Shown: positions 1-32,156 of the stretch, piece by piece | Position numbering within the stretch: the first letter of the stretch is position 1 | Layout: every line of letters begins with the position of its first letter | Source: a virus | DNA length: 32,156 bases | Direction: 5' to 3' (one strand) | Virus record (IMG/VR): IMGVR_UViG_3300043772_001656 | Coordinates: 1-32,156 of that record | Notes under the pieces: generated by a model | What the model was told of the DNA's origin: nothing | The model's database searches: none | What the model saw: only the letters and a program-made list of their open reading frames with translations | Position numbers and translations under genes: made by a program

Positions 1-283
1 TGCTCCCGTGCGTTATCGCTCCCGTCCCGGCGTTGTTACTGTCGAGACCTTGCAGAGCTACCGCGTAGATACCGCAGCGGATCGTACGCACGTCGTAGAT
101 GTATTTCGATTCGGCGTTAAGTTGTGCGAGGTCGTCGCTGATAACGTTCACGTAAACTACGGTCTTCGTTGTCGAGTTGAACGTTTCTTTCGTGAACACT
201 TTATGAACATCGAATGTCGTCTCCGTTGCGAGACCTGCGCGCAGCGTGTCGAGGATGTATGCGTATCGTGAAGTCGTGGCCAT
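1..283 (-). CDS. Tail terminator-like protein (partial, runs off the window)
   Basis: The frame starts with ATG at 283, one base after the stop of the upstream gp10-like gene, and stays open to position 1, giving about 94 residues (begins MATTSRYAYILDTLRAG). No catalytic motif is visible. The position, directly after the connector and gp10-like genes and before where a tail tube would lie, is the usual place of the tail terminator (completion) protein in HK97-type siphoviruses. The alternation of an N-terminal helix and beta-rich VVYVNVISDDL-type segments would fit that small fold. The assignment rests on gene order, not on a signature; it could be another minor head-tail joining protein. Confidence 0.6.
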   Translation of the reverse strand, partial: MATTSRYAYILDTLRAGLATETTFDVHKVFTKETFNSTTKTVVYVNVISDDLAQLNAESKYIYDVRTIRCGIYAVALQGLDSNNAGTGAITHGS

Positions 284-284
284 G

Positions 285-782
285 TTATACCAGTGAAAGT
301 CGTAAATAGATTTCGTTCACGATGCGCGCGAAGCCCGTTGTTGATCCCGTGAATCCGCCCGCGTCGATGGTGTTGTCACCACCGGCGAACGCCTCAAACG
401 CGGGAGTAATGTACGGGCGTTTCGGTATCGTCGTCTTCAGTCCGCGTCCGGCCTGTCCTCCGAACTCATGAATCCGCGCGTATGGGATCACGTCAAGATC
501 GATGCCCCAGACGAACGAGAACATCGTGCCGCCGCCCTTGATGGTCGTGGCGTTGCCCTTGGCTTTGTACACGGTGGCCGCTCTAAAGAGATCGCCCGTT
601 ACGACTTGCAACTTATCGCCACCTCCGCGCGGATAGACGGGATTCCTGTTTTCGTTGTCCATGTTGTCCGAGATATCGACGGCGAGTTCGGCCTGCAGGA
701 TCTGAGGGTCCATCGCATCTTTGACGATACTCGGCACGCGACGGATCAACTCACGAACGTATTGTTCCGGCGTCTGCGCCAT
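285..782 (-). CDS. HK97 gp10 / Mu gpG-like head-tail joining protein
   Basis: This 165-aa product probably joins the head connector to the tail or completes the tail. The C-terminal half carries YARIHEFGGQAGRG followed by IPKRPYITPAF. That is the typical 'Y-A-x-x-H-E-F-G ... I-P-x-R-P-(F/Y)-x-x-P-A' pattern of the HK97 gp10 and Mu virion-morphogenesis families. I take the ATG at 782, which overlaps the stop codon of the upstream connector gene as TAATG; a GTG two codons earlier is possible. It lies between the connector and the terminator-like gene, as expected for the family. Confidence 0.8.
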   Translation of the reverse strand: MAQTPEQYVRELIRRVPSIVKDAMDPQILQAELAVDISDNMDNENRNPVYPRGGGDKLQVVTGDLFRAATVYKAKGNATTIKGGGTMFSFVWGIDLDVIPYARIHEFGGQAGRGLKTTIPKRPYITPAFEAFAGGDNTIDAGGFTGSTTGFARIVNEIYLRLSLV

Positions 783-1366
783 TACCACACCCTCGCGATA
801 TACCGTGAGAGCTTCGACCGAAAACGATCTGTGAGTTCCTTGTAGATCGTCGTCGTCATGACGCCGCCTTCAGTCGATGCTACGCTACGAAGTCCGAGAC
901 GGTTCTCACGACCTGAGAAGTCGGTAAACTTAAAGAGCTCGACGACCATCTCTTCGCAGACGTTCTCGACGTCCTTTGGCACTACGTGAGTCGTCCCGTC
1001 GAAACCTACCGTCGCATTCACGCGCCATAGGTAGCCCGACGTCAAACCGCTCTCATAGTAGACTTGAGACACGCCGTCGACTTTCGTCACGATCGCTCCA
1101 GTCGCCGTTGTCCATGCTGCGTCCGTAGGATTTGCTTTGTACTGTAGCGACGTGAGCACAACCGGCACTGTGTACGGGAGAACGAAGACGCGGTCGCCGT
1201 TCGATGTGAAGTCGTATGTTACCGATGCAGACGCAATCGGCTGCTTACAGATCCCCTCGATAATCGACTCCGCCTGTGTGATAAGCACGCCGAGCCGCGC
1301 GTCCTGCGTACTGTCTCCGATGTTGATCCACGAAGCGCGAATCTTTGCCGCTGTTGTTAAGGCCAT
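782..1366 (-). CDS. Head-tail connector (gp6-like adaptor)
   Basis: This 194-aa protein has an N-terminal helical segment (ALTTAAKIRASW ... RLGVLITQAESIIEGICKQ), a beta-rich middle and a C-terminal helical tail. That is the layout of the phage connector/adaptor family (HK97 gp6 type), which forms a ring under the portal. The N-terminal pattern of a short helix followed by a second helix ending in 'ESIIEGIC' is typical of the family. It overlaps the lysin gene by 10 bases upstream and the gp10-like gene by one base downstream. The order connector then gp10-like then terminator matches HK97-type late operons. Function is inferred from family appearance and position. Confidence 0.75.
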   Translation of the reverse strand: MALTTAAKIRASWINIGDSTQDARLGVLITQAESIIEGICKQPIASASVTYDFTSNGDRVFVLPYTVPVVLTSLQYKANPTDAAWTTATGAIVTKVDGVSQVYYESGLTSGYLWRVNATVGFDGTTHVVPKDVENVCEEMVVELFKFTDFSGRENRLGLRSVASTEGGVMTTTIYKELTDRFRSKLSRYIARVW

Positions 1367-1824
1367 TTCTTGTCACCCTTTGTAATCAGTTCGTAGTATC
1401 CGCGGTCGTCGTCGTTCATGTGCTTAGGCATTCGGTACGCGATAACGCGCGTCTTAGGGTAGGCGCTGATGTTGACGGCGTTCGACTGATTACCGCCTAA
1501 GATGAACACGTACTTGTCCGTCTCGCGAATGTAGAAGCCCACGTGACCGCCGCCGTTACGAGTGAGCACGACGATACATCCCGCAGTCGGTTTGCATTCG
1601 ACCCCCCACGTCGCCCACGACCGCGCCGCAGCTGATCGCGTAGGCGTGTACCCTGCACGCTTCATAACCCAATTAACGAACGACGAGCACCACGGGACTT
1701 CGTCAGTAGTAGCGCTGAGCGTCGTCTCGCGATGGTACTCGATTATCCGCGGGTTGTGATTTAGGCCGGGGACTTCTTTCTCGCCGATCTCATCTTCAGC
1801 GATCGTCAGCCATGAGAACTTCAT
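1357..1824 (-). CDS. CHAP-like peptidoglycan hydrolase (TIGR02594-type lysin)
   Basis: This 155-aa protein starts MKFSWLTIAEDEIGEKEVPG and continues with NPRIIEYH, then EVPWCSSFVNWVMKRAGY and GGGHVGFYI. This is the pattern of the TIGR02594 family, whose members resemble CHAP/NlpC-P60 amidases or endopeptidases. Cys46 in WCSSFVN and His94 in GGGHVGFY are the expected catalytic pair. There is no signal peptide or binding domain, so export would rely on a holin. Its start overlaps the stop of the metallopeptidase gene by 4 bases. I read it as the phage endolysin; a role as a virion-associated lysin is less likely from its place next to the holin candidates. Confidence 0.82.
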   Translation of the reverse strand: MKFSWLTIAEDEIGEKEVPGLNHNPRIIEYHRETTLSATTDEVPWCSSFVNWVMKRAGYTPTRSAAARSWATWGVECKPTAGCIVVLTRNGGGHVGFYIRETDKYVFILGGNQSNAVNISAYPKTRVIAYRMPKHMNDDDRGYYELITKGDKKWP

Positions 1825-2102
1825 TCGTACCTCGCAGACTTCGTCATTTGAAACATCATCTGTTCTAATCCGGCGACGAGCTCTTCATCGTCGTTACGTC
1901 CTAACGTGTGAAGAGCGGCGTGAAAGAACTCATGTAGGAACGACGCGAACCGCTGTTCCGCGCTTACGCGCTTGCCGTCGATGTGTGACGCGATCCGTAG
2001 CGTATGCGAGTCGTAGTCGCATTCGCCATAGACGGCGCTCATCTTGCACACCCGCACGCGCCACGTATAACCGCCGAGGTCGAACGACTTTGGTATGGTC
2101 AC
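1821..2102 (-). CDS. Small zinc metallopeptidase-like protein (HExxH)
   Basis: This 93-aa protein contains FLHEFFHAALH, with His57, Glu58 and His61 of an HExxH zinc site, followed by an acidic stretch (DDEELVAGLEQ) that could supply the third ligand. The N-terminal beta-rich part (YTWRVRVCKMSAVYGECDYDSHTLRIA) with the HExxH helix resembles ImmA/IrrE- or SprT-like minimal gluzincins. Substrate unknown. It sits between a phosphoesterase and the lysin with 4-base overlaps on both sides, so the three are probably co-translated. It could cleave a host regulator or act in lysis or virion maturation; the sequence does not decide. Confidence 0.7.
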   Translation of the reverse strand: MTIPKSFDLGGYTWRVRVCKMSAVYGECDYDSHTLRIASHIDGKRVSAEQRFASFLHEFFHAALHTLGRNDDEELVAGLEQMMFQMTKSARYE

Positions 2103-3016
2103 CGCACCACTCCGTCGATGATGCGCTTGTTATGAAACTCGAACGCGCCGTCGTTATTGAACATCACGTGAGCGAAGCCGAGCGTATAACCTGAGAAACG
2201 GTTCCACTCTGGCGTCCGCTGACATAAGCAGCCAATCGCCCACGATCCCGTCTGGTTTCCGTGGATATCCGTCTGCGTCCACTCTTGCGAGGTGTGGTGG
2301 TGACCGAACGTTATGTTAGTCTTAGCCTTGTCGAGCTTACGCTTTGCAACATAGATACCCGACCCGCTGATCTCATGGCCGTGGATTACGCGCAGCTTGC
2401 CGACCTGTATTCCCATGCCGTCATCGACGTACGTGATGTCAAGGTCGCGCAGCTTCAACGTATCGGCTAGGCTTTGGTATTCGTCGAGCTCACGCGCGAC
2501 GTTTCTCATGTAACGCTTCCACCAGTTCTCGTGATTGCCTTCGACATAGTACATCTTGACGCGGTCGCCGATAAACTTCCGCAGCGCTTCGAGCTCACGG
2601 CGTGCCGTGCTCAGTTCATATTGGAGGCCGTACTTCCGCGCGTCGCGTCCGTGCCTTGTAAGCGAGTACATATCGACGACGTCACCGTTAAGAATGAGCG
2701 TGTCGATGCCTGCTTTCTTGAGATACGAGACGGCAGCGTTGCACGCGTTGACGTCGTGGACGGGGACGTGTAAGTCGTTAATGATACCGAGCGACTGCGA
2801 ACGAATGACCACCGGCTCGGCGCGTTCGTCATAGCCCGCTTGAAACGGACCGGAGACAGAACCGCCGAACGGGCCCGCAGTTGTGACCACGGGCGCGTCC
2901 GGCTTTGGCTTCGTTGATTGTGCCTTTACTCTGAGCTTATCGCTTACACCCTGGAGTCGATGCTCCCGAATGAGTCGCAGCTCTTCGGCGTTAAGGCGTA
3001 CGGGTGGATTCGGCAT
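2099..3016 (-). CDS. Calcineurin-like metallophosphoesterase
   Basis: This 305-aa protein has a complete two-metal phosphoesterase signature in order: GIINDLHVPVHD (Asp81, His83), ILNGDVVDM (Gly111, Asp112), VEGNHEN (Asn161, His162), VIHGHE and FGHHHTS. The first 75 residues are a charged, Pro-rich leader without recognised domain. These enzymes hydrolyse phosphomono- or diesters, including nucleic acids and cyclic nucleotides; the phage substrate cannot be told. It lies inside the lysis/joining part of the late operon and overlaps the metallopeptidase gene by 4 bases. Fold call is firm, role open. Confidence 0.88.
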   Translation of the reverse strand: MPNPPVRLNAEELRLIREHRLQGVSDKLRVKAQSTKPKPDAPVVTTAGPFGGSVSGPFQAGYDERAEPVVIRSQSLGIINDLHVPVHDVNACNAAVSYLKKAGIDTLILNGDVVDMYSLTRHGRDARKYGLQYELSTARRELEALRKFIGDRVKMYYVEGNHENWWKRYMRNVARELDEYQSLADTLKLRDLDITYVDDGMGIQVGKLRVIHGHEISGSGIYVAKRKLDKAKTNITFGHHHTSQEWTQTDIHGNQTGSWAIGCLCQRTPEWNRFSGYTLGFAHVMFNNDGAFEFHNKRIIDGVVR

Positions 3017-3037
3017 GGACAGGACATCCCGATTAAG

Positions 3038-3184
3038 TTACTTGCTATCTTCAGCGAAGAGCGAAACAAGAAAGACAGTTACTGCGATGATCGCTTCCTG
3101 TGGGATCACGATGCCAAAGATGGCCTGCGCTCCGACTGCAATAGCGCCAACGATACCAGTCACGGTCGTTTTCCAGTTCTTCAT
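3038..3184 (-). CDS. Candidate short-form holin from internal start
   Basis: This is an in-frame internal ATG (MKNWKTTVTG, 48 aa) within the longer membrane ORF. It is preceded by CGAGGTAAGGTT, a good Shine-Dalgarno with 7-base spacing and better than that of the long form. The product would have two hydrophobic stretches separated by IPQE and end in AEDSK, like small phage holins. I see either a separate holin start or a dual-start pair in which the long form modulates the short one, as known for lambda S. Which form is made is not shown by the sequence. Confidence 0.5.
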   Translation of the reverse strand: MKNWKTTVTGIVGAIAVGAQAIFGIVIPQEAIIAVTVFLVSLFAEDSK

Positions 3185-3433
3185 AACCTTACCTCGGATG
3201 ATGGTAAAAACGTGCGGCGCTATGAGGATAGCGATCCGCGTCTTCAGCTTGACTTCTTCGTACGTGAGGATCGCGCGCTCGGCGAGTGTTAGCTCTGCAA
3301 CCTTGTCGAGTTCCTCGCGGTCTACGGGTATCGGCTCAGCGTAGCGACCGTCGAAGGGAGTCCAGACGTCGCGACGTATTCGCGGCGGCCGTGTGATCTC
3401 CACTTCGTTCGATCCATTGGATTCGATACTCAT
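3038..3433 (-). CDS. Membrane protein with C-terminal holin-like domain (long form)
   Basis: The 131-aa reading starts at the ATG of MSIESNGSNEVE. Residues 1-60 are soluble and charged. A hydrophobic helix follows (RIAILIAPHVFTII). The last 48 residues begin MKNWKTTVTG and form a small hydrophobic segment (GIVGAIAVGAQAIFGIVI, then AIIAVTVFLVSLFA) typical of small phage holins. The start codon has only a weak ribosome site, and the first 98 bases overlap the end of the upstream membrane gene in another frame. The true start is therefore uncertain. A strong internal start exists and is listed separately. The position just upstream of the phosphoesterase/peptidase/lysin genes supports a lysis role. 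Confidence 0.6.
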   Translation of the reverse strand: MSIESNGSNEVEITRPPRIRRDVWTPFDGRYAEPIPVDREELDKVAELTLAERAILTYEEVKLKTRIAILIAPHVFTIIRGKVMKNWKTTVTGIVGAIAVGAQAIFGIVIPQEAIIAVTVFLVSLFAEDSK

Positions 3434-3617
3434 GGTCTGCAAGTTGCGTTTGTATCATCTCGAGTTTGGCAACATCTACGCGGAGGCTCGTGAACTCGCT
3501 CTTGATTACTGCCATATCTTCGCGCAGTGCGACGACTGTAGAGAACAGCGCCGCACCCATTGCGAGGATAGCGCTCGCACTGATCCCGAGCATCCACTTT
3601 GTGAAGTTGTCGCTCAT
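3336..3617 (-). CDS. Small membrane-anchored coiled-coil protein
   Basis: This 93-aa protein has one N-terminal transmembrane helix (about residues 8-30, WMLGISASAILAMGAALFST) followed by a heptad-like region (REDMAVIKSEFTSLRVDVAKLE) and a basic tail. It resembles small phage lysis-cassette proteins in architecture, for example holin or spanin-like components, but no family signature is visible. Three bases separate it from the upstream gene, and its 3' end overlaps the next membrane gene by about 98 bases. It may belong to the holin system. Confidence 0.65.
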   Translation of the reverse strand: MSDNFTKWMLGISASAILAMGAALFSTVVALREDMAVIKSEFTSLRVDVAKLEMIQTQLADHEYRIQWIERSGDHTAAANTSRRLDSLRRSLR

Positions 3618-3620
3618 GCG

Positions 3621-3995
3621 TTATACCTTCGGGAATTGCGCCTTGATTGCTGCGCGCTTTGCGTAGATCTCGGCGAGGCGTGCTTCGTACTTCGCTACGT
3701 CTGCGGCGTTGTTCGCAGCCTTTGCCATCGCGAGCTCACCTGTCAACTCTGCGATGTCCTGAAGATAGATACCTTTGTTCGCGTACGCTTCCGCACGCTT
3801 GACAAAGTAAGGCGGCTCGAAATAACCAGACGCGACGAGCTCGTTCCACTTCGCGACGCACTCGTCCTCAGTCGGGATGCGTTCGTTTGGGTCAAGCCAA
3901 GTCTCAACCATTGATTCGTAAGTGCGGTGTGACCCTGCACCCTTCAACCCAAGTGCATTGACAACAACGCCGAAGTTAATCATGTTTGAGATCAT
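3621..3995 (-). CDS. Hypothetical protein following the fibre gene
   Basis: The 124-aa product starts MISNMINFGVVVNALGLKGAG at an ATG that overlaps the fibre stop codon by 4 bases; an upstream extension in frame to 4070 is ignored. The middle contains DPNERIPTEDECVAKWNEL and the C-terminus is an alanine-rich helical region (ELAMAKAANNAADVAKYEARLAEIY). I do not recognise the family. Small genes right after fibre genes are often fibre assembly chaperones, and the coupled start fits that, but this is inference from position only. Confidence 0.6.
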   Translation of the reverse strand: MISNMINFGVVVNALGLKGAGSHRTYESMVETWLDPNERIPTEDECVAKWNELVASGYFEPPYFVKRAEAYANKGIYLQDIAELTGELAMAKAANNAADVAKYEARLAEIYAKRAAIKAQFPKV

Positions 3996-5035
3996 GTTTG
4001 TTGCCCCGCGAGTTTGTATGCGCGCGCATTCAATACGCGCACGTATGCTGATGGATTGCCAGTCGACCACTGTCCAGTAACTGCGAACGTAAGACTGGTT
4101 GTAAAGTTCGGTGAAAGATATGAAAAGAAACGCGTGTCATATACGTTCGAGCCACCAGCAAACATCGTAGGGTTTGCAAACTCTTGCGCACGATATGCAT
4201 CATTGCTGAAACTTGAAATCGTACCAAGTTGCGAGCCCTGACGAATAAAGAAGAAATGCGCAATGCCATATCTGCCATTGGTCCCACCAGCAATACTTGC
4301 AACATTGCTCGTCAGTGTGCTACCACCAATCACTGTATTGGTTGTAAAGTTGTACTGCACACCGCTCATGTTGTACGATTCATAGTAAATATCAATGCGT
4401 ACAATTTCACCATCAGCAATCGTGTTGGCTGGCACTGTGAATGAAACAAGGTTTCTTTGCGTGCTTGTGTTTTCAGCGTCTTGTATTGTCAATGCATATG
4501 TTGTGTCGCCAGCTGAAATAGTTGCCCATGTCTGATCACCGCGCAGGTACGTTGTGCTCGATGCAGTGCCACTAGTTGCGAGTCGTGCTGTTGCAAATAC
4601 ACCAGATGCAATGTCAGCAGCAGCCAACGTAACGGCACCAGTTTTGCTAGCAACTGACAACACAGCTGTTTTGTAGGTCTGATCGCCTGCAAGATACGTC
4701 GTGCTGTTGGCGGTGCCGCTGCCGAGACGCGCAGTGGCGATCGTTCCTGTAGTGATCGCGCTCGCGTCGAGATTTGAAACTGCGATACCGAGCGTCTCGT
4801 TACCGCCGTTGTTATTCTCAGTTAAGGAGATACCCGAGCTCGCTACGAGCTTGCCGTTAAGATATCCCGCGGTCGTGTCGTTCGATGATACCTTCGCGAC
4901 TTCGTCTGTATTGAGTGAGGTATTGGTGATGATCGGGCTCGCAGGATTCGTCGAGTCGACGCTGATCCCCGTTCCCGCTTGAATAGTGTCAACGGTTCCG
5001 CCACCACCACCGCCGCCGAGTAGGTTCTCTATCAT
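3992..5035 (-). CDS. Phage fibre protein with TTYLxGDQT repeats (head or tail fibre)
   Basis: The 347-aa product starts MIENLLGGGGGGGTVDTIQAG. It has two copies of a fibre repeat: about residues 96-121 (TIATARLG...STTYLAGDQTYKT) and 145-170 (VFATARLA...STTYLRGDQTWAT). Between them is SVASKTGAVTLAAADI, the common phage fibre 'S-x-x-G-K-T-G-A-V-T-L' linker. The remaining 170 residues are beta-rich and probably form the distal binding knob. It lies just after the capsid and decoration genes instead of in the tail module, so it may be a head fibre or collar fibre. DNA encoding the distal half (3992 to about 4690) is visibly poorer in G+C and CpG than the proximal half. Confidence 0.8.
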   Translation of the reverse strand: MIENLLGGGGGGGTVDTIQAGTGISVDSTNPASPIITNTSLNTDEVAKVSSNDTTAGYLNGKLVASSGISLTENNNGGNETLGIAVSNLDASAITTGTIATARLGSGTANSTTYLAGDQTYKTAVLSVASKTGAVTLAAADIASGVFATARLATSGTASSTTYLRGDQTWATISAGDTTYALTIQDAENTSTQRNLVSFTVPANTIADGEIVRIDIYYESYNMSGVQYNFTTNTVIGGSTLTSNVASIAGGTNGRYGIAHFFFIRQGSQLGTISSFSNDAYRAQEFANPTMFAGGSNVYDTRFFSYLSPNFTTSLTFAVTGQWSTGNPSAYVRVLNARAYKLAGQQT

Positions 5036-5340
5036 GCGTCGTTGTCCTTCTTAGTCTTGAAGGCTTGCCAGTGCGCGGCCGGGTTGTCTGAGATAGCGAT
5101 GATCTTAATCGTCGTATCCTGGCCGATGTCGATCTTGAACGGCGTGTCCTTCGTAAGCTTGAAACCTACGGTCGTCGTCGGGTTCGTCCCGTCGAACGTA
5201 ATCATCGCGTCGTGTTGCTGAACTTGCAAGACGAGGAAGTCCGCGCCGTCCGGAGGCGTGATCGTCTGCGCTGTATGGTTGACGAGGGAGATCGTCTGCA
5301 GCGTGCCGAGGCGTTGTCCCGTGAATCCTGTAATGGCCAT
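5032..5340 (-). CDS. Small beta-rich structural protein, probable head/fibre component
   Basis: This 102-aa protein (starts MAITGFTGQRLGTLQTIS) is beta-rich throughout and contains QQHDAMITFDGTNPTT and IKIIAISDNPAAHWQA. It resembles small virion surface or fibre-attachment domains. Its stop overlaps the start of the fibre gene by 4 bases, and its ribosome site (AAGGAAACAAAG before ATG) lies just after a strong RNA hairpin. Coupled translation with the fibre gene suggests an adaptor that holds the fibre on the head, but no family was recognised. Confidence 0.6.
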   Translation of the reverse strand: MAITGFTGQRLGTLQTISLVNHTAQTITPPDGADFLVLQVQQHDAMITFDGTNPTTTVGFKLTKDTPFKIDIGQDTTIKIIAISDNPAAHWQAFKTKKDNDA

Positions 5341-5363
5341 CTTTGTTTCCTTCGTGTGAGGTT

Positions 5364-5395
5364 CTCAGCTCGGAGGCCGTAGCCCCCGAACTCAG
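5364..5395 (-). promoter_or_regulatory. Stable RNA hairpin with UACG tetraloop between head genes
   Basis: On the transcribed strand, 14-base arms CTGAGTTCGGGGGC and GCCTCCGAGCTGAG flank a TACG loop closed by C-G. The arms pair with one mismatch and two G-U pairs. C(UACG)G belongs to the UNCG class of very stable tetraloops. No U-run follows, so it is not a standard terminator. It lies between the capsid/decoration genes and the fibre genes and may protect the 3' end of capsid mRNA or lower downstream expression. Confidence 0.65.
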
Positions 5396-5404
5396 AAACT
5401 CTGA

Positions 5405-5848
5405 TTAGCAATACACAACCGCGCCGACGTTCTGATCCGTTGCGTTTGGATCGAAGTCGTTACCGTTGTAAAGAACTGCGATAGCTGATCCGTACGTACC
5501 TACCGAGCCGTTGCCCGCAGTTGCGACGAGATCGATATAGCGCTTCTTACCCTGGAGGCTTACGTGGAAAGCGTACATCTTGTTGTCGTCAGTTGCGGAC
5601 GGAAGCGCCGGGTTACCAGTCGCACCGAATACAGTCGCGCTGATATCAGCTGCGCCGCTCATACCTGAGTCGTCGCTTTGCTGCAGCTTGAGAGCGCCCA
5701 TCGCAATATCTGTCGCGCCGAGTGAGAAGATAACGGCGAGCTTACCAAAGCCCGCAGTATCGATCGCAGTCGTAGCGAAGTCTGCGTTGTCAACGATAGC
5801 CGCAGGTGGCGTCACGTTTACGAACTTAACGTTTTGGAGTGAGTTCAT
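5405..5848 (-). CDS. Probable capsid decoration or minor head protein
   Basis: This 147-aa protein immediately follows the major capsid gene (12 bases apart). It is beta-rich, with IFSLGATDIAMGALKLQQSDDSGMSGAADI and a later KMYAFHVSLQGKKRYIDLVATAG. That strand-rich pattern is seen in many uncharacterised virion proteins encoded next to capsid genes. There are no catalytic motifs. Decoration protein is my best reading from location, size and composition. It is followed by the UACG hairpin. Confidence 0.6.
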   Translation of the reverse strand: MNSLQNVKFVNVTPPAAIVDNADFATTAIDTAGFGKLAVIFSLGATDIAMGALKLQQSDDSGMSGAADISATVFGATGNPALPSATDDNKMYAFHVSLQGKKRYIDLVATAGNGSVGTYGSAIAVLYNGNDFDPNATDQNVGAVVYC

Positions 5849-5860
5849 GTTCTGGGTTCC

Positions 5861-7210
5861 TTATGAGTTTTGAGAAACAAAAGCTACGATAGGACCCGCA
5901 ACACGTGTCGATGCCGTCGCGCTGTAGTTGCCTACGTCATGTACTGCGATATCGACGTACTCGGCAGCCTTCACATAGATCGTGTCGTTCTGGAAACCGA
6001 GCGATGTGTCCGTCTTGATAGACGTGCTCATGCGATCGCCCATCGACGCGGCTTGTGCAAGGTTACCGAAGTAGCCGAAGACCTGCGAGTTCGCGTCTGT
6101 GCTTGGCATAACGTCGACGATCTCAACTGGGAAGCCAAGGAAGCGCATGCCGAACGAGCCCGCGATCTCAGCTGCAGTCACGCCGCCCGCACCAAGTGCG
6201 AGGCGCTCGCCGCTTGCCGAGAATGCTGTCTTGTTGAAATACCACTTTGCACCTGCGCGCGCGTACGTCGGGAGCTTAGAAGCGCCAGTGATGAAGTCGC
6301 TCAGCGTAGCTTCAGAGAAGAGGTTGCCGCTGATAACTTGTGCGCCGCCGAGGTAGCCCTTGTGCGTGTCGTTCGTCCATGTGCCGCCAGCAGCTTCGAG
6401 GACTTGGCGGAACTTGTTACCTACGCCTGTGATACCACCGTAGGCCGATGTGCCGTCACCGTTGAAACCGGCTTCGTCTTCCTTCTTTGCGAACTGACGA
6501 GCGACCGAGTCTGCGAAACGCTGGCCGAGGTTGACGGTCGCGTTCATGTTGAGTTCTTCGCTGATGACTGCGAGCGCTGTGAGCTTCTTCGCTGTGAGCA
6601 CTACCGAACCGAACGTCATGTCCGATGCTGTGTACGCTGTAGCTTCCGAACCCCAGTACGCTGTAACATCGTCGTTCGTGCGGAAGATGCGGATCGTCTC
6701 AGAACCCATCGGCTCAACGCGAGCGTTGCGACGGAATACGCCGTACTCTTCCTTGAGGTCGATGATGTACGAAGAAGTCTCTTCAGGTACGAAGAGGCCG
6801 CCGGTCGCATCTTGGTTTTGCGTGTGCGTCTTGTACTCAACGCCTGTGACGTCTGAATACTTTTGACGTGCGTTCTCGTTCGAGAGACCCGCAACGAAGA
6901 GACCAGTTACGTACGACTTGTAGTCAGCTTCGTTCATCTTTGCCTTAGCTGATGACTCGCCGACCTTTACTGTCGATGTTGACGGGAGCTCATTCACTGC
7001 CGTCTTTACTTCTGCGATGCGCTTCGCGTTCTTTGCCTTGATAGCCTCGAACGACTTCGCCTCGTTGACTTGATTAGTGAGAGTGTCGATCTCGTTGTTC
7101 AGCTCTGTAGCCTTCGCAACATCTTCAGCCGTAGGCTCTGCGATGTTGGTGAGGACTTCCAGCTCTGTTGACTTCACGCGGATCGCGTCAGTCAGCTGTT
7201 GGATTGTCAT
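5861..7210 (-). CDS. Major capsid protein, HK97 fold
   Basis: The 449-aa product has an N-terminal coiled-coil/delta domain (residues about 1-75, rich in Glu/Asn/Val heptads) that the protease would remove. The mature region contains the family landmarks TGGLFVPEETSSYIID, the AYWGSEATAYTASDMTFGSVVLTAKKL strand pair, ISEELNMNA, and EDEAGFNGDGTSAYGGITG. It then has the hinge FLGFPVEIVDVMP and the C-terminal strand VDIAVHDVGNYSATASTRVAGP. These fit the phage_capsid (HK97 gp5-type) family well. Its start overlaps the protease stop by 4 bases. Length is slightly above HK97 gp5. Confidence 0.95.
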   Translation of the reverse strand: MTIQQLTDAIRVKSTELEVLTNIAEPTAEDVAKATELNNEIDTLTNQVNEAKSFEAIKAKNAKRIAEVKTAVNELPSTSTVKVGESSAKAKMNEADYKSYVTGLFVAGLSNENARQKYSDVTGVEYKTHTQNQDATGGLFVPEETSSYIIDLKEEYGVFRRNARVEPMGSETIRIFRTNDDVTAYWGSEATAYTASDMTFGSVVLTAKKLTALAVISEELNMNATVNLGQRFADSVARQFAKKEDEAGFNGDGTSAYGGITGVGNKFRQVLEAAGGTWTNDTHKGYLGGAQVISGNLFSEATLSDFITGASKLPTYARAGAKWYFNKTAFSASGERLALGAGGVTAAEIAGSFGMRFLGFPVEIVDVMPSTDANSQVFGYFGNLAQAASMGDRMSTSIKTDTSLGFQNDTIYVKAAEYVDIAVHDVGNYSATASTRVAGPIVAFVSQNS

Positions 7211-7965
7211 TGGTTGTCCTTTTGACGTGAGTTATGAAGAGCTCGCAGACGTTGCATCTCCATTTGAGCGCGTGCGCTCTTAGGCTTTGCACTGTCAATA
7301 AGCTCCTTAATTGATGAGGTCGCATTCTGCAGAGCATCGACGAGAGATGAGAGACGAGCCACGTTTGCCGACGAAAGCGTGCGTCCTTCCTTCTCGCGAA
7401 TCTGTGCGCGTTCGTTCAACCTCGCGACAAGACGAACGACCTCAGCTCCGACGTCGTCGATATCCTGCGTGAGTCCCTTAGCGCTAACGATTGCAGTTTG
7501 CGGGTTTGCTCCGAACAAAACGGGCGACCACTCGAAGAGCGTCCCCTTGACGAGTTCGCGTGCGCCGTCCGGCGCGATGCGGTCTTCCTGCACGGAATAC
7601 CCGATGCTGAACTCGTCGATAATACCTTCCTTGATATCAGAAAACGCCTCGCGTCCGCGCTGCGTGTTCTGGTTGAACTTAGCCTTTACGTACAATCCGC
7701 CGAGACCCTTCAAGCTATCAGGGAGTAGCGGATCGTTCGGATAGAGTTCACGTGCTTCCAACGTCTTCGCGACGGGTGCGTTCCAATCGTGCATCCACAC
7801 GCCCTTCGGCATCTTGCCTTTTAGCGATTGCTCGAAGAAACCCGGGAGCACGCGGTCGCCCACGCTGTCGACGTTGTTAAATACGGAAACGACCGCTTCG
7901 AGGATTCCCTCGTCAGCGTTCACGGCCTTGATATGACAGGAATGAAGCGACTTCGTCAGTTCCAT
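7207..7965 (-). CDS. Prohead protease (HK97 gp4-like)
   Basis: This 252-aa serine protease matures the prohead by cutting the capsid delta domain and itself. Visible motifs are FNNVDSVGDRVLPGFF, the catalytic His59 in WMHDW and Ser120 in DEFSIGYSV, then LFEWSPVLFGANPQT, all standard for peptidase family U35/S78. The C-terminal third (about 170-252) is a charged helical region that may act as internal scaffold. It lies between the portal and capsid genes and overlaps the capsid start by 4 bases. The start is preceded by GAAGGTAATCGA. Confidence 0.93.
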   Translation of the reverse strand: MELTKSLHSCHIKAVNADEGILEAVVSVFNNVDSVGDRVLPGFFEQSLKGKMPKGVWMHDWNAPVAKTLEARELYPNDPLLPDSLKGLGGLYVKAKFNQNTQRGREAFSDIKEGIIDEFSIGYSVQEDRIAPDGARELVKGTLFEWSPVLFGANPQTAIVSAKGLTQDIDDVGAEVVRLVARLNERAQIREKEGRTLSSANVARLSSLVDALQNATSSIKELIDSAKPKSARAQMEMQRLRALHNSRQKDNQ

Positions 7966-8011
7966 TCGATTACCTTCGTATGAGTTGACGCAACATGGCG
8001 AACGCGTTCGG

Positions 8012-8028
8012 ATAGTTTTGCACCATCT
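8012..8028. repeat. 17-bp direct repeat, copy 1 (portal/protease junction)
   Basis: The plus strand carries ATAGTTTTGCACCATCT just outside the portal stop codon. An identical 17-mer lies at 11674-11690, inside the end of the DnaA-like gene and just before terS. In both copies the minus strand reads ATGGTGCAAAACTAT, coding M-V-Q-N-Y. The two copies bracket the terS-terL-portal block. Confidence 0.7.
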
Positions 8029-8029
8029 A

Positions 8030-10078
8030 TCATCCGCCCTGCGTTGCTCTGTCGTAGTCGATCTTGCGTCGTGCGCGTGTGATGCATCGGCAGTTGACGG
8101 CGTTCTTTGCTGAAAGCCCCGGCCCGGCTGGATATTCCGTCTCCTCGCCGCCCACCGTGAAGAGTCCGCTTACAACATTCTCCCACTGTCCATTTGCTCC
8201 GGCGTGAGCATCGCGCGCACCCGGGAACGAGATCCACTGTCTCACGATCTTACGATCGGGATCGGACTCGCGGTCGCTCGCCGTCTTCCAGACTGCGCTC
8301 TGCGTTTTACCTGTCGTCGCCGTCGCCGTTGTTCTACCGATCGCGTTAGCACGTGCGACGCTAATCTCGTCGAACTTCTTACGCAGCAATGCCGCGATCT
8401 CGTCAGCTGACAGGCCGCCGGACTGATTTAGGATATAGCGCACATCGTCGCGGATCGTGCCGATCGAGTCCGCGATCTTTTGACTGGACTCGTCGATACC
8501 CTCACGTCGTGCCTTGCCGTACTCGCCGTCCTCAGCGTCAACATCTTTTGCAGCCGCTGCGATCATCTCTTCGACGAGACCTTTGCGGTCGTCCTCAGTC
8601 GCAGCTAAGAAACGCGCCGTCCAGTCTTCGACGTCAAACGGGTCGCCCTCCTGTTTCGTCATGACTGCGCCGTGCGCCTTGATACCCCCGAGGATCTCAC
8701 GTTCGAGCTTACGCACTTCTTTACCATACGACACCGCGATACGCTTCGCCCACTTCTCCGAGATATCATCAACGGCCTTGAAGTACGTCTCGTCGTCTAA
8801 CTCATCAGATCGAAAGCTCGCGGACGAATCCGCGCCTCCCTTCGTTTGCACGCTCGTATCACGTGAGGCCGTTTGCATATCGTCGTCGTTGTTGTCCGTG
8901 TCGTTATCGTCGACTTCGTTAGCGCCCGCCCCCGTAACCGCGTCAAGCCCGAACGTTTCGCGCGCTTCGTTCAACGTCATGACGCCAACTTGGAATGCCT
9001 GCAATGCCGTGCTTCGTTGTGACTCTGCCGACGGCTTCAGAGCTTCGACCGTGCTCAGGTCGAAACCTACCTCGACGCCGAAGTCGGGGATCGCGAGTTG
9101 CTCGTTAATCTGGTCGGCGATCATATTCCACAGTGGAACGCGTACCATGTCCGTAAAGTCTTTCGACGCCTGCTCCGCATTCGAGTACGTCGACGACATG
9201 ATACCCGCGTACGTGTAAGCGATAATCGGATGCACGCGGAACACGCCGCAGATCCGCGCCTCGTATTGTGAGAACGTCGACTCCATACCGAGTTCATTGT
9301 AATCAAGTGCCAAACGTTCGACGCTCTTCACTCCCCACATATGACCGACCGACCCGCGGCGCTCGCCGCCGTATTTACGCTTGAACGAACGCTCGGCGAG
9401 TGACACCTGATCCGGCGACATCTCCTCGTCGTAGATTACCAGCGTCTTAGGCATCGCGTCATTCTTGTGGATGCTGAAGATCGTTCCGCTCGCCTCGTTG
9501 TAAGATTCAATCGTCGACGATGCGAGTACAATCGGAGAGCCGCCGGCGTAGCTAATAGCAGGATCCACCCAAAAGCCGCGTATATGAACGACATCATCCT
9601 TTGGGATCTCCCACGTGGTCGAACCGTTATTGTAGTGATACGCGCGGATATTGCCGTACTCGTCGAGCACCGGCGCGAAGTTAGCATCGGAGTACGGCTT
9701 GAGATCGATCACCGCGCCCGCAGCGTTACGGCGTTTGTGATAGTAGACGTTCCCACCGATACATAGGTACGTCATCGCCGTAGCCATGCTAAGACGCCAC
9801 GACGAGCCAGCGAAGAGAACTGAGACAGGGTGATCGTAGATGAAGCCCTCACCATCACGAACGGCGAGATACGCCTCCGGCATCGTCAGCGAGTACGCCA
9901 TCGTGCATCCCTGCGCGACCGGGTTGTCCTTCCACAGTCGGTACGCCTGCGCGAAGTTCGTCACCGGTGTGAAGGAGTGTTTCGTGTAAGCTAACGTCGC
10001 GAGTCCCGGCAATTCGCCGCGCTCGGAGAGCTGCAGCTGTTTCTCGTTCGTTCTGAAGATACGGTCGAAGATACCCAT
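8030..10078 (-). CDS. Portal protein fused to MuF-type minor head domain
   Basis: The 682-aa product combines two usually separate proteins. Residues about 1-380 are an HK97-type portal: MGIFDRIFR start, WKDNPVAQGC, FAGSSWRLSMATAMTYLCIGG, VVHIRGFWVDP, then SSTYSNAEQASKDF. An acidic linker (EVDDNDTDNNDDD) follows. The C-terminal part, to the end, is a Mu gpF-like (MuF) domain with RANAIGRTTATATTGKTQ, the ARDAHAGANGQ motif and the closing NAVNCRCITR. Portals form the 12-fold DNA gateway, and MuF proteins are minor head or ejected proteins. Fusion of the two is seen in some siphoviruses. It lies 11 bases after terL. Confidence 0.93.
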   Translation of the reverse strand: MGIFDRIFRTNEKQLQLSERGELPGLATLAYTKHSFTPVTNFAQAYRLWKDNPVAQGCTMAYSLTMPEAYLAVRDGEGFIYDHPVSVLFAGSSWRLSMATAMTYLCIGGNVYYHKRRNAAGAVIDLKPYSDANFAPVLDEYGNIRAYHYNNGSTTWEIPKDDVVHIRGFWVDPAISYAGGSPIVLASSTIESYNEASGTIFSIHKNDAMPKTLVIYDEEMSPDQVSLAERSFKRKYGGERRGSVGHMWGVKSVERLALDYNELGMESTFSQYEARICGVFRVHPIIAYTYAGIMSSTYSNAEQASKDFTDMVRVPLWNMIADQINEQLAIPDFGVEVGFDLSTVEALKPSAESQRSTALQAFQVGVMTLNEARETFGLDAVTGAGANEVDDNDTDNNDDDMQTASRDTSVQTKGGADSSASFRSDELDDETYFKAVDDISEKWAKRIAVSYGKEVRKLEREILGGIKAHGAVMTKQEGDPFDVEDWTARFLAATEDDRKGLVEEMIAAAAKDVDAEDGEYGKARREGIDESSQKIADSIGTIRDDVRYILNQSGGLSADEIAALLRKKFDEISVARANAIGRTTATATTGKTQSAVWKTASDRESDPDRKIVRQWISFPGARDAHAGANGQWENVVSGLFTVGGEETEYPAGPGLSAKNAVNCRCITRARRKIDYDRATQGG

Positions 10079-10089
10079 GTGATAGTCTG

Positions 10090-11268
10090 TTAAGTGAAGA
10101 GAACGCCCGCGCCTTGATTCTTAACGGCTGCGAGCTCGGCATAGACGAGCGCGTCGACCATATCGTCGTGGTCCGAGATCGGAAACGATAGGAGCTCACG
10201 CTCGAAGTGAGGATCTAAGTTTGTCACGTGAGTGACGAGGAGTTGCTCATAGCGTGCGAGGACCGCATGAAAGCGCGTGACCTTGTCGCGGTCCGGCTTA
10301 ATAGCCTTAACAGGTAACGACGTCTTTCGCAGTAGCTCTTGCACGACCGCGACTTGATATTGCACGGCCTCGATGTTGATCCGCTGCGGCTTCCACTTCG
10401 ACGCGTACTGTTTCACAGTGTCGACGACTTCGTGAAAGCTGACCTTACCTCGCCACACGTCGACGACGTAACGGCGTCCCGATTCGGGATCGTAACCGAC
10501 GACGACGATAGCTGTATAGTCTGCGGTTTCCGACTTGGAAATAGCAAGGTCCACGCCCATACCATAGCGCAGGCCAGACGGCACGCGGTCGCTCGGTACG
10601 TGAGTCAGATGTTCACGCTTAACGAGCGCGCCCTGCACGTCGATGAACTCAGCGAGGAACTCTTGTTGAAATACCAGACTCGGAAGTTCGTTACGTGCGG
10701 CTTCGACTTCCGTCGCGTCGATGTATGGATTCGCGGCCGTCGGCATCTGCCAGTATGACCACGTTTCATCGGTGACCGCGCGTTCTGACAAGGTATGGAA
10801 GTAATTCCTCCCCTTAGGCGTCGAGAAGAACCACGCGTCGCCCTTGTAGTCTGCAAGCGTTGGACGTATCGCCATCGTCCACGCCTCCTCTAAGTTTGTC
10901 ACCATCGCGGCCTCGTCGATCACGACACGTCGGTACTTACGACCGCGGACCGCGTCGTAGTTATCAAGCGACCAGAAGTCGAGCTGGCCGCCGTTGATGT
11001 ACGTGATACGCTTCTCGCTTTCGTTCGTGTCGGCGATAACCGCGGCGAAGTCTTTCTTCACCGTTCGCCAGACGTCCATCAGCATTTTGTACGTCGGCGC
11101 AAAGTACGCAGCCGGATCGCCTGTCGTGATACACTCGGCAAGCGCAGCCTCGGCGAGTACCGTCTTGCCCCACCGGCGTCCGCAGTTCACGACGTTGAAA
11201 CGGCGTCTGTTGTTCCAGACCCGCAGCTGTGCGTCGTGTAACTCTATGTCAAGAGTGATCCGGCTCAT
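10090..11268 (-). CDS. terL: Terminase large subunit
   Basis: This 392-aa protein is the DNA-packaging motor. The ATPase half has Walker A CGRRWGKT (residues 29-36), Walker B VVIDEA (about 115-120) and the coupling region FFSTPKGRNYF. The nuclease half has the RNase H-like GMGVDLAISK (Asp240), the later NIEAVQY strand and the closing metal site HDDMVDALVYA. I chose the ATG of MSRITLDIELHDAQ at 11268, with GGAG upstream; an in-frame extension of eight codons is possible. It overlaps terS by 20 bases. Length is slightly short but both domains are complete. Confidence 0.95.
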   Translation of the reverse strand: MSRITLDIELHDAQLRVWNNRRRFNVVNCGRRWGKTVLAEAALAECITTGDPAAYFAPTYKMLMDVWRTVKKDFAAVIADTNESEKRITYINGGQLDFWSLDNYDAVRGRKYRRVVIDEAAMVTNLEEAWTMAIRPTLADYKGDAWFFSTPKGRNYFHTLSERAVTDETWSYWQMPTAANPYIDATEVEAARNELPSLVFQQEFLAEFIDVQGALVKREHLTHVPSDRVPSGLRYGMGVDLAISKSETADYTAIVVVGYDPESGRRYVVDVWRGKVSFHEVVDTVKQYASKWKPQRINIEAVQYQVAVVQELLRKTSLPVKAIKPDRDKVTRFHAVLARYEQLLVTHVTNLDPHFERELLSFPISDHDDMVDALVYAELAAVKNQGAGVLFT

Positions 11269-11647
11269 CGTCTTCTCCACTGCGACGAGCACCGCCGATC
11301 TTTACTGTGAGCTCCTGCGTCTGAGTTACCTTCGACTCTACCTCGCTACGGTCTCGCCATCCGAGAACGTTCTTCGCAATGAAGATAGCGACCGAGCCGT
11401 TACCTTTCTCGATCCCACCGTAGGCGTGAGCGTCGAGAAGAGCAGCGATACGGCGTTTGCATGCCTGACGTACTTTTTTAACCGCGGCGGAAAATTCAGG
11501 GTGAATCGACTCCCATTCGCGAAGAGTCTCGTCGTGGATGCCCAGATGAGCGGCGAGCTGTTCGATATAGAAGCCGCCCTCGATCGCCTCGTTCATGAGG
11601 GGTTCGAGTTCTTCCCAGTCGTATTTCGTTGGGCGTCCTGCTGGCAT
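11249..11647 (-). CDS. terS: Terminase small subunit
   Basis: This 132-aa protein begins MPAGRPTKYDWEELEPLMNEA and has a helix-turn-helix (LAAHLGIHDETLREWESIHPEF) followed by a central helical region KRRIAALLDAHAYGG and NGSVAIFIAKNVLGWRDRSE. This is the usual phage small-terminase pattern: the HTH recognises the packaging site and the middle forms the ring. The acidic tail would contact the large subunit. It directly precedes terL with a 20-base overlap and overlaps the DnaA-like gene by 55 bases. Confidence 0.9.
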   Translation of the reverse strand: MPAGRPTKYDWEELEPLMNEAIEGGFYIEQLAAHLGIHDETLREWESIHPEFSAAVKKVRQACKRRIAALLDAHAYGGIEKGNGSVAIFIAKNVLGWRDRSEVESKVTQTQELTVKIGGARRSGEDDEPDHS

Positions 11648-11970
11648 ATTGCAACCTTAGGGCATTCGGGACAATAGTTTTGCACCATCTGGAGATAGGG
11701 CTCCTGTCTCATGACGCGGACGATATCTCTAACGTCAGGAAACAAGACGATCTGATCTTCGACGGCTTCGACCGCGCGCATCACGGGTTGTCGCTCGCGG
11801 TTGAACTCGCGAGCGATCGACGAGTAGTCCCACGCGAAGCGCTCATGTAAGACGAACCAGACGAGATGACGTGCAAGGGCCGGGCGTCTGCGATGTGAAC
11901 GTCCGTATATCTCGGCGACGTGGACGCCTATCAGCGCCGCGGCATGGTGTGCGATGACCTGCGCTATCAT
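11593..11970 (-). CDS. DnaA domain IV-like DNA-binding protein
   Basis: The 125-aa product starts MIAQVIAHHAAALIGV at an ATG overlapping the upstream stop by 4 bases. Residues about 8-80 follow the DnaA C-terminal domain: V-A-E-I-Y-G-R-S-H-R-R-R-P-A-L-A-R-H, then a helix (LVWFVLHERFAWDYSSIAREF) and NRERQPVMRAVEAVE in place of the GGRDHTTV signature helix. It has no AAA+ part, so it would only bind DNA. A short C-terminal Cys motif (CPECPKVAIC) could bind metal. Roles could be replication initiation on the phage origin, control of host DnaA, or packaging, given that terS follows. Confidence 0.75.
   Translation of the reverse strand: MIAQVIAHHAAALIGVHVAEIYGRSHRRRPALARHLVWFVLHERFAWDYSSIAREFNRERQPVMRAVEAVEDQIVLFPDVRDIVRVMRQEPYLQMVQNYCPECPKVAICQQDAQRNTTGKNSNPS
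11674..11690. repeat. 17-bp direct repeat, copy 2 (upstream of terS)
   Basis: This is identical to 8012-8028 (ATAGTTTTGCACCATCT on the plus strand). It lies 27 bases upstream of the terS start, within the 3' end of the DnaA-like gene, where it encodes M-V-Q-N-Y. It could be a terminase recognition element or a recombination scar. Confidence 0.65.
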
Positions 11971-12413
11971 GGTAGCCTCAGGATAGCAAGTGCATCCTCT
12001 GGACTTGTCACGACGTGGTAGGGCACGCCGTAGCGATTGCAGCATTCAGCAAACCGTACCTGCGTTTCCGACGGCTTACCTCCGGGACGCTTGACTTCGA
12101 GCATCCACACGCGCCCGCGTTTGTAAACGGCGAGGTCGGCATGACCTGACGTCGCGTTGATGTTCACCACACGATAGGCGCTAAGGCGGCTCCCGTGCGC
12201 TGTGAGCGATGTTGACGAGTTAACCCTCACCACCATATACCCCGCGGCTTCTAAGGCCTTAGAAATCGCGGTCTGGATCTCGTGCTCCTTTGGCGGTGGC
12301 CCCTCGCCTGCGCGCTTCTTCTTTGCACGGTCACGGGATGCGGCCTCTTTGTCGAGATGCTCTTTCCATTTGCGAGCTTCAAGCTCTGCAAACTCTTCGT
12401 CGATGTCCTTCAC
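11967..12413 (-). CDS. VRR-NUC domain nuclease
   Basis: This is a 148-aa protein with an N-terminal charged helix (EEFAELEARKWKEHLDKEAASRDRAKKKR) and a C-terminal VRR-NUC fold. Residues about 43-148 include EHEIQTAISKALEAAGY, SGHADLAVY (Asp93), MLEVKRPGGKPSETQ (Glu106, Lys108, Gln118) and YHVVTSPEDAL. These residues form the PD-(D/E)XK active site. Phage VRR-NUC proteins are thought to cut branched or flap DNA during replication and recombination. I chose the GTG at 12413: it overlaps the previous stop as GTGA and has GAGGAGG just upstream. An in-frame ATG at 12476 has no such site. Confidence 0.85.
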   Translation of the reverse strand: MKDIDEEFAELEARKWKEHLDKEAASRDRAKKKRAGEGPPPKEHEIQTAISKALEAAGYMVVRVNSSTSLTAHGSRLSAYRVVNINATSGHADLAVYKRGRVWMLEVKRPGGKPSETQVRFAECCNRYGVPYHVVTSPEDALAILRLP

Positions 12414-12844
12414 ACTGCCTCCTCGAATATGATAGAATGATGAGCCGTCCACGTTCCGTCGGCATGTTCGATCCACGTCCAGTCGTTGACGTTCGACTCA
12501 TGCATGAGGGCGATCAGATCCCGGTCGCGCCTGTTCCGTTGTCGAGCGAGGTCGGCACTCGCGAGCACCTCGTCGGGAGGTACGATCCGACCTGCACTGT
12601 CTCCGGTTACAGAGTTACAGAGTGAAAAGCCGTTTTCCTTATACTTATTATTGATATTGTTTTTCCCTCTTAAGGAAAAATCACTTTCACTCTGTAACCG
12701 GAGGCCATTTTCAGCCGTTTGGACAGGTGCTAACTCGTTCGTTGTCAACGGCTTACTCGGTTCACTTAAACCGGTTACAGAACTTTTCGGGTTTTGCACC
12801 CCGAGCCACTCATCAAGGTGAGAAAGGTAGTACTCAGAAGGCAT
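12410..12844 (-). CDS. Hypothetical replication-region protein carrying an internal inverted repeat
   Basis: The 144-aa product starts MPSEYYLSHLDEWLGVQNP at an ATG that overlaps the primase-helicase stop by 11 bases. The N-terminal part (1-30) and C-terminal part (about 85-144, with EVLASADLARQRNRRDRDLIALM) look like folded protein. The middle (SDFSLRGKNNINNKYKENGFSL) is low-complexity and is encoded by an AT-rich, strongly palindromic segment. The arrangement recalls phage replication genes that carry the origin inside them, as in lambda O. No enzyme motif was found. The middle could also be an inserted element that kept the frame. Confidence 0.6.
   Translation of the reverse strand: MPSEYYLSHLDEWLGVQNPKSSVTGLSEPSKPLTTNELAPVQTAENGLRLQSESDFSLRGKNNINNKYKENGFSLCNSVTGDSAGRIVPPDEVLASADLARQRNRRDRDLIALMHESNVNDWTWIEHADGTWTAHHSIIFEEAV
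12601..12781. repeat. Iteron-like inverted/direct repeats around an AT-rich core (candidate origin)
   Basis: A perfect 14-bp inverted pair CTCCGGTTACAGAG (12601-12614) / CTCTGTAACCGGAG (12690-12703) extends inwards imperfectly through TGAAA and TTTTCCTTA to its mirror TAAGGAAAA. The left arm has an extra tandem TTACAGAG (12615-12622). A further direct copy CCGGTTACAGA lies at 12771-12781. The core at about 12636-12675 is markedly AT-rich against balanced surroundings. Multiple copies of one 11-mer next to an AT-rich stretch within a replication gene fit an origin with iterons. A long mRNA hairpin is an alternative reading. Confidence 0.6.
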
Positions 12845-14966
12845 CGCCCGCCCCTTGTACGTACGCACTACGTAGTTCGTGCACCTTTGCGGGTTCCGAC
12901 TCACCGGTCACCGAACGACCGATCGCCCGTATTTTGACCTTCCACACGCGCAGCGCCCGGCCGCCGTCCTTGACGACAACCTGAGTAAAGCCGGCTTTTG
13001 TGAGGGCTCTTCCGAGCTGGTACGTGTTGAGCCACGGTATCTTCGCGTTCTTCTCTTGGAAGATCTTGTCCTGAAGCATCGTCATGATCTCCGTATTCGA
13101 CATGCCGGCCGCGGACTCGGTAGGCAGCGCTTCGACGTATCTCCATACGAGGTCATCGGCTTCCGTTGATACGGCGTAGTTCGCGTTCATTGCTGATATA
13201 CGTTCGATGTCCTTTGGTGACGTCCAGTACTGGAACCCGGCCCGCTTGAGTGCGAGCGCCTGAGCCCAGACGGCGTCGACGTCGATACTGAAGAGCGCCC
13301 CCAGATCTACGAACCCACCTATCGAGATCACGGCAAAGCGCCGGGAGCCTGTCTCGTCATTCAGGAACGACCGACGGTTAACCGACCCGGCGAACGATCC
13401 CCTACGACGCAACGTGGTCTCAGCACGCCCATAGGCGAGCCGTACGCGCTTATCCGATGAGGTGATGAGGGATTTGATCTTCTCGGCTTCTCGCTTCGTC
13501 AGGGACTCGAGTTCGTCGTCGACGATGATGAGACTCCTCGCAATCGAAACGAGCGTGTCCCGGTCGTCGTTGATGCTGCCTTCGTAGTAGTGATCGTGCC
13601 GCAGATGCTCAGGGCAGAGGTAGCGTAGGAGCGTCGTTTTACCTACGCCCTGACCACCTTGCAGGATGAGCATCGTATGGTTCGGCTTGTTATCGACTGC
13701 ACACGCGACCGCAGCGACGATCCACTTACGAAAGATCAGGTCGTTGTAGGCCCGCTGCGCTTCGACGGGATAGGCCGGATCGGGAGGGATGAGATCTAAG
13801 ATCCTGCCGATATGATCCGTATCCCCGTCGCGCCACTCTGGTAGGTTAGCGAAGTACTCCGAGATCGGATCGTACTCGGCACTGAAGTCCGAATCGAGGA
13901 TCTCCCAGATCCGGTCGCGTCCGATCTTAAGACCTGACGAGCGCATCGAACGGAGTAGGCTATTGACTGTGTAGTCGTCGAGCCGCTCCCATGCCGCGTT
14001 TACGCTATCACGATATTCGATCGTTTGCGTGGCGGTGTTCTTCCTAAACTCGTAGCGCGCTGTGAGGTACGACTCGATCCGGTCGAACGTCTCCGCGGCG
14101 TCCTTAGGCGCTTCTTTGTAGATGTCCTTTGGTATCGGGCACCCGTTCTTCCGTGCAAGGTAGATCAGTGTCCCAGTCGTGACACGTGTCAAGCGATTCT
14201 TGACAACTTGACTATACGGCACGTCCGACGGGGACCACTGCGATAGGAGAGCTATCGTTTCGGGCGTGTCTCCGAGCGCGTCGACTACGGCTGCGACGGT
14301 GCGTTTCCAGTCGATATGGTCTTGCTGCGGTGGTATGAACTTCAGCATAAGCGACACGTCGTCGACTGTCAGCTTACGAGCGCCGAACGCGGAGAACTTT
14401 GTTTCTTCATGGCGTACTTCGTCTTCGAATGATAACAACCGCTGGACTTCGTCATCGCTGAGTGTGTTATACCACGACACGACCTGCGCATCGGGATTAC
14501 CGAACCATAGGCGTACGGCGTCGCGTGCGTTGGTATCTCCTGCGAACCGTTGAACGAGTGCGGTCGTGAGGGCTTTGTATTCCGTGATATTGGTAATCGG
14601 AGTCTCGAGTACGAAGATCACCCTGTAGCGTGGATGCACGTCTGTATGAGACGGCGTCGTGTAGGCAAACGAGGCGTGCTTTGCGAAGTACTCATTCCGC
14701 GACGCCGCTCCGAACGATTCGCGGCCGTTGTCGATATCAAGTCCGACGATCGACGACGAGATGAACGCGTCTGAGTTACGGCGTGCGTAACCGTCGGCAC
14801 CTTCTTTGAGGTCGGCGCTACAAATCGGGTGACCGCGTTTTGTCAGGTGGTACTCGATCTGATCGACGGACCACTCGACGCGCCGCAGTTTGGCGGCGAG
14901 GTCGTTGTACTGATGGCGCTCGGCTTTGCCTACGACGGCAGTCGATACGCATAGGTTGTATATCAT
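12834..14966 (-). CDS. VapE/VirE-type primase-helicase
   Basis: This 710-aa replication protein has three parts. Residues about 1-190 are a primase-like domain with IVGLDIDN (75-80) and TTPSHTDVHPRYRVIF, as in AEP-type primases of phages and mobile elements. Residues about 203-280 match the PriCT linker (SLMLKFIPPQQDHIDWKR ... LLSQWSPSD). Residues about 365-640 are a VapE-like SF3-type ATPase with Walker A GGQGVGKTT (437-445), Walker B LIIVDDE (479-485), RVRLAYGRAE and NDETGSRRF. It probably primes and unwinds phage DNA, with host polymerase completing synthesis, as no polymerase gene is seen. Start overlaps the previous stop by 4 bases. Confidence 0.88.
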   Translation of the reverse strand: MIYNLCVSTAVVGKAERHQYNDLAAKLRRVEWSVDQIEYHLTKRGHPICSADLKEGADGYARRNSDAFISSSIVGLDIDNGRESFGAASRNEYFAKHASFAYTTPSHTDVHPRYRVIFVLETPITNITEYKALTTALVQRFAGDTNARDAVRLWFGNPDAQVVSWYNTLSDDEVQRLLSFEDEVRHEETKFSAFGARKLTVDDVSLMLKFIPPQQDHIDWKRTVAAVVDALGDTPETIALLSQWSPSDVPYSQVVKNRLTRVTTGTLIYLARKNGCPIPKDIYKEAPKDAAETFDRIESYLTARYEFRKNTATQTIEYRDSVNAAWERLDDYTVNSLLRSMRSSGLKIGRDRIWEILDSDFSAEYDPISEYFANLPEWRDGDTDHIGRILDLIPPDPAYPVEAQRAYNDLIFRKWIVAAVACAVDNKPNHTMLILQGGQGVGKTTLLRYLCPEHLRHDHYYEGSINDDRDTLVSIARSLIIVDDELESLTKREAEKIKSLITSSDKRVRLAYGRAETTLRRRGSFAGSVNRRSFLNDETGSRRFAVISIGGFVDLGALFSIDVDAVWAQALALKRAGFQYWTSPKDIERISAMNANYAVSTEADDLVWRYVEALPTESAAGMSNTEIMTMLQDKIFQEKNAKIPWLNTYQLGRALTKAGFTQVVVKDGGRALRVWKVKIRAIGRSVTGESEPAKVHELRSAYVQGAGDAF

Positions 14967-15058
14967 GAGTCCCGGTCCCCGGAGAATCTGAGGTAGATAG
15001 TTAGTATCGCGAGTGCGGCGAGGAGGCTTAAGAGTCGAACGGCTTCGTCGCTTACCAT
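14963..15058 (-). CDS. Tiny single-span membrane protein
   Basis: This 31-aa reading (MVSDEAVRLLSLLAALAI then LTIYLRFSGDRDS) has one hydrophobic segment. Its start overlaps the previous small gene by 7 bases and its stop overlaps the primase-helicase start by 4 bases. This tight packing is the main reason to call it a gene. Function unknown; too short to compare with families. Confidence 0.5.
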   Translation of the reverse strand: MVSDEAVRLLSLLAALAILTIYLRFSGDRDS

Positions 15059-15222
15059 GAGAGCGTCCAGTATAAGCACTTGGCGACGAAGACGAACGCC
15101 GTGAGCATGGACAAAAGAATCGTCGACATCGTAAGCAGTCGAACCGCGAATGAGTACGCGGTGACCTTCTTAGGCTGTGCGAGCTGTGATAGTAGCTCGT
15201 CGAGTGATGGGGTTGTTTTCAT
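15052..15222 (-). CDS. Small single-span membrane protein
   Basis: This 56-aa reading starts MKTTPSLDELLSQLAQPKK and has one transmembrane helix (about residues 28-53, LLTMSTILLSMLTAFVFVAK). It has a strong ribosome site (AAGGAGAACAC before ATG) and overlaps the C5-methyltransferase stop by 4 bases. It is co-translated with the 31-aa membrane peptide downstream. The role is unknown; host membrane modulation or superinfection exclusion would be typical for such early genes, but nothing in the sequence proves it. Confidence 0.6.
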   Translation of the reverse strand: MKTTPSLDELLSQLAQPKKVTAYSFAVRLLTMSTILLSMLTAFVFVAKCLYWTLSW

Positions 15223-16103
15223 GTGTTCTCCTTCGTTAGTTGTTCATATTGTTCTATCGCTGCGAAGATCTGCATTGCGACCTGTGGGACTATGGCGTTT
15301 CCGTAGCCCTTGATCGATTCGTTGCGCCACTTTGGAAAGGTAATTCCGTCCAATTCACGGGGAAGCCCATCATCTCCGCTACAAATCGGGGAGACAGTTG
15401 GGAAGTCTTGCCAGGTATTCCCATTTGATGGCCATAGACCAATCTTGTCGCCAAATGTGTCGACTTCTCTGGTGTTCTGCCGGATGTCCTCGGCAGGCCC
15501 ATCTGTCCATCCCATGCTTTCGGCGTCGGTAGCATGCAAAACTTCGCTCTCGTCGATAAACTCCTTCCGCTCTTTGATTGTGTGTGGAAGTTGTTCGAGC
15601 TGCGCTCCGCGGCTGCGGGCGTAGGCAACAATCCAGACCCGGTCTCTCCTATGGGGAGCGCCGACGGCTGCAGCTGGAATAATAAACGGCTGTACGGCGT
15701 AACCTTCAGCTTCCAATTCAGCGCACACCTCTTCGAGTACCACGCCCCCGTTCCAAGTAGTAAGCCCGAAAACGTTTTCGCCCACGACGTAACGAGGTCG
15801 GATCTCTCGAATAGCTCGAAGCATGTGGGGCCAGAGATGACGATCATCGTCTTTCCCTTTGCGCTTGCCCGCTGCGCTGTACGGCTGACAAGGGAATCCT
15901 CCCGTGAGGACGTCAATCTGTCCTGCGTGAAGAGTGAAGTCTGTTGTTGTGATGTCGACATAGCTTGTAGCCTCTGGCCAGTAGTGATGCAAAACTTTGC
16001 GAGGGAAGTCCATCCACTCGCAGTGGAAGACGTTAGTCCATCCCATGCGCTGAGCGGCAAGGTCGAAGCCTCCGATCCCTGAGAAGAGCGAGCCGTGATT
16101 CAT
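15219..16103 (-). CDS. DNA (cytosine-5) methyltransferase, Dcm family
   Basis: This 294-aa enzyme carries C5-methyltransferase motifs in order: motif I MNHGSLFSGIGGFDLA, motif IV GGFPCQPYSAAGKRKG (catalytic Cys72), motif VI VVGENVFGL, motif VIII APHRRDRVWIVA and motif X GYGNAIVPQVA. The stretch between VIII and X (target recognition) is short. It transfers a methyl group from SAM to cytosine C5, probably hiding phage DNA from restriction. I chose the ATG at 16103 with GGAGAC upstream, because motif I begins five residues later; the open frame to 16181 is not needed. A second, protein-like frame overlaps most of it (15290-15847). Confidence 0.93.
   Translation of the reverse strand: MNHGSLFSGIGGFDLAAQRMGWTNVFHCEWMDFPRKVLHHYWPEATSYVDITTTDFTLHAGQIDVLTGGFPCQPYSAAGKRKGKDDDRHLWPHMLRAIREIRPRYVVGENVFGLTTWNGGVVLEEVCAELEAEGYAVQPFIIPAAAVGAPHRRDRVWIVAYARSRGAQLEQLPHTIKERKEFIDESEVLHATDAESMGWTDGPAEDIRQNTREVDTFGDKIGLWPSNGNTWQDFPTVSPICSGDDGLPRELDGITFPKWRNESIKGYGNAIVPQVAMQIFAAIEQYEQLTKENT
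15290..15847 (-). CDS. Overlapping alternative-frame ORF within the C5 methyltransferase
   Basis: A 185-codon frame lies one base out of phase with the methyltransferase (ATG at 15847 preceded by AAGGGAAAGACG; open further to 16060). Its translation is not random-looking. It has WYSKRCALNWKLKVT then YSRLLFQLQPS, two LLPTP/MLPTP repeats, and the ending SQLSPRFVAEMMGFPVNWT. From memory, these phrases match a family of phage proteins annotated beside or overlapping dcm genes ('...GLLPTPTA... QLNPxFVEWMMGFPxxWT...'). I cannot verify this here. It is either a true overlapping gene or an old frame conserved for the sake of the methyltransferase. Product function unknown. Confidence 0.5.
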   Translation of the reverse strand: MIVISGPTCFELFERSDLVTSWAKTFSGLLLGTGAWYSKRCALNWKLKVTPYSRLLFQLQPSALPIGETGSGLLPTPAAAERSSNNFHTQSKSGRSLSTRAKFCMLPTPKAWDGQMGLPRTSGRTPEKSTHLATRLVYGHQMGIPGKTSQLSPRFVAEMMGFPVNWTELPFQSGATNRSRATETP

Positions 16104-16116
16104 GTTGTCTCCAGTT

Positions 16117-16194
16117 AAAAAAATATCGCCCGGTTCGCCGTCGGTCGCCGGGGCTCGGAGGTATTCTGACGACGGTTCCACGCGCCGCCGACGG
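16117..16194 (-). terminator. Structured GC-rich spacer with T-run between methyltransferase genes
   Basis: The 102-base spacer holds a 7-bp inverted pair (CCGTCGG and CCGACGG on the minus strand, at 16188-16194 and 16138-16144), further CCCGG/CCGGG pairing, and then seven T's (16123-16117 on the minus strand) shortly before the C5-methyltransferase ribosome site. It could be a partial terminator or attenuator that separates the two genes. The hairpin next to the T-run is weak, so the call is tentative. Confidence 0.35.
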
Positions 16195-16205
16195 TCTCCG
16201 GTGTT

Positions 16206-17162
16206 TTAGTCGAATAGGGTTGTCTGTGAATCGTCGACTACGTCGATTGATTCCATGTTGAGAGTCGCTTGCTTAAAATAGGAGCTCTTGAGTTCGACTC
16301 CGATTCCGAGGCGCCCGTTTTGTACTGCAGAGTACACCTCACTACCTACGCCCATGAAGGGAGTAAACACCTTTTCGCCTTTGTTGGAACGAAGAGTTAC
16401 GACGCGGTCGATGACGTCGAGCTGCAGCGGGTGCACGTGCTTTTCGTCGTCCGGGTCTTTGCTATCTTGAAACGGGAGTACTCGCTCCATGCGGATATCA
16501 TCCCAGATAGACGAAGCGTAGCGCCTCCAGATGTTATGCGAGTACTTGTTCTCGGTTTGCTTGCCTGTCCAACCTTTATACGAAAGACAGTCCTCTGGTA
16601 GTGGTGCCTCACCTGCGTAGAACTCGAGGCCCGTTGGATTAGCTATCGGTACCGGGTTGTCTCCTGAGCGTCTAAAGATCAGCATATAGTCCGCAGAGGC
16701 TACGCCTGCGTTGCTCGCATCGTCGACGATCGTTTTGTGAGCGAGGTTCTTTACCATCGTGCGATTACGAACCCATAGCGGCTCCTTCCAAATCGTATGT
16801 CGTGCGATGAAGTGCCACCCGTTCTCTTCATGCAATCGTATGATATGACCGGGCAGATCATACAACGAATCGCGACCGCTGTTACCCATAGGGATATCTG
16901 TGCAGTGTACGGCAGTAATGCGACCCGACATTGTGATACGATGTAGTTCCTTCACTACGTATCCGTAGTGATTAAAGAACTCGTCGTAGTTGCTACAGTT
17001 CGAAATGTCTCGTTCGTCGCTACTGTAATGATAGAGACCTGCGAACGGAGGGGAGTATACTGATAGGTGAATGCTACCGTCTGGTAGATCGTTCATCACT
17101 TCCACGCAATCGCCATTATAGATAGCGTAACGATCGGTAAGTAGTTGATTGATTAGAGCCAT
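16206..17162 (-). CDS. Beta-class DNA methyltransferase (N4-cytosine/N6-adenine type)
   Basis: The 318-aa product has motif IV near the N-terminus (IHLSVYSPPF, residues 31-40) and the SAM-binding motif I near the C-terminus (KVFTPFMGVGSEVYSAVQNG then GIGVELKSSYF). This order defines beta-class amino-methyltransferases. SPPF in place of DPPY points towards N4-cytosine, but N6-adenine cannot be excluded. The middle (about 110-240) should hold target recognition. It overlaps the helicase gene by 10 bases. Phage genomes often pair a SNF2-type helicase with such a methyltransferase, so the two probably work together on phage DNA protection. Confidence 0.88.
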   Translation of the reverse strand: MALINQLLTDRYAIYNGDCVEVMNDLPDGSIHLSVYSPPFAGLYHYSSDERDISNCSNYDEFFNHYGYVVKELHRITMSGRITAVHCTDIPMGNSGRDSLYDLPGHIIRLHEENGWHFIARHTIWKEPLWVRNRTMVKNLAHKTIVDDASNAGVASADYMLIFRRSGDNPVPIANPTGLEFYAGEAPLPEDCLSYKGWTGKQTENKYSHNIWRRYASSIWDDIRMERVLPFQDSKDPDDEKHVHPLQLDVIDRVVTLRSNKGEKVFTPFMGVGSEVYSAVQNGRLGIGVELKSSYFKQATLNMESIDVVDDSQTTLFD

Positions 17163-18517
17163 GATGGAACCTGAACTTTCTTGACATGTTTATTGATGCG
17201 GTTGATTGCGATTGAGTTGTTCATCTCCGACACCAGTTGCTCGAACATCTTGTCGGCCTGCTTTGCTTTGCGTTGTAGGTTCTTCATCACTCTGTTCTGA
17301 CCTTCGGTATATACAAGGTCAACCGTTACTTCGTTGTTTTGACCGAACCTCCAACACCGACGAACGGCCTGATAGTATTGCTCGTAAGAGTGTGACGGGA
17401 AGAATGTGATATGAGAACAGTGTTGAAAGTTAAGCCCTAACGCCCCGATCTTAGGTTTCGTTACGAGCACGCGTATATCGCCGTCGATGAACGCTCCGAA
17501 CTTCTCGATCTTTGCGTCATCGCTATCCGATCCGGACACCTCGACGGCGTCCGGTATCATGTCACGTAGTGCGCGTGCCTCTTCGTTTAGATCACACCAT
17601 ACGAGAGCGGGCTTGCCTGTAGGATTGACAAGGTTGGCAACGTGTCCGCAGCGTTCGTTAGTCGTGCGCTTTCGTTCCTCTCGTTGTTCGTCGAGATGCA
17701 CGGCGGCAAGGTTAAACAAAGCGCCGTCGGGCGCGGTCTGTGATTCGATTAGATGATCGATCTCGTTAAGTGCCGGTAGTCTAAAGTCTCCGTTATCATA
17801 TCCGAGATCAGACGGCATACGAACGGCGCGCGCCCATGAGGTAACCCATCTCCAAAAGGGCTTTTCCGCATGACCCTTGAATCTCCATTTTGGAGCCTCG
17901 CCGTACATGCGCTTGAGTCCGGTGTTATTGTTATCATTCTTAAAAAACTTGCCGAGCATGTCCATAAAGCCCATATACCCAAGGGCCTCACTACTCGTAC
18001 CTAACTCTATGTAGTCGTTAGGCGCAGCTGTAGCGGTAGCAAGTAGTCGGTACGGTATGTGCCGCATGAAATCGGTGATCTCAGTCTTGCGTGTCCCGTC
18101 GAATGATTTCAAGATAGACGATTCGTCGAGCACTACCCCTGCGAAGTCATGACGGCTGAAGTGATGTAGCGACTCGTAGTTAGTGACGACTATGCCTCCG
18201 CTACTGTCTCCTGTCTTGTCGAACCTGCAGTCGATACCAAACTTCGCGGACTCCTTTACCGTCTGAGGCCCTACCGCCAAAGGAGTAAGAATGAGAACGG
18301 GCTTGTTCGTGTGTCGATGTATGTTCTCCGCCCATGTTAATTGCATCGCGGTCTTGCCCATACCGCAGTCAGCGAAGATAGCCGAACGGCCTAACGATAG
18401 CGACCAGTCTACGAGGTCGCGTTGAAAGTCGAAGAGCTTGTCGGGCATGAAGACAGGCTTAACGCCTGACCCGCTGCCTATATGGCTCTTGTCGATTAGA
18501 AAATCTTTGTAGTCCAT
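17153..18517 (-). CDS. SNF2-type DNA helicase/ATPase
   Basis: The 454-aa product starts MDYKDFLIDKSHIGSGSG; AAGGATG lies just upstream. Motifs in order are Q-like FDFQRDLVDWSL, motif I DCGMGKTA (about 50-57), motif II VVLDESSIL (129-137), motif III LATATAAPND (159-168), motif V-like GALGLNFQHCSHITFF and motif VI QAVRRCWRFGQ. This is a complete SF2/SNF2 core without extra domains. Such proteins translocate on duplex DNA. The 147-base open extension to 18664 runs through a tRNA-like element and I reject it. The gene is coupled to the methyltransferase downstream. Confidence 0.9.
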   Translation of the reverse strand: MDYKDFLIDKSHIGSGSGVKPVFMPDKLFDFQRDLVDWSLSLGRSAIFADCGMGKTAMQLTWAENIHRHTNKPVLILTPLAVGPQTVKESAKFGIDCRFDKTGDSSGGIVVTNYESLHHFSRHDFAGVVLDESSILKSFDGTRKTEITDFMRHIPYRLLATATAAPNDYIELGTSSEALGYMGFMDMLGKFFKNDNNNTGLKRMYGEAPKWRFKGHAEKPFWRWVTSWARAVRMPSDLGYDNGDFRLPALNEIDHLIESQTAPDGALFNLAAVHLDEQREERKRTTNERCGHVANLVNPTGKPALVWCDLNEEARALRDMIPDAVEVSGSDSDDAKIEKFGAFIDGDIRVLVTKPKIGALGLNFQHCSHITFFPSHSYEQYYQAVRRCWRFGQNNEVTVDLVYTEGQNRVMKNLQRKAKQADKMFEQLVSEMNNSIAINRINKHVKKVQVPSWL

Positions 18518-18564
18518 TGCACATCCTTGAAAGTTTGGAACATGAAAGCCTATGCGGCTGTATC

Positions 18565-18644
18565 GCCTACCATCGGGAGTCGAACCCGACCTGCACCCGG
18601 TCATGAATCCGCGCCAACGAATTGTATTGACTGTGCATGGTAGA
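18565..18644 (-). ncRNA. tRNA-like element 2 (T-arm and acceptor, no D-arm)
   Basis: On the minus strand, a 7-bp acceptor-like stem TCTACCA/TGGTAGG (one G-U) encloses a 5-bp stem TGCAC/GTGCA with a long arm (inner pairing GTCA/TGAC). This is followed by a perfect T-arm: TCGGG, loop TTCGACT, CCCGA (18573-18589). No D-stem can be drawn and no CCA is encoded. The same plan, with different base pairs, occurs in element 1 at 18671-18732. It sits in the 320-base non-coding stretch before the helicase. A normal tRNA fold with a 7-base anticodon loop could not be drawn convincingly. Confidence 0.55.
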
Positions 18645-18670
18645 TTTTCTGAGCTATCGCTCATACTTTT

Positions 18671-18732
18671 GCCTACCGCCGGGACTCGAACCCGGACACG
18701 CCCGACGATAGCAGCTCGTCGCGTGCGGTAGT
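18671..18732 (-). ncRNA. tRNA-like element 1 (T-arm and acceptor, no D-arm)
   Basis: On the minus strand, the stem ACTACCG/CGGTAGG (six Watson-Crick pairs plus an end mismatch) encloses a hairpin CACG...CGTG continued by CGACGA/TCGTCG with the 7-base loop GCTGCTA. It then has a perfect T-arm: CCGGG, loop TTCGAGT, CCCGG (18679-18695). Total is 62 bases, too short for a normal tRNA because the D-arm is absent, and the 7-base loop lacks U33. The base pairs differ from element 2 while the shape is kept, which suggests selected RNA structure. Confidence 0.55.
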
Positions 18733-18786
18733 CCTTTGCCTGCCTTACGATCCCGCGTGAAGCATGGCGCTTTTAGGGGGGCTTAG

Positions 18787-18803
18787 ACCATAGTGCCTAT
18801 GGT
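18787..18803. repeat. 17-bp perfect dyad (hairpin B)
   Basis: ACCATAG-TGC-CTATGGT forms a 7-bp stem with a 3-base centre. It lies 16 bases from a second dyad of identical geometry (18820-18836) but unrelated sequence, upstream of the tRNA-like elements. No U-run follows. It is either an operator for a dimeric regulator or an RNA hairpin for processing. Confidence 0.6.
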
Positions 18804-18819
18804 TAGTGAATGATGTGTT

Positions 18820-18836
18820 GCGTTCACTGTGAACGC
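18820..18836. repeat. 17-bp perfect dyad (hairpin A) after the 70-aa gene
   Basis: GCGTTCA-CTG-TGAACGC begins one base after the stop codon of the gene ending at 18838. It has the same 7-bp/3-base geometry as hairpin B. There is no T-run on the minus strand (AACACATC follows), so an intrinsic terminator is unlikely. It may protect the 3' end of the upstream mRNA or bind a regulator. Confidence 0.6.
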
Positions 18837-18837
18837 C

Positions 18838-19050
18838 TCAGATGTACTTCTTCGCTTCGTCGTTCGGCGATGTGATCTCGACGAGGTCGTGGTCGACGTC
18901 GGCCAAATAGATTAGTTCCCACGGCTCTATATTGGCGATGCGATTAAGCGCTCTGCTCTCCGCCTGCTCCCTCGCTGTCTCTTCGCCGTCTGCTTCGACC
19001 ATGTGCTTACGCGTGATGGTCACGGTCGTTGTTACTTCGTAAGTCTTCAT
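18838..19050 (-). CDS. Hypothetical small protein
   Basis: The 70-aa product (MKTYEVTTTVTITRKHMVEA...) starts at an ATG four bases after the previous stop; a longer in-frame reading to 19452 overlaps another gene and is rejected. It predicts a beta-hairpin, a helix (EETAREQAESRALNRI) and two further strands. It resembles small phage proteins with a 'strand-strand-helix-strand' plan, but I cannot assign a family. It is the last gene before the structured non-coding stretch. Confidence 0.65.
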   Translation of the reverse strand: MKTYEVTTTVTITRKHMVEADGEETAREQAESRALNRIANIEPWELIYLADVDHDLVEITSPNDEAKKYI

Positions 19051-19054
19051 GCGC

Positions 19055-19498
19055 TCACCATTGGAAATCTGATGTACGATAGCGATGCTCGTCGAGTGCC
19101 GGACCATAGAACGCCCACACGCGGGCGACGTCCTGCCGGGCTGCTTCGACGACGGACCCGTTGTGGATCTCGCGTTCGATCTGCGATTCGATCGTCTGCG
19201 CGCGATGTTCTTCGACTGCTCGCATCTCGCCGCGGATGCGGACCTCGCGCCGTGTCTCGGTGTTGCGACGCTTCCGCGCGGCGTGCATGTCGAGATCTTT
19301 CCTGCGATACCATGCGCGCGCCTGTTCCATAGCTTCGAGCATACCACCGGGGAGCACGTCGAACTGTTCCGTCTCAGCAAAGCCCATCGTCGGCGAACGA
19401 AAGCTCGCCTCGATGTATATGATCGAACCACTACGAACGAGCGTGATACCACGTGCGAGGCGTTCGGTTTTGTCGTTGATGTTAGGTGTGTATTTCAT
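19055..19498 (-). CDS. Hypothetical protein with charged helical C-terminus
   Basis: The 147-aa product starts MKYTPNINDKTERLARG at an ATG overlapping the previous stop by 4 bases. Residues 1-45 are strand-rich, and residues about 60-120 form a long charged helix (EQARAWYRRKDLDMHAARKRRNTETRREVR). It is Arg-rich, so nucleic-acid contact is possible, but there is no recognised domain. It lies in the early small-gene cluster downstream of ssb. Confidence 0.6.
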   Translation of the reverse strand: MKYTPNINDKTERLARGITLVRSGSIIYIEASFRSPTMGFAETEQFDVLPGGMLEAMEQARAWYRRKDLDMHAARKRRNTETRREVRIRGEMRAVEEHRAQTIESQIEREIHNGSVVEAARQDVARVWAFYGPALDEHRYRTSDFQW

Positions 19499-19812
19499 GG
19501 CGTGCGCCCTTCGGCTTTGGCGATGATCTCCGAGCACTTGTCAACGAATGTAGTCTGCACCCAATACGGAGGGTACTTCGTTACGTTCTTCGACCAGTCG
19601 TAGAATAGCTTCAACGTTTGCAGCATCTCAGGCGCGGCGGCGATGAGTCGAGCGTCTGCCATCTTGTTGCTCTCAATTTCGCCGATTAATGTTACACCAT
19701 CTAACCAGACGCTCTGGATCGCGATAGGCTGACTGTTGTCGTCGCCCCAATGGTCGGCAAACCATATGCCGGGCGTATGCTTTGGCACTTCATTAGAACG
19801 GCAGTCCATCAT
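19495..19812 (-). CDS. Conserved phage hypothetical protein (HTPGxW ... ARLIAAAPE type)
   Basis: The roughly 105-aa product contains PKHTPGIWFADHW near the N-terminus and MADARLIAAAPEMLQTLK in the second half. From memory, this combination recurs in many phage early-region proteins of unknown function. Two adjacent ATGs (19812, 19809) follow GGAGG, which sits inside the end of the SSB gene; I take the first. It overlaps ssb by 20 bases. Confidence 0.7.
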   Translation of the reverse strand: MMDCRSNEVPKHTPGIWFADHWGDDNSQPIAIQSVWLDGVTLIGEIESNKMADARLIAAAPEMLQTLKLFYDWSKNVTKYPPYWVQTTFVDKCSEIIAKAEGRTP

Positions 19813-20431
19813 CGCCTCCGTCGTCAGGTTGAACAGTGTCAACGGTTACGGTCGTGGTCGTGCTCAGCTTAGGAGTCAGCGTCGACTCGACGGCTGCAAC
19901 GATGAACTCGAGACGCTTTGTAGAGTCGTAGACCTCTTGTCCCTTGAACTTGATCTTCTCAAGTTCTGGCATCTCAGGACGGCCGTCGATCGGATAGGCT
20001 GCAGTCCCGAATGCCGGGCGAAGCTTAGCCCCGTTCTGAACTACCGTGACACCTACGACGCGGTTACCCTTATCGTTTGTGAAGTCGTACGGGCGCAGTG
20101 TAATCGGCTGCGTGAGGTCGAGCTCAGGTGCGAGAAGGAGGTTCAAGAGTTTCTGCGCTGTTGACGAGTCGTACGGCATGGAAAGAGTATAGTGATCGTC
20201 ATTGTCTAAGAAGACCATCTTCCACTGCCGACCGAACGGGGCCTCATCGATGGCTACGCTTGCGAGTCGTCCGGTGAACTCGTCATACACGAACTCATGA
20301 ACGACATCGCCGTTCTTGTTCTGCCGAGCTACGGAGCCGTCGGCTGCTTCTTTCAAACGGACGCGGACCTTGCCGTTGGATACTGTGAAGTACGTCGTGC
20401 GCGATGACCGCGCTGTATTGTTGAACGCCAT
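19793..20431 (-). CDS. ssb: Phage single-stranded DNA-binding protein
   Basis: This 212-aa protein ends in the acidic tip DDGGDDGLPF, the C-terminal signature by which SSBs bind partner proteins (compare DDDIPF in bacterial SSB). The body is beta-rich, with a pattern (FTGRLASVAI ... RQWKMVFLDNDDHYTLSMPYDS ... QPITLRPYDF) of a diverged OB-type phage SSB family. Residues 178-205 are a disordered Thr/Asp linker. It lies next to a RecB-type nuclease, fitting replication/recombination use. A clear AGGAG precedes the start. Confidence 0.8.
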   Translation of the reverse strand: MAFNNTARSSRTTYFTVSNGKVRVRLKEAADGSVARQNKNGDVVHEFVYDEFTGRLASVAIDEAPFGRQWKMVFLDNDDHYTLSMPYDSSTAQKLLNLLLAPELDLTQPITLRPYDFTNDKGNRVVGVTVVQNGAKLRPAFGTAAYPIDGRPEMPELEKIKFKGQEVYDSTKRLEFIVAAVESTLTPKLSTTTTVTVDTVQPDDGGDDGLPF

Positions 20432-20460
20432 GAGCGTTACTCCTATGATAGTGTGAAAGG

Positions 20461-20484
20461 GCGGTAGCGTTGACAGGTTACCGC
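20461..20484 (-). promoter_or_regulatory. Hairpin between exonuclease and ssb
   Basis: The minus strand reads GCGGTA ... TACCGC (perfect 6-bp stem, 12-base loop) in the 64-base spacer before the SSB start. It is the only sizeable gap in this part of the operon. No U-run follows. It could be an RNA processing or translational control element for ssb. Confidence 0.4.
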
Positions 20485-20495
20485 AGTTGATGAAA

Positions 20496-21335
20496 TCAGA
20501 ATAGGGTCGGCGTTGTGTCGTCGCCCACGACGGACGACCAAATGGTACGGATGACTTCGTTCGGGTCGTGTTGCGTTATCTCGAATGACCCGGGTAGTCG
20601 TCCGCTGAGTTTGACCTTTGCCTTTGGCGCGACGTCGTTCGTTATGCGGTAGAGACTGCAGCGGTGGTAGATCTCTTCGTAGTCGACTTCGCCTGTGCGT
20701 TGCTTGAGATTATACGTCGGCTTGCTGCGCCAGTCTTTTGGTGACCAGATAAACAGCTCGTCGATACCTTTGCCGTACGTCTGTGCGAAGGCAGCGCGGT
20801 AAAACTCCAGTTGCACGGCATGGTCGCGGTAGTCGCCCGAGCCCGACTTGAAATCGACGATAGCCGTGACCCGTTGTCCCTTCCACGTCATATGGCAGAT
20901 CAGATCCACAGTCCCGGCGTAAACCTCCGTGTCGTTAGCGAGTAGGATCTCGATCGCGAGCGGCTCGACTTCGTGGTCTTTGCAGAACTGATCGAACGCG
21001 GCGAGGGCTTTGGCTTGAAACTCGTCGAGGCCTGTCAGATCTACGGCCTTGCCCATGAGGTAGTCCGCGAAGAGTACGTGCATCTCCGTACCACGGCGAG
21101 CGGCTTCGTCGCGTAGTTCCGTCGCGCCGTCCATGCCGTGTTTCGCATACCATGCGAGTAGCCCGGGCGGCGTCGGTGATGTTGCGCGTATCACGGTCGT
21201 GACGGACGGATACCAGATGACGTTACCCTCAGCGGTGACACGTGCGTAGTATCGCGTGTCTCCTTTGTCGTAGCGGAACAGCGGCGGCGGTGACGGGAGT
21301 TCGTCGTGCTTGAATAGCCAGCGGGGGGTACTCAT
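20496..21335 (-). CDS. PD-(D/E)XK exonuclease (RecB/Cas4-like)
   Basis: This 279-aa nuclease has the RecB-family core. It includes RRGTEMHVLFADYL (His86), a VEPLAIEILLANDTEVYAGT strand with VDLI (Asp144), AIVDFKSG (Asp161, Lys163) and QLEFYRAAFA (Gln175, motif 'QxxxY'). It probably processes DNA ends for phage recombination or replication, working with the SSB gene that follows. A 4-base overlap couples it to the small gene upstream. It lacks the four Cys of Cas4, so an iron-sulphur cluster is unlikely. Confidence 0.88.
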   Translation of the reverse strand: MSTPRWLFKHDELPSPPPLFRYDKGDTRYYARVTAEGNVIWYPSVTTVIRATSPTPPGLLAWYAKHGMDGATELRDEAARRGTEMHVLFADYLMGKAVDLTGLDEFQAKALAAFDQFCKDHEVEPLAIEILLANDTEVYAGTVDLICHMTWKGQRVTAIVDFKSGSGDYRDHAVQLEFYRAAFAQTYGKGIDELFIWSPKDWRSKPTYNLKQRTGEVDYEEIYHRCSLYRITNDVAPKAKVKLSGRLPGSFEITQHDPNEVIRTIWSSVVGDDTTPTLF

Positions 21336-21535
21336 GGCTGTTCCTCAGACGGATATATCCACTTAACATCAAAAGTGATTCCGTTATAACTTTTGTTTAA
21401 CTCCATCGGTACCGTGCTGTAACTGTGGTTATCGGTAGTGCAACACTCGCGCGCCGCTTCCACGGTGTCGAAGATGCCAGCGATCTCGAACCATTGTTCG
21501 ACTGGCTTCCATTCGTAGGTAATGTACAAGTTCAT
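21332..21535 (-). CDS. Hypothetical small protein
   Basis: The 67-aa product starts MNLYITYEWKPVEQWFEIAG with 4-base overlaps on both sides. It looks like a small beta-alpha-beta protein (strand, helix DTVEAARECC, strand YNGITFDVKWI). It is compact and aromatic-rich, with no family recognised. GC content is lower than that of the neighbouring nuclease gene. Confidence 0.62.
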   Translation of the reverse strand: MNLYITYEWKPVEQWFEIAGIFDTVEAARECCTTDNHSYSTVPMELNKSYNGITFDVKWIYPSEEQP

Positions 21536-21741
21536 GACAAGTTCTCCTTCAGTTTGTTTAGTGCAAGAGCTGCTCCCTCCGCGCGGTGTGAGGCGTTCGT
21601 CAAAACGCTAACGAGGGTATCGGCTTCGTCGGGTGTGACGAGGTTACGGTGAATTAGCTCGCGTACATTGCGAGTGATGAGGGACAAGAGCTGCAGGTCG
21701 GAAACTTCGTCCATGATCTGCCGGTAGAGTTGTTCGTTCAT
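21532..21741 (-). CDS. Hypothetical helical small protein
   Basis: The 69-aa, nearly all-helical product starts MNEQLYRQIMDEVSDLQLLS and contains LVTPDEADTLVSVLTNASH. It is coupled to both neighbours by 4-base overlaps. No domain recognised. Confidence 0.62.
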   Translation of the reverse strand: MNEQLYRQIMDEVSDLQLLSLITRNVRELIHRNLVTPDEADTLVSVLTNASHRAEGAALALNKLKENLS

Positions 21742-21929
21742 CGGATCAGCCTCCCTACGTCTACGGTCGGTTTAACATCGGGAACGTCAGTGATAGCGCA
21801 GGCTACCCAAATGAACGCGAAGAGTGTGATCGCGATTGCGACGTGCGTCGCGTTGAATCCGTGCGGCTTGATCTGAAACCACGGTTCGCCGTCAATGGTG
21901 CGGCGCTTAAACTCGATTCCGAAAAGCAT
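21738..21929 (-). CDS. Small single-span membrane protein
   Basis: In this 63-aa product, an N-terminal soluble part (MLFGIEFKRRTIDGEPWFQI) is followed by one transmembrane helix (about residues 28-46, THVAIAITLFAFIWVACAI) and a short tail. It sits in the early gene cluster and could act on the host envelope. There is no family match from reading. Confidence 0.62.
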   Translation of the reverse strand: MLFGIEFKRRTIDGEPWFQIKPHGFNATHVAIAITLFAFIWVACAITDVPDVKPTVDVGRLIR

Positions 21930-21953
21930 GTGGAACTCCGGATGTTGTGGAAC

Positions 21954-22130
21954 TTAGTCGGCTGTTATGCCTGTGAAGTAAAAGTAGAGAATCGTTTTGA
22001 GTTGTGCAACTGCCGAGCGATTATGCTTCTCGGCTTCAGACTTCAGTCGCTCGTATTGTCCTCGATCGATACGGATGGCAATCGGCTTGTCGGAGATGGT
22101 CTTGGGGTTGGGCTTGTGTAGTCGTTTCAT
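21954..22130 (-). CDS. Ribbon-helix-helix-like DNA-binding protein
   Basis: The 58-aa product starts MKRLHKPNPKTISDKPIAIR at an ATG overlapping the glycosyltransferase stop by 4 bases; the longer in-frame reading to 22298 is not needed. Residues 17-50 (PIAIRIDRGQYERLKSEAEK then HNRSAVAQLKTIL) follow the RHH plan: one strand then two helices, as in Arc/MetJ/CopG. It probably acts as a dimeric repressor; the perfect dyads at 18787-18836 or the leader repeats at 22944-23206 are possible targets. Confidence 0.7.
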   Translation of the reverse strand: MKRLHKPNPKTISDKPIAIRIDRGQYERLKSEAEKHNRSAVAQLKTILYFYFTGITAD

Positions 22131-22792
22131 TTGATGCCGTGCGCTTCCAAAAATTGTGGGTTGTGTTGACGTAGGTAGTCGATCGACGCGGCCTGTTCCG
22201 CCGCCCATGTCTCCGGGGTCATCGTCTGCGATCCGACGTGGTGGACATAAGCACGAGAGACGAAGTGACGGAATCCGGCCTGCGTCATACGATAGCACTG
22301 TTCGTCGTCGGAGAACCAGTTGATCGGCGCATATGGTAGGAAGTCTGCGGCTTTGGTGATGGCGAAGATCGGAGAGACAGATGATACCTCGACGATCAGC
22401 GACTCTTCAGGATAGCCGATGGCGTCGAGTGACGTGTTACCGTAGGGAAAGCGGATGTTCTGTGCTGAGTGCCTAACCCAGTCCGTCCGTGCTGCGAGCC
22501 ATCCCCACTTAATGCCCGCATCGTTCAAATACGCGGCATCGTGGAAGAGTTTCTCGATAGTGTCCGGACGAAGTACGACGTCGTCGTTACAGTGGATGAC
22601 GTACTCGAAGCCATTCGCAAACGCTGCGGCGTGCATGTCGGAGTATACCTTGCCAAAAGCTTGTGTTGTCTGAATTATGACCTGTTCCAAAGCGCTATAC
22701 TGGTACAAGCTTTCACGGAGTACCATTTCGCGCCGCGAACGACTACCCTTTGTTGCGATGATTATACAGGTGTTCTTCCTATTCGCATTCAT
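22127..22792 (-). CDS. GT-A type glycosyltransferase (family 2-like)
   Basis: This 221-aa enzyme starts with the nucleotide-binding strand CIIIATKGSRSRREM. It has the GT-A metal motif in FEYVIHCNDDVVLRPDTIE (about residues 62-80, NDD in the DXD position), a middle acceptor region and a C-terminal NWFSDDEQCYRMTQAGFRHF that fits the catalytic-base 'E/D-D' motif. It transfers a sugar from an NDP donor. In phages such enzymes modify DNA bases, virion proteins or host surface sugars; the target is not shown. Its early position favours modification of host or DNA. Confidence 0.8.
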   Translation of the reverse strand: MNANRKNTCIIIATKGSRSRREMVLRESLYQYSALEQVIIQTTQAFGKVYSDMHAAAFANGFEYVIHCNDDVVLRPDTIEKLFHDAAYLNDAGIKWGWLAARTDWVRHSAQNIRFPYGNTSLDAIGYPEESLIVEVSSVSPIFAITKAADFLPYAPINWFSDDEQCYRMTQAGFRHFVSRAYVHHVGSQTMTPETWAAEQAASIDYLRQHNPQFLEAHGIK

Positions 22793-22935
22793 GGCTTCGA
22801 CCCTTCGTTGGTCTTCATTAACTTCAGCTTCTCGAGTAGGTTCTTCAGCGCCTCGGATTCGGTGCGGCCTTTGGCGGTGACCTTAACGCCGTCTATCCAG
22901 TGATGGGCGTAGACTGTTTTGAGTTTGGGTTGCAT
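22789..22935 (-). CDS. Small hypothetical protein
   Basis: This 48-aa reading (MQPKLKTVYAHHWIDGVKVT ... ending KTNEGSKP) overlaps the glycosyltransferase start by 4 bases and has GGGAC before its ATG. Short strands are followed by a Lys/Leu-rich helix (EALKNLLEKLKLMK). A 17-bp leader repeat shared with the next gene upstream lies just 5' of it. Unknown function. Confidence 0.55.
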   Translation of the reverse strand: MQPKLKTVYAHHWIDGVKVTAKGRTESEALKNLLEKLKLMKTNEGSKP

Positions 22936-22943
22936 GGGTTGTC

Positions 22944-22960
22944 CCGTTGTGGAAGTGAAT
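22944..22960 (-). repeat. 17-bp leader repeat, copy 2
   Basis: The minus strand reads ATTCACTTCCACAACGG just before the 48-aa gene. It is identical to 23190-23206, before the first gene of this operon. A related 13-mer (CACATCATTCACT) that overlaps this copy also occurs at 18805-18817, between the two dyads. This suggests a shared regulatory or translation leader motif. Confidence 0.6.
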
Positions 22961-22995
22961 GATGTGGAGTGTAGGATGCTCCGCCCCGTAGTGAG

Positions 22996-23181
22996 TTACT
23001 TAGCTGGCTGAAACCATGCATTGTCCATGTGCTCAACTTTCGCGCCTTCGCATATCAGAGCCATCGCCTTTACTGATGCAAGCGGGTATGTACGGAATGC
23101 GAAACGGTTGTATGTATAGAAACGCTCGCGGCCCTTTTTGTCGAGCTTAACATATACCGTTGGGAGTGTTGCTGTTGTCAT
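22996..23181 (-). CDS. First gene of the early operon, hypothetical
   Basis: This 61-aa protein starts MTTATLPTVYVKLDKKGRER. Strand-rich N-terminal half (YVKLDKKGRERFYTYNRFAF) and a helix (LASVKAMALICEGA). GGAGCC precedes the ATG. It is the first gene after the promoter at 23226-23255, so it is expected to be made early and strongly. No family was recognised; small basic early phage proteins often bind and redirect host proteins. Confidence 0.62.
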   Translation of the reverse strand: MTTATLPTVYVKLDKKGRERFYTYNRFAFRTYPLASVKAMALICEGAKVEHMDNAWFQPAK

Positions 23182-23189
23182 TGTTGGCT

Positions 23190-23206
23190 CCGTTGTGGAA
23201 GTGAAT
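23190..23206 (-). repeat. 17-bp leader repeat, copy 1
   Basis: The minus strand reads ATTCACTTCCACAACGG, lying between the promoter and the first gene and therefore within the 5' leader. It is identical to 22944-22960. Confidence 0.6.
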
Positions 23207-23225
23207 ACGAATTGAATACGTCACA

Positions 23226-23255
23226 AACATACGGAGATACCTATACCCTTGTCAA
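23226..23255 (-). promoter_or_regulatory. Sigma70-type promoter for the early operon
   Basis: On the minus strand, a perfect -35 box TTGACA (23255-23250) is followed after 18 bases by TATGTT (23231-23226) as the -10 box. It lies just downstream of the strong terminator of the tail operon, and the first early gene starts about 45 bases further on. It is the best promoter I found in the window. Confidence 0.7.
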
Positions 23256-23275
23256 GTGTTTTCTTTATTAGACCG

Positions 23276-23310
23276 AAAAAAAATCGCCCCGGGTGTTATG
23301 CCGAGGCGAT
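23276..23310 (-). terminator. Rho-independent terminator of the tail operon
   Basis: The minus strand forms a 10-bp stem ATCGCCTCGG/CCGGGGCGAT (one G-U) with an 8-base loop, followed by eight T's. It begins nine bases after the stop of the last tail-module gene. It separates the late operon from the promoter of the next operon, which starts about 20 bases on. Confidence 0.93.
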
Positions 23311-23319
23311 CGCATCCGG

Positions 23320-23502
23320 TTACTTCACCTGTAACCCTATGGGGTGTATGGACTTGTCATGCTCCGCGCGTTGCTGCGAAGCGCCCCAGCATCTGAGAAT
23401 ATGTTCCAACTCGAAGCGACGAACGGGAGCCATGTCGACGGTCTCGAGCATCTTCCGAACGGCTGCGATGAACTGCGCCTGCGTCATTTGTTCCATCGTC
23501 AT
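23320..23502 (-). CDS. Small hypothetical protein ending the tail operon
   Basis: The 60-aa product starts MTMEQMTQAQFIAAVRKMLE with a 4-base overlap with the gene upstream; a second ATG two codons in is possible. It is mostly helical (VRRFELEHILRCWGASQQR). It is the last gene before the terminator. Function unknown; it might be an accessory to the receptor-binding genes upstream. Confidence 0.6.
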   Translation of the reverse strand: MTMEQMTQAQFIAAVRKMLETVDMAPVRRFELEHILRCWGASQQRAEHDKSIHPIGLQVK

Positions 23503-24044
23503 GCCAGAGCCGTAGACTGTTCGGTGAACAGACGCGCGCGCAGTGAAGCGCTCGCCGCGTAGGTCTTGCCTTCATTCGCGAGAACGACCGCGTAGACGTT
23601 CGTCGACGATGCCGTCGATCCCGTGCGAACGTAGATGTTCGGTGTGACGGTCGCGATCCAGACTGTATCGGATAGGCGCTTGTAATCCGCGGCTGCGATC
23701 TCGACGATCGCCAGTAGGTTCGTCGCGCTACCGTTGTAAACCGCGCCCGCCGTCGGCGTCGCCGGGGCCGCGCCTGTGTAGAGATACACTTGGAGTGCGG
23801 TCTTTTTAATGTTCGCCGAACTCGACGCCGTCTCTTCGATCTGCAGCTGCACGACGCGCCCGTGTTGGTACGTCGTTTGGAACACGCCGTTAAACGTGAG
23901 CACGGTCGGAGTTGATTGAACCGGGAAGTATTGACTCAGCGCCGACGTCGATACGTTGGTGACGTTAAGCCATCCGTCCGTATTGGACGCGACGATGTCC
24001 GTGAGGACGTTGTTTGTCGTTGGTGTTGTTGGTAGACAACTCAT
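23499..24044 (-). CDS. Tail-associated structural protein, hypothetical
   Basis: The 181-aa product starts MSCLPTTPTTNNVLTDIVAS. It is strongly beta-rich, with Thr/Ser/Ala-rich strands (VVQLQIEETASSSANIKKTALQVYLYTG, then DTVWIATVTPNIYVRTGS) and no catalytic motif. Similar jelly-roll-like modules occur at the ends of phage tail operons. It is probably a minor tail or tip protein; a capsid-surface role cannot be excluded. Confidence 0.6.
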   Translation of the reverse strand: MSCLPTTPTTNNVLTDIVASNTDGWLNVTNVSTSALSQYFPVQSTPTVLTFNGVFQTTYQHGRVVQLQIEETASSSANIKKTALQVYLYTGAAPATPTAGAVYNGSATNLLAIVEIAAADYKRLSDTVWIATVTPNIYVRTGSTASSTNVYAVVLANEGKTYAASASLRARLFTEQSTALA

Positions 24045-24099
24045 TTGTGATCCTGTTTTGTTTGTTGTGCTTTCAATTAGACGATCAGTGTTCTTTCAA

Positions 24100-24915
24100 T
24101 CAGACGTCGAACGCGTAAGCGACGCCCGTTGTCGGGCTGTTGATGAGTCCGCCGTTCTGGAGATCAGCGTAGCCGCCGAGATCGCATCGCGTGCGGTGGG
24201 CGCTAACATAACCATAGACGGAGGTCGGATGCAAAAGCTGTAGCGTACCGGCTGCGCCCGACGAGTTGACGAAGTAACCGATCTGCAGCTTCTGACCTGA
24301 GCGCAGCGGGACAAGTGACGACCCGCAGAGCTTGACGTCGATTATCGGATTCTCGCCTGCGTACTCGTTGTCGATCGCGTCGATCACGCGCCATAGCGAG
24401 CCGTCGACCATGATGCCGAGGCGAGCGATAGAACACCCTACGCCCGCGGTAAGCCTCAGCTGCAGCATCGCGCTTACGTGATAGACGCCCACGGCATCGG
24501 CCGGACAAACATATTGCCAGACGTCGAGATCCTGCGTAGCTCCGGCGATGTACGCCGCGCCCATGCTACGTACGACCTCACGTTGAAACGCGACGGGATA
24601 GAACGCCTTCGTCGTGATCGTGATATGGTCGCCAATGCACCAATCGAGAGCGCGTTCGTATTCCGCCGTCCATGCCTTCGCGCGCCGTTCGCCGTTCGCC
24701 GCTGCGATTGCTACGCCCTTATCCAGATTCGACACGTCTTTCAGGATTAGCGGCGCGACGTCGTCAAGGCTGTTCGTCAGGACGTCGTCCTGGTAGTTCG
24801 TGACCGTGTCGCCACTGTCGACGATAACGGCGTTCTGTCCTTTGCGTCGTGACCGCTCGAAGGCGAGCGACGCAGGCGCTATCTTTTGCCCACGGACGGG
24901 ATCGTTAATCGGCAT
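24100..24915 (-). CDS. Tail tip / receptor-binding candidate with C1q-like C-terminus
   Basis: This 271-aa protein has a 100-residue anchor part (MPINDPVRGQKIAPASLAFE ...). Its beta-rich C-terminal domain (about 125-255) has YHVSAMLQLRLTAG ... LGIMVDGSLWRV ... SGQKLQIGYFVNSSGAAGTL ... SVYGYVSAHRT. That strand pattern resembles the TNF/C1q-like fold used by many phage receptor-binding proteins. It follows the large tail gene by one base. The fold call is from pattern only. Confidence 0.6.
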   Translation of the reverse strand: MPINDPVRGQKIAPASLAFERSRRKGQNAVIVDSGDTVTNYQDDVLTNSLDDVAPLILKDVSNLDKGVAIAAANGERRAKAWTAEYERALDWCIGDHITITTKAFYPVAFQREVVRSMGAAYIAGATQDLDVWQYVCPADAVGVYHVSAMLQLRLTAGVGCSIARLGIMVDGSLWRVIDAIDNEYAGENPIIDVKLCGSSLVPLRSGQKLQIGYFVNSSGAAGTLQLLHPTSVYGYVSAHRTRCDLGGYADLQNGGLINSPTTGVAYAFDV

Positions 24916-24916
24916 G

Positions 24917-26707
24917 TTATGGATTCTCCATGAGGTAGTAACGCGCTTTCGTTTTGCCTTCCGTCCAGTTCGTTACGATCGACGTCGTAATTGCACGCGA
25001 CCACGGGAGACTCGTAAACGTGTAAGCCGCGCCGTTCTGGAATAAGAGCCGCGCGCCGAGCGACTGCGGTAGGTAGGCGACCGATCCGCGCAGATCGTAC
25101 TCGAGTTCGATCGACGCCGAGTCCTCCTCAGCGAAAACGGTCGAATAGAACTTTACCAGCGCGTAAGGTAAGCACGACCGAACCTGTCGTTCGGCGAGTG
25201 TGAGCTTGTAGAGTGCAAGGTTTGTGATCTGTGGTAGCTCGGCAGATGCGGTAGTCGAGACGCTGATCGCGTGCGTCGATGACGGACCATAGTAGATCTT
25301 GGTATCTTCGTGCGCTTTCAAGAGCTGATCGCTCGACGCGGCGTATTTAGTGACGACGTTGTTTGTTTGCAGATACCCTTGTCGAAAGAAGCCGACGCCC
25401 GATGTAGTTCTGTTCTTGTAGGTCGGTATGTTGTTTAGTATCGGCTCGACGTTGATCGATCGCGACGCCTCCGTCCCCTTGCTAACGTACGCCCATTCGG
25501 TAACGTCTTCTTCGTTGAAGCCTTCGATCCGGGCTTCGCCTTTTAGCACGTTGTTACCGCGTATGCTGATAGACGGGCGCGTGAGCGCTGTGTCCAGATC
25601 GATCGTGTAGTCCTGATAGTCGAACGTGTTACTCGTCGTTATCGGCGAAGCGATACGGCGAACGTTCCACTTGACAGTAACGAACGGCCGCGTCGGCGAT
25701 GTGTACGTCGTGTTGTCATAACCGAAGGAATACGAGAGCTTAACGCCTAACGTTTCCGCGAGACGCTTCAGGATATCCCATGCGGTGATATCATCGCGCC
25801 CCCATGCGAGCTTATCGCCACGTGAGGCGAGACCTCCGAGGATGTTCGTATATGCCTGCGACGCGTTTCTCGTGTTTGCTATGTGAGTAGTGAGATACGC
25901 CGTCGACTTTGTTAGGGCTGCGCCTGCTTTCCGTGGCGCGTTAACATCTTGTTCGTACATCTCGACGGCCGTTTCGATCATGTTACGCAGATCGTTACCG
26001 GTGTCGAAGTTTGTCCCTTGCAGCGTAGCCCATGCAGACGCGCGCCCGTCGAGAAGGTTCATGTAGTTACCGCAGACCTTACGAAACCAAAGCATGACAT
26101 GCTCGAACGAACTACGGAAGCCGTAGTAGGGCGCGCTCGGAATGAACATGATGTTCGTTTGATTGTCTGTTCCACCGCCTCCGGTTTCGAGTGAGTCGAA
26201 AACCTCACGATAGGGCGTCGAGTCCTCCGGCTCGTAACCGAAAAACAGGTTGTAACCCGTGAGCGTCTTCATAGTGTAGTAAGCCACGTCGACAAGTTCG
26301 GCATTGTAGACGTACCCGTTATCGCCCGGCTCTAACTCCAGCGCGTCGACGTTGTCTTCGACGCCGCAGAACTCGAGTGAGTAGGTAGCGCCGGCCGTGC
26401 CACGATCGGAGAAGAGCATCCACGTATTTCGCCCTTCATAGCCGAACGGGTTCGTCCCGCGTGCCGTCGATAGGAGCGTACGCACTGCGGGAGCCAGTCC
26501 GTCCCAGTCGAGTTCTATCTTGAGCGTCTGCGGTTTCTGCAGTCCGAACGGGAGCTCGTCGAACTCCGACGTTTGTTCGCCAATGTTTAGCACGCCGTAC
26601 GGAGGTTGTTCGACGACGGTACCTGATAGCGTCTCGTTATACGGGACAAGATCGAGTCGGACGTTCCACCCGTTCGGGAGCTCACGTGAGTAGCGGTAAA
26701 TACTCAT
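24917..26707 (-). CDS. Large distal tail / tail-associated protein
   Basis: The 596-aa product starts MSIYRYSRELPNGWNVRLDL at an ATG overlapping the upstream stop by 4 bases; the in-frame extension to 27172 overlaps another gene and is rejected. The first 150 residues are beta-rich (EFDELPFGLQKPQTLKIELD). A middle helical/mixed part contains GRDDITAWDILKRLAETLGV and SFGYDN, a pattern seen in phage baseplate hub proteins. The C-terminal part is beta-rich again. From its position after the tape measure and a small distal protein, it is likely the hub or tail-tip structural protein. No hydrolase motif was found. Confidence 0.7.
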   Translation of the reverse strand: MSIYRYSRELPNGWNVRLDLVPYNETLSGTVVEQPPYGVLNIGEQTSEFDELPFGLQKPQTLKIELDWDGLAPAVRTLLSTARGTNPFGYEGRNTWMLFSDRGTAGATYSLEFCGVEDNVDALELEPGDNGYVYNAELVDVAYYTMKTLTGYNLFFGYEPEDSTPYREVFDSLETGGGGTDNQTNIMFIPSAPYYGFRSSFEHVMLWFRKVCGNYMNLLDGRASAWATLQGTNFDTGNDLRNMIETAVEMYEQDVNAPRKAGAALTKSTAYLTTHIANTRNASQAYTNILGGLASRGDKLAWGRDDITAWDILKRLAETLGVKLSYSFGYDNTTYTSPTRPFVTVKWNVRRIASPITTSNTFDYQDYTIDLDTALTRPSISIRGNNVLKGEARIEGFNEEDVTEWAYVSKGTEASRSINVEPILNNIPTYKNRTTSGVGFFRQGYLQTNNVVTKYAASSDQLLKAHEDTKIYYGPSSTHAISVSTTASAELPQITNLALYKLTLAERQVRSCLPYALVKFYSTVFAEEDSASIELEYDLRGSVAYLPQSLGARLLFQNGAAYTFTSLPWSRAITTSIVTNWTEGKTKARYYLMENP

Positions 26708-27186
26708 AGCTTGAACCTGTGAGCGAGTGACAAGGTAAGGCGACGCGTCCCGGCTTCGTCGTTTATGGATTCCTCCCACCCGTTGACGACGACCGGATGG
26801 GCCGTTGCTGATGTGCTCGGATAGGTTCGCGAGCCTGCTTCCACGCGCGCCCATAAGAACGAACGCGAGTCGACGATCTCTGCGATCTGATCGATCACGT
26901 CGATATCCTGCGAGCCCGCACCATTTGCGAAGGCGAACGGGAACGACTCTATTTCGAACACACGACGCCGTGACGACGTTCCACGGCGCGACCCTGATAT
27001 ATCTTCGAGTGATGAGCTTTCGACCTCCCACGTCGCACGCGAGCCCGTAATGTAGAACTCGGCAGTCGTGTACGAATAGGTCGCCCCGAGCGCTGCAATG
27101 TTCGACGTGGCGACCGTGTCGTATGCAGTCGACGCCGTGTCCGTCGTAGCTGCGTAGATGGTTACTTTCCAATTCGATTGCGCCAT
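26704..27186 (-). CDS. Distal tail-like minor tail protein
   Basis: The 160-aa protein (MAQSNWKVTIYAATTDTAST...) begins two bases after the tape measure stop. It is beta-rich (AEFYITGSRATWEVESSSLED, then RRRVFEIESFPFAFANGAGSQ) and ends in RRLTLSLAHRFKL. The place immediately after the tape measure is that of the distal tail protein in siphoviruses. Assignment is positional. Confidence 0.62.
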   Translation of the reverse strand: MAQSNWKVTIYAATTDTASTAYDTVATSNIAALGATYSYTTAEFYITGSRATWEVESSSLEDISGSRRGTSSRRRVFEIESFPFAFANGAGSQDIDVIDQIAEIVDSRSFLWARVEAGSRTYPSTSATAHPVVVNGWEESINDEAGTRRLTLSLAHRFKL

Positions 27187-27187
27187 G

Positions 27188-30100
27188 TTATCCTCTTAGT
27201 CCGCGAAGCGCTGCGCGCCTGCGATCACGTTCGTAAATGTAGTTATCGAATCCGACGTCGAGACGTACGGCCTGCGATCCCTGAATTCCGTTCGGCATGC
27301 CGTCGAGACGTTTGCGAATCGCTGACAGTTCCGCGCGCATCGCTGAGAACTCGCCGTTGTCGATCATCGGCATGCGTCCACGGTTCATCTCTTCGAGTAC
27401 CGGGCGGAACTGCTTCGTCGCTTTGGCGTGCATTACGAACTCTTGTCCGTGAACGACGCCCGCGATTTGTTTCGTTCCCATGTTACCCGTATAACCGCCC
27501 TCCTCGAAACCGTTCGCCGCTGCCTTAGCTACCGCGACCGCACCCTTCAACGTCGCGATCAACGCAGCCGCTACGACCGCACCAACGAGCGGATTCGCTG
27601 CGAGCGATTGTCCAAGGATCAGAGCGACGAGCGCCGGGATAGTCGCGTCGAGAATGTCGAGTATCAAGAACACGAACCCCTTGCCGAACTCTTCGCCCGA
27701 TACAAGAATTGCAGCGAAGCCCGCAGCGGCTGCCTGTGCAGTAGCGGCGAGGAGCTTTTCGATATCCTCTTCCGATCCCTTAAACCCGGCCGAGATCGAC
27801 GAGAGACTTTGGATCGACGAGTCGGCGATCTTTTGGAACGAGTCGGACAGTTTCTGCAGCAAGCCTTCGAGAATGCCTCCCGATTCCGTGGCGAGTCCTT
27901 CGAGTTCGGAGACGGCGCTTTGATAGTCAAGCGTTCCGGCTTTCAATGCCGCGACCGTTTCGTCGGCTGCAGCTGTTGCCTCTTCTGTCAGCGTGTCGAA
28001 TACGCCTGTGAAATCGAGAGTCGCGAGGGCTTGAGTGATACCACCGGCAAGGCCTTCGAGTACCGCGCCGCTTTTCTTTGTCGAACCTTCGAGCGCGTCG
28101 GCTTGCTTCTGTGCTTCGCGCAGGATAAGACGCGTTTCGTCTTCGCGCGCCTGACCTGTCGACTTGATCGCTGCGAGTTTAAGGTTAGTCTCGAGGGCGA
28201 TGTTGTCTTCTAAGATCCGGCGTATCTCTTCAGCGTTCGCGACCTCGTCAGTCTTTAGAACTTCGAGTCGTCGCTTGTTCGTTTCGAGCTGCGTTTTTTG
28301 CGATGCAATAAACGCCTTATCCGTCGCCTCGATCGCTTCTGCGTTGAGCTCTGCGAGTTTGAGATTAACAAGGCGGATCTGTTCTTCGTACGCAGCGACC
28401 AGCACCGGCGAGGCTTGCACCTCCGGCGTGTTGAGTGCGTCGGTAAGGCTTTGCCGCAGCGAAGCGAACGAACCGCGCAAACCTTCGACCGCCGTCTCGA
28501 ATTGGATAGGATCAATGATCCCTTCGGTGAGCTCCTTCGCGTTTTTCTTGAACGACTCGTTAAAGAACTTTAGCGACTTTTGGACGTTCTTTTCCAGTTC
28601 CTCCGGCTTGAGAGATAGCTCGGCTTCGAGCTTTATCTCAGCTTGTAAGAAGTTCTGGAGCTGCGTGTTGATGTCGGCAAGTTCTTTGTCATCTGTTTTG
28701 AACTTGACAGATACGACGCGCTCTTCGCCCGTCTCCGCATTGAGATCGATTTGCGTTCCGAGTGTCTCTTTATACGCTTGCGTGATCTTGCGTTGCGTGT
28801 CGAGTTCGAGTTTTTTAAGAGCTATCTTTTCCTGATCCTTGTCAAGCTTTTGCTTGAGGATCGCCGTAGTCAGTGTCTCTTGTTCTGTCTTAAGTTGCGC
28901 CTGACGAACTGCGAAGAGATCCTTTGCTTTCTTGATCGCGTCGCCCTGATCCGGTGGCGGTGGCGTTTTCTGTCCGGCCTGAATCTCGCCGATGAGCTTC
29001 GTCAGTTCGAGGTACTGATCGCGTGTAATCTTCTGTTGTGCTAACAGTCCGTTCGAGGTCTGTGTAAACGCTTTCTTGACGTTCTTCACGACGCCTTCTG
29101 TCTGATTCTCTGCAGCCTTGCCCGCGCCCTTGATCTTGTCGACGAGTGCGTCGAACTCTGCCTCGGCTGCCTTCGCTTCGGCCTTCGCTTTGTCGCGCGC
29201 CGCTACATCTGTGAATCCCTTATCGTACGCTTGCGCGACCTTCTCGCCGAATCCAGAGAACGCGTCGATCGCCTTCTTCAGATCGAACGAAGCGAGCGCG
29301 TTAAAGAAGTCCCCGATCGTTTCCTTGATTGTTCGGAACGCCTCCGTTACACCGCTGATCGTTCCGCGAATGTTGTTGAACGCGTCGCGCAGACGGTCGA
29401 TAATGCCTTTGCCCTTCTCGGATTCTTTGTTGTTTTCCTTCTGACTGCCGAACCACTCGCGGAACCGCGTGATAACACCTGCCACAATACCCGCAAAAAT
29501 CTGGAACGGCACGACAAGGAACTCGACTACGAAGCCGCCGACTTCGACGATCACGTCGGAGACCATTGTCAGCACTTCGCCCAAGCCTGATAGATAGTCC
29601 TTAAACAACTGCACGATGTCGAGGCCCTTGTCAAGCTCGCCACCGCCACCAAAGATCTGCGCGATCGCATCCTTCACAGGCTGCAGAGCGTCACCGAATG
29701 ACTCGAAGATTCGAGCGATCACACCGAAGACTGTCTTGACTACTACGGCTGCGTTCTGGAAAGCCACGACGATACCGCCAAAGATGAGACCGCCAATCGC
29801 CATGAGCACCGGCTTCACATAGTCGTAGATCGCAGAGAACGCGTCGCCGATGCTGTCGGCTGCTTCGCCAAAGATCGGACCTAATACCTCGACGAACGCT
29901 TTGCCGATTGCGCTCACGCCGTTAAACAACGAGATCGCGAAGTCTTCGACGTTAGCCTGCACACGTGAGACGAACTCGCCAAACGTTTGCATGTTGATCT
30001 TTGCCTGCTCGAACGCTTCCTGCGTTCCGGTCACTCCGAGTGTGAACTCTTTCAACGTGTCGACGTTAGCAAGGAGGATGCCTGCGGCTGCGGCGTTTTC

Positions 30101-31159
30101 CGTGCCGAAGATCTTCATGAGTGCGGCGTTCTTTTCCGCGTCCGTTCCGAGCTTGTTAAATCCTCCCGAGAGTTGTTCGAGTGTTGGGCCGAGACCCTTC
30201 GTCGTAAGTGTTGCGCCGAGACCCTCAGCGCTAAGGCCCATCTTTGAGAGCTGTTCCGCAGCTGGCCCCGATGCTTTCTGTACCAAGCCCAGAACGTTAC
30301 GGAGTGCGACGCCCGCTTCCGATCCTACCTTGCCACCAACGGCGAGGACCTGAATTGCGGCGTTGGTTTCTTCAAATGACAGGTTCGCACCTTTTGCCGC
30401 GACACCCGCTTGCAAGATCGCCTCGGCGACCTGCGGGATCTCAGCGGCGCCGACCTTAGCGGATGCGGCGAGCACGTTGATGAACCGTCCCGATTCCGCG
30501 GCGAGCTGCGCGGGATCGCTCGCATCGACGCCGAACTGCAGCATTGAATTAGAGAGCGCGTCTACGGCTCCCTTAGCGTCGAGACCTGCAGCCTTTGCGA
30601 GAACGTTGACGTTCGTTGAGAACTGCCCGAGAGCCTCGGGGGAATCTGCAAGCGCCGGGCCGAACTTAGATAGGATCGTCTGGAACGATTCGACCTGAGT
30701 CGCTGCCGAACCTCCGAACTCCTTAGCGAGATTCCGCGCGCGGTCTGCGAGGTCGTCGAGCTGCGGGCCACTTGCACCCGTGATCGCTGACAGACCGGCG
30801 ACCTTTTGTTCGAACTCCGAGCCCGTGTCGATTACTGCTTTAAACGCTCCTACGATCGCCTGAGCTCCGGCCTGAACTCCAGAGGCGACACCGCCGCCGA
30901 TGATACCTCCGGTGATGGATGAGCCGAGACCCTTGAAACCTTCGCTCAATTCGGCCTTGATATTTGACGAGGTTTTCTTCGCTTCCGTTTCGAGTACGCC
31001 GAACGCCTTCTTAGCATTCGACGTGTCGATCTGTGGTTCGATGTTCTTAAACGTGTTCTCGACGTTCGACGCTGCAGCCTGCGCCTCGGTGAGCACCTTC
31101 TTCAGTGAGCTCACGAACGGCGAAGCGTCCAGTCGTAACTCATTGGTAAACACTGCCAT
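27188..31159 (-). CDS. Tail tape measure protein (TP901 type)
   Basis: This 1323-aa protein sets tail length; at the usual 0.15 nm per residue the tail would be close to 200 nm. An N-terminal coiled coil (about 1-60) precedes a phage-minor-tail core (about 105-330: LDDLADRARNLAKEFGGSAA ... MLQFGVDASDPAQLAAESGRF ... KVGSEAGVALRNVLGLV). Hydrophobic segments follow (about 465-500 and 535-575). A long coiled-coil Glu/Lys region comes next, then a further hydrophobic cluster near 1170-1210. The C-terminal motif GYTGNMGTKQIAGVVHGQEF is typical of tape measures. GGAGG lies 7 bases before the start. No lysozyme or peptidase domain is evident. Confidence 0.95.
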   Translation of the reverse strand: MAVFTNELRLDASPFVSSLKKVLTEAQAAASNVENTFKNIEPQIDTSNAKKAFGVLETEAKKTSSNIKAELSEGFKGLGSSITGGIIGGGVASGVQAGAQAIVGAFKAVIDTGSEFEQKVAGLSAITGASGPQLDDLADRARNLAKEFGGSAATQVESFQTILSKFGPALADSPEALGQFSTNVNVLAKAAGLDAKGAVDALSNSMLQFGVDASDPAQLAAESGRFINVLAASAKVGAAEIPQVAEAILQAGVAAKGANLSFEETNAAIQVLAVGGKVGSEAGVALRNVLGLVQKASGPAAEQLSKMGLSAEGLGATLTTKGLGPTLEQLSGGFNKLGTDAEKNAALMKIFGTENAAAAGILLANVDTLKEFTLGVTGTQEAFEQAKINMQTFGEFVSRVQANVEDFAISLFNGVSAIGKAFVEVLGPIFGEAADSIGDAFSAIYDYVKPVLMAIGGLIFGGIVVAFQNAAVVVKTVFGVIARIFESFGDALQPVKDAIAQIFGGGGELDKGLDIVQLFKDYLSGLGEVLTMVSDVIVEVGGFVVEFLVVPFQIFAGIVAGVITRFREWFGSQKENNKESEKGKGIIDRLRDAFNNIRGTISGVTEAFRTIKETIGDFFNALASFDLKKAIDAFSGFGEKVAQAYDKGFTDVAARDKAKAEAKAAEAEFDALVDKIKGAGKAAENQTEGVVKNVKKAFTQTSNGLLAQQKITRDQYLELTKLIGEIQAGQKTPPPPDQGDAIKKAKDLFAVRQAQLKTEQETLTTAILKQKLDKDQEKIALKKLELDTQRKITQAYKETLGTQIDLNAETGEERVVSVKFKTDDKELADINTQLQNFLQAEIKLEAELSLKPEELEKNVQKSLKFFNESFKKNAKELTEGIIDPIQFETAVEGLRGSFASLRQSLTDALNTPEVQASPVLVAAYEEQIRLVNLKLAELNAEAIEATDKAFIASQKTQLETNKRRLEVLKTDEVANAEEIRRILEDNIALETNLKLAAIKSTGQAREDETRLILREAQKQADALEGSTKKSGAVLEGLAGGITQALATLDFTGVFDTLTEEATAAADETVAALKAGTLDYQSAVSELEGLATESGGILEGLLQKLSDSFQKIADSSIQSLSSISAGFKGSEEDIEKLLAATAQAAAAGFAAILVSGEEFGKGFVFLILDILDATIPALVALILGQSLAANPLVGAVVAAALIATLKGAVAVAKAAANGFEEGGYTGNMGTKQIAGVVHGQEFVMHAKATKQFRPVLEEMNRGRMPMIDNGEFSAMRAELSAIRKRLDGMPNGIQGSQAVRLDVGFDNYIYERDRRRAALRGLRG

Positions 31160-31160
31160 G

Positions 31161-31487
31161 TTATCGCCTCCGCATACGCGATTCCTCGCGGTTCTTTGCT
31201 ATGGATTCGGGCGTCGGTTGTGACCATTCTGCAGCCTTAGCGATTGCAGCACGGCGCATGAACTCCGACGCACTAAGCGAACATACGACGTCGTCCGGTG
31301 TCATATTCCACAGTTTAGAGATAGCTACCGCCGTGAGCGTGTCGTGCTCGTGATCGGGAACGAGGTCGTAGCCCGTGACCCTGCGAGGGTACGGCTTGCC
31401 GTCTTCGTCTTTGGCCTCGGCGCTCAGGATCGGATAGCGATCCTGAACACGCCGCAGCTCGTTGTACTCAGAGTTTAGTTTCTTCTC
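31161..31487 (-). CDS. Frameshifted C-terminal part of the tail assembly chaperone
   Basis: This frame has no usable start codon but continues for 108 residues (EKKLNSEYNELRRVQDRYP ... ending ESRMRRR) up to one base before the tape measure start. It overlaps the end of the chaperone ORF in the +1 phase. The site TTT-CGA-GAA at 31491-31483 allows Phe-tRNA to slip from UUU to UUC just before a CGA codon, giving a roughly 280-aa fusion (172 + 108). Siphoviruses often make a short chaperone and a frameshifted long form here, as in lambda G/GT. The fusion itself is inferred. Confidence 0.72.
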   Translation of the reverse strand, partial: EKKLNSEYNELRRVQDRYPILSAEAKDEDGKPYPRRVTGYDLVPDHEHDTLTAVAISKLWNMTPDDVVCSLSASEFMRRAAIAKAAEWSQPTPESIAKNREESRMRRR

Positions 31488-32004
31488 GAAAGCTCGCGAC
31501 CGCGCGCGCTACCTCCCGGAGATCTTGGTTGTCCCAAAACTCCGACGATGCGAGCGCTTCCTTCTCCGCGCCGCTGAGTTGCTTATCGTCGATGATCGCT
31601 TGCACGATCTGAATAGACGCGCTGATCGCTTCCTCGTTGTCGAGTGGGAACGTTGTTACCGGGTTGTTAAGCGCTGACCAAATACCGGGAAACTCTTCGA
31701 GGAGCTTCGCCTGTGTCCGCTGTTGAATCTCGGCGTCGATCTGTTCCTTCGTCCACTTTGGATACGCGCTCTTGATGAGCTTACGCTGTTCCTCAGCGAA
31801 CGAGCTGTTGATACCGCCCGCAACTGTGATAACGTTCGCGGCGTTCGGCGCATCCTGCAGCGCCTTCATAAACGCGGCGTTTTGGCCGAGTGTTCGCAGT
31901 GTTGCGATAGGAGCTTCGACGCTCTTGATTACCGCGCGTGAGATGACCGGCTTTGTAGGTACGTCCTTAGCTTCGCCGGCAAAGTACAATTTTATCGTGT
32001 TCAT
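31468..32004 (-). CDS. Tail assembly chaperone (short form)
   Basis: The 178-aa product starts MNTIKLYFAGEAKDVPTKPV; I take the ATG at 32004 with GGA upstream. It has a beta-rich N-terminus (EAKDVPTKPVISRAV), a helical middle, DEEAISASIQIVQAIIDDKQ-like helices and the acidic GAEKEALASSEFW. It lies between the tail tube end and the tape measure, which is the place of the gpG-type chaperone that keeps the tape measure soluble during tail assembly. Its last eight codons contain the candidate slip site. Confidence 0.72.
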   Translation of the reverse strand: MNTIKLYFAGEAKDVPTKPVISRAVIKSVEAPIATLRTLGQNAAFMKALQDAPNAANVITVAGGINSSFAEEQRKLIKSAYPKWTKEQIDAEIQQRTQAKLLEEFPGIWSALNNPVTTFPLDNEEAISASIQIVQAIIDDKQLSGAEKEALASSEFWDNQDLREVARAVASFREETKL

Positions 32005-32039
32005 ACGTGATTCCATGACAGGATTTGACAGAGTAAAGA

Positions 32040-32054
32040 CTCCCGAGTCGGGAG
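32040..32054 (-). promoter_or_regulatory. GC-rich hairpin between tail tube and chaperone genes
   Basis: CTCCCG-AGT-CGGGAG (perfect 6-bp stem, 3-base loop; on the minus strand the same stem followed by TCTTTA). Only a weak T-run follows. It could partly terminate transcription after the highly expressed tail tube gene and so lower expression of the chaperone and tape measure. Confidence 0.45.
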
Positions 32055-32107
32055 CCGCGTCGCCCCTGTCAAACGAACGCGGCCCCCTCGTCGGGATGTT
32101 GTAGATC

Positions 32108-32156
32108 TTAGCCGTAAACGACTGTGCCGTATGGGAGCGACGTTGTGAGTGTCACC
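32108..32156 (-). CDS. 3' end of a probable tail tube gene (partial)
   Basis: The last 15 codons before a TAA read VTLTTSLPYGTVVYG. The rest lies beyond the window. The position immediately upstream of the chaperone is that of the major tail tube protein in siphoviruses. The fragment is too short for independent proof. Confidence 0.4.
   Translation of the reverse strand, partial: VTLTTSLPYGTVVYG

Follow-up and report, generated by a model that had tools for sequence, protein, structure and literature searches.

Between the start of a helicase gene (18517) and the stop of the next gene upstream (18838), the window (by which we mean the whole 32,156-nucleotide stretch of viral DNA under analysis) carries two tRNA-like elements, A and B. 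Both are on the minus strand, the coding one in this region (Table 1). A first-pass annotation had placed two such elements here, and both are indeed present. Downstream of A, the order is B, helicase, N6 methyltransferase, a segment that we call block X, and C5 methyltransferase.

Table 1. Features of the element-bearing region and of block X, in window coordinates.
Feature	Position	Strand	Description
Block X	16099..16205	minus	GC-rich, ends in a T-run; downstream of the exchangeable segment after A; 91-97% identity in G001-G003
Element B	18644-18566	minus	Second tRNA-like domain, with a longer central arm; based on fold; 80% DNA match to G050 at 18571-18625
Small hairpin TGAGCGATAGCTCA	18650..18663	minus	5' of B; based on fold and on the plus-strand inverted-repeat listing
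Element A	18732-18672	minus	tRNA-like domain without D-arm: acceptor, central arm in two parts with a GG bulge on its 3' side, canonical T-arm; based on fold and conservation
Hairpin H	18738..18768	minus	Immediately 5' of A; core TCACGCGGGATCGTAAG invariant in five phages
Conserved short block ATGGTCTAAGCCCCCC	18776..18791	minus	Upstream of H; in all five phages

Each element comprises an acceptor-like stem, a single central arm and a canonical T-arm, with no D-arm. Read 5' to 3', A is ACTACCG / CACGC / GACGA-GCTGCTA-TCGTC / GG / GCGTG / T / CCGGG-TTCGAGT-CCCGG / CGGTAGG, and B is TCTACCA / TGCAC / A / GTCA...TGAC / CGG / GTGCA / GG / TCGGG-TTCGACT-CCCGA / TGGTAGG. The acceptor stems, initially described as having seven base pairs, have six clean ones, the seventh pair being A-G in A and U-G in B. 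It had also been claimed that the stems of the two elements differ in sequence while still pairing; the pairing is kept, but A and B have most of their acceptor and T-stem letters in common.

RNAfold reproduced both folds. Because the single-sequence energies were only mildly unusual (z = -1.1 and -1.4), the specificity of the pattern provided a better test against chance than the folding energy. The descriptor consisted of a 6-bp acceptor, a canonical T-arm with a 5-bp stem and a 5-bp central stem leaving no space for a D-arm. Dinucleotide-shuffled versions of the window, totalling 9.65 Mb, gave 6 matches to it (about 0.02 per window), while the real window has two matches within 170 bases. 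The folding-energy asymmetry between strands, tried as a test for the RNA strand, was not informative.

ARAGORN, run on the window in its tRNA, tmRNA and mitochondrial modes (-mt, -mtx, -mtd), reported nothing, and Rfam 15 gave 0 matches in the window at the gathering threshold, so that the element was missed entirely by both. On these grounds a canonical or mitochondrial tRNA and a tmRNA were excluded. The best sub-threshold Rfam match in the window was mascRNA-menRNA (RF01684), at 19.8 bits against a cut-off of 42.5 (18.3 bits in the relative G001); the L191 and L193 regions likewise gave sub-threshold Rfam matches only.

Inspection of the individual parts agrees with these searches. In all copies of the element (described below), the gap between acceptor and central stem is 0-2 nt, which does not accommodate the D-arm of a canonical tRNA. 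A 7-nt anticodon loop with U33 was not found either: the A loop, GCTGCTA, has C in the U33 place and is shortened to 6 nt in G001 and G002, and the B type has an extended arm instead. The encoded sequence lacks a 3' CCA, and there are no tRNA-like ends around a tag reading frame such as would denote a tmRNA. The T-arm is that of a tRNA, with a 5-bp stem closed by G-C and a TTCRANY loop, GGGTTCGANTCCC occurring in all copies. The loop reads as the canonical TTCGANT in every copy; the stem spans 4-5 bp across types, G050 having 4 bp plus a C-A mismatch. Furthermore, the acceptor runs directly into the T-arm with its T-loop and a 5' leader is adjacent, features resembling those of RNase P substrates.

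The first-pass annotation had seen D-armless, tRNA-like shapes, for which a dedicated program might still have found a canonical fold with a D-arm; ARAGORN finds none, and the shapes stand, with no tRNA reported by either program. Its surmise that the pair had gone undescribed is borne out in the libraries searched, and we found no published description in the open-access literature, a coverage that excludes most subscription journals. The retention of pairing despite changes of sequence, set out below, points to an undescribed structured RNA, which the host tRNA machinery might cut or bind.

A DNA pattern derived from the acceptor and T-arm located element A in three viral contigs (L055, L056 and L057). 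Two of them were also returned by a capsid search (95-99% identity), and all three carry the VapE gene, again at 95-99% identity. In most aligned blocks these close relatives are 79-92% identical to the window at the DNA level. Within A they differ by one T-loop letter and one deleted apical-loop nucleotide, the stems being unchanged. This 1-nt deletion, present in G001 and G002, shifts any reading frame through A, and a protein-coding origin of A was accordingly rejected.

An exact 16-mer search with the 16-nt core of hairpin H led to a fifth phage, L188 (contig G050). It is a distant relative, since the amino acid identity to the window is only ~37% for the major capsid protein, 35% for the terminase and 29% for the portal. 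The tRNA-like domain that comes after H in G050 has ACTGGCA/TGCCAGT as its acceptor, GCAC/GTGC and GCACA/TGTGC as its central stems, and AGGG-TTCGACT-CCCT as its T-arm. Model R1, built without the G050 copy, detects that copy at 31.6 bits (E = 3.2e-6), directly after the separately found H core; the covariance-model score of element A is 92 bits. Homologues with conserved pairing, the absence of which would have told against the first-pass annotation, therefore exist in related phages.

The family as we know it consists of five contigs from one public viral collection, representing only three divergent sequence types. Searches by blastn against known phages and against plasmids yielded no relatives, nor did a strict H plus T-arm pattern in 396 + 395 genomes of two phyla. 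A pattern search of genome contigs returned matches that were tRNAs or due to chance.

When all copies, including G050, were aligned by fitting them to the model (a procedure that leans towards structure, the G050 copy being absent from that model), 8 of the 16 modelled pairs had changed on both sides and 95% of the cells were paired. At most one pair had changed on both sides in any of the slid controls. The covariation score was 0.425, as compared to 0.19 in shuffles and no more than 0.08 with slid partners. For A and B with the close relatives of A, leaving G050 aside, 4 of 16 pairs had changed on both sides and the score was 0.25. The second central stem (GACGA/TCGTC, GTCA/TGAC and GCACA/TGTGC), which lies outside the model, pairs in all three types.

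At the level of sequence, these changes show the acceptor stem, central arm and T-arm to be maintained by compensatory change, as the earlier proposal of selection for shape had it; the G050 copy strengthens the support for this proposal. We regard A, B and their relatives as copies of one structured and conserved element, presumably transcribed as RNA. That they are decaying remnants of ordinary phage tRNA genes is very improbable. The canonical T-arm would fit such an origin, and tRNA genes of other phages have related acceptors (GCTACCA...TGGTAGT, in tRNA-Glu), but the stems are intact in five phages, the differences among close relatives fall in loops only, and the distant copy carries compensated changes in its acceptor, central and T-stems.

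The conserved unit is larger than first described, the 5' hairpin and a conserved GG bulge having been overlooked. The invariant core of H comprises 17 nt, and the outer stem of H has other letters in G001 and G050 but still pairs there. H precedes both A and the distant G050 copy. The hairpin before B matches H in relative place; its sequence differs, and it is not H. As for the short block upstream of H, it reads ATGGTTTGACCCTCCCC in G050 as against ATGGTCTAAGCCCCCC; homology to G002 resumes at 18791.

In all copies, a GG (GG in A, CGG in B, AGG in G050) bulges from the 3' half of the central arm at a distance of 4-5 bp from the junction. In the elbow of a tRNA, the T-loop receives G18 and G19 from the D-loop. 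By analogy, the GG bulge could take the place of the D-loop GG and dock into the T-loop, forming a D-less elbow. This geometry is one that we infer, as is the coaxial stacking of acceptor and T-arm; the stems themselves are backed by sequence and covariation.

The apical part of the central arm is variable: A has a loop of 7 or 6 nt, and B and G050 have a longer arm containing TTGGCGYGGATTCATG. Such variability speaks against a role as anticodon. Decoys for host or defence nucleases were among the roles initially suggested; a decoy for anticodon nucleases is unlikely, given that the loop shortens from 7 to 6 nt even among close relatives and that B and G050 have a different, extended arm in its place. 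The apical letters of B, TTGGCGCGGATTCATG, reappear in the distant G050 copy as TTGGCGTGGATTCATG. This near-identical arm and the invariant H core resemble binding sites, as would befit a released, stable small RNA acting in trans, either by binding a host or phage protein (a tRNA-modifying, CCA-adding, decay or defence enzyme) or by base-pairing with targets; several phage-induced regulatory RNAs are RNase P targets (PMC4919922). We consider such a role improbable, however: the A and B loops have no complementary target (up to 4 mismatches) elsewhere in the window, and the dissimilarity of the A and B apical loops makes an anticodon-type decoy unlikely.

The surroundings of the element change from phage to phage. 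After A, G001 has a different methyltransferase and then block X, whereas G002 and G003 have block X at once. The 123-bp island formed by H and A is 94% identical in G002, though the flanking genes differ on both sides. In L188 the element has on one side a small early gene, similar to that found upstream of A, and on the other the gene for the terminase small subunit. Since the neighbours change while the element stays, it marks a genomic place of module exchange.

The element is thus flanked by modules that are exchanged, and it does not go with the helicase operon. The first-pass annotation had suggested a link to the helicase/methyltransferase operon, which our comparisons do not support: A is kept in phages with no helicase at that place, the terminase small subunit follows in one of them, and the helicase relatives (L003-L054) lack the element. 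A tie to the helicase as cargo was rejected on the latter ground.

An attachment-site repeat was also rejected: the direct repeat that A and B have in common encloses only ~106 bp and not the cargo, and no integrase was present among the scanned proteins. A DNA-level site of another kind, i.e., a recombination, packaging or replication signal with incidental inverted repeats, kept where modules exchange, would explain why the breaks in homology coincide with the edges of the H plus A island and why the element occurs shortly before the terminase small subunit in L188. We nevertheless deem it quite improbable. All copies have a canonical T-arm, and their stems have changed in sequence without loss of pairing, as one would expect if an RNA, and not a protein-bound DNA site, were being conserved; in addition, the GC-skew turn is absent at the element, and the scanned subset of ORFs contains no integrase.

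Some observations concern the neighbouring genes themselves. The helicase and N6-methyltransferase pair (16206-18517, minus strand) has 66% DNA identity to Synechococcus phage S-H1, and the helicase also matches many viral contigs. The comparison suggests that the two form a mobile gene pair. The helicase frame is open for 49 codons upstream of the conserved start (18517-18664, minus strand), through B; relatives support no earlier start. A protein-coding origin of B was rejected, as the frame that is open from 18664 through B merely prolongs the helicase upstream, and relatives match the helicase from MDYKDF onward and no earlier. Block X precedes the C5 methyltransferase in the window and another gene in the relatives. 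By inspection it may be terminator-like; a simple terminator scan gave no flag on the minus strand.

In L055 (G001), A ends ~20 nt ahead of the methyltransferase start codon, and in the window B ends ~48 nt ahead of the helicase start. Such positions would suit a cis-acting leader or 3' UTR element, whose fold stays in the mRNA and acts on the translation or stability of the neighbouring gene in the manner of the yjdF riboswitch, and tRNA or tRNA-like leaders are able to raise translation (PMC9142559). On balance this is rather unlikely. The downstream gene differs among most of the phages and block X intervenes between A and the next gene in G002 and G003, so the element follows a place rather than a gene.

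The reading that we prefer, with a probability of about 0.38, is that of a tRNA mimic within a polycistronic transcript, which host RNase P would cleave so as to separate modules. The element would most likely be transcribed together with the surrounding minus-strand genes. Host RNase P, perhaps with RNase Z or RNase E, would recognise the acceptor/T-arm stack and cleave the polycistronic mRNA beside the element, thereby separating upstream and downstream modules, and H would protect the new 3' end of the upstream transcript. Such a cleavage would be analogous to that by which tRNA-like domains are cut out of the MALAT1 and MEN-beta RNAs, both of which terminate in a tRNA-like structure cleaved by RNase P and RNase Z (PMC4919922). 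In bacteria, the substrates of RNase P include mRNAs and phage-induced regulatory RNAs (PMC4919922), and for cleavage by RNase P the D-loop of tRNA appears dispensable, while a T-loop or similar loop is needed (PMC4919913).

In favour of RNase P processing, we count the pairing kept under divergence, the finding of G050 by model R1, the position of the H plus A island, the canonical T-loop and the sub-threshold match to mascRNA-menRNA. Against it, we count the missing encoded CCA, the acceptor end pair, which is not conserved, and the hairpin before B, which differs from H. Because the end pair is not conserved, a precise 5' cleavage site is not evident. Sequence by itself does not separate RNase P processing from other uses of a tRNA-like fold; the possible alternatives, ranked, are a tRNA-like translation leader, then a trans-acting RNA, then a DNA-level site.

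A broader notion, which we regard as somewhat doubtful, is that of a hitherto undescribed class of phage RNA that mimics a tRNA without its D-arm. A GG bulge on the central arm would stand in for the D-loop in the elbow, and the mimic, accompanied by an invariant 5' hairpin, would recruit the host tRNA-processing machinery and divide the phage transcriptome at the borders of exchangeable modules. The tRNA-like structures known best come from plant RNA viruses, from tmRNA and from a small number of mRNAs. A conserved D-armless form in tailed phages, if true, would allow the requirements for a tRNA elbow to be tested on a compact molecule and would provide a natural substrate, devoid of a D-loop, for RNase P or T-arm enzymes. 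It might also be a phage means of keeping the expression of swapped modules independent.

Known systems share some of these traits. The tRNA-like domain of tmRNA has an acceptor plus a T-arm and lacks a D-stem, as does the phage element; the latter, however, is short and continuous, has no tag reading frame, and is not found as a tmRNA by ARAGORN or Rfam. Metazoan mitochondrial tRNAs may also be D-armless, but they decode, whereas the anticodon-like loop of the phage element is not constant in length, and the B type has none. Bacterial Y RNA (YrlA), too, is a non-coding RNA with a tRNA-mimicking module; the phage element, however, has no Rfam match, and the proteins scanned include no Ro60/TROVE protein. 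Phage P4 CI and P1 C4 are short RNAs released by cleavage of a longer transcript, RNase P being the enzyme for P4 CI; they serve as antisense regulators and are not known to have a tRNA T-arm. As short phage RNAs derived from a longer transcript they offer a parallel, but the present element has a T-arm, and its A and B loops have no target complementarity in the window.

The mascRNA/menRNA family (RF01684) is similar in being a small tRNA-like domain, with acceptor and T-arm, where RNase P and RNase Z cut the transcript (PMC4919922); it differs in being a near-perfect cloverleaf (PMC9976931) of animal lncRNA, and 19.8 bits against 42.5 does not demonstrate sequence kinship. The yjdF riboswitch is likewise a tRNA-like fold within a bacterial mRNA, but its four-helix junction is homologous to tRNA-Lys and has counterparts of the D-loop and the T-loop (PMC9142559), whereas the phage element has no Rfam match.

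Two other contigs bear on unusual tRNAs. L184 has a tRNA-Gly-like sequence with a short D-loop (1326-1392, plus strand) that ARAGORN did not report. The L178 contig (minus strand, assigned to a Glaciihabitans MAG) carries a dense array of 14 tRNA genes, some of which have very small D-loops.
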